From Paludibacteraceae bacterium (GTDB taxonomy: Bacteria > Bacteroidota > Bacteroidia > Bacteroidales > Paludibacteraceae), in assembly GCA_016285885.1 (NCBI GenBank), contig JAEERP010000017.1, positions 1 to 48,779 of the forward strand: DNA of 48,779 nt. The letters are read 5' to 3'. The notes under the pieces are model-generated. The model was not told the DNA's origin and did not search any database. It saw only the letters and a program-made list of their open reading frames with translations. Position 1 is the stretch's first letter; every line of letters begins with the position of its first letter. Shown piece by piece: positions 1 to 48,779 of this stretch. Position numbers and translations under genes: made by a program.

Positions 1-1
1 G

Positions 2-583
2 CTATATGTGAAGGGTAGAACCGTATTGGACGTCTCCGACGAGATGTTGCTCCTGCTCACTTCCCCGGGCACCAGCATCCACTTCGACAGAGTGGTCAAC
101 ATCGATGGGGAGGTCCCGACCAACACCATCACGTCCGACGAGATGGGCGGATACTCGCCGCTCAACTTCCGCGACAACAGCTACCGCTTCTACATCGGCT
201 CCGTCTTTATGGACAACGACCTCACGGTGAACGGCAAGATCACTTGCCACGACGAGATAGAGGTCTCCAAGCTCACGACAGACAACATGAACGTTAACCA
301 ACTAAAAGCCAAGGACATCCGTGTGAATCTCAACAACGCCGCCGACTATGTGTTCGAGGAGAACTACAACCTCAAACCGCTGAAGGAGGTGGAGAGCTAC
401 GTGAAGGAGAACAAGCACCTCCCGGGCATCCCGTCCGCCGCTGAGATCTCCCAAAACGGCATGAGCGTGTCGGAGATGAGCAACCTCTTGCTCGAGAAGG
501 TGGAGGAACTCACTTTGCACCTGATCCAATTGGAGAAAGAGAACGAGGCGTTGAAAGCGAAAGTTGAATCACTACAAAAATAA
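2..583 (+). CDS. C-terminal end of a fibre-like surface protein (partial, 5' end outside window)
   Basis: The frame is open from the first bases, so this is the last 193 codons of a longer gene; the GTG at 8 is probably not the start. The C-terminal third carries a stretch reading KEVESYVKENKHLPGIPS followed by a leucine-heptad coiled coil of about 35 residues ending at TAA 581-583. This ending is common in secreted 'tail fibre domain' proteins of Bacteroidota, where a coiled coil may hold a trimer; that role is inference and no phage genes are nearby. The upstream part looks beta-rich with repeated short turns. A protease gene starts 6 bp after the stop, which suggests co-transcription. A second copy with 3 amino-acid differences lies inverted at the other window end (48197-48778). 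The function of the full protein cannot be stated from this fragment. Confidence 0.75.
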   Translation, partial: LYVKGRTVLDVSDEMLLLLTSPGTSIHFDRVVNIDGEVPTNTITSDEMGGYSPLNFRDNSYRFYIGSVFMDNDLTVNGKITCHDEIEVSKLTTDNMNVNQLKAKDIRVNLNNAADYVFEENYNLKPLKEVESYVKENKHLPGIPSAAEISQNGMSVSEMSNLLLEKVEELTLHLIQLEKENEALKAKVESLQK

Positions 584-596
584 TTGAGCATGAAAA
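2..596 (+). repeat. Left arm of 595-bp terminal inverted repeat
   Basis: Bases 2-596 match the reverse complement of 48184-48778 with about 15 substitutions and no gaps counted by eye (about 97.5 % identity). Most changes are synonymous. The match covers the fibre-like coding module, its stop codon, the 6-bp spacer and the first seven bases of the following protease gene, then stops abruptly. Because it ends just inside the next start codon, the unit that was copied is the module plus its junction, not the protease. Confidence 0.9.
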
Positions 597-2218
597 GAAT
601 CGTATATCTTTTTCTCATGCTAATCATAACATGCCCGAGCACATTCTCAAACTCCCCGGATGAAGCATATTCCGGCAATAGAATGTTGGTGGTTTGTCAT
701 GAGAAATTCAAATCAGCGATGGAGCCCTTTGTGCTCCATAAAAATGAAATGGGACTCAAAACGGAGATGATGGTCATCCGAAAAATGGATTTCGACTCGC
801 TGCAAGGCATGGTCAGGGAGTACATAGGGAATCATGACGATACGAAGTTCCTACTCCTGGTGGGAGATATCGACTATGTACCTTACCGGTACTTCATCGG
901 GAAGCAAGTAACCGGTGCGACCGATCACACTTTCGCACCAGAGGGTACGGCGGGCGATTACATCACCGGACGATTCTCATGCGAGACGGTGGAAGAGGCG
1001 GAAGCGATGGTCACAAGATCCATTCTTTATGACCACATGAGAGCAGAACAAAGTTGGAGCAAGAACGCATTGATCATCGCCAGCAACAACATCTACTCCG
1101 ACCCCATGGGCGAAAAAGTCGGGTTAGACATACCAGATTACGAATTCGCGTTGAAACTTGAGGAGATATTAAAACCAGTGGGCCTATCCACCATCGTTTT
1201 GGTTGACAAGGACACCATAAATCTGATGGACAATAAGGAGGTGATCTCAACCATCAACAATGGTTGTTCGTTCATCAACTACACAGGTCATGGAGACCCA
1301 GAATCATGGGTGACTTCCAACTTCAGCAGGGAGGATGCGTGGAACCTGAAAAACGCGAATAAATGGCCATTCATATTCTCCACCGCCTGTCAAGTAGGCA
1401 ACTACATTGACACTTGCTTGGCAGAAGCATTCTTGCGGGCGAAAGATTCGGACGGATACCCAACAGGAGCCATCGCATGTTACGCATCCAGCGCAGACCA
1501 GTCGCTCGGATTCCCAATGTACGCCCAACAGTCATTCAATAAGTTCTGGGTGGAGGGTAAATATTTCACGTTTGGAGAGCTTTGCGAAAATGCGGCCCTC
1601 TCGATGTACGAGGTGGATCCAGCCGCAAACTACACGCATACCACATGGAACATATTCGGAGATCCTTCCGCAATCATCTTCCCATACAACGGGCAAATAA
1701 CTCCCTACGAATTGACCGTGTCCACAAGGATCAAAGGCGGAGAATACGACTTTAACGCCACCGAGCAAATCGTTGCCACCAACAAGATCTCCAACAATGC
1801 GGACGTGGAGTACCATGCTAACAGCGTGAAACTGAAAGACGGATTTAAGTTCAGCGGAAAACATCTCGTCGTATCGCCTCAGAAATATTATTCCGTTCCA
1901 GGAAACAATATGTGGCATTCTATCCTCTCGAATGATCAACCGAACGAGCTTACCGATCTCTCGCATAACGCCTCCGAAATGGACAAAGAGCCTCAACTCT
2001 TCCCTATCCCATCCAATGGGTTAATTACGGCTGACTTTGGGAACTTGGAAGGTGAGAAGACGGTGGTCATCACCGACATGAACGGCAAGGTCGTTTACCA
2101 AAACAGGTTTGACGAGCAAAAGAGCGACATCGACCTCTCAGCCCTTCAGAGCGGTGTTTACACCACAAGGATCATGACGTCACAAATGTCCGTCATCAAG
2201 TCTATAATTCTGAAATAA
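590..2218 (+). CDS. Gingipain-like C25 cysteine protease with T9SS sorting domain
   Basis: 542 residues from ATG 590; a TTG two codons upstream is less likely because the hydrophobic signal peptide (MKRIVYLFLMLII, ending near residue 22) begins at the ATG. The central domain matches peptidase family C25: catalytic His234 in YTGHGDPESW and Cys267 in STACQVGNY, with LLLVGDIDYVPYR upstream and NIFGDPS downstream. Residues about 385-435 hold a short repeat-like segment (ADVEY...VKLKDGFKF) also found in the C13 protease at the other end. The last 70 residues are a type A T9SS sorting domain (FPIPSNG, DMNGKVVY, SGVYTTRI). Expected location is the outer surface or medium after T9SS export. It follows the fibre-like gene with a 6-bp gap. 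The prodomain is short compared with gingipains, and substrate preference cannot be read from the sequence. Confidence 0.88.
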   Translation: MKRIVYLFLMLIITCPSTFSNSPDEAYSGNRMLVVCHEKFKSAMEPFVLHKNEMGLKTEMMVIRKMDFDSLQGMVREYIGNHDDTKFLLLVGDIDYVPYRYFIGKQVTGATDHTFAPEGTAGDYITGRFSCETVEEAEAMVTRSILYDHMRAEQSWSKNALIIASNNIYSDPMGEKVGLDIPDYEFALKLEEILKPVGLSTIVLVDKDTINLMDNKEVISTINNGCSFINYTGHGDPESWVTSNFSREDAWNLKNANKWPFIFSTACQVGNYIDTCLAEAFLRAKDSDGYPTGAIACYASSADQSLGFPMYAQQSFNKFWVEGKYFTFGELCENAALSMYEVDPAANYTHTTWNIFGDPSAIIFPYNGQITPYELTVSTRIKGGEYDFNATEQIVATNKISNNADVEYHANSVKLKDGFKFSGKHLVVSPQKYYSVPGNNMWHSILSNDQPNELTDLSHNASEMDKEPQLFPIPSNGLITADFGNLEGEKTVVITDMNGKVVYQNRFDEQKSDIDLSALQSGVYTTRIMTSQMSVIKSIILK

Positions 2219-2243
2219 AACCCTATTATTTTTTTATTCTTTG

Positions 2244-2283
2244 GGACGTGGCCACAGGATCTTTCCATGGCCACGTCCTTTTT
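2244..2283 (+). terminator. Intrinsic terminator after the C25 protease gene
   Basis: A 10-bp perfect stem (GGACGTGGCC / GGCCACGTCC) with a 15-base loop is followed by TTTTT. It lies 26 bp after the protease stop. Confidence 0.85.
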
Positions 2284-2308
2284 GCGGAAACACATCCGCA
2301 AATCATCG

Positions 2309-2338
2309 TTTGTTATTCCATCTGATTGTATATCTTTG
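2309..2338 (+). promoter_or_regulatory. Bacteroidota-type promoter for the 83-aa gene
   Basis: TTTG at 2309-2312 and TATCTTTG at 2331-2338 are 18 bp apart, matching the -33/-7 pattern of Bacteroidota primary sigma factor promoters. The ATG at 2362 is 23 bases downstream. Confidence 0.75.
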
Positions 2339-2361
2339 CGTTAACAATAACATGAAACACC

Positions 2362-2613
2362 ATGGGAATATTAGATCATCTAATGAAGATTTTCAAGGCA
2401 TTCGGTGAGGCTAGCTCAACCATAAGCAATGCCAATAACTATCTGGTGAACTTCACCGTAAAGGGCTCCGGAGATTGGGACGGTGAGCACTACATGCGCG
2501 TACCCATCGTAGGGGAGTACACGGATGCGCAGGCTATCAGGGCGTTGCGCATGATGAACGGGCTGGATAGCAACGTGGAGATCACCATCACACAAGTAGA
2601 GAAAGAGGACTAA
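2362..2613 (+). CDS. Small conserved-looking protein of unknown function
   Basis: 83 residues with no signal peptide. An amphipathic N-terminal helix (about residues 1-25) is followed by a beta-rich part (NYLVNFTVKGSGDWDGEHYMRVPIVG cannot be assigned to a family by eye) and an acidic tail. The gene has its own promoter (2309-2338) and its own terminator overlapping the stop, so it is a stand-alone transcription unit, which supports its being real. I do not recognise the family. Confidence 0.7.
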   Translation: MGILDHLMKIFKAFGEASSTISNANNYLVNFTVKGSGDWDGEHYMRVPIVGEYTDAQAIRALRMMNGLDSNVEITITQVEKED

Positions 2614-2645
2614 CCCGCTGAAGGATAGTCCTCTCTCTATTTTTT
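2604..2645 (+). terminator. Intrinsic terminator overlapping the stop of the 83-aa gene
   Basis: Stem AGAGGACTA (2604-2612) pairs with TAGTCCTCT (2626-2634), followed by CTCTAT and a T run. The left arm includes the last codons and the stop codon. Confidence 0.75.
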
Positions 2646-2696
2646 AAATTACGGAATGGTCCATGATGACCTTCCCGGAGCTTGTTTCACGCCCTT

Positions 2697-3485
2697 TTAT
2701 TGCGCCCAGATATCCGTATACTCGTCGTCGATCTTGAAGGATACGGGTTTGCACTGGGTATAGAGCGAAGGGCAATTCACCGCCTTGTAGTAAGGGCAAC
2801 CCTTCTGCTTGGTCACGCTGATTCCCCGCCAAGGGGTATCATAGCCTGAACTATAGACCTCGAGGTAGAGCACTGTCCCTTTAAGTGCATTGGAATCCTG
2901 GTATTTATTCACCTTGTGGGAACGCACCTGAATCGTGAAAGGCTGATTCGCCTTGTAAGCGTTCTCGGGCGTGGCACCCTCCATGTAGGTCGCCACAAGC
3001 TGGGGCGTGTAGTAGTCTCCGTACTGCGGGTTATACCTGTCCTTCAGGATTCTGGTCACGTCGGGAATGTTGTTGTCCACATTGACCATCTCGAGGCATT
3101 TGCTTCCCTCCTCTTTGTCATGATTGTAGATCTCGAAAGCCATGAGTTCGAGGAGCACCGCCACCTCTGGCTTGCCGCCATATTGTTCCTGCACAGCCTG
3201 CAATTGCGCCGCATTACGAGGGAAACCGCTGAACGTGAGGGTCGCTGTCTCACCCGGCTTCCAGGCACTAGGATTGATGCCCCCCTTCACCGTGATGGAT
3301 ATGGATTGGGAAGATTCCTGCACAAGCTGCGCCTTCGCCTCCTCCCCGCAGGAAGGAATTGCGGCGATAGTGGTCACCTCGTCCGTACTGTTCTGCCGCA
3401 CTGATTGTCCGTTCTCGCCCGTTTGGGCACACGCCCCGAAAAAGATGGCGGCGAAAAGAGAGATTGGATAAAAGATATGTTTCAT
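2697..3485 (-). CDS. Exported lipoprotein of unknown function
   Basis: 262 residues starting at ATG 3485, chosen because MKHIFYPISLFAAIFFGAC is a lipoprotein signal with the lipobox FGAC; the longer reading frame upstream adds a 46-residue extension that would bury the signal. After the lipid-anchored Cys comes a Gln/Ser/Thr-rich linker and then a beta-sandwich-like domain. The last part has a KGCPYYKAVNCPS segment with two cysteines. The gene is convergent with its left neighbour and divergent from the TPR gene on its right. No family recognised; a periplasmic or surface location is inferred from the lipobox. Confidence 0.75.
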   Translation of the reverse strand: MKHIFYPISLFAAIFFGACAQTGENGQSVRQNSTDEVTTIAAIPSCGEEAKAQLVQESSQSISITVKGGINPSAWKPGETATLTFSGFPRNAAQLQAVQEQYGGKPEVAVLLELMAFEIYNHDKEEGSKCLEMVNVDNNIPDVTRILKDRYNPQYGDYYTPQLVATYMEGATPENAYKANQPFTIQVRSHKVNKYQDSNALKGTVLYLEVYSSGYDTPWRGISVTKQKGCPYYKAVNCPSLYTQCKPVSFKIDDEYTDIWAQ

Positions 3486-3672
3486 ATTTCTACCGTTAAA
3501 GTCCAATGTCACACATTGTCGAATACTATTGCAATAATCGTAAAAAAACAGGTAATATGCAAGACAAATCCGTTTTTCCCTTTCCCCAACTCTCTTTGTA
3601 ACAGATGGAATGTTTTTTATCACACACCCCTATTTTTTATTTTTTGTTCTGCTTTTTGTCGCTTAGTTTCTG

Positions 3673-3680
3673 TATCTTTG
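3673..3680 (+). promoter_or_regulatory. -7 promoter element for the TPR-barrel run
   Basis: TATCTTTG at 3673-3680, 25 bases before the ATG at 3706, fits TAnnTTTG. TTTG tetramers occur upstream but at non-standard spacing, so only the -7 element is claimed. Confidence 0.65.
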
Positions 3681-3705
3681 CGAAAATGTATAATTGTAAA
3701 CACCA

Positions 3706-6700
3706 ATGAGAAAAAAACTCATTTTAGCATCCATGCTGGTTTCGGCGCAACTGATCTGTGCGCAGCAATCAAAGGATTACACACAAGCGGACAAACTATT
3801 CCATGAGGGGAAGGCCCTATATGACCAGGGGCACTTCAAGGCGGCGTACGAGCGTTTGAACGAGTACTTCCTGACATTGGACATGAAAGACCGTTCGCTC
3901 CGCCACATAGAGACCGAGTATTACATCGCATGTTGCACCTACGAGATGCAAAAAAGGGAGTCCGGCAGGAAAATGGAGGACTTCACTTCCAACAACCCTC
4001 AATCCACCTTGGCAAACAGGATCTATTTCCTATCCGCTTCCCAGAAATACGACCGACAGCTCTACAAGGAGGCTGTGGAGGACTTCAGCAAATGCGACAG
4101 GTTGCTCCTTTCCCAAAAGGAATCGGCAGACTACCTCTTCAAGCAGGGCTACTCCCTGTTGCAATGCAAAGAAATCGAAAGAGCTAGGAACACCTTCTCA
4201 ATCCTATTGAACCAACAATCCAAGTATAACGTGGCGGCGAAATACTACAAAGCCTACACGGATTATCTCCTGAAGGATTATGAAACCGCCCTCCCCGTCT
4301 TCGAGGAGTTGCAGCAGGTGCCCGAGTACGCACGGATCGTCCCTTACTACATCTTCCAAATCTATTACGCCCAAAAGCGTTACGACGAGGTGTTGGAGAC
4401 GGGCGAGGCGCTACTGAAGGCTGACCCGAACAACCCGAACAGCAAAGAGATCCATAGACTCTTGGGTGAATGTTATTACACGAAGAAGGACTACGCCAAC
4501 ACGATCAAGTACCTCTCGCTCTACCAGAAAGAGGCGGAGCAGGTGGTCCGCGAGAACATGTATATGTTGGGTAACTCCTATTACCAAACGGGCGACTACC
4601 AGAACGCAATCACATGCCTGCAGACAGTGACCGCCGTCGAGGATGCGATGGGACAGAACGCCTACCTCTACCTCGGATCCTGCTACGTCAAACAAAAGAA
4701 CATCACCAATGCGAGGTTCTGCTTCGAGTCGGCGAGCCGCATGGACTTCGATCCGAACGTGAAGGAGGAGGCATTCTACAACTACGCCCTGACCATCTAC
4801 GAGCAGTCGTACTCCCCTTTCAACGAGTCGATCACCGCCTTCGAGCGCTTCCTGGAGACCTTCCCGAACTCCCGCTACAGGGATAGGGTCTACAACTACA
4901 TGACCAACCTCTACTTGACGACGAAGAACTATGCGGAGGCCTATGCGTCCATCGAGAAGATCAAGGAGAAGAACATCCAGATCTACGAGGCACGCCAACG
5001 CATCGCCTACAGCATGGGTATCGAGAACTTCACGAACGGCAACTACGCCAAGGCCATCGAACACTTCAACACCTCCCTGAAGGACGGACAATACAACCGC
5101 ACGCTGGAGGCTTCCACCATCTTCTGGAGGGGCGAGGCCTACTACAAACTGAAGGATTTCAGCCACTCCGCCAGCGACTTCGAGACCTTCGTCAACTCCC
5201 CTGGCGCCAGAAGCTGCGAGGAGTTCACGCTCGCCCACTACAACATGGGTTACAGCCGCTTCACGGAGAAACGTTACTCGGATGCGTTGTCATGGTTCAG
5301 GAAGTACGTCAACATGGAGGAAAAGAACAAGACGTTGATCGCCGACGCCACCAACCGTATCGGCGACTGCTACTTCTTCCAACGTGACTTCAGCAATGCG
5401 GTGAAGAGCTATTCGCAAGTATTCTCGATGAAGGGACCGGGCGCAGACTACGCCTGCTTCCAACAGGCTTTCATCCAAGGATTGCAGAAGGACTACAATG
5501 GCAAGATCGCCACGCTGAACAAACTGCAGAAGACCTTCCCGCAGTCCGAGTACCTGGCGGACGCCAAGTATGAGATCGGCCGCGCTTACATCATGATGAA
5601 GCAAAACGACAAGGCCATCAAGACCTACGAGGCGCTGAACCGCGACTATCCGCACAGCCCATTGAGCAGGAAAGGTCGCCTACAGACCGCCATGCTCTAC
5701 GACGAGATGAACAACTCCAGCAAGTCCATCGCCACCTACAAGGAGATCGTCGAATACTTCCCTACCAGCGTGGAGGCCCATACCGCCTTGGAGAACCTGA
5801 AGCGTGTATACTTCGAGCAGGATAACATCCAAGGCTACGCCGATTACGTGGAGACCTTAGGCGGATTCGTCAAGTTCCAACGCTCCGAGCAAGACTCCCT
5901 CACCTACCTCGCCGCGGAAAACCTCTACGAGAAAGGGGAATACGCCAGGGCGGCGAAGAGCTTCAGCAACTTCTTGGAGAAGTTCCCGGAGAGCGTGTTC
6001 GTCAACAAAGCGCATTACAACCTCGGAGACAGCTATTATCAATCAGGCGATTTGGAAAATGCGAAAGAACAATTCTCCATCGTCGCCTCATTAGTCGGCT
6101 GTCCTGACAGAGAGAACGCCTTGGTGCTCCTCTCCAAGATACAATACGACAACAAGGAATACAAGGAGGCCATCACCAGCATGGAGACACTGGATAGCGT
6201 GGCCCAGAACCCAGAGAACAAAATGGCCGCCCGCCTGGGAATCATGCGTTGCCATAACCTATTGGGCAATCTGGAGCATACCGTCGATGCCGCCACCCTG
6301 CTCACCAACAGCGACAAACTAGACCCGGCGATCTACAGGGAGGCTCTCTTCACCCGCGCCAGGACATACGAGTTGTTGGGCGACTCCGCCTTGGCACTCG
6401 CGGACTATAAGGTGCTTTCGGACAACTGCATGGATGCCTACGGTGCGGAATCACAATTCATCAAACAAGAATACTCCTTCCGCGCAGGTGATCTGACAGG
6501 GACAGAGAAAGAGATCTTCGCCTTCATAGACAAAAACACACCTCACCAGTATTGGTTGGCCAAGAGCTTTATCCTCCTTTCCGACATCTACATGAAACAA
6601 GGGAAGATGTTCGAGGCGAAACAATACCTGTTGAGCGTCCGCGAGAACTACAACGGAAACGACGATATCGCCTCTGAGATAAGACTCAGACTGAACCGCA

Positions 6701-6741
6701 TCGAACAGAGTGAGAATGAAAAGATTGTTAATGAGAATTAA
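3706..6741 (+). CDS. Large exported TPR-repeat protein
   Basis: 1011 residues with a signal peptide (MRKKLILASMLVSAQLICAQ). Almost the whole mature protein is tetratricopeptide-like helical hairpins; many units show the spaced YxxGxxYxxxxxYxxA pattern, for example LGECYYTKKDYANTIKYL and GDSYYQSGDLENAKEQF. TPR proteins are protein-binding scaffolds; here the signal peptide puts it in the periplasm or at the outer membrane. Its stop codon TAATG overlaps the start of the next gene, an outer-membrane barrel, so the two are likely translated together and may form one envelope complex. That partnership is inference. A transport or assembly role at the outer membrane is plausible but not shown. Confidence 0.85.
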   Translation: MRKKLILASMLVSAQLICAQQSKDYTQADKLFHEGKALYDQGHFKAAYERLNEYFLTLDMKDRSLRHIETEYYIACCTYEMQKRESGRKMEDFTSNNPQSTLANRIYFLSASQKYDRQLYKEAVEDFSKCDRLLLSQKESADYLFKQGYSLLQCKEIERARNTFSILLNQQSKYNVAAKYYKAYTDYLLKDYETALPVFEELQQVPEYARIVPYYIFQIYYAQKRYDEVLETGEALLKADPNNPNSKEIHRLLGECYYTKKDYANTIKYLSLYQKEAEQVVRENMYMLGNSYYQTGDYQNAITCLQTVTAVEDAMGQNAYLYLGSCYVKQKNITNARFCFESASRMDFDPNVKEEAFYNYALTIYEQSYSPFNESITAFERFLETFPNSRYRDRVYNYMTNLYLTTKNYAEAYASIEKIKEKNIQIYEARQRIAYSMGIENFTNGNYAKAIEHFNTSLKDGQYNRTLEASTIFWRGEAYYKLKDFSHSASDFETFVNSPGARSCEEFTLAHYNMGYSRFTEKRYSDALSWFRKYVNMEEKNKTLIADATNRIGDCYFFQRDFSNAVKSYSQVFSMKGPGADYACFQQAFIQGLQKDYNGKIATLNKLQKTFPQSEYLADAKYEIGRAYIMMKQNDKAIKTYEALNRDYPHSPLSRKGRLQTAMLYDEMNNSSKSIATYKEIVEYFPTSVEAHTALENLKRVYFEQDNIQGYADYVETLGGFVKFQRSEQDSLTYLAAENLYEKGEYARAAKSFSNFLEKFPESVFVNKAHYNLGDSYYQSGDLENAKEQFSIVASLVGCPDRENALVLLSKIQYDNKEYKEAITSMETLDSVAQNPENKMAARLGIMRCHNLLGNLEHTVDAATLLTNSDKLDPAIYREALFTRARTYELLGDSALALADYKVLSDNCMDAYGAESQFIKQEYSFRAGDLTGTEKEIFAFIDKNTPHQYWLAKSFILLSDIYMKQGKMFEAKQYLLSVRENYNGNDDIASEIRLRLNRIEQSENEKIVNEN

Positions 6742-8516
6742 TGGGTAACTACAATATGAAACGTTTGTTTTTGATAACTGGATTCACCGTTTTCTGCGCC
6801 ATCACTGTCACTGCACAGGAGAGTTCGGACACAACCATTGAGCGCAACGTCGATGTGGTGAAGGAATACAACCCTATCATCAAAGATGCCGGGAAGATCA
6901 GCACCATGCCAGAGTTGAAGCCGATCGAGACGAAGAAGAGAGAATCGACATACTCTGTCTGGACTACACCTTACGACGTGAAACCGAGCGATTTGTATCC
7001 CTTGGACTACGCCACCGCACAACCAATAAGAAAGAAAGAAGACAAACAACACTTCGCCCGCATAGGCGGAGGCAACTACACCTCCCTCTTGGGCGAGTTC
7101 TACACGCCGCTCTTCCAACAACAGAACTATATGATGGATCTGGACATCAAGCATAGATCCACCTTCGGGAAGGTGAAGATTTCCGCCGACAACTACGAGC
7201 CACTGAACAGCGACATGAAGTCTAAGGCGACGGACTGCGACACGAAAGGTAAACTCCGCTTCAACTCCACCATCCGCCGCAACAAGGAACTGAGTTCGTT
7301 CGTGGCCGCTGACTACGACGCCTTCCGCTACTACGGCTACGATGACGCAATGCAGTCATTGTTCAACCAAGGATACATGGAGACGGGCAACGAGGAGTTC
7401 AAACAACATTTCCTCAACATTAACGCTAACGCCCGATTCAAGACGAAGGAGTTCATCGGGAAATGGCGCTACGACTTCCAGACGAACTACCAACTATTCA
7501 GCAATAACGATGATTTCTCCGAACATACCATCCTTACCAACTTGTGTGGGAGCTACCGCATGGAGAACTACACGATCGGTCTGGATCTCGACATGTACAA
7601 CATCCTCATGAGCCTTCCTGAGGAGAGCGCCACCTACGACTTCGAGAAAGCGGAGAACATGAATAGCCACACCATCCTGAAATTGAAACCGAACGTTGTG
7701 TTCAGCGGTGAGATCGGTAAAATCAACATCGGTATCAAAGCAACCTTCGGATTCGGACAAGGCAAGAAGGGTTCCGTTTGCCCGGATATCTTCGGAACAG
7801 TGAAACTGAAGAAGGACATCGCCTACCTGTACGCATGCGTCACTGGCGACTACACGGTGAACAACTTCAACCACATAACCAAAGAGAATAAATACATCGC
7901 TCCTGACGTGCGATTGGAAGATACATATACCCCTATCGACGTCTACGCAGGCGTCCGCGTGAAAGTGGCCAAGCGAGTAGACATGGACATCTATGGCGGT
8001 TACAAAATCATCAATAACCCATACTTCTACGTGAATAAGATGCGTCCGCTCGTTGTAGCGGGGGATACCTCTATGGTCATGACCCGCCAGTTCGGTGTGG
8101 TGTACGAAAAGAACGCCGGCGTCTTCAATGCGGGAGTCTCCCTGGGTTATCACTACAAGGAGAAGTTGGACATGACCTTCGACGCCGTGGTCAACAAATG
8201 GGCGCTGGAGAAGCTCGAGTACGCTTGGCAAAGACCAGACTGGAAACTGGACTACCACGCCAGCTACCGATTCACTAAAGCGCTGCGATTCAGCTTGGGC
8301 TACCAGTTCGAGGGAGGAAGACACGCCTACGTGAACAAGAAGGCGGTCGACATGAAGAATGCCCACAACATCAATCTCGGAGCCGACTATAAGTTCCTGA
8401 ACTGGTTGGACTTCTTCGTGAAATTCGACAACCTGCTCAACCAATCTTACCAAAGCTGGTACGGATATGACGACCAAAGATTTAATTTCTTGGCTGGTTT
8501 ATCATTATATTTTTAA
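6741..8516 (+). CDS. Outer-membrane beta-barrel protein partnered with the TPR protein
   Basis: 591 residues. Starts are possible at 6741 (overlapping the TPR stop by one base) or at ATG 6756, which begins directly with the signal peptide MKRLFLITGFTVFCAITVTAQ. The mature part has a short polar N-terminus with RNVDVVKEYNPIIKDAG, then long alternating hydrophobic/polar strands typical of a barrel, for example RIGGGNYTSLLGEFYTPLF. It ends in FLAGLSLYF, with the terminal aromatic residue expected for BAM-inserted barrels. It resembles the barrel part of TonB-dependent receptor-like proteins but I see no plug domain or TonB box, so a TonB-dependent role is not claimed. Confidence 0.8.
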   Translation: MGNYNMKRLFLITGFTVFCAITVTAQESSDTTIERNVDVVKEYNPIIKDAGKISTMPELKPIETKKRESTYSVWTTPYDVKPSDLYPLDYATAQPIRKKEDKQHFARIGGGNYTSLLGEFYTPLFQQQNYMMDLDIKHRSTFGKVKISADNYEPLNSDMKSKATDCDTKGKLRFNSTIRRNKELSSFVAADYDAFRYYGYDDAMQSLFNQGYMETGNEEFKQHFLNINANARFKTKEFIGKWRYDFQTNYQLFSNNDDFSEHTILTNLCGSYRMENYTIGLDLDMYNILMSLPEESATYDFEKAENMNSHTILKLKPNVVFSGEIGKINIGIKATFGFGQGKKGSVCPDIFGTVKLKKDIAYLYACVTGDYTVNNFNHITKENKYIAPDVRLEDTYTPIDVYAGVRVKVAKRVDMDIYGGYKIINNPYFYVNKMRPLVVAGDTSMVMTRQFGVVYEKNAGVFNAGVSLGYHYKEKLDMTFDAVVNKWALEKLEYAWQRPDWKLDYHASYRFTKALRFSLGYQFEGGRHAYVNKKAVDMKNAHNINLGADYKFLNWLDFFVKFDNLLNQSYQSWYGYDDQRFNFLAGLSLYF

Positions 8517-8522
8517 TAAACG

Positions 8523-9299
8523 ATGCACTTCGCCCTATTCATATTGCTTCTTGTCATCTTCTTCGTGTTGAAAAGCATCCCAACTGACGATGAAGAAGGA
8601 ACATCGGGCATATTCAGCGACGATGGACGAGGTGCAAGTGGCTCCCAATACGACCCTTTCTTCAAAAGCGTGGCGCAATTGCTGTGCATTGTGATGGCCG
8701 CGGATAGGAAGACGACGAAGACTGAATTGAATGTGGTCAAGAAATATTTGTCCCTCAACTTCAACGAAAGGGATGCGCATACGATACTACAGATAATGTC
8801 CCAATGCCTAAAGAAGCCTATGCCGCAGGACTTGAGACCCTTCTGTCTCCAATTGAACCAAAACATGTCGTACAGACAACGGCTCGCTTTCCTCACCACC
8901 CTATTCGAGATCGCGGTCGTTGACTCACGCATCGAAAAGGAGGAGGCGAGAGTCATCGAGATGTATGCTCGCTTCGCTTGTATCAAGCAGGTGGACTTCG
9001 ACCGGCAACGTGGGTATTTCGCATACGGCTTTACATGGGAGAATACGGGCAAGCAAAAGAGTAATTCATCCGACACTTCGTCCAGCGAAAAGAACTCCAC
9101 GACAAAGGATTGGGCATACGATGTTTTGGGTGTTTCCCGTAGTGCGTCCGAGAAAGAGATCAAGAACGCTTTCCGCAAACTATCCATGCAATACCACCCG
9201 GACAAACAGATCGATGCTACCGACGAGGAGTTGAGAATCTCCACGGAGAAGTTCCAACGAATCAACGAGGCGTACGAACTGCTGGCAGGAAACGCCTGA
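8523..9299 (+). CDS. TerB/DnaJ-domain membrane-anchored co-chaperone (DjlA-like)
   Basis: 258 residues. One N-terminal membrane segment (residues 2-19, [13 protein letters not shown]) is followed by a helical TerB-like domain (about 45-165) and a C-terminal J domain (about 195-258) with the diagnostic HPD at residues 225-227 in MQYHPDKQ. This order is that of DjlA, a membrane-bound partner of DnaK; here the J domain would face the cytoplasm. It begins 6 bp after the barrel gene and is followed, 80 bp on, by clpS, so it may couple envelope and proteolysis genes in one transcript. The name djlA is withheld since orthology cannot be tested here. Confidence 0.85.
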
Positions 9300-9379
9300 T
9301 TGGGCATTTAGAGCCTCTCTGCCCGCATTTCTTCCGCAAAACGAACAATGGTATGGCAATTCTATTTTAACACTTTCTT

Positions 9380-9685
9380 ATGGCAAAACAACAATCTTCC
9401 GTCAAAGAACGTCAGAGGGTCGATATAGATGAGCCCCGACAGTTCAAGGTGATTTTCCATAACGATGACTTCACGACCTTCGAATTCGTCGTGAAAGTCC
9501 TGATGGTCGTTTTCTTCAAATCTGAAAGCGAAGCACAACGACTAACGTTCGAGGTGGACCGTAAAAAGCAGGCGACCGTCGGCATCTATTCCCACGATGT
9601 GGCGGTGTCGAAAATGGAGAAAGCCACCAAGATGGCGAGAACAGAGGGTTTTCCCTTGAGAATTACATGTGAACCTTTAGATTAA
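9380..9685 (+). CDS. clpS: ClpS, N-degron adaptor of ClpAP
   Basis: 101 residues, usual ClpS length. The adaptor binds proteins with destabilising N-terminal residues and hands them to ClpA. The binding-pocket signature FHNDDFT (N28 D29 D30 T32) and the EFVVKVL helix are present, as is the C-terminal FPLRITCE strand. Alignment by eye with Escherichia coli ClpS places Asp60 (FEVDRKK) where E. coli has His66, the residue that contacts the alpha-amino group of the N-degron, and Thr56 where E. coli has Met62. The gene lies 7 bp upstream of clpA and, through it, next to aat, so adaptor, unfoldase and degron-making enzyme are encoded together. Confidence 0.92.
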   Translation: MAKQQSSVKERQRVDIDEPRQFKVIFHNDDFTTFEFVVKVLMVVFFKSESEAQRLTFEVDRKKQATVGIYSHDVAVSKMEKATKMARTEGFPLRITCEPLD

Positions 9686-9692
9686 ATTAGGC

Positions 9693-11950
<2,258 letters not shown>

Positions 11951-11954
<4 letters not shown>

Positions 11955-12595
11955 TCTACCAACTGACGGAACAGATAGCGTTCCCCGACCCACGGAACGG
12001 GGAGGAGGACGGACTTTTCGCCATCGGCGGAGACCTCTCCATCGACCGTCTCCTATTGGCCTACTCGAACGGTATCTTCCCATGGTACTCGTTCCGCGAC
12101 TCGGACATCCTATGGTTCTGCCCGATGAACCGCTTCGTCATCTTCCCCGACGAGATCCACGTGTCGCACTCCATGCGGACATTGATGAACAAGGGTCTCT
12201 ACCATGTCACGATCAATCAGGACTTCGCCTCCGTGATCAAGAACTGCGGAGACCTCCGCAAGGAGATGGAGGGGGCATGGTTAGGCGATGACATGACGAA
12301 GGCATACACGGCGCTACACGAACAGGGGTTCGCGGCGAGCGTCGAGGTGTGGGACCAAGAGGAGAAGCTGGTCGGCGGACTCTACGGTGTGACCATCGGA
12401 AGGTGTTTCTTCGGAGAGAGCATGTTCTCCCTCGTGCCAAGCGCATCCAAACTGGCGCTGATCTTCCTGGCTAAAGTGTTTGCGCAAAACGGCGGTGTGA
12501 TGATCGATTGCCAACTGGAGACCCCCCACCTCAAGAGCATGGGCGGACGATACATCCCCTACGACGAGTACATGAAGTATGTGAGGATGGAATGA
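11951..12595 (+). CDS. aat: Leucyl/phenylalanyl-tRNA-protein transferase
   Basis: 214 residues, normal for Aat. The enzyme adds Leu or Phe from charged tRNA to N-terminal Lys or Arg of proteins, creating N-degrons read by ClpS. Family motifs seen are FPDPR, GLFAIGGDLS, LLLAYSNGIFPWYS, GAWLGDDM, GGLYGVTIGRCFFGESMFS and DCQLETPHLKSMGG. The start ATG overlaps the clpA stop. The last 26 codons and the following 14 bases (12516-12605) are repeated perfectly at 13549-13638, with foreign-looking cargo between, so the 3' end of this gene behaves like an integration site while the gene stays intact. Confidence 0.95.
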
Positions 12596-12605
12596 AAAAA
12601 AGCGG
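12516..12605 (+). repeat. Direct repeat copy A: 3' end of aat
   Basis: 90 bases, identical to 13549-13638 at every position I compared. It begins inside aat and ends 10 bases after the TGA, at AAAAAAAGCGG. This copy belongs to the functional gene. The flanks differ completely on the left, and on the right both continue into AT-rich sequence. Confidence 0.97.
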
Positions 12606-12623
12606 TAGGTACTATTATGTTTT

Positions 12624-13319
12624 TTATTTTTTTGTAGTAACAATACTTCTTTCTACTACAGGTCTTACGGGTTTCCCTTCATACCTATGACAAGTATTTA
12701 AATTTGTATCAATCATATTATCAACAAAAAACATCTCGTGTGCAAACCTGTTTTTACTTAATGTTGAGGTCCAATATCTTCCTGCTTGATTCACCCCATA
12801 TTCCATATTCTCACTCTTTACTCCAGCACATGGCAAAAATATTTGATTGCCATTTTTCCCTCTTACTATATATCCATATACATCCTTTCCGTTATATCTC
12901 TCCACCCAAATCCATTCACATTCGGTTACCAACTCTATATATTCTTTATTCGTCGGCATTCTCCACGGACTACCCCAAACACACGTCGCAGCATCATCTA
13001 TCGGTTCCAACACTGTGAGACTATCCACCTCAGAAGGGAAATCAATCTGCCATGTATAGTAAGTGTTTACATACTTGGATAAAACTGGGTATCCAAATTT
13101 ATATTCTTTCCAACCATAACACTCCTTCGCATTTGTTTCCCCCCAAGAGAAATAATCACCCGATTCGTCTTCCGCACATGCTCCTATATTCTTCGTTGCC
13201 CATAAAACAGAGAGTCCTAAATCAACATACTCTTGTCCATTTATTTCGCTCATATTCTGTGACCAGCATGAACAAAAACAACCCAATAACAATATTATAG
13301 AACAAATTATACGATTCAT
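12624..13319 (-). CDS. FISUMP-domain secreted or lipid-anchored protein (cargo between aat repeats)
   Basis: 231 residues. The signal peptide is MNRIICSIILLLGCFCSCWSQ, with a cysteine-rich end that could be a lipobox (LLGC). The rest is one Fibrobacter succinogenes major paralogous domain: YVDLGLSVLWATKNIGA, GDYFSWGETNAK and GSPWRMPTNKEYIELV are the typical motifs, and RYWTSTL and the C-terminal GKPVRPV close the domain. These proteins are surface-associated and mostly of unknown function. The gene is convergent with aat, is clearly AT-richer than aat, and is the only gene between the two 90-bp repeats, so it looks like acquired cargo. Confidence 0.85.
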   Translation of the reverse strand: MNRIICSIILLLGCFCSCWSQNMSEINGQEYVDLGLSVLWATKNIGACAEDESGDYFSWGETNAKECYGWKEYKFGYPVLSKYVNTYYTWQIDFPSEVDSLTVLEPIDDAATCVWGSPWRMPTNKEYIELVTECEWIWVERYNGKDVYGYIVRGKNGNQIFLPCAGVKSENMEYGVNQAGRYWTSTLSKNRFAHEMFFVDNMIDTNLNTCHRYEGKPVRPVVERSIVTTKK

Positions 13320-13548
13320 TTGAACATCAGATTAATAATATACAATAATATGGATCGAGAATTCAACGGTATTATAATTCATGCCATTCTATTCTGTTCT
13401 AAGCAATTGATCCACAAATATTTTCGCTCAAATAACATATTTCATCTTATATATTTGTGTCATGATACACATTTCTTAAGTTAAAGGTAGCGGTTTTTAA
13501 CAACAAACCAAAGATTCATGTTGTTATTTTCAGCGATATAAAACTTAT
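13320..13548. other. AT-rich intergenic stretch upstream of the FISUMP gene
   Basis: 229 bases with no credible gene. A plus-strand TATATTTG (13450-13457) fits a -7 element but points toward the aat remnant, where no gene follows. I see no clear minus-strand promoter for the FISUMP gene by eye. Confidence 0.5.
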
Positions 13549-13628
13549 TGGAGACCCCCCACCTCAAGAGCATGGGCGGACGATACATCCCCTACGACGA
13601 GTACATGAAGTATGTGAGGATGGAATGA
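13549..13628 (+). pseudogene. aat: aat 3'-end remnant
   Basis: Codes in frame for the last 26 residues of Aat and its TGA, but an in-frame stop (TAA 13539-13541) lies just upstream and there is no start, so it cannot make an Aat protein. It exists only as the repeat copy. Confidence 0.9.
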
Positions 13629-13638
13629 AAAAAAGCGG
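13549..13638 (+). repeat. Direct repeat copy B: duplicated 3' end of aat
   Basis: Perfect 90-base copy of 12516-12605. The two copies bracket 943 bases, giving a 1033-bp repeat-plus-cargo unit. Direct repeats of a gene's 3' end on either side of cargo are the arrangement left by site-specific integration (attL/attR) or by recombination of a circular cassette; no recombinase gene is in the unit. Confidence 0.97.
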
Positions 13639-13655
13639 GGAAGATCCTATTATAA

Positions 13656-14327
13656 TTATTCTGTTAAAATTTCACCAAGTGCAAATATTTGATTCACTTT
13701 ATCGTAATCATAAAACTTCTCTGTATGATTCAAATATATCAAACTACCGTCTGTCTCATCTTTCTCCACAATAAATTCATCACCCAACTTCAAATCTTTT
13801 TTATGTGTGTAGGATATCCATCCGAAATAGTTACCTATTTCATCCTTCATTTTTCTTAAGTTATATGTTTGAACACACCCATAGTCTGGCTCAAAATGTT
13901 TTAACATACACCTCAAAATAGACAATAAAGTGTCTGTGTCAAATAAATCTGTGGCAACATATTCAAATATACATAGTGCGGTAAAATATCCTTCTAAATC
14001 ATTAGAATAGATCTCTAAATTCATCGGTTTTTCCTCTCTGTCTTTATAAAGATAAATAGTATACCCTATGTTACTATACTCTCTTTCATCCATGTCTCCT
14101 TTATAAAAACGTAACAATAACTTTTTTATGTACGTTGGGGAATTTTCGAATTTCCTACTTAGAGCATCCTTTCTTCTTTTCCCTAAATTACACCAACCCT
14201 TCAAGACTGGAGAAATTGTTTCAAAATCTACCAAGAAATCGTAAACAAAATTCGACATCTGGTCAATCGTCATCGGATTATCCCAATAGAATCGAACACT
14301 TACTTTATCATTCTTACTCTCTTCCAT
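13656..14327 (-). CDS. Probable orphan immunity protein, Imm52-like
   Basis: 223 residues, no signal peptide or membrane segment, so cytoplasmic. The N-terminal part has the spacing I associate with immunity family Imm52: an aromatic-W near the start (VRFYWDN, W15), a helix, then TISPVLKGWCNLGKRRKDAL. The C-terminal part is beta-rich with YFGWISYTHKK. Imm52 proteins neutralise toxins delivered by neighbouring cells. No toxin gene is adjacent, so if the call is right it is an orphan immunity gene. It sits directly behind the aat repeat, in the same orientation as the FISUMP gene, and is AT-rich relative to the core genes. A clear promoter lies at 14418-14447. The family assignment is from memory of motif spacing and is moderate. 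Confidence 0.6.
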   Translation of the reverse strand: MEESKNDKVSVRFYWDNPMTIDQMSNFVYDFLVDFETISPVLKGWCNLGKRRKDALSRKFENSPTYIKKLLLRFYKGDMDEREYSNIGYTIYLYKDREEKPMNLEIYSNDLEGYFTALCIFEYVATDLFDTDTLLSILRCMLKHFEPDYGCVQTYNLRKMKDEIGNYFGWISYTHKKDLKLGDEFIVEKDETDGSLIYLNHTEKFYDYDKVNQIFALGEILTE

Positions 14328-14336
14328 TGCTTTCCT

Positions 14337-14411
14337 TTATTTTGTTAATTCTTGTTGATCACCGTTTGGGCGATGCTGGCCCAGGGCGTCGCGGAGTATG
14401 TTTTTCTTCAT
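14337..14411 (-). CDS. Possible 24-codon leader peptide or gene remnant before the immunity gene
   Basis: An ATG at 14411 opens 24 codons (MKKNILRDALG... QQELTK) ending in TAA 9 bases before the immunity gene start, and it lies immediately downstream of the promoter at 14418-14447. Its bases are GC-rich, unlike the AT-rich gene it precedes. It may be a translated leader, or the beginning of a resident gene cut short when the cargo arrived. The promoter's -7 element sits only 7 bases from its ATG, so it would have a very short leader. Confidence 0.35.
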   Translation of the reverse strand: MKKNILRDALGQHRPNGDQQELTK

Positions 14412-14417
14412 GGATGC

Positions 14418-14447
14418 CAAAGTAAGTTTTTTTCTTAATTTGGCAAA
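14418..14447 (-). promoter_or_regulatory. Promoter for the immunity-like gene
   Basis: Read on the minus strand: TTTG (14444-14447), 18 bases, then TTACTTTG (14418-14425), one mismatch from TAnnTTTG. Transcription would run into 14411 and 14327. Confidence 0.6.
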
Positions 14448-14550
14448 TGGTTCTAAATTTCGACAATATTTTACCCTAAACGCTTAATTGACTTCGTCGA
14501 ACTGACGTTTCTATACTCTTAACTCCCTCGAAATCTATTCCCGCTATTCA

Positions 14551-15462
14551 CTATTCCAACTTGTATATACACACATCTTCCCCCCAGCATGTTGCGTTCA
14601 GATTTAACAACATCATTTCTTTCTCAAGCTTATGATAAAGCGGAGAATCGGGCGAGATGCAATTCCGTATCAGCTCTTGGAAAGCTAATCCATGATATCT
14701 GAAATAGCACCCATTATAAGAAAATGTCCAAATATAGCCATTCGGGTCAATGTGGGAATTATTAACCGCTGTAAAAATCCCTCCCCAAGCGTCCACGAAT
14801 TGGATTTCAAGGAGATTCCACATTGGCGCATTCCCTGCTGGAAGTGACTCCTTTCTCATTTTTTCTATCACATCTGTGGCAGATAAGGGTTTACTTAGGA
14901 AATAGGGCCCAGGAAGTTTATTTGAATTTAACAACGAATCGAACCGTTGTATATCTTCCTCCTGAATGTTCATACGGTCTAATGAGATTGAGTCTGTCGG
15001 GGTGTGTTTCACCTCATTCGCCAAGGAAGTCCACCAAGAAGTGGGAATGCAAACAGTATCCTTAGTCGACGACAGCCACAAACTATCACGCAGATTTTCA
15101 ATGCGATAAAGTTTCGCAGTATCATATGTCTGTTCCCATATGTTTATTTCGCGGACATTCAAACGCATGATGGCTTTTTCAAACCAATCTGCCAAAATAG
15201 TATTATCAGTTCTTCCTGTCTTGCACGAAACGCATCTACTATCTATGAGATTTTCGGGATTTATTGGTCCTAGGAATCTGTTGAGGACAGTATAATATTC
15301 ATGCAAGTCCTCGTCATAAATAAAAGATTGGGAGTGGCTGATACAGTCCGCTTCTAGTATACAATTATTTTGTATAGAGCGGAAGAAATACCCCAAATAA
15401 ACACATATGACACAAAGTGCCAATGCGCAGAGCACATTAAACGATACTTTTTTGGCTTTCAT
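14551..15462 (-). CDS. Membrane-anchored protein of unknown function
   Basis: 303 residues from ATG 15462; a TTG ten codons upstream is less likely. A basic start (MKAKKVSF) leads into one membrane segment (about residues 8-27, with VLCALALCVICVYLGYFF), leaving about 275 residues outside the cytoplasmic membrane. These contain six cysteines, including a SRCVSCK pair, and no motif I recognise. It follows the immunity-like gene in the accessory island and is moderately AT-rich, so it is probably acquired. A role linked to the immunity gene is possible but unsupported. Confidence 0.65.
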   Translation of the reverse strand: MKAKKVSFNVLCALALCVICVYLGYFFRSIQNNCILEADCISHSQSFIYDEDLHEYYTVLNRFLGPINPENLIDSRCVSCKTGRTDNTILADWFEKAIMRLNVREINIWEQTYDTAKLYRIENLRDSLWLSSTKDTVCIPTSWWTSLANEVKHTPTDSISLDRMNIQEEDIQRFDSLLNSNKLPGPYFLSKPLSATDVIEKMRKESLPAGNAPMWNLLEIQFVDAWGGIFTAVNNSHIDPNGYIWTFSYNGCYFRYHGLAFQELIRNCISPDSPLYHKLEKEMMLLNLNATCWGEDVCIYKLE

Positions 15463-15564
15463 TTCCGTTAAATATTTCTTGCGGCTCGGCAAAGATTCAC
15501 TGTTGCCAGTGACAGGATTTAAGCCACTTGGGGGTTTTATCGAGAATAAGCTATAACCTAACTC

Positions 15565-16326
15565 CTATTCGAAGTTAATGTTAAAGATGATCAGCCTTGA
15601 CGTCAACCGAGACATGGCATTGGTGAACTTCATGTCTTCAATATTAGCGATCTCAGGCCTATCACGTTCCAACACATCACCCAGTCCGAAGTACAATTTG
15701 AGTTCAGGCGCCAGTTTGAAATAAGGCAAATAGAAATCTATACCTATACCTACCTCGACACCGTAGTCAATTTGTTTCAACATAATAGGGTCTTCGCTCG
15801 AGCGGCCCATGTCGACCGTGAATGCGCCACCCGCCAATAGGTATGGACGATAGTTATTCTTCCTCTGTCCGCGGAACTTAAGCGTAAGCGGGAACTCCAT
15901 CATATTGGACTGGACGGTTATCTTACCATCCTCCCTCTCCTCACCCTGTGCATTCCTAAAGCATAGCTGGCGAGAGTTGAAGAAAAGGGTCGGCGTGAAA
16001 CGCAGATCCAACCATGAGAAGATACGCAGGTCCGAAATGATTCCCACAGAGAAACCAGGAGACAACTTAGTGTCCTCCCCGAACCATATCTCTCCCACCT
16101 CTTCACTGCCTTCGGGGATCAACTCCCCATCGGGAGTGCTCACCACACCCGAGTTGGTCACATTGAAATCCATGGAATTGAGTCCCAATATGAAACCGAA
16201 GTGGTATAGCCTATTATCGGCATTGATAAGATTCATCGTCCTGCCATGAGCATATTCCGCCTTGGCTGTCGAATAACTTGATAGGAGAGCTCCTATGAAG
16301 AGTATGCTAAAAACAATCTTTTTCAT
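15565..16326 (-). CDS. porT: PorT, outer-membrane component of the type IX secretion system
   Basis: 253 residues from ATG 16326 (MKKIVFSILFIGALLSSYSTAKA signal peptide); the longer GTG form adds five residues before the signal. The mature protein is a small beta barrel. The segments YRPYLLAGGAFTVDMG and YGVEVGIGIDFYLPYFKLAPELK, followed by FGLGDVL, match what I know of the PorT/SprT family. PorT is needed for T9SS export in Porphyromonas and Flavobacterium. At least five proteins in this window end in T9SS sorting domains, which is consistent. The gene is last in a leftward series of envelope genes and borders the accessory island. Confidence 0.82.
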   Translation of the reverse strand: MKKIVFSILFIGALLSSYSTAKAEYAHGRTMNLINADNRLYHFGFILGLNSMDFNVTNSGVVSTPDGELIPEGSEEVGEIWFGEDTKLSPGFSVGIISDLRIFSWLDLRFTPTLFFNSRQLCFRNAQGEEREDGKITVQSNMMEFPLTLKFRGQRKNNYRPYLLAGGAFTVDMGRSSEDPIMLKQIDYGVEVGIGIDFYLPYFKLAPELKLYFGLGDVLERDRPEIANIEDMKFTNAMSRLTSRLIIFNINFE

Positions 16327-16401
16327 CTTTACGATTCTCACCTTTGAGGTTGTTATGTTTGATATTAACGTTTTTCCTCCCTTTTTATTGTCTATTCCAG
16401 T

Positions 16402-17172
16402 CTATTTCAACGAGTAGGAGAGCCCTATGGTCGCATAGATTGGATACATGTTAAACGTGATGGTTGTGAAATCCTTCACGAAGATATTGTTCAATCCCCA
16501 GTTTAGATCCGCGAACACGCCCAGCCGGGAATATATCCTGTAGTCGAGACCTGCCGTGAGGCCAATCTGCAGGTTGCGCATATCCTCCGAGAAGTCGAAA
16601 GTCTGCGGTTGGTCGTCTATCTCTATCTTCGCCCCCGTCGGGTCTCCCTCCCGCAAGTAACCGTTGGAGACCTCCCCGTAGAACTTATGTCTTAGCAGGA
16701 AGCCCATGTACAACCCCGCATGGAGGTCCCACCGGGAAGAACAACGATATGCGGCAGAAAAGGGAAGCGTCAATTGTATCATGTCCGCAGTCATGCGGAC
16801 ATCACCCGTCCACCTGCCAGAGACAGTGCCACCTTCGTCGTCGGTGATGGTCATCCCGTAATTCTTCACGTTGGCATCGGAGGTCATTCCCTTTCGTTCG
16901 ACACGCAGGCCAGGCTGAATGCCCCATCGTTCGGAGAGTGCGATTCGATAAAGGCCTTGGACCGACAGGTTGCATAGCGGCTTGAAACCCTTGATTTCCC
17001 TGATTTCGGCAGGAATCGGCAAAGGGGACGTTCCACCCACGCCATAACCCAACTTAGCCGTGAAGTAGGATTCTCCCTCCGGTTGCGACTGAGGAGCACG
17101 CTCCCCCTCCGCATAAGCGAGAGCAGCGATAAGAGTGAGCCCAACAATTATGGAGAATCTTTTTTTCATCAT
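16402..17172 (-). CDS. Outer-membrane beta-barrel protein next to the PCMD lipoprotein
   Basis: 256 residues from ATG 17172 (MMKKRFSIIVGLTLIAALAYAEG, signal peptide). The mature protein has repeated amphipathic strands and a C-terminal ATIGLSYSLK, consistent with an 8- to 10-stranded barrel of the porin/PorT-like superfamily, and GIQPGLRVERKGM is a typical strand-turn motif of these. It starts 10 bp after the stop of the PCMD lipoprotein gene, so the two are co-transcribed and may act together at the outer membrane. The ligand is unknown. Confidence 0.75.
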   Translation of the reverse strand: MMKKRFSIIVGLTLIAALAYAEGERAPQSQPEGESYFTAKLGYGVGGTSPLPIPAEIREIKGFKPLCNLSVQGLYRIALSERWGIQPGLRVERKGMTSDANVKNYGMTITDDEGGTVSGRWTGDVRMTADMIQLTLPFSAAYRCSSRWDLHAGLYMGFLLRHKFYGEVSNGYLREGDPTGAKIEIDDQPQTFDFSEDMRNLQIGLTAGLDYRIYSRLGVFADLNWGLNNIFVKDFTTITFNMYPIYATIGLSYSLK

Positions 17173-17182
17173 GAACCCTTTG

Positions 17183-18313
17183 TCATTTACATTCAACTTC
17201 CACGTCATCAATCATCAACGTGCTTCCCACCGCACCTGTGAAGAGATCCCCCTTCAGGCTAGAAGAGAAGACAATGGAGAAACTATACCCGAATCGAGCC
17301 AACTTCTCCGTATCGATCACTTTTCCGTTCATCGCCTTCATGTCGAAGGAGAACGGTGTCCATTCGTCAGCTTCCCCTTGTCCCTCAATCTTCCCGTATA
17401 GGACGAGGTAAGGACTGTCGTTGGAGTTGGTGCCGTCGAGGACCACATGGTTGCCGTCTTCATCCGTATTCTCATAGAGCATCGCATAGATATTGAAGTC
17501 ATCCTTCCCCGCGATCTCATTTCCCTTTCCATCGGTCATCTGATCCCCCGACTTGAACTTGTAATACCCCTTGATGGTGGTCGGTATTTGGCGGAAAGGG
17601 ATACCAAAATGGGTAGCCTCTAACGGGGCTCTCAACGCATCCGACACGTTAAACGAACCCAAGAACAGATTGCCTGGAGCGATCGGCATGCCAGCCATCT
17701 TTCCGAACACGCCCGCAGAGCGGGTGATCAATTGAAGGCAATTCCCTGACCGGCCACCCGGCACAATGGCGGTCGGATACTCCGTCGGAGTAGCCAATGA
17801 GTTGGCGAGACTATACCCTGGATTCCCGGTACCCCACCAGTTCAACATCAAACGTCCATCGACCTGTTCACATATCAGTTGGTACTTCCCGTTCGAAGGG
17901 AGCACATAATCCTCGAAATGATAGCTTGTCGTCAACTCGTACGAGACATAGGAGACATAGTAGGTGCGCTTCCACTTCCCGTCCTGCGAGGTCACTTCAT
18001 ACCGCACGGACTTCCCTTCGGAGAAGTCATGGACCGAGCCGTTGGCGGGAGAGATGGTAGCCCCCTCCGTGAGGTGGAATTTAGGCGCCCTGGCATGGAG
18101 ATCCGCCCCTAATTGGACGTTTATATCAATCTTCTCGGTAGTACTGGTAATAGCCATCGCCGTATCCGCCTGAACAACTAGGATATCTTTGTCAGAGGAG
18201 AGGTCACAAGATAGAATATCCGCCTCCGCATTCAATGGTTCATCCTGAATACAAGAGGCAAGTAGACATGCGGCAGGTAAAAGCACCGCTACCCTTTTCG
18301 TCCATGTAGCCAT
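17183..18313 (-). CDS. PCMD-domain lipoprotein
   Basis: 376 residues. A lipoprotein signal with lipobox ASC (VLLPAACLLASC, Cys21) is followed by a beta-rich N-terminal part and a C-terminal putative carbohydrate metabolism domain (PCMD, about 165-376): GYYKFKSGDQMTDGKGNE, DDFNIYAMLYENTDEDGN and the closing GSTLMIDDVEVE are typical. PCMD proteins are surface lipoproteins thought to bind or process glycans; no catalytic residues are established. The name of the domain does not prove enzyme activity. Immediately downstream is an outer-membrane barrel gene. Confidence 0.8.
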   Translation of the reverse strand: MATWTKRVAVLLPAACLLASCIQDEPLNAEADILSCDLSSDKDILVVQADTAMAITSTTEKIDINVQLGADLHARAPKFHLTEGATISPANGSVHDFSEGKSVRYEVTSQDGKWKRTYYVSYVSYELTTSYHFEDYVLPSNGKYQLICEQVDGRLMLNWWGTGNPGYSLANSLATPTEYPTAIVPGGRSGNCLQLITRSAGVFGKMAGMPIAPGNLFLGSFNVSDALRAPLEATHFGIPFRQIPTTIKGYYKFKSGDQMTDGKGNEIAGKDDFNIYAMLYENTDEDGNHVVLDGTNSNDSPYLVLYGKIEGQGEADEWTPFSFDMKAMNGKVIDTEKLARFGYSFSIVFSSSLKGDLFTGAVGSTLMIDDVEVECK

Positions 18314-18341
18314 TCTATCTCCTGATCATTACACCGCGAAT

Positions 18342-19166
18342 CTAATCATATTTTTCCGTATTCAAAAGAGAAACGCTACCCGCACTACGTTCAAACACAA
18401 ACACTTTATCAAAAGTGCTCTTGTAGGTATGGGCCAACGCCTCGCTCGCCGTGAGCGGATTATAGGAGCTAGACATCAGGAAACTATTCTGTATGATGAT
18501 CAACCACTGTTCGTCGCAGATCGGGTTGTACTTCTTCAACTTCCACTCCTTGGCGATCAACCGTTGTGATACGCTGGCGATGGAGAGAGGCTTCACCTTC
18601 GCGGATATGGCGGCATACCATAGGCCGTCATACCATCGTCCCGTCACATTCTTGATGTTGATACACTCGATCTTCTTCGGGAGGTTATGGAATCCGTACT
18701 TGGAAGTGCGGTCAATCTTGTACTGGATGCCCGTCGCCTCGGGCAGATTCTCCTCCACCAACTTGACAATGGTCTCCGCGAAGTCTTGCCGGATAATGGA
18801 CCGCAGGTCATCGTCCATCAGCGAAACGGTCTCGTTCAAATCGTTGGAGAAGTGGACGTCAACAATCAGTTTGAAATTATGCTTGCGCTCGAAGATGGCT
18901 TGGGCATCCTGCATAAGCACGGATAGGAAATCCTCATGTGCCCTCAGGTTGAACTCCTTATCCTCCCGTTCGTACTTCAGCTCGGTGAGCTCGATTCCGT
19001 ACAAGCGCTTGTCTGTCTGCAAAAGGAAGTCGGGCGACTCTGACTTGTCCAGTTCGCCGATCGGGAAGGCAGGATAGGACGAGCGGAACATCTTAATGAT
19101 CGCCCATTCACGCTTATCTTTCTTCTCCTGATTATGACTTATCTCCGCACTCATATCATTTCGCAT
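18342..19166 (-). CDS. Hypothetical cytoplasmic protein, possible PD-(D/E)XK-type fold
   Basis: 274 residues from ATG 19166; ATG 19154 and an upstream TTG at 19187 are alternatives. No signal peptide. The N-terminal part contains SPDFLLQTDKRLYGIELTEL, in which PD followed 12 residues later by an isoleucine-flanked Glu (IELTELK) resembles the active-site layout of PD-(D/E)XK nucleases, with Lys a few residues later. The rest is mixed alpha/beta with no known motif. It ends 28 bp before the PCMD gene in the same direction. A nuclease role is a guess from one motif; no restriction or defence partners are adjacent. Confidence 0.5.
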   Translation of the reverse strand: MRNDMSAEISHNQEKKDKREWAIIKMFRSSYPAFPIGELDKSESPDFLLQTDKRLYGIELTELKYEREDKEFNLRAHEDFLSVLMQDAQAIFERKHNFKLIVDVHFSNDLNETVSLMDDDLRSIIRQDFAETIVKLVEENLPEATGIQYKIDRTSKYGFHNLPKKIECINIKNVTGRWYDGLWYAAISAKVKPLSIASVSQRLIAKEWKLKKYNPICDEQWLIIIQNSFLMSSSYNPLTASEALAHTYKSTFDKVFVFERSAGSVSLLNTEKYD

Positions 19167-19404
19167 ATATCTTAACAAACTTAACAAAAATATATGGCAC
19201 TGCCAAACAAATTCATCCCTTATTGTGTCCCGATGCGCATAACATCCCCTCCGATCACATCAGCCCACACAGCGTAAGCTACAACAGGCATTGAATCGAC
19301 GAGTGAGGAAAAATGGAGAAATTTTATCATGTTATTTTTGTTATATATTGATACAATTTGTATTTTAGCAAGCAAAACATATAAAAAAACATATTAACTA
19401 TATC
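19167..19404. other. Intergenic stretch between divergent genes
   Basis: About 240 bases, AT-rich toward the VWA gene. I see no gene. An exact TAnnTTTG is absent; AATTTGTATTTTAG near 19356-19370 may contain a degenerate promoter. Confidence 0.4.
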
Positions 19405-20628
19405 ATGAAAAATGCAACGGATTTTCTTATCGACATTTCCGATAAGATGGACAAGAAAGTGCCTATTGTCCAAAATGTGGTTATAGATGGCATCGTTCCG
19501 AACTTCGATTTCTCGGAACCATTTGGTATGCGTACCTTTCTCTCAATCGTTAAGTCTCCTATCATCATCAACTCGTTGGATCTAGGTACCAACATGCGCG
19601 AGGATTTCGTGAAAAAGATCCAAGGCCTTCCTTTCCCGAATGGTGGTGCCCCTATTGCGGAAGCGTTTAAGGAGTCTTGCGCAGGATTCAAGAAATTCGA
19701 GAAGACAAACGGAGAGGTTACCCGTCGCATTGTTTATGTAACGAATGGAGAAGACACCGACGCAGGCATCTTGGACTACGAGGTGGAGAAGGCAATAAAA
19801 GATTATCCTATTCAAGTAAATATCATCGGTATCTGCATGTCCGAGGCAAACCAAAGGACAGCCAAGAAGGTGGCCGACATGACAGGTGGTGCCTTCTGCA
19901 ATGTGGAGCAAACTTGCGACGTGCTGACGCTCCGCGGCATCATCACCCCGATCATCGACGCATTGCACAAAGCGGTTCCGGCCCAAGCGCCCGCTCCTAC
20001 ACCTCAATCCGTCGCACAATCCGCACCTGCGCCTCAACCAGCGCCAGCGCCAGCACCTGCCACGGCGAGGGTTCCTGAACCAGAGCCTGTCAGAGTGAGG
20101 GAAGAACCTGTCCGCGCCGCATTCGTCTCCCAACCAGTCGCACAAGCGCCTGTTCAACAAGAGAAGCAAGAGGAGCCATCGTTCGCATCCATAGCAGCCG
20201 AGGTGAAGGAGCCTATCATCGATGCCGCTAAAGAGCAGGAATACAAAGCGGAGATCGCCGCCATCGCAGAGTTGCAGGCCGCACGTTCCGCACAGAAATC
20301 CGCCAACGTGAAAGCCATCGAGGAATCCAACTCCAATATCATGGCTCTACTTGACAAAAACAAGGTCATGATGGATGAGATCCTGGAAGGCGGGAAAGAG
20401 ACCGAAGTGGCGCTGGATAAACTGCGCGCAGCCATAAAAGACCATGAGATGACCATCGATGAGTTGAGGACAGTGAACAAGAAACTGACCGAACAGAACC
20501 TCCAGCTCAAGCATCGCGCGAAGGAGCAGGAGGCCAACATGGAGGCTCTCAAGCAAGAAAAGATGGCACTGCAAAAAGAGATCGACCGCCTAAGGGAGAT
20601 CGCCAACGAGATCTTGAAGATAAGTTAA
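19405..20628 (+). CDS. VWA/TerY-like domain protein with Pro-Ala linker and coiled coil
   Basis: 407 residues with no signal peptide, so cytoplasmic. Residues 1-190 form a von Willebrand A-like domain. A low-complexity linker rich in Pro, Ala and Gln spans about 195-265, and residues about 280-405 are a long charged coiled coil. The metal-site motifs are altered: DISDK at 10-14 in place of DxSxS, GGAP at 80-83 where a Thr is usual, and TNGE at 113-116 where Asp is usual, so metal binding is doubtful. The layout suggests a scaffold that binds a partner through the VWA fold and oligomerises through the coil. No ter genes are adjacent. A strong terminator follows. Confidence 0.75.
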   Translation: MKNATDFLIDISDKMDKKVPIVQNVVIDGIVPNFDFSEPFGMRTFLSIVKSPIIINSLDLGTNMREDFVKKIQGLPFPNGGAPIAEAFKESCAGFKKFEKTNGEVTRRIVYVTNGEDTDAGILDYEVEKAIKDYPIQVNIIGICMSEANQRTAKKVADMTGGAFCNVEQTCDVLTLRGIITPIIDALHKAVPAQAPAPTPQSVAQSAPAPQPAPAPAPATARVPEPEPVRVREEPVRAAFVSQPVAQAPVQQEKQEEPSFASIAAEVKEPIIDAAKEQEYKAEIAAIAELQAARSAQKSANVKAIEESNSNIMALLDKNKVMMDEILEGGKETEVALDKLRAAIKDHEMTIDELRTVNKKLTEQNLQLKHRAKEQEANMEALKQEKMALQKEIDRLREIANEILKIS

Positions 20629-20651
20629 TACCTAATATCAAATCCCTTGAG

Positions 20652-20682
20652 GAGGCTGTCTTCCCGGACAGCCTCTTTTTTT
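20652..20682 (+). terminator. Intrinsic terminator after the VWA gene
   Basis: GAGGCTGTC (20652-20660) pairs with GACAGCCTC (20667-20675) around a 6-base loop, followed by seven T. Confidence 0.9.
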
Positions 20683-20787
20683 GCCCATACCCGAAGATTA
20701 TCCACCGCCATAAGGCAGAACCCACCGCCCCAAGGAAATGGCAAGAATCAGGCGCTAAAGGGGCAGAATCGTTCTCTCTACGTTACC

Positions 20788-20821
20788 ACAAAAAAGAAGG
20801 GCGAAGGAAAAACCTCCGCCC
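20788..20821 (-). terminator. Intrinsic terminator after the Wzz-like gene
   Basis: On the minus strand GGGCGGAGG pairs with CCTTCGCCC (one mismatch) and is followed by a TTCTTTTTT tract. It lies 25 bp past the stop of the gene at 20846. Confidence 0.75.
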
Positions 20822-20845
20822 TCTTAAGCCGTCGCTATTTTATCA

Positions 20846-21832
20846 TCATATCTCCTTCTTGAGATAACGATTGATATTCTTTTTATACCTCCAAATCATT
20901 GTCACAGCCAAGAAGAGCACCAAAGCTATCAAGCCATTGCACAACAATAATTTAGGGAGAGAGTTAACTGGAGCCTTCACAGGATGGAAATCGGAAAGCA
21001 CGGTGACGACATCCAAATTAGCCGCCATATCCTCTTCAATCTTTCCTGTGATCTCAAACAACCTCTGGATATCGTCGTAGAACATCTGCTTCTTTGCCTT
21101 GATGAACGGAACGCTCGCCTTCTTCTCGTTGAGGGAAGAGAACTCCAAATAGTTGCCGCCAGGGTTCTTGAAATACTCTATCTTTTGCAGGCTATCCAAA
21201 TTCATGAGCGCATTGTGGAACATCCACTCTTTTTCCTCCTGCAGTTTTATCCTCGCGATATTCAGGGAGACAAGATAGTCGTTCTTGGAGAAGTACTTCT
21301 GCAAAGCCTCCTGCAACGACTTGAACTCCTCGATACCCTTGATCTTCGCGGAAATCACAAGTTGATCAGGAACCGCGAAATCCACCGTGTCACCCACTGG
21401 GACGCTGTTCTTGTAATCGATATAATCAACTATGGAATCTCGATATTTATCTATGACACTGTGAGCATCCAATTTGACGATTCTAGCCGCCAGATCTTCC
21501 GTCACATCCAACTCCTTCGCAAGGCCTTCCACATCCTTCTTCTTGGAATACCTGTTCAGGTCGTTCACCAAAGACTTGTAGAGGACAGCCTCCCCGTCAT
21601 TGAGTTTCAGATGCAAATAACCCTCGTACGTACGATTGTCCTCTCTCGACTCATACAAACTGAAGCCGATCGTCAACAACACGAAGGCAAGGAATAAGGA
21701 TTTGTATTGATAGGCAGCTCTGAGGATATAACCCAAAATGGAGAGAATCCATTTTATTACTCCGTAGATGGCGCGCCCCAAGCGCGATGTCATGGTGAAG
21801 ATATTCATCTCCTGGTTGTTTTCGTTTTCCAT
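20846..21832 (-). CDS. Wzz-like polysaccharide co-polymerase (chain-length regulator topology)
   Basis: 328 residues. Membrane segments lie near residues 45-65 (LFLAFVLLTIGFSLY) and near 296-315 (LLLCNGLIALVLFLAVTMIW). Between them are about 230 periplasmic residues predicted to be largely helical, and a short basic tail follows (RYKKNINRYLKKEI). This two-helix topology with a C-terminal PxN-like stretch is that of Wzz co-polymerases, which set O-antigen length. Porphyromonas gingivalis has a Wzz-type protein, WzzP, acting on the A-LPS that anchors T9SS cargo; orthology here is inference. The gene is about 11 kb from the glycan cluster and has its own terminator. Confidence 0.6.
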   Translation of the reverse strand: MENENNQEMNIFTMTSRLGRAIYGVIKWILSILGYILRAAYQYKSLFLAFVLLTIGFSLYESREDNRTYEGYLHLKLNDGEAVLYKSLVNDLNRYSKKKDVEGLAKELDVTEDLAARIVKLDAHSVIDKYRDSIVDYIDYKNSVPVGDTVDFAVPDQLVISAKIKGIEEFKSLQEALQKYFSKNDYLVSLNIARIKLQEEKEWMFHNALMNLDSLQKIEYFKNPGGNYLEFSSLNEKKASVPFIKAKKQMFYDDIQRLFEITGKIEEDMAANLDVVTVLSDFHPVKAPVNSLPKLLLCNGLIALVLFLAVTMIWRYKKNINRYLKKEI

Positions 21833-21891
21833 TCTGCTATTATTTTTTTATACGACTTACAAATATAAATTATGTTACGAACCTACAAAAA

Positions 21892-23118
21892 TTATTTGCG
21901 ATAATCCTTCAGTTTCTTCGACGAAATTTTTATCGGCTGGATCAAATCCCCTTCACGAGGACCGACCGCCTGCGCCTCCTTCCCGCTCCGCAACGTCGAG
22001 CCAAGCGTATACAGCTCCACCGAGGTGATATCCACCCGACCCCAAGCAGGCAAGATCACGCCAAACGACAGACAAGGCACATCCGCCTGATAGTCGTTCC
22101 TGAAGATCAACTGGTCGTTGATGTAGAAGAAAAGCTCCCCGTCATGCCTGGAAATCGCATATTTATTATAATCATCATGCTTGTACACGTCACGGATCAG
22201 CACCTCCATGACAGGAAGGAAACAATTCGTGTTGATCATATAGAACTGGTCGCCTATGCTCTGCTCCCTGACAGCTATGTAGTTGCACCCATCGTTGATG
22301 GGGTGTTGTCGATCCCTCTTCTGCGGATTATATTTCTGGTTATTGTCGTAATCGTAAAGAACACAGACACCTGTCGTACTGATATCCTCTGTCATATACG
22401 CTTTCATGACCACCTCGAAATAGAAATCCTCCGTAACAAGCTCCGAAAGGATCGAAATAATATTATTGCTCTGCTTATTAGCGGACGTGATCGTGTAGAC
22501 ATAATCCCTCATGAGATATGAGTTACCCAACTCATCCTTCCCATTATAGGATCTGTTCATATCCAGATTCTTGATTAGCGAACCCTTCTCCCCGTCAAAG
22601 GTGGCCTTCTTGCTCCATTCGGGAGCCGGGGTACGCATGTTGAAGAGCTCGTCCAGATAATAATCCTTGCGGTATCCATTGAAGTTCACCGACCAATCTC
22701 TTCCATCCACGTCATCGCCTCCGCACATGATTGTCTTCCACTCATAGTTCTCGAGGTATCGGTTATCGTGCGACCGGTTGAGCAACCCATGCCCCAACTC
22801 ATGGAACACAACATTCTGGCGAAGGTTTTCCTGGTCTTCGTACTGTGTGGTCTCCTGCCAATAATCCTTGTCGATCTGGATGAGCAAAGGACGTTGATAG
22901 GTACATAGTCCTATGGTCAATCCATCCAAATCGGTGAACTCCATCAGCAACCCATCATTCTTCACATCAAAGTTCATCCCTCTCTTGCTTCCTTCCTGCA
23001 AAAACATCTGGAGATACGGATCCAACAGAGGCTCCACCTCGTACCGATTCGCATCCTCCCTGCAGGAGACAAAGGCAAGAAGAGACAACAAGACTATATG
23101 ATTGACGATTCTTTTCAT
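21892..23118 (-). CDS. Zinc metallopeptidase-like lipoprotein
   Basis: 408 residues from ATG 23118, chosen because it begins the lipoprotein signal (lipobox FVSC, Cys19); the reading frame extends 32 codons upstream without a plausible signal. The peptidase motif HELGH is at residues 106-110 in VVFHELGHGLLNRSHD, with the later His in SHD a possible third zinc ligand. Residues about 230-400 are beta-rich and resemble a laminin-G/concanavalin-like domain (ISRHDGELFFYINDQLIF). Expected at the outer membrane, facing periplasm or surface. Similar zincin lipoproteins are frequent in Bacteroidota, with unknown substrates. Confidence 0.8.
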   Translation of the reverse strand: MKRIVNHIVLLSLLAFVSCREDANRYEVEPLLDPYLQMFLQEGSKRGMNFDVKNDGLLMEFTDLDGLTIGLCTYQRPLLIQIDKDYWQETTQYEDQENLRQNVVFHELGHGLLNRSHDNRYLENYEWKTIMCGGDDVDGRDWSVNFNGYRKDYYLDELFNMRTPAPEWSKKATFDGEKGSLIKNLDMNRSYNGKDELGNSYLMRDYVYTITSANKQSNNIISILSELVTEDFYFEVVMKAYMTEDISTTGVCVLYDYDNNQKYNPQKRDRQHPINDGCNYIAVREQSIGDQFYMINTNCFLPVMEVLIRDVYKHDDYNKYAISRHDGELFFYINDQLIFRNDYQADVPCLSFGVILPAWGRVDITSVELYTLGSTLRSGKEAQAVGPREGDLIQPIKISSKKLKDYRK

Positions 23119-23227
23119 CCTGACCGGTTTATCTCGTTTAAGCAACAAATCTAATGAAACTATCGCTGTTTCGCAAGAGTTGAAACGCAAAAAAGGTGAA
23201 CACGTCCAACGCATTCACCTTTTACTG

Positions 23228-23300
<73 letters not shown>

Positions 23301-23310
23301 ATTTGCGGTG

Positions 23311-23318
23311 CAAAGTTA
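23311..23318 (-). promoter_or_regulatory. -7 promoter element for tRNA-Thr
   Basis: Minus-strand TAACTTTG, 10 bases upstream of the mature tRNA 5' end, fits TAnnTTTG. Confidence 0.65.
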
Positions 23319-23452
23319 TACAAAATATTGATTCGAGAAACAGATTGGCAAAAAATATTTTCAGCAATACGGGAAGGGGAAGAATAACAAGAAGTTTTTA
23401 TGCGCTTCACGGCAAGCAGAGATTGCATTTTTACACATTCTTTCGAAACGGC

Positions 23453-23483
23453 TTTGTTTTTTGAATTATATTCCGTATCTTAG
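23453..23483 (+). promoter_or_regulatory. Promoter of the first surface paralogue
   Basis: TTTG (23453-23456), 19 bases, TATCTTAG (23476-23483); the -7 deviates from TAnnTTTG at one position (A for T). The same TATCTTAG begins the conserved block in the second paralogue at 26428-26435, where the -33 is weak. Confidence 0.65.
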
Positions 23484-23574
23484 ATATGTTCTGTCATTCT
23501 AAGGAGACATGCCGCCACGCATTGTGGAATGGCAGGTGGTTTTATTTATTGTACTATCATAAATTAGTTCGCTT
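23484..23574 (+). promoter_or_regulatory. Conserved 5' leader with nested hairpin (paralogue 1)
   Basis: The leader is nearly identical to 26436-26527. A nested hairpin at 23510-23534 pairs TGCC with GGCA outside and CCAC with GTGG inside. Its exact conservation in front of two genes with divergent centres suggests a regulatory or translation role. No known riboswitch class is recognised. Confidence 0.55.
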
Positions 23575-26286
23575 ATGGAACAATTGAGGCAATTAGGCGG
23601 TCGCCTTCTCGGGAAGAAGCGCGTCGCGGTCATTTTAGGGTTATTGGGGCTTTACTGTCCCTCTTCGCTTTGGGCGGAGAAGTTGGACACCACCTTCGTG
23701 TTGGACATGGTGATAGATAGTACACCGTGCTATTTTACCCAATACAATAACAAAGGACGAATTACCCAATACGACATATACCAGAATAGTTCTTCCTACT
23801 CATCTCTCAGCACAACAAGCTATGCTCTCATCGACAATGACGACTTCTCTCACATTAACATAGGTTACATCACCGACATGACAGGGGAAAAGGTGGACAC
23901 AATCTACTACATTCGCGATAAAGTGACGAAACAATGGATAGAAAAAAAAGATTTTCCCAATTATAAGGGCTATAGTCCCGATAAAATAGAACTTCGTTTC
24001 TATAATAACGGGATGTTGGAATCCATCAATGGTTCCGAATTCGTTAATTCCTCTACGTCAGGTCACGTTGAATTCTCGGAATCTGGTGAATTAAAGGAAT
24101 ATAGTAATGTTTTTCATTTATGTTACACATGGGATATAGATGAAGATTATCTTATGAACTACGATTCGTTCGGAAATATAACCCTTGAATATAGGTTAAA
24201 TAGTAGCTCACATAAGGGAGGCGTTGCGGAATCGAGTTCATCTTATGTCAAAACAATCTATAAGAACCAATACGACAACAAATATAATTTGATTGAGGTA
24301 GAGGAATTCACAGAATCCAGGAGAAGAGAGTCTAGCCTCGACGCTTATTCCTCTGATTACGATGTGAAAGGTACATCTCGTCGCAAGATGGAACATAGCT
24401 ACGACAGCCAAAATAGAAGAATAAAAACCATAACATATGATTACATAGGTTCAAATTATGTCCTGAGAGATAGTACCATATACTCGTACGGGCACGCATT
24501 ACACGAAGGAGAGGCTTGCCTCTTGTCCGTACTCGTTAGTGATAATCCGATAGATAGTTTCTCTCCCGACAAGTACCACTACGACTTTCCGAACGTAGTA
24601 TGCGGAGACTTGAAATACATAACGCCATACGGTTCCGCTGTTGAAGAATCATACAATGCCCAAACGAGCACGTTGTCAGTTACCATCAAAGGGTCAGATG
24701 GTCATGTGAACACCTACACGTTCACCCTGAAAAAATCGGAATCCTTTATGACGGCATTGAGCCCTGACTCCGTATTGTCCATTGATTTTTCCCCGGAGAA
24801 ATATCAATACAACGAATTAGAGAATTACTATATATCATACTTTATTTTCTATCAATCGGGCTATACGGTTAATTATTTTAGCATAAGTTCAGATGACACT
24901 CTGAAGAATGGGGAGAAATCCGCACGTATACATTTCGATGTCTCTGAGGATGCGCATGCGATCCACTCCTACGATGCCCGGAATGGTATTTTCACTATTA
25001 CTGTCACGGGCTCAGATGTCCAAAAAAATCCGGACAACAAACACACATACACTTTCAAAACAAAAAAGATAGAAAAGGCCTACATTTCTTCATTGCGTTA
25101 CAACAACAAGGAATTTGAAGGATTCTCTCCTGACGTGTATGATTATGAGATGCCGGCTGACGCCACATTAGCTGAAACTAGCAGCTGGGATTTCGATGTG
25201 GAGACATATCCTGAAGACCTTTACACCATAAAGGAATACTCCCATTCAACCCACACGATGTACATAACCTTACTTGCCATGCACAAGTATTGTGGTAATG
25301 CTGACACCCTGGCCCTCTATCAATTCCATTACAAGCCAGATCTTCGTGAAGTATACGATAAACGCATCAACTCTTACTCGAATATAGTGAATGGATTCTC
25401 CGAGAATGTATTCGAGTATGAATTGTGGGGGAAATATTATCCAGGATGTTTAGGATATACTGTTTGGTATTCGTCGGATAGTATCAATATAGACGAATCA
25501 TTTGACGAGCAAACCAACATCCTCACTGTCTCAGCATCCTTTAAGAATGACAGCATAAGGGTGACCAACTACCGCTTCCACTTCCCGGAAGGATCCGAAG
25601 AAATAATTCCTCCGACCCTGTACATCTCCACAAAAGGAGGGAATGCACTGGATGGTATAATTGTAGACAATACCGAATTCGAGGTAATCGGATTCTTCTA
25701 TAGCTCTTTTTGCCAATGCGAAGTGGTCGATGGGAAAATCGTGAGCGATTCGTATGATGAGTCAACCAATGTGTGGACCATCATAGTAACGGATGATTTC
25801 GGCTCCAGCCAGACGACATACCACATCCACTTCAAACACCCATTCCTCTCCTCCTTTACCATCAAAGGGGAGCCACTGGATACCTTCTCGGCGGACACTT
25901 ATGACTATCTGTTTGACATGGAGTATGATTCAAGTACGGTCTCATACGAGCTGCCAGACGATGTTGACGCAACAGAATCCTTCAATAAAACGACCAACAT
26001 CCTTACGATTCGTCTCACGCCAAGAAAAACTTATGGAACGGTTGAATACAAGTTCCACTTCCGCCCTACAGACGGTGTCGACGACTTCTTGGGCGACCAG
26101 GTGAACCTCTATGTCACGGACAAGACCATCTGCGTTGATGGCGCGACGGAGCCAATCAGCGTCTATGATCTTCTCGGTACTTTGGTCGGCATTAGCCGTG
26201 GCGAGGAGGCCCGCATCCCTGTGAGTCAGGCGGGCGTCTACGTGGTGAAGGCTGGAGGGAAAGCCGCGAAGGTGGTGGTGAAGTGA
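23575..26286 (+). CDS. T9SS-exported repeat protein, paralogue 1
   Basis: 903 residues. The N-terminus is a long basic signal region (MEQLRQLGGRLLGKKR then a hydrophobic core ending near LWAE). Residues about 50-310 have YD-repeat-like strands (YDSFGNIT, YDSQNRRIKTI). Residues about 325-850 hold about five beta-sandwich-like units, each marked by an FSPxxYxYxxP motif near residues 328, 404, 516, 606 and 771 and ending in a strand such as NTYTFTL or YKFHF. The last 70 residues are a T9SS sorting domain ending GVYVVKAGGKAAKVVVK. Surface location is expected; function is unknown. It shares leader, first about 45 codons and last about 85 codons with the following gene, while the middle is different. 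Confidence 0.85.
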   Translation: MEQLRQLGGRLLGKKRVAVILGLLGLYCPSSLWAEKLDTTFVLDMVIDSTPCYFTQYNNKGRITQYDIYQNSSSYSSLSTTSYALIDNDDFSHINIGYITDMTGEKVDTIYYIRDKVTKQWIEKKDFPNYKGYSPDKIELRFYNNGMLESINGSEFVNSSTSGHVEFSESGELKEYSNVFHLCYTWDIDEDYLMNYDSFGNITLEYRLNSSSHKGGVAESSSSYVKTIYKNQYDNKYNLIEVEEFTESRRRESSLDAYSSDYDVKGTSRRKMEHSYDSQNRRIKTITYDYIGSNYVLRDSTIYSYGHALHEGEACLLSVLVSDNPIDSFSPDKYHYDFPNVVCGDLKYITPYGSAVEESYNAQTSTLSVTIKGSDGHVNTYTFTLKKSESFMTALSPDSVLSIDFSPEKYQYNELENYYISYFIFYQSGYTVNYFSISSDDTLKNGEKSARIHFDVSEDAHAIHSYDARNGIFTITVTGSDVQKNPDNKHTYTFKTKKIEKAYISSLRYNNKEFEGFSPDVYDYEMPADATLAETSSWDFDVETYPEDLYTIKEYSHSTHTMYITLLAMHKYCGNADTLALYQFHYKPDLREVYDKRINSYSNIVNGFSENVFEYELWGKYYPGCLGYTVWYSSDSINIDESFDEQTNILTVSASFKNDSIRVTNYRFHFPEGSEEIIPPTLYISTKGGNALDGIIVDNTEFEVIGFFYSSFCQCEVVDGKIVSDSYDESTNVWTIIVTDDFGSSQTTYHIHFKHPFLSSFTIKGEPLDTFSADTYDYLFDMEYDSSTVSYELPDDVDATESFNKTTNILTIRLTPRKTYGTVEYKFHFRPTDGVDDFLGDQVNLYVTDKTICVDGATEPISVYDLLGTLVGISRGEEARIPVSQAGVYVVKAGGKAAKVVVK

Positions 26287-26311
26287 CACATTGAAAAATT
26301 TCTCTAACAAA

Positions 26312-26352
26312 GGGGGCGTCGGATTTTCGAATATCCGATGCCTCCTCATTTT
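26312..26352 (+). terminator. Intrinsic terminator after surface paralogue 1
   Basis: GGCGTCGGAT (26315-26324) pairs with ATCCGATGCC (26333-26342), followed after CTCC-like bases by ATTTTT. The second paralogue is therefore probably a separate transcript. Confidence 0.8.
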
Positions 26353-26427
26353 TATGCGCCAATCGGCATGAGATGGTTTATTTTACATAAATTATCCCCA
26401 AAAAATTTTTATACCAAATTTTTTTCG

Positions 26428-26527
26428 TATCTTAGATATGTTCTGTCATTCTAAGGAGACATGCCGCCACGCATTGTGGAATGGCAGGTGGTTTTATTTA
26501 TTGTACTATCATAAATTTAGTTCGCTT
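26428..26527 (+). promoter_or_regulatory. Conserved promoter/leader with nested hairpin (paralogue 2)
   Basis: This repeats the block of 23476-23574 with one extra T near 26518 and almost no other change. The hairpin is at 26462-26486. The extra T changes the upstream reading frame relative to paralogue 1, which shows that the leader is not conserved as coding sequence and fixes the start at ATG 26528. Confidence 0.6.
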
Positions 26528-28681
26528 ATGGAACAATTGAGACAATTAGGCGGTCGCCTTCTCGGGAAGAAGTGTGCCGCAACCATTTTAGGGTTATTGG
26601 GCCTCTGCTGCCCCTCTTCGCTTTGGGCGGAGAAGTTGGACACCACCTTCGTGTTGGACATGGTGATAGATAGTACGCCGTGCTATTATGCCAGATACAA
26701 TAACACTGGACAAAGAGTCGCATACGGGATCTACAGGAATGGAGGAGATTTATACCTCGGAAATTTTTTCCGCATTAATACAGGTTATATTACCAACGAA
26801 AATGGTGACACATTAGAAACTCTCTTATACAAATGCGATAATGTCACGAAGCAGTGGTTCCAGGACATCGTTTCAGGACAAAAATTTGAATGCCACGACA
26901 ATGGTATGCTTAGTTATGCCCAATATACTGATTCCACTAGTCAGTCTCAATATTTATGGGATCATGTAACAAATGAACAAATAGAAAGGAGAGGCACATA
27001 TCTTGATCACAGAATAATAAGGGCTTTTGGCCCAGATGGTTATTGCCTTTCTTTTAGTTATCTTGACGAGTCATATTGGACACAAAATGGTTTCTTGCAA
27101 GTGGAAACTTATAGATCGGAAGATACTCAGTACGATGCTCTTGGGAATATTTACTCCCAACATAATATCTATGTTAATGGCCATTATTTGGACGCGAACG
27201 TTATTATCAATACATACGATGACAGACAGAATCTGATTTCATCCCACACTATAGGTCATTATGATAATACAATAGAGGAATACACATATGACAGCCTTGA
27301 CAGAAGGATTAAAGCCGTGAGATATGATTCCACGGAATCGGGTTTCATCATGGAAGATAGTGTCGTGTACACTTATGGACACTCGTTGAGGGAAGGGGAA
27401 CCATACATTTTGCTTGTATATGATGGAAAATACCAAGTAGATAGTTTTTCTGTCGAACAATTCCACTACGATTTTTCGAAATCCATCCCATATTCGAAAT
27501 TTAGTTATATTGCTCCGAGCGAAACTACCACTGATGAAACATTCGACGCAGAGACAAACACGTTGTCTGTCACAGTCAAAGGAGCAAATTATGATCATGA
27601 TTCGACAGATGCGAACACCTACACTTTTGTCCTAAAGAAGATTGAGTCATACATAACTGGCATGTCTTTTAAGACCACTAAGTCTTCGCCTTGGCAGCCC
27701 GTTGAGGATTTTTCTCCGGGAAAATACTCGTATGATATGTTCAGAGACTTTGACTTTATATTTTGTTCATCATCTTCTATCTATCTGCAAAGAGAAGACT
27801 CGGCCATACTTGTGTCTTGGTCTGAATCAGAAAACGCAAAGGTTTTGTCGTCTCATGATGAGCAAACTGGCATTATTACTTTAGAAGTTAGGGGGGCTGA
27901 TTATGATAAGAATCCGAATAACGTGCATGTTTATACATTTGCGGTTAATAAAAAGATTGATCCATATATCTCTTCTTTGCAAATCCATGGGAACGATTTT
28001 GATGGCTTTTCTCCGAACAAGTACGATTATGAATTGCCTCTCAACTTTATTGTAGGGTATTCACTTGCTAGTTCTGATTGTAGCGTATCTGTTTATCCTG
28101 AAGAATTCAGCGCTTTGTATCCTCGTGTGGTAAAAGAGTATGACTATAAGAAACACACGTTGATTTGTGACATCTACGGAACCACCTATCGTTTTCACTT
28201 TCAACCAAGCCTAATGCGTATTGACATCACTAAAGATTCCGTCTCATTGTCGATACCTGACTTTTCTCCTGACAAATTAGAATATGAATTGCCGTATGAA
28301 TACAAGGATTTATCCTTTAAATATTATAGTGGAAATGATCCAGAATTTAATTATACGACTATAAAGGAGTCTTTCAATGATTCCACCAACACTCTCACCC
28401 TTTCGGTTTTCTTTGATGAGGATAGTTCAACCGTGACGGAATATCACATCCACTTCCGCCCTACAGACGGTGTCGACGACTTTCTGGGCGACCAGGTGAG
28501 CCTCTACGTCATGGACAAGGCCATCTGTGTCGATGGTGCGACGGAGCCAATCTTCGTCTATGACCTCCGAGGCACTTTGGTCGGCACCGGTCGTGGTGAG
28601 GAGGTCCGCATCCCTGTGCGTCAGACGGGCGTCTACGTGGTGAAGGCTGGAAGGAAAGCCGCAAAGGTGGTGGTGAAATGA
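26528..28681 (+). CDS. T9SS-exported repeat protein, paralogue 2
   Basis: 717 residues from ATG 26528 by homology to paralogue 1; a longer reading frame begins at 26438 but runs through the leader. It has the same layout: signal region MEQLRQLGGRLLGKK, YD-repeat-like strands (YDALGNIY, YDSLDRRIKAV), four FSP-type units (FSVEQFHYDF, FSPGKYSYDM, FSPNKYDYEL, FSPDKLEYEL) and a T9SS sorting domain ending GVYVVKAGRKAAKVVVK. The termini are close to those of paralogue 1 while the centre is diverged and shorter by about 185 residues, as expected for family members that exchange ends. Surface location expected; ligand unknown. Confidence 0.85.
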   Translation: MEQLRQLGGRLLGKKCAATILGLLGLCCPSSLWAEKLDTTFVLDMVIDSTPCYYARYNNTGQRVAYGIYRNGGDLYLGNFFRINTGYITNENGDTLETLLYKCDNVTKQWFQDIVSGQKFECHDNGMLSYAQYTDSTSQSQYLWDHVTNEQIERRGTYLDHRIIRAFGPDGYCLSFSYLDESYWTQNGFLQVETYRSEDTQYDALGNIYSQHNIYVNGHYLDANVIINTYDDRQNLISSHTIGHYDNTIEEYTYDSLDRRIKAVRYDSTESGFIMEDSVVYTYGHSLREGEPYILLVYDGKYQVDSFSVEQFHYDFSKSIPYSKFSYIAPSETTTDETFDAETNTLSVTVKGANYDHDSTDANTYTFVLKKIESYITGMSFKTTKSSPWQPVEDFSPGKYSYDMFRDFDFIFCSSSSIYLQREDSAILVSWSESENAKVLSSHDEQTGIITLEVRGADYDKNPNNVHVYTFAVNKKIDPYISSLQIHGNDFDGFSPNKYDYELPLNFIVGYSLASSDCSVSVYPEEFSALYPRVVKEYDYKKHTLICDIYGTTYRFHFQPSLMRIDITKDSVSLSIPDFSPDKLEYELPYEYKDLSFKYYSGNDPEFNYTTIKESFNDSTNTLTLSVFFDEDSSTVTEYHIHFRPTDGVDDFLGDQVSLYVMDKAICVDGATEPIFVYDLRGTLVGTGRGEEVRIPVRQTGVYVVKAGRKAAKVVVK

Positions 28682-28715
28682 TGATTCAGATTTGATAGAT
28701 TTCTGTTAGAATTAA

Positions 28716-28756
28716 AAGCGGCGAGTAGTACCGAACTACCCGCCGCTTCTTTTTTA
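28716..28756. terminator. Terminator between convergent paralogue 2 and yigZ
   Basis: AAGCGGCG...AGTAGT pairs with ACTAC..CGCCGCTT and is followed on the plus strand by CTTTTTT. The T tract overlaps the stop of the opposing gene. The upstream A-run is short, so two-way function is possible but weaker on the minus strand. Confidence 0.8.
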
Positions 28757-29356
28757 TGCCTTTTCATCGAGGAAAATCAGCCGTTCGATCTTGGATAACC
28801 TGCTTCGGAGTTTCTCCTCGTCCCGCTTTCGGATGGAGATCCGCATGGTGCAGTCATTGTCGAAATTCTGGCTAACGATGGTAGCATTCTCCTCCTTCAC
28901 GACGCGCATCACGTCGTTGAGGAAGGGATACTCGAATTGGATGTCGCAACGGTTCTCCACGATCTTCTCCACCACCTCGTTCTGTTCCAAAGCATCGAGA
29001 CAAGCCTCCCGATAAGCGTTGATCAGTCCGCTGGTGCCCAGCTTCGTTCCGCCGAAGTAGCGGACCACCACCAGCAGCACGTTGGTCACCCCCTTCGAGA
29101 CGAGCGTTCCCAGCATCGGTTTACCCGCCGTTCCGGAGGGTTCTCCGTCATCGTTCGCCCGAGTCTCCTCCCCTTTTTCGCCCATCACGTAGGCGAAGCA
29201 GACGTGTCGCGCGTCGTGGTACTCCTTCCGCTTATCCTTCAGTATCTCCTTGACTTCCTCCACATCGGACACTGGAATAGCGAAGGCGAGGAATTTACTC
29301 CCCTTCTCTTTGTAGAGGCCCTCCGAGGTCCTTGCCAGTGTCAGATAAGTATCCAT
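28754..29356 (-). CDS. yigZ: YigZ/IMPACT family protein
   Basis: 200 residues, family length. The IMPACT signature is clear: GSKFLAFA near the start, then ARHVCFAYV, DDGEPSGTAGKPML and VVRYFGGTKLGTSGL. The C-terminal part is the small ferredoxin-like domain of YigZ proteins. The biochemical role in bacteria is unsettled; in eukaryotes IMPACT regulates the translation kinase GCN2. It starts 8 bp after deaD on the same strand and is likely co-transcribed with it. Confidence 0.9.
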   Translation of the reverse strand: MDTYLTLARTSEGLYKEKGSKFLAFAIPVSDVEEVKEILKDKRKEYHDARHVCFAYVMGEKGEETRANDDGEPSGTAGKPMLGTLVSKGVTNVLLVVVRYFGGTKLGTSGLINAYREACLDALEQNEVVEKIVENRCDIQFEYPFLNDVMRVVKEENATIVSQNFDNDCTMRISIRKRDEEKLRSRLSKIERLIFLDEKA

Positions 29357-29364
29357 CCTATATC

Positions 29365-31245
29365 TTAGCGTTTTCTTCTGAAACTATCCTTGTTCCTTCT
29401 GAAGCTCTTCGAGTCGTCATCACGGTGTCTGCTCTCCTTCTCGTAGGAGCGTTCCCGCTTGGTAGCGTTCTTCGCACCCTCCCAGAATGCGGGTTTGCCC
29501 TTCTTGTCGGACTCCCACTCCTTGCCACGGCCAGAGCGGCCACCTTCCATGCCACGCCTCAACTCCTCACGTTCACGCTTGTTCTTGCGGTCCTTGAGCA
29601 CCTCCAAGAGTTCGATACCCTCACTCCTTCTGCGCTCAAAAGCGACCATCATCTCCTTCACGACGTTCTTGTCCACATCGAAGAAAGAGTAGCGCGGCGT
29701 GATTTCGATGTCGTGCACATCGATATCCTTGTTGTTGGTAGTATCGTTGATAAGGCCCAAGACACGTTTAGGGGTAAAGCCATCACGTTGACCCATATTG
29801 ATCTTCAGGCGAGTCAGTTCACCGCTGCCACGTTTCCGCGAGCGTCTCTCTCCCCTATCGCCACGTTCACCCTTCTCACCACGCTCTCTGCTAGGCTTAT
29901 CCTTCTTATCAGGGATGTTCAGATCCACCGCATCCTTGTAGTATTCAAGGAAACGGTTGAACTCTTGGGAGACAAAATTGACGATCAGCTCCTCGCGGGT
30001 CATGTCCTTGAGCTGGTCCATGATCATCGGCAGGTATGGATCAATCTGCTTCTTGTCGACGTTCTCGCCGGACTCCTTGATTTTGTTCACGAGGGCGAAG
30101 AGCTGGCTTTGGCACACCTCCAATCCGCTTGGCACGCGTCCTTGGACGAAGGTACGGTTGATCTCCTTCTCGATCGCTCTGATCTTATGCTTTTCCTTCA
30201 CATGGATGATGGCGATGGATACACCCTTCTTACCGGCACGGCCCGTACGTCCGCTTCGGTGGGTATAGCTCTCGATATCATCCGGCAAGTTGTAGTTGAT
30301 GACGTGCGTCAAGTTGCTGACGTCCAGACCTCTGGCGGCCACATCCGTCGCCACAAGGATCTGCAGGTTCTTGATGCGGAACCGTTGCATGACCGTATCA
30401 CGCTGCGCCTGGGAGAGGTCTCCGTGGAGCGCGTCCGCATTATAACCATCCTCCATCAGCTTATCGGCCACCTCCTTCGTCTCCTGGCGCGTGCGGCAGA
30501 AGATGATGGCGTAGATGTCCGGATTAATGTCCACCAAGCGTTTCAGACAGTTGTAGCGGTCCTTCGCCTGCACCATGTAGTAGATATGCTCCACGTTCTC
30601 GGTGCCCGAGTTTTTCCGACCGATAGCGATCTCCACGCTATTCTTCATGTACTTCTTCGCGATGTTAGCGATCTCCTTTGGCATGGTAGCGGAGAAGAGC
30701 AACGTACGGCGCTCCTCCGGTGTCTCCTCAAGGATTCGTTCGATATCCTCTTGGAAACCCATGTTCAGCATCTCGTCCGCCTCGTCCAACACGAGGTGTT
30801 TGATGCCCGATAAATCCACTTTCTTACGTTCGATAAGATCAATGAGTCGGCCAGGTGTAGCCACTAAAATCTGCGGAGGCACGTCCAATTGCCTAAATTG
30901 GGTAACGATGCTCTCTCCTCCGTAAACAGGTACGATCTTCATTCCCTGGATGTACTTCGCAAATTTCTTAAGGTCGTTGGAAATTTGGATGCAAAGTTCG
31001 CGCGTAGGAGATAGTACCAATGCTTGGATTTTGTTCACACTGCTGTCCGTCAGCTGTAGGAGCGGCAGACCAAATCCCGCCGTCTTTCCTGTTCCTGTTT
31101 GGGCCAATGCGACTAAATCCTCTGTTCCTTCCCCAAGAAGATAAGGGGTCACCTTTTCCTGAATCGGCATCGGTTCCACAAAGCCCAAATCTTCAATTCC
31201 GCGTAGGATTTCTTCGCTCAATCCCAGTTCTCTAAATGTTGCCAT
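29365..31245 (-). CDS. deaD: DEAD-box RNA helicase with DbpA-type RNA-binding domain
   Basis: 626 residues. All helicase motifs are visible: Q motif (GFVEPMPIQ), AQTGTGKT, PTREL, DEAD in VLDEADEMLNMGF, SAT, and HRSGRTGRAG. After the RecA-like core come a basic linker (RERGEKGERGDRGERRSRKR) and a DbpA/CsdA RNA-binding domain (RLKINMGQRDGFTPKRVLGLI), then an Arg/Lys/Ser-rich tail of about 75 residues. It acts in the cytoplasm in RNA unwinding, ribosome assembly or cold adaptation. yigZ follows directly. Its 5' leader can form two hairpins (see 31246-31300). Confidence 0.93.
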   Translation of the reverse strand: MATFRELGLSEEILRGIEDLGFVEPMPIQEKVTPYLLGEGTEDLVALAQTGTGKTAGFGLPLLQLTDSSVNKIQALVLSPTRELCIQISNDLKKFAKYIQGMKIVPVYGGESIVTQFRQLDVPPQILVATPGRLIDLIERKKVDLSGIKHLVLDEADEMLNMGFQEDIERILEETPEERRTLLFSATMPKEIANIAKKYMKNSVEIAIGRKNSGTENVEHIYYMVQAKDRYNCLKRLVDINPDIYAIIFCRTRQETKEVADKLMEDGYNADALHGDLSQAQRDTVMQRFRIKNLQILVATDVAARGLDVSNLTHVINYNLPDDIESYTHRSGRTGRAGKKGVSIAIIHVKEKHKIRAIEKEINRTFVQGRVPSGLEVCQSQLFALVNKIKESGENVDKKQIDPYLPMIMDQLKDMTREELIVNFVSQEFNRFLEYYKDAVDLNIPDKKDKPSRERGEKGERGDRGERRSRKRGSGELTRLKINMGQRDGFTPKRVLGLINDTTNNKDIDVHDIEITPRYSFFDVDKNVVKEMMVAFERRRSEGIELLEVLKDRKNKREREELRRGMEGGRSGRGKEWESDKKGKPAFWEGAKNATKRERSYEKESRHRDDDSKSFRRNKDSFRRKR

Positions 31246-31300
31246 AAAATAAAGATATCCGCTCTCATGCGGCGTTAAGTGGGGGAAAAAGGTCCCCCTT
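31246..31300 (-). promoter_or_regulatory. Structured 5' leader of deaD
   Basis: On the minus strand GGGGG-ACCTTTTT-CCCCC (31281-31298) and CCGC-ATGAGA-GCGG (31259-31272) form two hairpins just before the start codon region. No T run follows the first, so it is not a plain terminator. Regulation of cold-shock helicases through their leaders is known elsewhere; here it is inference. Confidence 0.4.
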
Positions 31301-31572
31301 CCTTCTAAAAATCAGCGCGAAATTACATAAAAATAGTATCGGTTGCAAACAAAGGAGACGCTTACCTCGAAAACAGACATACGCCCCATGCCCATATTTG
31401 CTCACATCTTCATTTATTTGTGAATTTTATTTGCCTGATTATCAATTTATTAATAATTATTTCAATTATTTTCATGTATTTTTTACGTAATTTATTTTGT
31501 GGATTCAAAAATATGCATTTACTTTGCGTACAGTTAACACGATTAATAATTACAAACAAAAGCAAAATAGAA
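31301..31572. other. Intergenic region between deaD and the exported 198-aa gene
   Basis: About 270 AT-rich bases. It contains the promoter at 31496-31526 for the rightward gene. I see no reliable minus-strand promoter for deaD and no other gene. Confidence 0.5.
31496..31526 (+). promoter_or_regulatory. Promoter for the exported 198-aa protein
   Basis: TTTG (31496-31499), 19 bases, TTACTTTG (31519-31526), one mismatch from the -7 consensus. The ATG at 31573 is 46 bases downstream. Confidence 0.6.
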
Positions 31573-32169
31573 ATGAAAGCATTAAAGTTATTACTGATTT
31601 CGCTACTCCCCACAGGAGTCATGGCACAAGATTACATATTCAAAGTAGATGAGCAGCTCAACGCAAACGTCTCCGACACGCTCTACTATGAGGGAGACAA
31701 GATGGACGCCTACCAAGACGCAAAAACATGGCTATTAGAGCAAAAATGGACGGTGAATACAGAAAAGGATGAAATAGGCGAAGGATTTGAATTCAATGCG
31801 AACATGATGACCAAGTTCCGCTACAATCCGATCATCAAAACATCGTACGCGGATTTTGTTTCGTTCAAAGGGCAAGTGATCGTGGAGGAAAAGCGAGTGA
31901 TCCTCCAATTTAAGAACATCCAGTTCGGTGAAGCCGTAAAAGGAATCGGCGAAAAGAGCAAGACACAACCGTTGGCACAGAAAATCCACAAGTTGAACAA
32001 GGAGAAAAGGCATAAATCCTTGGTCGAGACAGACGACACGTTGGACAAAAAGACCAAAAAGAAGAAAATAGCCGAACATGATGACGTCATCAAAGACATC
32101 GAGAGTTCGCTAAAGGAGGTGGACGAGGAGTTCAGAGTACGAATCAAGAATCTTCATAATTCCATTTAA
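31573..32169 (+). CDS. Small exported protein, possibly DUF4468-like
   Basis: 198 residues from ATG 31573, which starts the signal peptide MKALKLLLISLLPTGVMAQ; the frame is open further upstream but that part overlaps the promoter. Residues about 35-125 form an alpha/beta domain (DAYQDAKTWLLEQKW, RVILQFKNIQFGEA), reminiscent of the TBP-like DUF4468 domain of Bacteroidota. The C-terminal 70 residues are highly charged and helical. Periplasmic location is expected. The family call is tentative. Confidence 0.65.
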   Translation: MKALKLLLISLLPTGVMAQDYIFKVDEQLNANVSDTLYYEGDKMDAYQDAKTWLLEQKWTVNTEKDEIGEGFEFNANMMTKFRYNPIIKTSYADFVSFKGQVIVEEKRVILQFKNIQFGEAVKGIGEKSKTQPLAQKIHKLNKEKRHKSLVETDDTLDKKTKKKKIAEHDDVIKDIESSLKEVDEEFRVRIKNLHNSI

Positions 32170-32618
32170 TACCGTAACATTAAATTTTCATATACGCTTA
32201 CAAACTATGGTAAAGTGATTCTGACCTAACTATGGAAAAGTTCCTGTTTCGTTTGCATTTTTAACGAACTTATTTACAGCACAGTATAACAAGGAGTCTC
32301 CCCTCATACACATAGGGATGCTCCGGGAGAGTAATCTGTCTGTTTGTATTTTGCGTGGTTAGCCTGTACCCCGCAGGCGGAAATTGGGAGTGTACCGCAA
32401 GATTCTTCTCTTAGTTGTTCCAGAAGAATGAATGCCGGCTCCCAATTTTTTTTTTACAAGACACATGCCCTCAACAAAAAATAAATGGGAACAATTTGTT
32501 GTATAAACAGATAAATTACACGAAATTTGCATAAGGGGGATTTATACCAAGCCACACGGCGCATAGACCTCCGAAACCCGATAAGACCAAAATAAAGACA
32601 CGATTAATAACTGAACGC
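32170..32618. other. Intergenic region holding the ncRNA candidate
   Basis: 449 bases without a protein gene. The middle (32290-32455) is the structured RNA below. The last 160 bases are AT-rich and may contain a promoter for the glycosyltransferase gene, although I find no exact TAnnTTTG there. Confidence 0.6.
32290..32455 (+). ncRNA. Free-standing structured RNA, possibly 6S-like (Bacteroidales-1 type)
   Basis: About 165 bases with nested pairing. A 5' hairpin pairs GGAGTCTCCC with GGGATGCTCC around a 12-base loop. GAGAGTAATCT can pair with AGATTCTTCTC, closing a long rod that encloses TTGCG/CGCAA and the hairpin GCCTG-TACCCCG-CAGGC. The 3' end instead forms a terminator: AATTGGGAG (32382-32390) with CTCCCAATT (32439-32447), containing ATTCTTCT/AGAAGAAT, followed by about ten T. 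The rod with internal bubbles plus own terminator, and 163 bases before the next start codon, suggest a small RNA such as 6S rather than a cis-regulator. The 6S label is an inference; the 5' end is approximate. Confidence 0.65.
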
Positions 32619-33692
32619 ATGGAACCCGAGACAAAGAAATATGCTCCAGTAGCGATTCCAACCTTATGTCGCAGCACACACTTCAAGAGAACGATAGAGA
32701 GCCTTAAAAGAAACGGATGGGCCAAATACACAGACGTATACATCGGATTGGACTATCCACCCGCAGAGAAATACGAGAAGGGATGGAAAGAGATATGCGA
32801 GTACCTCGAAACAGGTGATTTCTCCGTATTCAACAAGTTCGTAGTCTTCAAGCGGGAGCAGAACATGGGTTCATACCAAAACTCCGTGGAGCTAATCTAC
32901 GACATAAAAAAGCTAAACTATGATCGATGGATCTACTCCGACGACGACATCGAATATTCGCCCAATTTTCTGGAATACATGAACAAATGCATGACACGAT
33001 ACTACGACGACCCTAATGTCTACGCCGTGACAGGTTACTCGTATCCAATAGATTGGACGCTCTCCGAGGGATGCACCTGCTTCAAACAAGATTTCAATGT
33101 ATGCTCATGGGGACTTGGTTTCATGAGGAAAAAGGAGGAAACCTTCTATCAATACGTGACCTCAGGGAAACTGATCAAGGCCGCACCGGAGATCATCAAA
33201 AGCGAGTCGTACAAAAAGATGATCGACGCCTGCTTTTACGACTATTTCTTCGCCACACTATCAGCAGACCCGAGCAAACCCAACCTGATGAGACAAGAGA
33301 CCGACATCTCCATGCGAACCTATATCGCCCATCACAACATGTATTGCGTCACACCAGCCATCTCAAAATCAAGAAATTACGGATTTGACGGATCTGGAGA
33401 ATACTGTCAAAAAGTCGAGGAAGGGAAAACCATCACCGCAAGCAACTACAACTATGGGGCGCAACCCATCGACACCGCGGAGAGCTTCGACATGGTCATG
33501 GACGAGGATCCAAAGCACCTTGAAATCAATCGCCAGAAGATGAACGAGTTCGACTATAGATCACCTGAAACGATGGAAATAGCGCAACAAAACTTCAGGT
33601 TGATTAAACGATTCGGACTACCACTCGCTAAAATCATCCACTTAGGATACGTTGCGATAAAGAGAGTGAAAAAGATAATGAAAAAGGGGTAA
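32619..33692 (+). CDS. GT-A fold glycosyltransferase
   Basis: 357 residues, no signal peptide. An N-terminal nucleotide-sugar region starts APVAIPTLCRSTHFKRTIESL, and the metal-binding acidic motif is YSDDDIEYSPNF near residues 107-118. The C-terminal part has a conserved-looking DISMRTYIAHH segment and a basic end (KRVKKIMKKG) that could contact the membrane. It probably adds a sugar to a surface glycan, at the cytoplasmic face. It opens the glycan region, just after the ncRNA, and stands apart from the rightward glycan cluster by two leftward genes. The donor and acceptor cannot be read from the sequence. Confidence 0.8.
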   Translation: MEPETKKYAPVAIPTLCRSTHFKRTIESLKRNGWAKYTDVYIGLDYPPAEKYEKGWKEICEYLETGDFSVFNKFVVFKREQNMGSYQNSVELIYDIKKLNYDRWIYSDDDIEYSPNFLEYMNKCMTRYYDDPNVYAVTGYSYPIDWTLSEGCTCFKQDFNVCSWGLGFMRKKEETFYQYVTSGKLIKAAPEIIKSESYKKMIDACFYDYFFATLSADPSKPNLMRQETDISMRTYIAHHNMYCVTPAISKSRNYGFDGSGEYCQKVEEGKTITASNYNYGAQPIDTAESFDMVMDEDPKHLEINRQKMNEFDYRSPETMEIAQQNFRLIKRFGLPLAKIIHLGYVAIKRVKKIMKKG

Positions 33693-33756
33693 GGAATTCG
33701 AAGACACCCACCCCATACACATGATAAGATATTATTTAACGACAGATTAGAGGGTA

Positions 33757-34734
33757 TTATCCTCCGATCTGTTCTTGGATCAAACGAACGATTCTTTCCA
33801 TATCGTCACAATCGTAGCGTTGGTCGCACGGAATCGCCAAAAGGTTATCCGCGAACTCATGCTCCAGCATATCAGGCGTAGTCCAATCATACACATTCGG
33901 CCAGTAGGTCGCCACAAAGATAGCGTGCGAAATCAGGAAAGACTTCAGCTGTTTATTGTCCGTCCAATAAGGATAAACCATCGGAGAGGCGAACGAATCC
34001 ATAGAAGGCAAGCTTAGCTTATTAGACGAGCTCAGCCTTTCGTGCAGATAAGCGAAGTTCGCATTGCGTTTCTCCCTGACCTCGTCAAAATCTATATGGC
34101 TCATCAAATCTTTTGAAATGACGGAAAGGCGACGGATAGGGTTCATGATCAGCTTGTCCGTATTCTCCTTGAAGAGCTCATAACCGGCAGAAGCACCTTT
34201 CTCCTTACGGAGGAAAAGATGACTCATACGCTCGCTCGAATCATCCAAAGGGTATTGCGACACATCCAGGCCATTCTCGACGAATGCCACACCACTATCG
34301 GACAGCCCCACGAACTTCCTCGGGCTATAAAAGATATTCAGTCCGGCCAAGCGTTCAGCGTACAAGGCCTGAGCGGCATCAATGATCAAACGCTTGCCAT
34401 ACTTCTTGAAAAGAAGAGCCACATACTCGTCCATCACACCGAAATAGTTGTTATAGACAATACACTCCCCCTCCTTCACCTCGATATCCTCCCTGATGTG
34501 CAGGTGTTCGTCCAGAGAATAAAATTCATACGGAATCCCTAATTTCACGAAAGGCTCAAGCACGACAATGCATGTGTAATAGGGGATATAAGCCTTCTTC
34601 ACATTTCCAATGGAGAGCAAGATATACTCCAGGCAGTTGCGACCCGTATTCAGAAAGACGCCCTCGGGATGGGGGAATCCCCGTCCCACACTGAGCTTCT
34701 CTATCTCGTAGTATCCACCGATTGGCTTCTCCAT
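33757..34734 (-). CDS. DegT/DnrJ-like PLP-dependent enzyme
   Basis: 325 residues. The fold-type I aminotransferase pattern is visible: LNTGRNCLEYIL for substrate phosphate, YIPYYTC, the pyridine-nitrogen Asp in LIIDAAQALYAE, and the likely Schiff-base Lys in YSPRKFVGLSDSG. It is shorter than most DegT/DnrJ/EryC1/StrS proteins (about 370-400). In this setting it probably makes or modifies an amino sugar or attached group for the surface glycan. It starts 1 bp after the stop of the WbqC-like gene, so both are translated from one message. Confidence 0.7.
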   Translation of the reverse strand: MEKPIGGYYEIEKLSVGRGFPHPEGVFLNTGRNCLEYILLSIGNVKKAYIPYYTCIVVLEPFVKLGIPYEFYSLDEHLHIREDIEVKEGECIVYNNYFGVMDEYVALLFKKYGKRLIIDAAQALYAERLAGLNIFYSPRKFVGLSDSGVAFVENGLDVSQYPLDDSSERMSHLFLRKEKGASAGYELFKENTDKLIMNPIRRLSVISKDLMSHIDFDEVREKRNANFAYLHERLSSSNKLSLPSMDSFASPMVYPYWTDNKQLKSFLISHAIFVATYWPNVYDWTTPDMLEHEFADNLLAIPCDQRYDCDDMERIVRLIQEQIGG

Positions 34735-34735
34735 A

Positions 34736-35440
34736 TCATTGTTCTTTTTTCACAAGAGTATACTCCTCCAACATCTTCAAGACCTCTTCCCGTGAATTAA
34801 ACATGATAACATCTATGATAGAGAGGTTCTCGATGAAATCGTTGTCGAATTGTTTGTATCTGATATCGTTTGTCTTCAGGAACTCAAGTTGAAGTCCACG
34901 TTTTTCAAACTCCTCGAAATCATACAACTCCATGCCACCGACAGCGTTGATATAAGTATCGGCGCCCAAACGCTCACAAAAATCGTAGATACGGAACTCT
35001 CGCTTCAACAGGTTATTACCCTCAAAATCAGAAGTTCTCATGATCTTTGTGTTGATGTCCAGATACTCCGCCATCACCTTGATTGAATTCTCCAGGAAGA
35101 GCGAAAGATTACGTTCCGGGCAAGACAGGATCTTGTTCATCAGATCATATCCATCCTGGAAATTAGGACTTTTGCGATAGGTACATTCAAGAGACCTCAA
35201 CTGTTTCTCGATGTCGATCTCTTTGATAAAGGTCTCATTGATCATCTTGTTTTGGCTGGCCTTGTCTAGCGTCAAATTACAATATACCGGCTCTTTGCCA
35301 TTCAAGACTCTATTGCGGTTAATCCACCCCCCCTTAATGTAGTTGTAATCATCACATACCAGAAAAACATCGCTACACTTGATCAATTGCCAATACCCGA
35401 TGTAAGGGATAAAATATGGCTGGTTAGCTGAAACTTTCAT
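34736..35440 (-). CDS. WbqC-like family protein
   Basis: 234 residues. The family hallmarks are the start MKVSANQPYFIPYIGYWQLI, then DVFLVCDDYNYIKGGWINRNR and the later GADTYINAVGG. WbqC proteins occur in O-antigen and other polysaccharide loci; their reaction is not firmly known. Coupled to the DegT-like gene (1-bp gap), which fits a joint step on a nucleotide-linked sugar. Two minus-strand TAnnTTTG elements lie upstream (35529-35536 and 35558-35565). Confidence 0.88.
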   Translation of the reverse strand: MKVSANQPYFIPYIGYWQLIKCSDVFLVCDDYNYIKGGWINRNRVLNGKEPVYCNLTLDKASQNKMINETFIKEIDIEKQLRSLECTYRKSPNFQDGYDLMNKILSCPERNLSLFLENSIKVMAEYLDINTKIMRTSDFEGNNLLKREFRIYDFCERLGADTYINAVGGMELYDFEEFEKRGLQLEFLKTNDIRYKQFDNDFIENLSIIDVIMFNSREEVLKMLEEYTLVKKEQ

Positions 35441-35750
35441 GTAAATACAAGGGTCCTAAATATCATACTTCCGTGTTGGAAGAACCCATTAATCCAAATC
35501 GGAAGGTCAATCACTCTGTACAACAATGCAAAATTAATAAATTTCTATTTTTAGGAACAAATTTATACGTTCACAATTTGAAAGAAATCGATTTTTTTTG
35601 ACATATGACCTTTATATTCCACTATTTATGTTGTGTATATCACCAGATACGACAATGACCACGCAAATAACAGACGCAAGTGAACATTTTTACCATTTTA
35701 TTCACACGATTAGCCATTATATAGTAACTTTGAATGATTTTATTAGACCA
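35441..35750. other. Divergent intergenic region
   Basis: 310 bases with two minus-strand -7 matches (TAATTTTG 35529-35536; TAAATTTG 35558-35565) for WbqC/DegT and one plus-strand match (35725-35732) for the DUF436 gene. A reading frame from 35598 runs in frame into the DUF436 gene but precedes its promoter, so it is not counted. Confidence 0.6.
35725..35732 (+). promoter_or_regulatory. -7 element fixing the start of the DUF436 gene
   Basis: TAACTTTG, 18 bases before ATG 35751. A start at 35598 would lie upstream of this element, so ATG 35751 (or 35757) is preferred. Confidence 0.65.
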
Positions 35751-36314
35751 ATGGTTATGGAATCGTATGATGATTTAAAGCAAATTGAGGAGCAGACCAA
35801 AAGGATTATCACAGCTCTATTAGATGAACACCCCATGAAAAAGGGGTCAATCTTCGTGATCGGATGCTCTTCGAGCGAAGTGGCAGGTGGCACCATAGGG
35901 AAGAACTCGAGTGAAGCCATCGGGAAGAGGATATTCGAGACCGCCCACGCCATCTTATCTGAACGGGAGATATACCTCGCGTGCCAATGTTGTGAACATC
36001 TAAATCGGTCGTTGGTGATAGAGGAGACGTGCGCCGAGAAGTTCGGTTACGAACCCGTCTGCGTGGTACCATGGTTGCATGGCGGTGGATCCTTCGCCAC
36101 GGCGGCATATTATGGATTTAGTCATCCGGTGGTGGTGGAGCACGTGAAAGCCTCCGCAGGATTAGACATCGGCGACACGCTGATTGGCATGCATCTCAAG
36201 GATGTGGCGGTGCCGGTTCATCCCAAGCCGAACCAAATCGGAGAGGCGCATGTTGTCGCCGCATACTGCAGACCTAAACTGGTAGGAGGAGAGAGAGCAC
36301 GATACGAGCGATAA
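35751..36314 (+). CDS. TIGR01440/DUF436 family protein (YwlG-like)
   Basis: 187 residues from ATG 35751, the usual length of this family; upstream codons are rejected because of the promoter at 35725. Family motifs are FVIGCSSSEVAGGTIGKNSS, ACQCCEHLNRSLV and PWLHGGGSFATAAY. Several conserved Cys and His residues could bind a metal or thiol ligand, but no reaction is established. It is cytoplasmic. It sits between leftward and rightward glycan genes and need not be part of that pathway; 81 bp separate it from the flippase, which has its own -7 element. Confidence 0.9.
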   Translation: MVMESYDDLKQIEEQTKRIITALLDEHPMKKGSIFVIGCSSSEVAGGTIGKNSSEAIGKRIFETAHAILSEREIYLACQCCEHLNRSLVIEETCAEKFGYEPVCVVPWLHGGGSFATAAYYGFSHPVVVEHVKASAGLDIGDTLIGMHLKDVAVPVHPKPNQIGEAHVVAAYCRPKLVGGERARYER

Positions 36315-36368
36315 AACAACTCACCACGCATATGCGAAGTGGGGCAGGACTTTTTCCCTCTAAATTTG

Positions 36369-36376
36369 TATATTTG
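36369..36376 (+). promoter_or_regulatory. -7 element of the flippase-led glycan operon
   Basis: TATATTTG (36369-36376), 19 bases before ATG 36396; an overlapping alternative TAAATTTG is at 36361-36368. Its position rules out a start at 36339. Confidence 0.65.
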
Positions 36377-36395
36377 TTCTGACAAAACATCAAAC

Positions 36396-37676
36396 ATGGC
36401 ATGGAATCTGACGGATAAGCAGAAAAGGATTGTCGAGAACTTCCTCTCCTTGGGACTACTACAAGGAGCCAATACCCTCATTCCGGTACTCGTCATTCCC
36501 TTTATCGTCCGGGCCCTAGGCGTAGAGATGTTCGGGAAGGTCACTTTCGCCCAAAGCATCGTGCAATTCTTCACGATCGTCATCAACTACGGATTCGACT
36601 ATTCCGCCACGAAGGAGATAGCCGTCTACCGAAACGACAAGGAGGAGACTTCCCGTACATTCTGGGGGGTGATTTCGGCGAAATTCACGCTCTTTGTCAT
36701 CGCCACAGCGGCATTTTTTCTCCTTTCCATCGGGTATTTTAAGATTCGGGAGGATTATCTTCTGTACCTCTCCATCTTCGCCATCAACATCGGACACGTT
36801 CTGTTCCCCACCTGGCTTTTCCAGGGCATGGAGAACATGAAGAGCATCGCGATCTTAAATTTCATCGTCAAGCTGATAGGAATGGGGCTACCCGTTTTCC
36901 TCGTCACCGCGCCGGAGGATTACTTGATTTACGCCGCAATGCCTTCAGCCGCCTATTTCGCCGCAGGTCTCTTCGCATTCATATATGCCACCCGCCGTTA
37001 CGGGATAAGTCGGCCATCCGCCGAGGAGATTCGGGAGAAGCGGGACGATGAACTACGGAAGGGGTTCCCTATCTTCCTCAACACCCTGTTCGCCGCCCTT
37101 TACACCGTGGCGAACCTCACCATATTGGGTCTCTTCAAAGAGAACTACGATGTGGGCATCTACTCCGGCGCATACAAAATCATCTGCGCCATCATGATGG
37201 TGACGAGCATGCCCATCCACATGGCCATCTTCCCCTCCATCGCCAAGGAGATGGAACAATCACCCCAAGCGGGATGGTGCTACTACAAACGCATGGTGTT
37301 CTATGTCCTACTCTTCGGGATCGCCGTGAGTCTGTGCACCTACATAGCCTCGCCATGGGCAGTGAAGATACTTTTGGGAGAGCAATTCATGAAATCGATT
37401 CCGTTGCTACGCCTCCTCTCCGTCATTCCAGCCCTGGTGATCATCGCCAGCATTTTCACGGTGCAGGGGTTATACGGCTTAGGTTTCGAGAAATACGCAC
37501 CCTACGTGGGTTTATGCGTAGGGCTCTCCTGCATCGGCCTGAATCTTCTATGGATCCCCCAATTAGGCAGTTACGGTGCGGCGTACGCATGGATCGTAGC
37601 CCAAACGATGGAAATCCTCATCTCGGGCAGCATCGTGATATGGAATGTGAAAAAAAGAGTCAATAACAGAGAATAG
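36396..37676 (+). CDS. wzx: Wzx-type polysaccharide flippase
   Basis: 426 residues from ATG 36396. About 12 membrane segments with the MATE/MOP-superfamily start QGANTLIPVLVIPFIVRALG and GFDYSATKEIA. Wzx flips undecaprenyl-linked repeat units across the inner membrane. First gene of a compact rightward operon (flippase, ligase-like, Wzy, two glycosyltransferases) with gaps of 7 and 28 bp to the next ones, consistent with a Wzx/Wzy pathway. Confidence 0.88.
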   Translation: MAWNLTDKQKRIVENFLSLGLLQGANTLIPVLVIPFIVRALGVEMFGKVTFAQSIVQFFTIVINYGFDYSATKEIAVYRNDKEETSRTFWGVISAKFTLFVIATAAFFLLSIGYFKIREDYLLYLSIFAINIGHVLFPTWLFQGMENMKSIAILNFIVKLIGMGLPVFLVTAPEDYLIYAAMPSAAYFAAGLFAFIYATRRYGISRPSAEEIREKRDDELRKGFPIFLNTLFAALYTVANLTILGLFKENYDVGIYSGAYKIICAIMMVTSMPIHMAIFPSIAKEMEQSPQAGWCYYKRMVFYVLLFGIAVSLCTYIASPWAVKILLGEQFMKSIPLLRLLSVIPALVIIASIFTVQGLYGLGFEKYAPYVGLCVGLSCIGLNLLWIPQLGSYGAAYAWIVAQTMEILISGSIVIWNVKKRVNNRE

Positions 37677-37683
37677 AAAGAGC

Positions 37684-39420
37684 ATGGAGATAAGGAAAAA
37701 AATAACCACTTGGCATACTTGGCTAGGCTATATTTTTGCCCTTTCCATCGCACTTCCGAGGGTAATATCGAGTTGGGCGTTCGCCGCCTGGGGTATTCTA
37801 TCCGTTTTACTGATTATAGACGATTTCATCGAGAAAAAATACCATTTCGGCAAAATAGAGAAAGAGGATGTTCCCTGCTTGCTACTGATTGCGCTTTCCC
37901 TTTTAGGATTGGTCAGCGCATTCGTGGCGGAGAGTCCGGAACTGGTCTTCAAGAAATTCTTCGGTCCACGCTTCTCACTCTTCATCCTTCCCCTGCTTGT
38001 GGTGCTCCTACGAAGGAGGATCGACTTCCGGGGCATGATAAAGTATTACATAGCAGGAAATGCCCTTTCCATCGCACTTTCCATATGCTTTGTCGCCTTC
38101 AAAGTCTTCTCCGAGGAGGGGATTGAACTCTATCGAGATTTCCTTTCCAACTTCACGGAGGTCTGCACTGGATTCACCCACCGCACCTACGCCGGACTGA
38201 ATATCCTGCTTTCGTATGCGGCGATGGCATATTTGGTGAATGGACGTAGCCTCTCCAAACGTGAAGCCCTTGTGTGGGTCCTCTACTTGGCGGTTTCGCT
38301 GATCTATCTTTTGTTGAACAACTCACGGATCATTACCCTGAGCCTACCATTGTTGGCCATATCCATATGGCTGTGCGGCGCGCGAACCACACTCCGTAAA
38401 TGTCTGATCGGAGGAGGTGTCCTCTTGCTTGTCACCGCAGCATTGCTCCTCTTGCCCACACGACTGAACCAGCTGCTCACGGGGGGAGGCGTTCTCGGGA
38501 TGTTGGCGAACGACCCACGGGCAGAAATATGGCCTTCGGCTTGGGAACTGATTCAATCCAAACCACTAATTGGCTATGGATTGGACAATATCGAGTCACC
38601 GCTTGTATCGCTCTACATGGAGCACGGATTCATGGAGGGTGTCGCCTGTGCCTATTCACCACACAATGAGTATCTGAGCGAATGGTTGCAGATGGGCGTT
38701 CCCGGATTGCTCCTTTTGGTCGCGACACTTGTTTTTTGGCCGATTCCATCGAAGAAACAGGAACGTATTCTCATCTATCCCGCCCTACTCGCCTTTGCCG
38801 TGGTCTTCCTTACGGAATCGTTGCTGGACAGGTATATGGGGTGCCTCTCCTTCGCCTTCTTCCTATCCCTGACACACTGTGTCCACGAAAGGGAAGAGGT
38901 TCCCGTTGTGGGGGGAAAATATGTGGGAGGCTTGATGCTATTCCTACTCATCGCACTCTCCGTAGGGACTGCCTCTTTTCTACGGACCACCTGTTTCGCA
39001 CCTAGAGAGATAGTGAAAAAAGATAATTGTATCGATAAAAGGGAGGGGGAGCTTTATATGGTCCATCAGGAGGATGTCGTTTCATTCATCCACCAAGGAG
39101 TTTGTGTGAACCGTGTTCCCTTCGCCTTTTGCGATTTGAAGGAAGGCGAAAGCGCGACATTCTCCGTTCTCTGCCGATGCACGCCGGAGTTTGACGGCTC
39201 AGCCATTAAGATCATTGCGGAAAAAGACTTGGAGGACGGCACACACGCTCCGGAAGAGTGCGCCTACGACCTGAAGCGGAAAGGAGAGTGGCAAGAACTC
39301 TCCGTCACTTTGTCAGGCAAACAAACCATACTCATTTACTTCACAGGAGAGTCAAAAATCCATTTCGACGACTTCCGAGGATATATATTCTTTAAAAAAC
39401 CTCACTTCACCGACAACTAA
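37684..39420 (+). CDS. O-antigen ligase-like membrane protein with C-terminal periplasmic domain
   Basis: 578 residues. About 10-12 membrane segments up to residue 440. A periplasmic loop carries the ligase motif SPHNEYLSEWLQMGVPG (His327), as in WaaL/Wzy_C proteins that transfer polysaccharide to lipid A core or to proteins. Unlike most family members, about 130 residues follow the last membrane helix (about 445-578); these are beta-rich (FAFCDLKEGESATFSVLC, KGEWQELSVTLSGKQTILIYF) and look like a jelly-roll sugar-binding domain. A dedicated Wzy is next door, so this protein is more likely the ligase than the polymerase. Confidence 0.8.
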   Translation: MEIRKKITTWHTWLGYIFALSIALPRVISSWAFAAWGILSVLLIIDDFIEKKYHFGKIEKEDVPCLLLIALSLLGLVSAFVAESPELVFKKFFGPRFSLFILPLLVVLLRRRIDFRGMIKYYIAGNALSIALSICFVAFKVFSEEGIELYRDFLSNFTEVCTGFTHRTYAGLNILLSYAAMAYLVNGRSLSKREALVWVLYLAVSLIYLLLNNSRIITLSLPLLAISIWLCGARTTLRKCLIGGGVLLLVTAALLLLPTRLNQLLTGGGVLGMLANDPRAEIWPSAWELIQSKPLIGYGLDNIESPLVSLYMEHGFMEGVACAYSPHNEYLSEWLQMGVPGLLLLVATLVFWPIPSKKQERILIYPALLAFAVVFLTESLLDRYMGCLSFAFFLSLTHCVHEREEVPVVGGKYVGGLMLFLLIALSVGTASFLRTTCFAPREIVKKDNCIDKREGELYMVHQEDVVSFIHQGVCVNRVPFAFCDLKEGESATFSVLCRCTPEFDGSAIKIIAEKDLEDGTHAPEECAYDLKRKGEWQELSVTLSGKQTILIYFTGESKIHFDDFRGYIFFKKPHFTDN

Positions 39421-39448
39421 TTCACTACAAATTCATTACATTTGTGAC

Positions 39449-40651
39449 ATGATTTTCGCGATTATTGCAATATGTGTACTCTTCACTTATGGTGGATTAT
39501 ATTGTTCCAGAAATAATCCATTCGCCCCTGCCGTGATGACCTCGCTGTTGTGGTTATGCTGCATGGTGCTCTCCTTGACGGTCAACCACCACCTGCCCCC
39601 ATTGAACGGCACATTCCCCACCGCATTGCTGTGTTGGATCATCCCCTTATGCGTCTCCTCACTGCTGACCCAATCCGTCAGTTACCAACCCAACCAATAC
39701 AATGATCCGAGTACCTTTGTCCGCAACATATACTTAATCCTAGCGATCGCCTTTCTACCCTCGCTCTTCCGATTCGCGCAAATCGCGCTCGCGAACGGCA
39801 CATCAGGCAATTGGGCGCTTGATTTACGGCTCGCCTCGCTAGGGAAAGGAAGCGGATTCAAGGAATCATACGGAGGGTGGCAGATCGTCATTTGGCCTGT
39901 ATCCTATATGCTGGAACTCCTTTGTTTCAAGAAGAAGACATGGTGGCGCCTCGCCATCCCGCTGACAATCTACATCCTATTCGGAGCGATCACAATGTCG
40001 AAGATGGTATTCCTATCCATCTTCCTCTATACGGGCTCCATCCTCCTCTTCAAGAGGGTCATTAGGCTGAAGCACTTCGTCATGGCGATTGTGCCATTGT
40101 TCATCGTCTTCACATTGCTTCAAACGACTCGTCACGCCTCACAATTCTCCGCGGTTATATCGGACTTCGTGAGGACATACATCGTAGGCAACATGTCTGC
40201 ATTCGAGACCCTTACGCCAGGCGGTTCGGAGCACTTCGGGGAGAATACCTTCCGCCTCTTCTATGCGGTTCTTTACAAGACAGGGTTATCGTCAACCGAA
40301 CCTATCGAGGTGATTCTTCCGTGGATCGAAAAACCACTCGTGACGAACACCTACACCGGGATGTACCCCTTCTACGTGGATTTTGGCCTTATCGGAATCA
40401 TCCTCTTCGCCCTCATTTTGGGAAGCATCTACGGATGGACCTTCAAGAAGGCACAAAACGGAAGCAACTTCAGCATATTGGTTTATGCGGTCTTCACCCA
40501 GATTATCTTCACCCAATACGTGGCGGACATGTTGTTTTCCAACACCGCCTTCTACATCAAATTGATTCTATTGTTACTCCTGCCCTTTTATATCACCAAG
40601 AACAATCTATTGTCTTGCAAAGAGAAAGTGGAGTTGATCATTAGGAAATAG
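39449..40651 (+). CDS. wzy: Wzy-type O-antigen/oligosaccharide polymerase
   Basis: 400 residues, about 11 membrane segments. The segment NTYTGMYPFYVDFGLIGI resembles the periplasmic motif of the oligosaccharide repeat unit polymerase family (TIGR04370). Wzy joins flipped repeat units at the periplasmic face. It lies 28 bp after the ligase-like gene and 3 bp before a glycosyltransferase. A TACATTTG (39437-39444) only 4 bases before the ATG would, if used, give an almost leaderless message; read-through from upstream is more likely. Confidence 0.82.
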   Translation: MIFAIIAICVLFTYGGLYCSRNNPFAPAVMTSLLWLCCMVLSLTVNHHLPPLNGTFPTALLCWIIPLCVSSLLTQSVSYQPNQYNDPSTFVRNIYLILAIAFLPSLFRFAQIALANGTSGNWALDLRLASLGKGSGFKESYGGWQIVIWPVSYMLELLCFKKKTWWRLAIPLTIYILFGAITMSKMVFLSIFLYTGSILLFKRVIRLKHFVMAIVPLFIVFTLLQTTRHASQFSAVISDFVRTYIVGNMSAFETLTPGGSEHFGENTFRLFYAVLYKTGLSSTEPIEVILPWIEKPLVTNTYTGMYPFYVDFGLIGIILFALILGSIYGWTFKKAQNGSNFSILVYAVFTQIIFTQYVADMLFSNTAFYIKLILLLLLPFYITKNNLLSCKEKVELIIRK

Positions 40652-40654
40652 CCT

Positions 40655-41554
40655 ATGGATGTATCCGTCATCATTGTAAATTATAACACCTCGCAGCTGA
40701 CTCAGCAGGCCATCCGCTCCCTCTATGATTGTGTCGACGAGGGTCAATATGAGGTCATCGTCGTAGACAGTTGTTCTACCGAGGACCTCAGTTCGCTCAA
40801 ATCCTTTTGTGAAGAGAAGGATATCATGCTCATTTTACTCGATGAAAACGTCGGTTTTGGTTCGGCTAATAACGTGGGGGCTCGGCATGCGGTAGGAAGA
40901 AACCTATTCTTCATGAACCCCGATATCATCTTGCAGAACAATGTGCTGAAGATATTGTCGGACCATCTGGACACCCATCCCAACGTGGCGGCTTGCGGCG
41001 GCAATCTCCTCACAAAGGATCTCCATCCTTCCCACTCCTACAGCCTCTACCACCCCTCCATCATACAAGAGGTGGATTTCATATGCGGAAGAATCATATC
41101 CAAGCTGGCGCACCCCAAGGACGCGACTTACAATCCTACGGACGAACCTCGTCAAGTCGCCTATATCTGTGGGGCGGATTTAATGGTGAAAAGGCAGATT
41201 TTTGAAGAAATGGATGGTTTCAACCCTGAGTATTTCCTCTATTACGAAGAGAGCGACCTGCAAAGGCGAATGGAGGACGCCGGGTATGAAATGCACTCCG
41301 TTCCACAAGCAAGGGCCATACACTTGGACGGGCAGAGTTTCCGATTCACGGAAGAGAGGGAAACCCACGTTTTCAACGGAAGAAACACCTACTTCCGCAT
41401 GCATCATTCCGCCGCCTACCACTACGCCTCCAACCTCATAAATAAGAGCGCTTTGTTCGCAGGCGTACTCCTCTGCTCGCTCATAGGTGCGAAGGAGAAG
41501 AAAGAGAAGTATCGCTTCAGGCTACACCTATACCGAAAATCATATGCCCAATAA
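40655..41554 (+). CDS. GT2-family (rhamnosyltransferase-like) glycosyltransferase
   Basis: 299 residues. The start VSVIIVNYNTSQLTQQAI, then YEVIVVDSCSTED, ENVGFGSANNVGAR and FFMNPDI (the metal-binding position where NPD replaces DxD) and the catalytic YYEESDLQRRMEDAGYE are those of WbbL-like GT2 enzymes, which often transfer rhamnose. One C-terminal hydrophobic stretch (SALFAGVLLCSLIGA) may attach it to the membrane. It is the fourth gene of the operon and overlaps the next gene by 11 bases. Confidence 0.88.
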   Translation: MDVSVIIVNYNTSQLTQQAIRSLYDCVDEGQYEVIVVDSCSTEDLSSLKSFCEEKDIMLILLDENVGFGSANNVGARHAVGRNLFFMNPDIILQNNVLKILSDHLDTHPNVAACGGNLLTKDLHPSHSYSLYHPSIIQEVDFICGRIISKLAHPKDATYNPTDEPRQVAYICGADLMVKRQIFEEMDGFNPEYFLYYEESDLQRRMEDAGYEMHSVPQARAIHLDGQSFRFTEERETHVFNGRNTYFRMHHSAAYHYASNLINKSALFAGVLLCSLIGAKEKKEKYRFRLHLYRKSYAQ

Positions 41555-42605
41555 AACGCTATACATCAACGGGCGATTCCTCACCCAACCGATGACGGGG
41601 ACCAACCGGTTCGCCTATGAGCTCTGTTTAGCCCTTTCGAAGCGCCAATACCCTATTGTGCTGCTCGTCCCAGACGATTCGTTGCGGACCGACACATACG
41701 ACCTCTCCCAGCTGAAAATAGAGACGGTTCGCCCATTCAAGTCCCACCTTTGGGAACAAATGGCACTGCCTTGGTATATGCGAAGGAAGAAGGATTCCAT
41801 ATTGCTAAGTCTGAAGGGATTAGGACCCGTCTTCATGAGGCGTCAGGTGGCGACCATCCATGACATGTCCTATCGGGTGAATCCGCAGTGGTTCTCCTTG
41901 CCTTACCGTCTCTTCTATCGGCTGATGACCCCGTTATTGGCTTCCCATGCCCAGCATCTCATCACTGTCAGTGAGTTCTCGAAAGGCGAGATCGTCAAAT
42001 GGTTGGGAGTCTCTCCCGACAAGGTGAGCGTCATCCACAATGCACCGTCGGGTTGCTTCCGCCAAGAGGAGGGCGTGCGGGGAAACATTTCTGAAAATGA
42101 CGATTCCACCGATAATTTCATACTGACAGTATCCTCTTTGGATCCGAGGAAGAACCTATCATTGGTCTTTGAAGCCTATGGCAAATCCGCCCAACGGTTG
42201 CCCCTGTATGTGGTGGGGGAACGTTACCCGGTTTTTGGGAAGTTGGAAGTTCCGTGGAACGATAACATCAAGTTCCTGGGACGAATCTCTGACGAGGAGT
42301 TGCGTAGCTATTATGCCCACGCCTCTTTGTTTGTCTACCCATCCTTGTACGAAGGGTTTGGCATGCCGCCCATGGAGGCGGTCGCTTGCGGTTGCCGCAA
42401 TGTTGTGCTCTCCGACATACCCGTCTTCCGTGAGGTTTACGGCGACTTGGCACATTACGTGAAGGTGGACGACTCCGATGCCTTGGCGGCGATGTTCGAC
42501 ACGTTACCCGAAGCGCTCCATCCTGAAAAAATATCCGATTTCATCGGAAAATTCACATGGGAGGCAAGTGCGGAAAGGTTGATGGAGACGTTGCGCAACG
42601 TATAG
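41544..42605 (+). CDS. GT4-family glycosyltransferase
   Basis: 353 residues from ATG 41544 (MPNKTLYINGRFL), preferred over an upstream frame start because it begins the GT-B Rossmann strand. Family features are MTGTNRFAYEL, TIHDMSYRVNP, SEFSKGEI, LTVSSLDPRKN and the catalytic PSLYEGFGMPPMEAVACG. It is cytoplasmic and uses a nucleotide sugar. Last gene of the wzx-wzy operon, overlapping its neighbour by 11 bases, so translation is coupled. Confidence 0.9.
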   Translation: MPNKTLYINGRFLTQPMTGTNRFAYELCLALSKRQYPIVLLVPDDSLRTDTYDLSQLKIETVRPFKSHLWEQMALPWYMRRKKDSILLSLKGLGPVFMRRQVATIHDMSYRVNPQWFSLPYRLFYRLMTPLLASHAQHLITVSEFSKGEIVKWLGVSPDKVSVIHNAPSGCFRQEEGVRGNISENDDSTDNFILTVSSLDPRKNLSLVFEAYGKSAQRLPLYVVGERYPVFGKLEVPWNDNIKFLGRISDEELRSYYAHASLFVYPSLYEGFGMPPMEAVACGCRNVVLSDIPVFREVYGDLAHYVKVDDSDALAAMFDTLPEALHPEKISDFIGKFTWEASAERLMETLRNV

Positions 42606-42721
42606 GCGGTTTTTGCCAGTTGACAGATTTATATTGTATTCTGACCTGAAAATCCATTGTTTTTGCGCTAATATCACATACGAATAATACAAATTTTCAA
42701 TCCATAATCAATGCTTATTCG

Positions 42722-42729
42722 TATATTTG
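42722..42729 (+). promoter_or_regulatory. -7 element of the esterase gene
   Basis: TATATTTG, 28 bases before ATG 42758; no clear TTTG at -33. Confidence 0.65.
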
Positions 42730-42757
42730 TGACATTAACAACATAATTTTTTACGCC

Positions 42758-44551
42758 ATGAAGAACATATATGCATTCTTACTGTCGCTATGCCTCTTAG
42801 GGTTGGCGACGACAACAAAGGCGGATCCAGACCCTAATTTCCACATCTATATTTGTTGGGGCCAATCGAATATGGAAGGAAATGCACCAGTACCGGAATC
42901 AGAACAAAAGAATGTGGATGAAAGATTCCAATTGTTATATTCCGCGAATGATTGCGGTCGAGGTGACCGTAAGAAAGGGCAATGGTACACCGCCATTCCG
43001 CCTTTGGCCCGCTGTTTCCACGGATCACAAATGAACGGACAAAGTATGGGATTCGGTCCCATTGATTATTTCGGACGTACCATGGTCGAGAATTTGGACC
43101 CTGCGATCAGAGTGGGTGTGATCGTGGTGGGTGTCGGTGGCGCTGACATCCAGCTATTCGAAAAAAACAACTACCAATCCTACCTCAACTCTGCGGCGGA
43201 TTGGTTGCAGAATTATGCCAAGGAATACGGAAGCAATCCTTATGGACGAATCATCGAGATGGGAAAAATAGCGAAGGAAGTGGGTGTCATCAAGGGCATC
43301 CTCGTTCACCAGGGAGAGACCAACTCAGGTCAGTCCAATTGGCCTAACCGATTGAAAGGCGTTTATGAGAACATGCTGAATGACCTTGGACTGAAAGCCT
43401 CCGAGGTGCCTTTGCTGGTGGGTGAAGTGCGCTATACGGGCCCTTGCAGCGGCCATAACAATGTTATAAGGAACGTACCAAATGTTATATCGACCGCGCA
43501 TGTCATCTCCGCGCAGGATTGCGAAGCGGCCAGCGATCAATATCATTTCTCCGTCAATGGATATAAGCTGTTAGGCAAACGATATGCTGAGAAGATGTTA
43601 GAGCTCTTAGGTGACAATCCGGTCCAGCAAGTTGACCTCTCTATCGCAGCCGCTGTCACAGTGGAATCTGAGCCAGGAAAAGTGGATATTTCCATCAGCA
43701 AGGAAAATGATGCGATCAACAGGGTGGATATCTATGCCGATGGCGAGAAGATAGCCAGCGACCAAATGTCTTACGTGTGGGAAGAGGTGGAGCAAGGCGA
43801 CCATACCATTTGGGCTGTCGGATACGACAGTCAGAACAAGGAATACACCTCCTCGAAGATTAAAATAAACATTAAGAAACCTCAGACGCCTTTCAACGGC
43901 ACGCCGGCCAAGATTCCTGGGAAAATCGAAGCTGAGGAGTTCGATTACGGAGGTGAAGGCAACGCATACCACGATATGGATGAGCTGAACCACAATGGAG
44001 GGGATCGTAACGAGGGTGTGGACATGAACAATACGGCCATCGGATATACCGAAACCGGAGAGTGGATTGAATACACCGTCGAAGTGGAGAAGGATGGCGA
44101 GTACGTAGTAGAGACAAGAGTCGCTTCCGGTAATAACGGTGCCGCTTTCACCCTCTATATGGACAATACATTCATCATCCCTGGTGACGATGGAACGCCT
44201 GGCGGATTTGTGAATGTACCTAATACAGGCGATTGGAGCACTTTCACCACTGTGGAGACGAAACTCAACAAGCTAACTAAGGGTGTTCATGTGTTGAAGG
44301 TCGAAATCACAGGAGACTGGGTGGATTTGGATTATATGGATTTCAAATTGGTCAATTCGGATGAATCCCACGTGGTCGATTACGTCTCTTCCGGGAATAG
44401 TCTTCCTGACGGGTTCTACTTCGCATACGACGCATCCGGCAAACTGGTTAAGACCGTTATCATTCAGAACGCATACAGCAGTGAATTGGGACAAGGATTC
44501 TATATCCTCAAGAATGCCGAGGGGAAATCCTACCCTATCGTTGTCAAGTAG
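42758..44551 (+). CDS. SGNH carbohydrate esterase (CE6-like) with CBM6-like domain and T9SS sorting domain
   Basis: 597 residues with signal peptide (MKNIYAFLLSLCLLGLATTTKA). The SGNH esterase core shows GQSNM with nucleophile Ser37, HQGETN (His184) and catalytic DQYH (Asp260, His263), as in acetylxylan esterases and sialate O-acetylesterases of CE6 type. It is followed by a short beta domain (about 290-380), a CBM6-like domain (about 390-545, EAEEFDYGGEG, GEWIEYTVEV, WVDLDYMDFKL) and an atypical short T9SS sorting end (DGFYFAYDASG, GFYILKNAEGKSYPIVVK). It probably removes acetyl groups from plant or host glycans at the cell surface. It lies after the glycan operon but has its own promoter and terminator. 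Confidence 0.87.
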   Translation: MKNIYAFLLSLCLLGLATTTKADPDPNFHIYICWGQSNMEGNAPVPESEQKNVDERFQLLYSANDCGRGDRKKGQWYTAIPPLARCFHGSQMNGQSMGFGPIDYFGRTMVENLDPAIRVGVIVVGVGGADIQLFEKNNYQSYLNSAADWLQNYAKEYGSNPYGRIIEMGKIAKEVGVIKGILVHQGETNSGQSNWPNRLKGVYENMLNDLGLKASEVPLLVGEVRYTGPCSGHNNVIRNVPNVISTAHVISAQDCEAASDQYHFSVNGYKLLGKRYAEKMLELLGDNPVQQVDLSIAAAVTVESEPGKVDISISKENDAINRVDIYADGEKIASDQMSYVWEEVEQGDHTIWAVGYDSQNKEYTSSKIKINIKKPQTPFNGTPAKIPGKIEAEEFDYGGEGNAYHDMDELNHNGGDRNEGVDMNNTAIGYTETGEWIEYTVEVEKDGEYVVETRVASGNNGAAFTLYMDNTFIIPGDDGTPGGFVNVPNTGDWSTFTTVETKLNKLTKGVHVLKVEITGDWVDLDYMDFKLVNSDESHVVDYVSSGNSLPDGFYFAYDASGKLVKTVIIQNAYSSELGQGFYILKNAEGKSYPIVVK

Positions 44552-44575
44552 GAGGTAAGTAAAATACTCTTATAA

Positions 44576-44618
44576 CGAAAGCTCCAGCTTGCACAAGCTG
44601 GGGCTTTCGCATTTTTTT
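44576..44618 (+). terminator. Strong intrinsic terminator after the esterase gene
   Basis: CGAAAGCTCCAGCTTG pairs with CAAGCTGGGGCTTTCG (one G-T-type interruption), followed by ATTTTTTT. Confidence 0.92.
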
Positions 44619-44678
44619 ATACGACAAGAGGGCATATCAATTTTGATACACCCTCTTCCCTATAATCAGAAATCCATA

Positions 44679-45389
44679 TTAGTTTCTTCTGGAACCAAAG
44701 ATTCTCAACAGATAGAGGAACAGGTTGATGAAGTCCAAATAGAGCGACAATGAGCCCATCAGAGCTAATTTCATGTTGTCGTCACTCAAATCCGTTCCAT
44801 ACTGATGGATCATGTTCTTGATTTTCTGGGCGTCATAAGCCGTGAGTCCCACAAAGACCGCCACGCCGACATAAGAGATGATGTAACTCATCATGCTGCT
44901 CTTCAGGAAGATGTTCACGATAGTGGCGAGGATAAGGCCAATCAAAGCCATAAATAAGATTTGGCCGATTGACGAGAGGTCCTTCTTCGTGACGGAACCT
45001 ATTATGGCCATCGCTGCGAATGTGCCAGCTGTGATAAAGAAAGTCGAAGCGACAGATTCCATCGTGTAGGCAATCAGTATGGAACTGAGTGTCAAGCCAT
45101 TCACAATGGAATAGATGACAAAGACAATACCAGCGGCAACAAACGACATCTTATTGATGCGGGCGGACAATACGATCACCATGATCAACTCCGCAATGAT
45201 TAGGCCAATGAACAGACCCGAACCGAAAATGGCATCCAAAAGTCTTGGAGAAGAAGCCGTATAAAAGGCAGACAAACCTGTCACCACCAAGGCGAGAGCC
45301 ATCCACCAATATACGTTTTTCATCAACGTACGCTGTGCGGACTCGACCACGCTCTGGTCTATTCCACTATTTTCAATGTAGTTTTCCAT
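44679..45389 (-). CDS. Bax inhibitor-1/YccA family membrane protein
   Basis: 236 residues with seven predicted membrane segments. Family features are MKNVYWWMALALVVTGLSAFY, GLTAYDAQKIKNM and the C-terminal ASLSLYLDFINLFLYLLRIF-like run (here GSLSLYLDFINLFLYLLRI). Members are inner-membrane proteins; some conduct calcium or interact with FtsH, but no role is known for this one. It follows the transcarbamylase gene by 18 bp on the same strand. Confidence 0.93.
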   Translation of the reverse strand: MENYIENSGIDQSVVESAQRTLMKNVYWWMALALVVTGLSAFYTASSPRLLDAIFGSGLFIGLIIAELIMVIVLSARINKMSFVAAGIVFVIYSIVNGLTLSSILIAYTMESVASTFFITAGTFAAMAIIGSVTKKDLSSIGQILFMALIGLILATIVNIFLKSSMMSYIISYVGVAVFVGLTAYDAQKIKNMIHQYGTDLSDDNMKLALMGSLSLYLDFINLFLYLLRIFGSRRN

Positions 45390-45407
45390 ATTATATCAAT
45401 TAAGTTA

Positions 45408-46361
45408 TTATAATGATTCCAAGATACGTTTGATGACGGTCTCCGCGGAGATCTCACGGTTGGCAGCCTCAGGGATCACCAAAGACTGAGGGCTCTCGAT
45501 CACATCGTCCGTCACGATCATGTTGCGGCGTACCGGCAGGCAATGCATGAAGTATGCGTTGTTGGTGAGCGCCATCTTCTCCGTGCTTACCGTCCACGAC
45601 ATATCCTTGCTCAGGATCTGTCCGTAATTAGGGTCTTGGTAAGCCGACCAGTTCTTCGCGTAAACGAAGTCAGCACCCTCCAACGCCTTGTCCTGATCGT
45701 ATTCGACCTTCGCGTTGCGGACAAACTTCTCGCTCAATTCATATCCCTTTGGATGAGTGATGACGAAATCCACATTCGCCTCGTTCATGAAGTCCGCGAA
45801 CGAGTTAGGCACAGCCTGCGGAAGGGCACGTGGATGCGGAGCCCAAGTCATCACCACCTTCGGACGCTCTTTTTTCTTGTACTCCTCAATGGTGATGAGG
45901 TCGGCGAATGCCTGCAAAGGATGGGCGGTAGCCGACTCCATGCTGAACACTGGCTTGCCAGAGTATTTGATAAACTGGTTTAATATAGTTTCCTGATAAT
46001 CAAACTCTTTATTCTCAAAACGGGCAAACGAGCGCACACCGATCACATCGCAGAACGATGCCATCACCGGGATAGCCTCGAGCAGATGCTCCGACTTGTC
46101 TCCGTCCATCACGACGCCCCTCTCCGTCTCCAGTTTCCATGCGCCTTGGTTCACATCGAGCACCATCGTGTTCATCCCCAAGTTCATACCCGCCTTTTGG
46201 GTACTGAGACGTGTACGCAAACTATTGTTGAAGAAAACGCACAAAAGGGTCTTGTTCTCTCCCAACTTCTTGTACGCATATCTGTTCTTCTTGATCTCCA
46301 AGGCCTCTTGCACCGCCTTGTTCAAGTCGCCCAAGTCCTGGGCCATTAATAACTTCCTCAT
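45408..46361 (-). CDS. argF': N-succinylornithine carbamoyltransferase (SOTCase-like)
   Basis: 317 residues, the length of the Bacteroides enzyme. The carbamoyl-phosphate motif is FNNSLRTRLS (SLRTR where standard OTCases have STRTR), with HPLQAFADL and the substrate-site HCLPVRRN. In Bacteroides fragilis the equivalent protein uses N-succinylornithine rather than ornithine, in arginine synthesis. The Bacteroidales context supports that reading over acetylornithine. A minus-strand TAACTTTG (46400-46407) lies 39 bases upstream. Confidence 0.9.
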   Translation of the reverse strand: MRKLLMAQDLGDLNKAVQEALEIKKNRYAYKKLGENKTLLCVFFNNSLRTRLSTQKAGMNLGMNTMVLDVNQGAWKLETERGVVMDGDKSEHLLEAIPVMASFCDVIGVRSFARFENKEFDYQETILNQFIKYSGKPVFSMESATAHPLQAFADLITIEEYKKKERPKVVMTWAPHPRALPQAVPNSFADFMNEANVDFVITHPKGYELSEKFVRNAKVEYDQDKALEGADFVYAKNWSAYQDPNYGQILSKDMSWTVSTEKMALTNNAYFMHCLPVRRNMIVTDDVIESPQSLVIPEAANREISAETVIKRILESL

Positions 46362-46399
46362 ATTTTTCTACGTCAATTAAATGCACATTTCTTACTACG

Positions 46400-46407
46400 C
46401 AAAGTTA
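46400..46407 (-). promoter_or_regulatory. -7 element of the transcarbamylase gene
   Basis: Minus-strand TAACTTTG matches TAnnTTTG; no -33 TTTG at normal spacing. Confidence 0.6.
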
Positions 46408-46585
46408 TAAAGAAACTTCATTCCGTTTATGTACAAAAGTATGAAAAAAGAGGAGCGCCACAATAGGTATAACAATTTTTAAAATTCATTTACTTTTTTC
46501 ATCAATCGACAATCATCCAATGATCCTATTCTGTTAGGGAGAAAACATTTGTATGGATACACCTAGCATATGGGAGCCATATCCA

Positions 46586-46617
46586 AAAAGGGACCACCTA
46601 ATATGGCAGTCCCTTTT
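46586..46617 (-). terminator. Intrinsic terminator after the C13 protease gene
   Basis: On the minus strand AAAAGGGACTGCC pairs with GGTGGTCCCTTTT (mismatch in the middle) around a 6-base loop, with the T-rich arm at the 3' side. Confidence 0.75.
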
Positions 46618-46645
46618 ACTCATGCTCGGATTTCCCCGATAAGTG

Positions 46646-48190
46646 TTACTTCTTGACAATATATTTCGCATACGCGTTATTATCGCTGGTGACACGGACT
46701 AAGTAAATACCCGTCGGTTGGTCAGATATATCTATCTGGATCTTCTTGTCCGAGGTTCTGCCCTCGTAGACAAATCCACCCCCTATATTTACGATGGAAA
46801 CCACCTTCTCTCCCACATCTTCTCCCAAGAGGATCGTGAGGATGCCCTCTGTCGGATTCGGGTATAGCGTAAGATTCCGCACCTCATCATCAAGTTGTTC
46901 ATTCAACTCTGTGGCATATTGCTCCCTCGAATTTATATCACCAAGATAATCATACTGATCCTCGCAAGATATGAATTCAGTCCTGAAGTTAGCGTTTTTG
47001 GTTCTAAAGCCATCACGGAGATGAATGTATTTACCGCTTCTGAAGACCACATCGCAGTTTTCCAGCGAGCTTCGACCAATTAGATCGTACATAGCTTCCA
47101 ACACGATGTCGCTTCTCCTGTCATATTTAATTTCCTCCATACCGTTTAAGTCATAACGGCAATAGATGAAATCACTTTCGCTCGAGTAGAATTGAGGAGC
47201 TTCAAAAGAATCCGGCCGCGCCAAGCGATCCTCCACTTTCGACCAACCATCATTGTCTTTCGCATATATAAAGGCCTCCTCCATCGACACGTTCTTGTCT
47301 CCGTTCGCGTCAATGTATGAGTCTAAAGTCTCTCCCTCAAATGATACACCAACCAACGCATCGAAGAATTTCCGGAAGAAATGGCTAAATTCACCATTGA
47401 GACTCCAAGAAGATTTAGACGCGGAGGTAGCAGTGACAATTGTTCTGTTATCCCCCTTCAACTCACTAAGAAAGCCACCACTATAACACTGTGCGAAGAA
47501 GATATTAGTATATTTGAAGGTGAGGCCATCCAAAAAGTTCTTGAATTGACGCGGATTCACGTTTTGGGTGGTGAGGGGTTTCCACAAGCAAATCTGATTC
47601 TGGCTTCTTGACCCATGATCTGTGACGAAGATCCACAACGTATTAATATCCTTGATGTTAGCAAGAGAGTCGAAAGTGTTCCGCAAGTCCGCCCAAGTGG
47701 CAGGTTTATCAATATCGTCGGTACCATCCCCATTCAAATCTTTCGGAGCATCCACAAAATAGAAACGATACCCTCCGGATTCTGTTATTTTTACCTCAGG
47801 TGAATAGGAAGTGGGAGAAACGGAATCCTTTTCACTTCGGAATAACGTCTCTTGGTCTGTACTCTTGCCATCTGCCATCAACACCGTGATATTTGAGGCA
47901 GGTATACCCACCACATCCGTATAATACTGGTACACTAACGAGCAATCGTTCCAATATTGATTGTAATTGTAAAGAGGGGTATCTCCTCCGCTGATAATTA
48001 TGGCATGGTCGTTAGGAGCAGACTTCCCCGACTTCCCAAAAACGCTTGGAGAGACGAAGTGGTACGGAGATGTAAAACTTCCTCTCCTGAACGTATTAGT
48101 TCCTCCTTCAGCGTCAATCTGAGCCATTGACACATCCGCAAATAGGATGAGCATCACGGAGATGGAAAAGATATGTTTTAAATTTTTCAT
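46646..48190 (-). CDS. Legumain-like C13 cysteine protease with T9SS sorting domain
   Basis: 514 residues from ATG 48190 (MKNLKHIFSISVMLILFADVSMAQ signal peptide). The C13 core has catalytic His192 in VTDHGS and Cys235 in FFAQCYSGGF, after HAIIISGGDTPLYNYNQYWND. Two calcium-type loops are visible: DLNGDGTDDID from residue 151 and DANGDKNVSMEE from residue 294, the latter with full EF-hand spacing. Residues about 355-410 share a VVFRSGKYIHLRDGF segment with the C25 protease. The last 80 residues are a T9SS sorting domain (LTLYPNPTEGILTI, PTGIYLVRV). It begins 6 bp after the second fibre-like module. A surface peptidase or transpeptidase role is possible. Confidence 0.88.
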   Translation of the reverse strand: MKNLKHIFSISVMLILFADVSMAQIDAEGGTNTFRRGSFTSPYHFVSPSVFGKSGKSAPNDHAIIISGGDTPLYNYNQYWNDCSLVYQYYTDVVGIPASNITVLMADGKSTDQETLFRSEKDSVSPTSYSPEVKITESGGYRFYFVDAPKDLNGDGTDDIDKPATWADLRNTFDSLANIKDINTLWIFVTDHGSRSQNQICLWKPLTTQNVNPRQFKNFLDGLTFKYTNIFFAQCYSGGFLSELKGDNRTIVTATSASKSSWSLNGEFSHFFRKFFDALVGVSFEGETLDSYIDANGDKNVSMEEAFIYAKDNDGWSKVEDRLARPDSFEAPQFYSSESDFIYCRYDLNGMEEIKYDRRSDIVLEAMYDLIGRSSLENCDVVFRSGKYIHLRDGFRTKNANFRTEFISCEDQYDYLGDINSREQYATELNEQLDDEVRNLTLYPNPTEGILTILLGEDVGEKVVSIVNIGGGFVYEGRTSDKKIQIDISDQPTGIYLVRVTSDNNAYAKYIVKK

Positions 48191-48778
48191 GCTCAATTAT
48201 TTTTGTAGTGATTCAACTTTCGCTTTCAACGCTTCGTTCTCTTTCTCCAATTGGATCAGGTGCAAAGTGAGTTCCTCCACCTTCTCGAGCAGGAGGTTGC
48301 TCATCTCCGACACGCTCATGCCGTTTTGGGAGATCTCAGCGGCGGACGGGATGCCTGGGAGGTGCTTGTTCTCTTTCACGTAGCTCTCCACCTCCTTCAA
48401 TGACTTGAGGTTGTAGTTCTCCTCGAACACATAGTCGGCCGCGTTGTTGAGATCCACACGGATGTCCTTGGCTTTGAGTTGGTTAACGTTCATGTTGTCT
48501 GTCGTGAGCTTGGAGACCTCTATCTCGTCGTGGCAGGTGATCTTGCCGTTCACCGTGAGGTCGTTGTCCATAAAGACGGAGCCGATGTAGAAGCGGTAGC
48601 TGTTGCCGCGGAAGTTGAGAGGCGAGTATCCGCCCATCTCGTCGGACGTGATGGTGTTGGTCGGGACCTCCCCATCGATGTTGACCACCCTGTCGAAGTG
48701 GATGCTGGTGCCCGGGGAAGTGAGCAGGAGCAACATCTCGTCGGAGACGTCCAATACGGTTCTACCCTTCACATATAG
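48184..48778 (-). repeat. Right arm of 595-bp terminal inverted repeat
   Basis: This is the inverted match of 2-596 (about 15 substitutions). It ends inside the start of the C13 protease gene at the same relative point as the left arm. The window ends one base beyond. Confidence 0.9.
48197..48778 (-). CDS. C-terminal end of a second fibre-like surface protein (partial, 5' end outside window)
   Basis: Open from the window edge and ending in TAA, 6 bp before the C13 protease start. It differs from the module at 2-583 at three residues (Asp/Gly, Asn/Asp and Pro/Ser); the other base changes are silent, which suggests selection on the protein or recent gene conversion. It has the same beta-rich part, HLPGIPSAAE motif and C-terminal coiled coil. 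The N-terminal part is not in the window and may differ between the copies. Confidence 0.75.
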   Translation of the reverse strand, partial: LYVKGRTVLDVSDEMLLLLTSPGTSIHFDRVVNIDGEVPTNTITSDEMGGYSPLNFRGNSYRFYIGSVFMDNDLTVNGKITCHDEIEVSKLTTDNMNVNQLKAKDIRVDLNNAADYVFEENYNLKSLKEVESYVKENKHLPGIPSAAEISQNGMSVSEMSNLLLEKVEELTLHLIQLEKENEALKAKVESLQK

Positions 48779-48779
48779 T

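Follow-up and report, generated by a model that had tools for sequence, protein, structure and literature searches.

Organization of the aat region

The window, by which we mean the whole 48,779 bp contig analysed here, contains an intact aat gene (leucyl/phenylalanyl-tRNA-protein transferase; GC 0.57) on the forward strand at 11951–12595, identified by Pfam PF03588 and, above its cut-off, by NCBIfam TIGR00667. The final 80 bp of aat, including the stop codon, and the next 10 nt make up a 90 bp sequence (12516–12605) that is found again, in the same orientation and with 100% identity, at 13549–13638. The spacing of the two copies is 1,033 bp, and by a rough estimate approximately 3e-44 exact 90-mer pairs would be expected in the window by chance. 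A search of the whole 3.75-Mb assembly returned no third match. In the second copy, 27 codons of aat survive within an open frame of 28 aa, and the repeat restores its target gene, as aat is whole upstream and only the remnant lies downstream. The original prediction, made from the sequence of the window, was therefore correct in describing an exact direct duplicate of the aat 3′ end, with one copy ending a working gene and the other a leftover. It had also read the perfect match as a sign of recent origin, and this fails. The same 90 bp are 100% identical in three related genomes (G001, G004 and G008), so a perfect match says little about how young the duplicate is.

The unique DNA between the copies (12606–13548) is 943 bp with a GC content of 0.34. 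It includes a single leftward open reading frame (12624–13319, reverse strand) for a protein of 231 aa, and to that extent the AT-rich leftward FISUMP gene that had been predicted is present. The family assignment is weak, as the FISUMP model scored 19.1 bits, below the curated cut-off of 41.65, and the gene is called FISUMP-like here. Its product is a predicted lipoprotein, from a lipobox motif spotted by eye. No paper on FISUMP was found in the open-licence literature, and a DNA search found no second copy of the insert within the source genome, G000. At 13548/13549 the insert meets aat position 12516 in a candidate non-homologous joint, seen in the sequence and by comparison with the relatives described below.

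The next gene (13656–14327, reverse strand) matches the immunity-protein family Imm52 (PF15579) with 26.7 bits, just above the cut-off of 25, and has no NCBIfam match. The defence-like neighbour that had been proposed is thus borne out by a match that only just exceeds the cut-off; toxin families were not among the matches of the eight window proteins scanned with Pfam. A possible short Rhs-core remnant on the reverse strand (14338–14390) was read by eye only, and tblastn with Rhs cores detected no Rhs-core segment in the window. An uncharacterised gene without Pfam or NCBIfam matches (14551–15492, reverse strand) is followed by porT/sprT (15565–16341, reverse strand; NF052311). We propose that aat is the conserved left border of a variable slot, and a candidate homology anchor, with porT as the conserved right border.

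The ends of the contig (window 2–596 and 48184–48778) are mutual inverted repeats, 97.5% identical over 595 bp, and this is probably a repeat that broke the assembly.

The aat–porT interval in related genomes

The same-genus set comprised 16 genomes including G000, and a match to aat was found in 14 (G002 and G007 had none). Named relatives of this Bacteroidales include rumen records. In 5 of the 13 aat-bearing relatives (G004, G005, G008, G009 and G013), aat and a single copy of the 90 bp are followed directly by the Imm52 gene, which by DNA match is the slot resident in these five genomes, and the 943 bp are absent. Given these empty sites, the approximately 1,033 bp comprising the FISUMP-like gene and one repeat copy are most simply an insertion, as had been predicted. 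The DNA downstream of aat starts to differ between genomes at the right edge of the repeat.

The content next to aat varies among the genomes, and the expectation that it would differ was confirmed. In G001, aat and one repeat copy are followed by approximately 9.5 kb before porT, so that porT there also lies beyond a region with Rhs genes. This slot includes three Rhs-core matches (TIGR03696) on contig C37, with low-GC frames lying between them, and a 1,053-aa open frame that carries an Rhs core. A run of N just past the 1,053-aa frame (11235–11409 of that stretch) means that the frame may be cut. No DNA match to Imm52, which is either diverged or absent, was found at the slot in G003, G006, G010, G011, G012, G014 and G015. 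In G012, DNA that matches the window from 20961 onward begins approximately 200 bp after aat, and in G014 aat is directly followed by another protein that matches the FISUMP-like cargo, with 38% identity.

Proteins matching the cargo protein itself, rather than the FISUMP model, were found in 16/16 genus genomes. The closest (65% identity) is also in G014. Two genes upstream of it is a gene that shares 48% identity with the low-GC gene adjoining aat in G001. The place of these G001 and G014 genes by Rhs tips suggests an immunity role for them; the G014 gene returned no Pfam match. In G000, a cargo-matching protein lies 1.4 kb from an Rhs core on contig C6; among the matches listed in this genome, most are not near an Rhs match, and such proteins are common. 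The aat–porT interval is best explained as a variable slot, in which toxin and immunity genes (Rhs, Imm52) and FISUMP-like genes are gained and lost between species via homologous flanks.

A region of raised identity surrounds the slot

When the window was compared with G004, G005, G009 and G013, nucleotide identities of 0.91–0.99 were found at approximately 10.5–15.5 kb. Outside this island, whose approximate ends we place at 10300 and 15500, identity was mostly 0.74–0.93, with a few 500-bp bins of up to 0.98 in the gene at 3706–6741; upstream of 10 kb, the comparison covered G004, G009 and G013. The identity breaks inside clpA and again around porT. Third-codon identity was 0.87–0.99 in the 3′ part of clpA, aat, the Imm52 gene and 14551–15492, and 0.51–0.82 in the other window genes compared, apart from two values for the 5′ part of clpA (0.88 in G001, and 0.84 over 45 codons in G005).

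The raised identity may simply reflect clpA and aat being slow genes. However, the Imm52 gene and 14551–15492 are not core genes, and, among the window genes compared, non-core genes that are more alike than their core neighbours point to recent homologous exchange. On these sequence comparisons, the slot and its flanks look to have been exchanged between species by homologous recombination. Homologous exchange via conserved flanks fits this setting better than a dedicated integration site at aat served by a recombinase.

A second unit at recA

The comparison supports a similar unit at a second housekeeping gene. In G000 contig C6 (9829–10367), a 51-bp copy of the DNA upstream of recA brackets a single nucleotidyltransferase gene. 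We take the copied 51 bp to be the recA promoter, from their position and a Bacteroidetes -7 motif, and the bracketed gene may use a recA-type promoter. Two copies are present in G000, G004, G013 and G001, and one in G005 and G009. G004 shares the G000 spacing of 488 but has two mismatches between its copies. In G013 and G001 the copies are approximately 880 apart, and additional DNA accompanies the same gene. The one copy in G005 has both outer flanks of the G000 unit, and this site may be an empty site or the product of a deletion between copies. The one copy in G009 has the right end of the unit. Identity between the recA contig and G004, the only relative used for this comparison because the stretches of the others end earlier, is approximately 0.97 up to 14.7 kb and then 0.79, 0.93 and 0.89 across the next three genes. 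As recA is itself conserved, the identity evidence is weaker here than at aat. The aat and recA repeats have no common core beyond a 7-nt A run.

A survey of 967,221 bases of G000 for exact repeats of at least 35 nt at spacings of 250–6,000 found four pairs in which both 60-nt outer flanks were less than 0.5 identical. The survey was biased, with 776 kb taken regardless of Rhs (the first 400 kb of C13 and all of C8) and the other 191 kb being the window or chosen for Rhs or recA. Two of the pairs are those at aat and recA. The pair at C8:24258 has other repeats nearby on the same offset, 283 bp in total, and the pair at 23474 of the window, contig C20 of G000, is the start of a longer gapped repeat that heads two paralogous genes. 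The part of the window from 23471 to 28681 is occupied by tandem paralogs (23575–26286 and 26438–28681); the repeats at the starts of the two genes are 93% identical and those at the ends 88%. The idea that such units are a general habit of this genome was dropped, as the 776 kb sampled independently of Rhs gave no isolated pair; pairs at 63.7–67 kb of C13 are tandem paralogs.

A third candidate (C33:3126–3201 and 5238–5313) was not counted because the element is also found elsewhere, repeated between Rhs tips. This terminator-like element of 76 bp is present between the Rhs tips of C33 (1170–5313) in three copies (83–100% identity), and also on other contigs and in relatives. It has AAAAAAGCG, on the opposite strand, in common with the aat repeat; a shared 9 nt was reached in 5/300 shuffles. 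AAAAAAGCG is perhaps part of a terminator.

Origin of the duplicated aat end

The explanation we prefer, with a probability of about 0.7, is that a donor fragment, bearing an aat end together with the gene next to it in the donor, was added via aat homology and one non-homologous join. The repeat, the empty sites, the variable slot content and the identity island are observed; the single event, its direction and the joining step are inferred. A fragment carrying an aat end and the FISUMP-like gene would have been added to the slot content instead of replacing it, with the aat homology anchoring the fragment and a non-homologous join attaching its other end at a point 90 bp upstream of the aat border. 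The fragment could have circularised and entered through a single crossover, for which the homology would be only 90 bp, or only one of its ends could have been joined, in the manner of homology-facilitated illegitimate recombination. Either route would produce the order aat, FISUMP-like gene, aat end, Imm52, and the direction could be either way, the FISUMP-like gene entering a strain with Imm52 or the reverse. As the neighbours of aat diverge at the right edge of the repeat, no special cut is needed there. Genes of the comEC and dprA families are present and compatible with DNA uptake, yet of 14 control genomes, 10 and 11, respectively, have them too. A search of 300 family genomes from a larger group, at two candidates per genome among the matches listed, gave no donor in which aat adjoins this FISUMP-like gene. 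Similar short flanks just outside the copies were rejected as proof of two alleles; this similarity is too weak, being matched by 150/5,000 shuffles and 30/900 insert segments, and by 70/5,000 shuffles with the G004-type flank.

Published cases give this joining step some precedent. In the excerpted text of PMC3240628, 56/60 Escherichia coli clones were PCR-positive for a duplicated lacZ end, which was 109–950 bp long in 14 sequenced clones, and the other 4 clones were ascribed to homology-facilitated illegitimate recombination. According to the same excerpt, one-sided events have so far generally deleted rather than duplicated DNA, their joints usually have 3–10 bp of microhomology, and they occur 100 to a million times less often than homologous recombination does. 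One-sided recombination has been proposed for Vibrio immunity arrays, and is also called quite rare, in the excerpted part of PMC5361080.

The original prediction had been of a different kind, an integration site at the aat 3′ end for a ladder of small cassettes, mobilised by a recombinase encoded elsewhere or by recombination between the repeats. In one form of this idea, the 90 bp are the attachment site of a small, non-autonomous integrative element, whose 1,033-bp circle would be inserted, and aat restored, by a tyrosine recombinase from another locus. Such an element would leave empty sites in relatives and, at the 3′ end of a gene, a repeat that keeps the gene whole, and four PF00589 matches are present elsewhere in the genome (contigs C1, C42, C34 and C7). 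Against it, the PF00589 profile, the only one used, found no tyrosine recombinase on the window contig, and no exact inverted repeat of at least 8 nt was found near the insert ends in a test for a transposon. There is no ladder beyond the two copies, and among 91 aat loci an extra aat-end copy was found only in that of the window (94 were given, with seven contigs entered twice and some from Clostridia; 79/94 had at least 2 kb downstream). Short matches of 20–44 bp in L020, L058, L069, L097, L118 and L119 fall outside the aat match, beyond its end. In the recA unit, the DNA copied is from upstream of the gene and is not a gene 3′ end, and it has no core in common with the aat repeat. A plasmid or phage origin was discarded as there was no plasmid or phage match, and the joint at 13548/13549 was not found in viral contigs. 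We conclude that these results give no support for a dedicated cassette system at aat, and we regard the integrative element as unlikely. The duplicated aat end looks like a scar left by ordinary exchange of DNA, and not like the work of a new machine for capturing genes.

An assembly artefact is also improbable. The assembly is split into 46 contigs, but an artefact would need the novel joint at 13548/13549, between AAAACTTAT and TGGAGACC, which should not be creatable by strain mixing alone, as mixing would give only branch choices at the repeat. A similar footprint also recurs at recA in four genomes. Capture of a foreign fragment at a staggered break, in which the two strands are nicked at sites 90 nt apart and the gaps are filled, would give a long target duplication and account for a sharp, perfect repeat with unlike outer flanks. 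However, it leaves unexplained both the setting of raised identity and variable content and the coincidence of the right edge with the point where the aat neighbours diverge, and we consider it very improbable. Template switching at replication, with the fork leaving aat at 12605, copying a FISUMP-like locus and returning at 12516, would produce the same anatomy but has very little to recommend it, as a DNA search of the genome found no second copy of the insert and the source would have to be lost or on incoming DNA.

If one-joint addition via aat homology is correct, the repeat would be a scar from which additive gain of a gene in an immunity-gene slot can be read, tied to exchange of the flanking housekeeping genes between species. 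Should scars of this kind be common among slots, the step by which immunity arrays grow would become testable. A broader and doubtful possibility is that the ends of conserved genes beside toxin and immunity slots (the aat 3′ end and the recA upstream DNA) are reusable docking sequences in the genus, with genes added without loss and each leaving a docking copy. Cargo at recA would then gain the recA upstream region, and the repeats would permit the loss of units or their exchange between species.

Comparison with known systems

Such a footprint at aat is not named among the best-ranked open-licence literature matches, which is no proof of its absence. The orphan immunity arrays of the Vibrio cholerae T6SS, as described in the excerpted text of PMC5361080, are built by sequential displacement and are alike in that immunity genes pile up by horizontal transfer beside conserved DNA, and in that one-sided homologous and illegitimate joining is the step proposed, there as here. 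In those arrays the anchor is the upstream region of an effector–immunity module and effectors are displaced, whereas at aat the anchor is a housekeeping gene at its downstream end and a copy of that end is left. The feature of one-sided recombination sought in relatives, an empty site with a single copy of the anchor, is the arrangement in the 5/13 described above. The E. coli lacZ single-crossover insertions, in the part of PMC3240628 excerpted, likewise have foreign DNA bracketed by two gene-end copies, but they involve a laboratory plasmid and 109–950 bp rather than a natural chromosomal locus and 90 bp.

Arrays of displaced Rhs tips consist of tandem toxin-tip and immunity modules, and the three Rhs-core matches in G001 resemble them; such arrays are also mentioned in PMC5361080. 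Unlike these arrays, the window has Imm52 and FISUMP-like genes and no Rhs segment by tblastn; an Rhs core in the slot, the mark of an Rhs toxin/immunity slot, is thus present in relative G001 and absent from the window. The Bacteroidales rAID arrays, in the excerpted text of PMC12247911, share low-GC, co-oriented short genes that include an immunity protein, but the window contig is without a PF00589 tyrosine recombinase. The same text calls the origin of rAID arrays an area of active research.

Elsewhere in G000, 17 leader copies precede Rhs tips on contigs C34 (L156 and L157), C12 (L158) and C1 (L161). The leaders have a common start, CTTGTCAGCCCCC...CTGACAACGGCGAAGCC, with small differences, and the left flank AAGTCTATTGATTGGAACG is common to 8/17 while the others differ. 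The intact Rhs gene on C34 has no leader. One leader array begins approximately 200 bp from a divergent tyrosine recombinase gene (C34:32560–33714), a layout like that of an integron or rAID.
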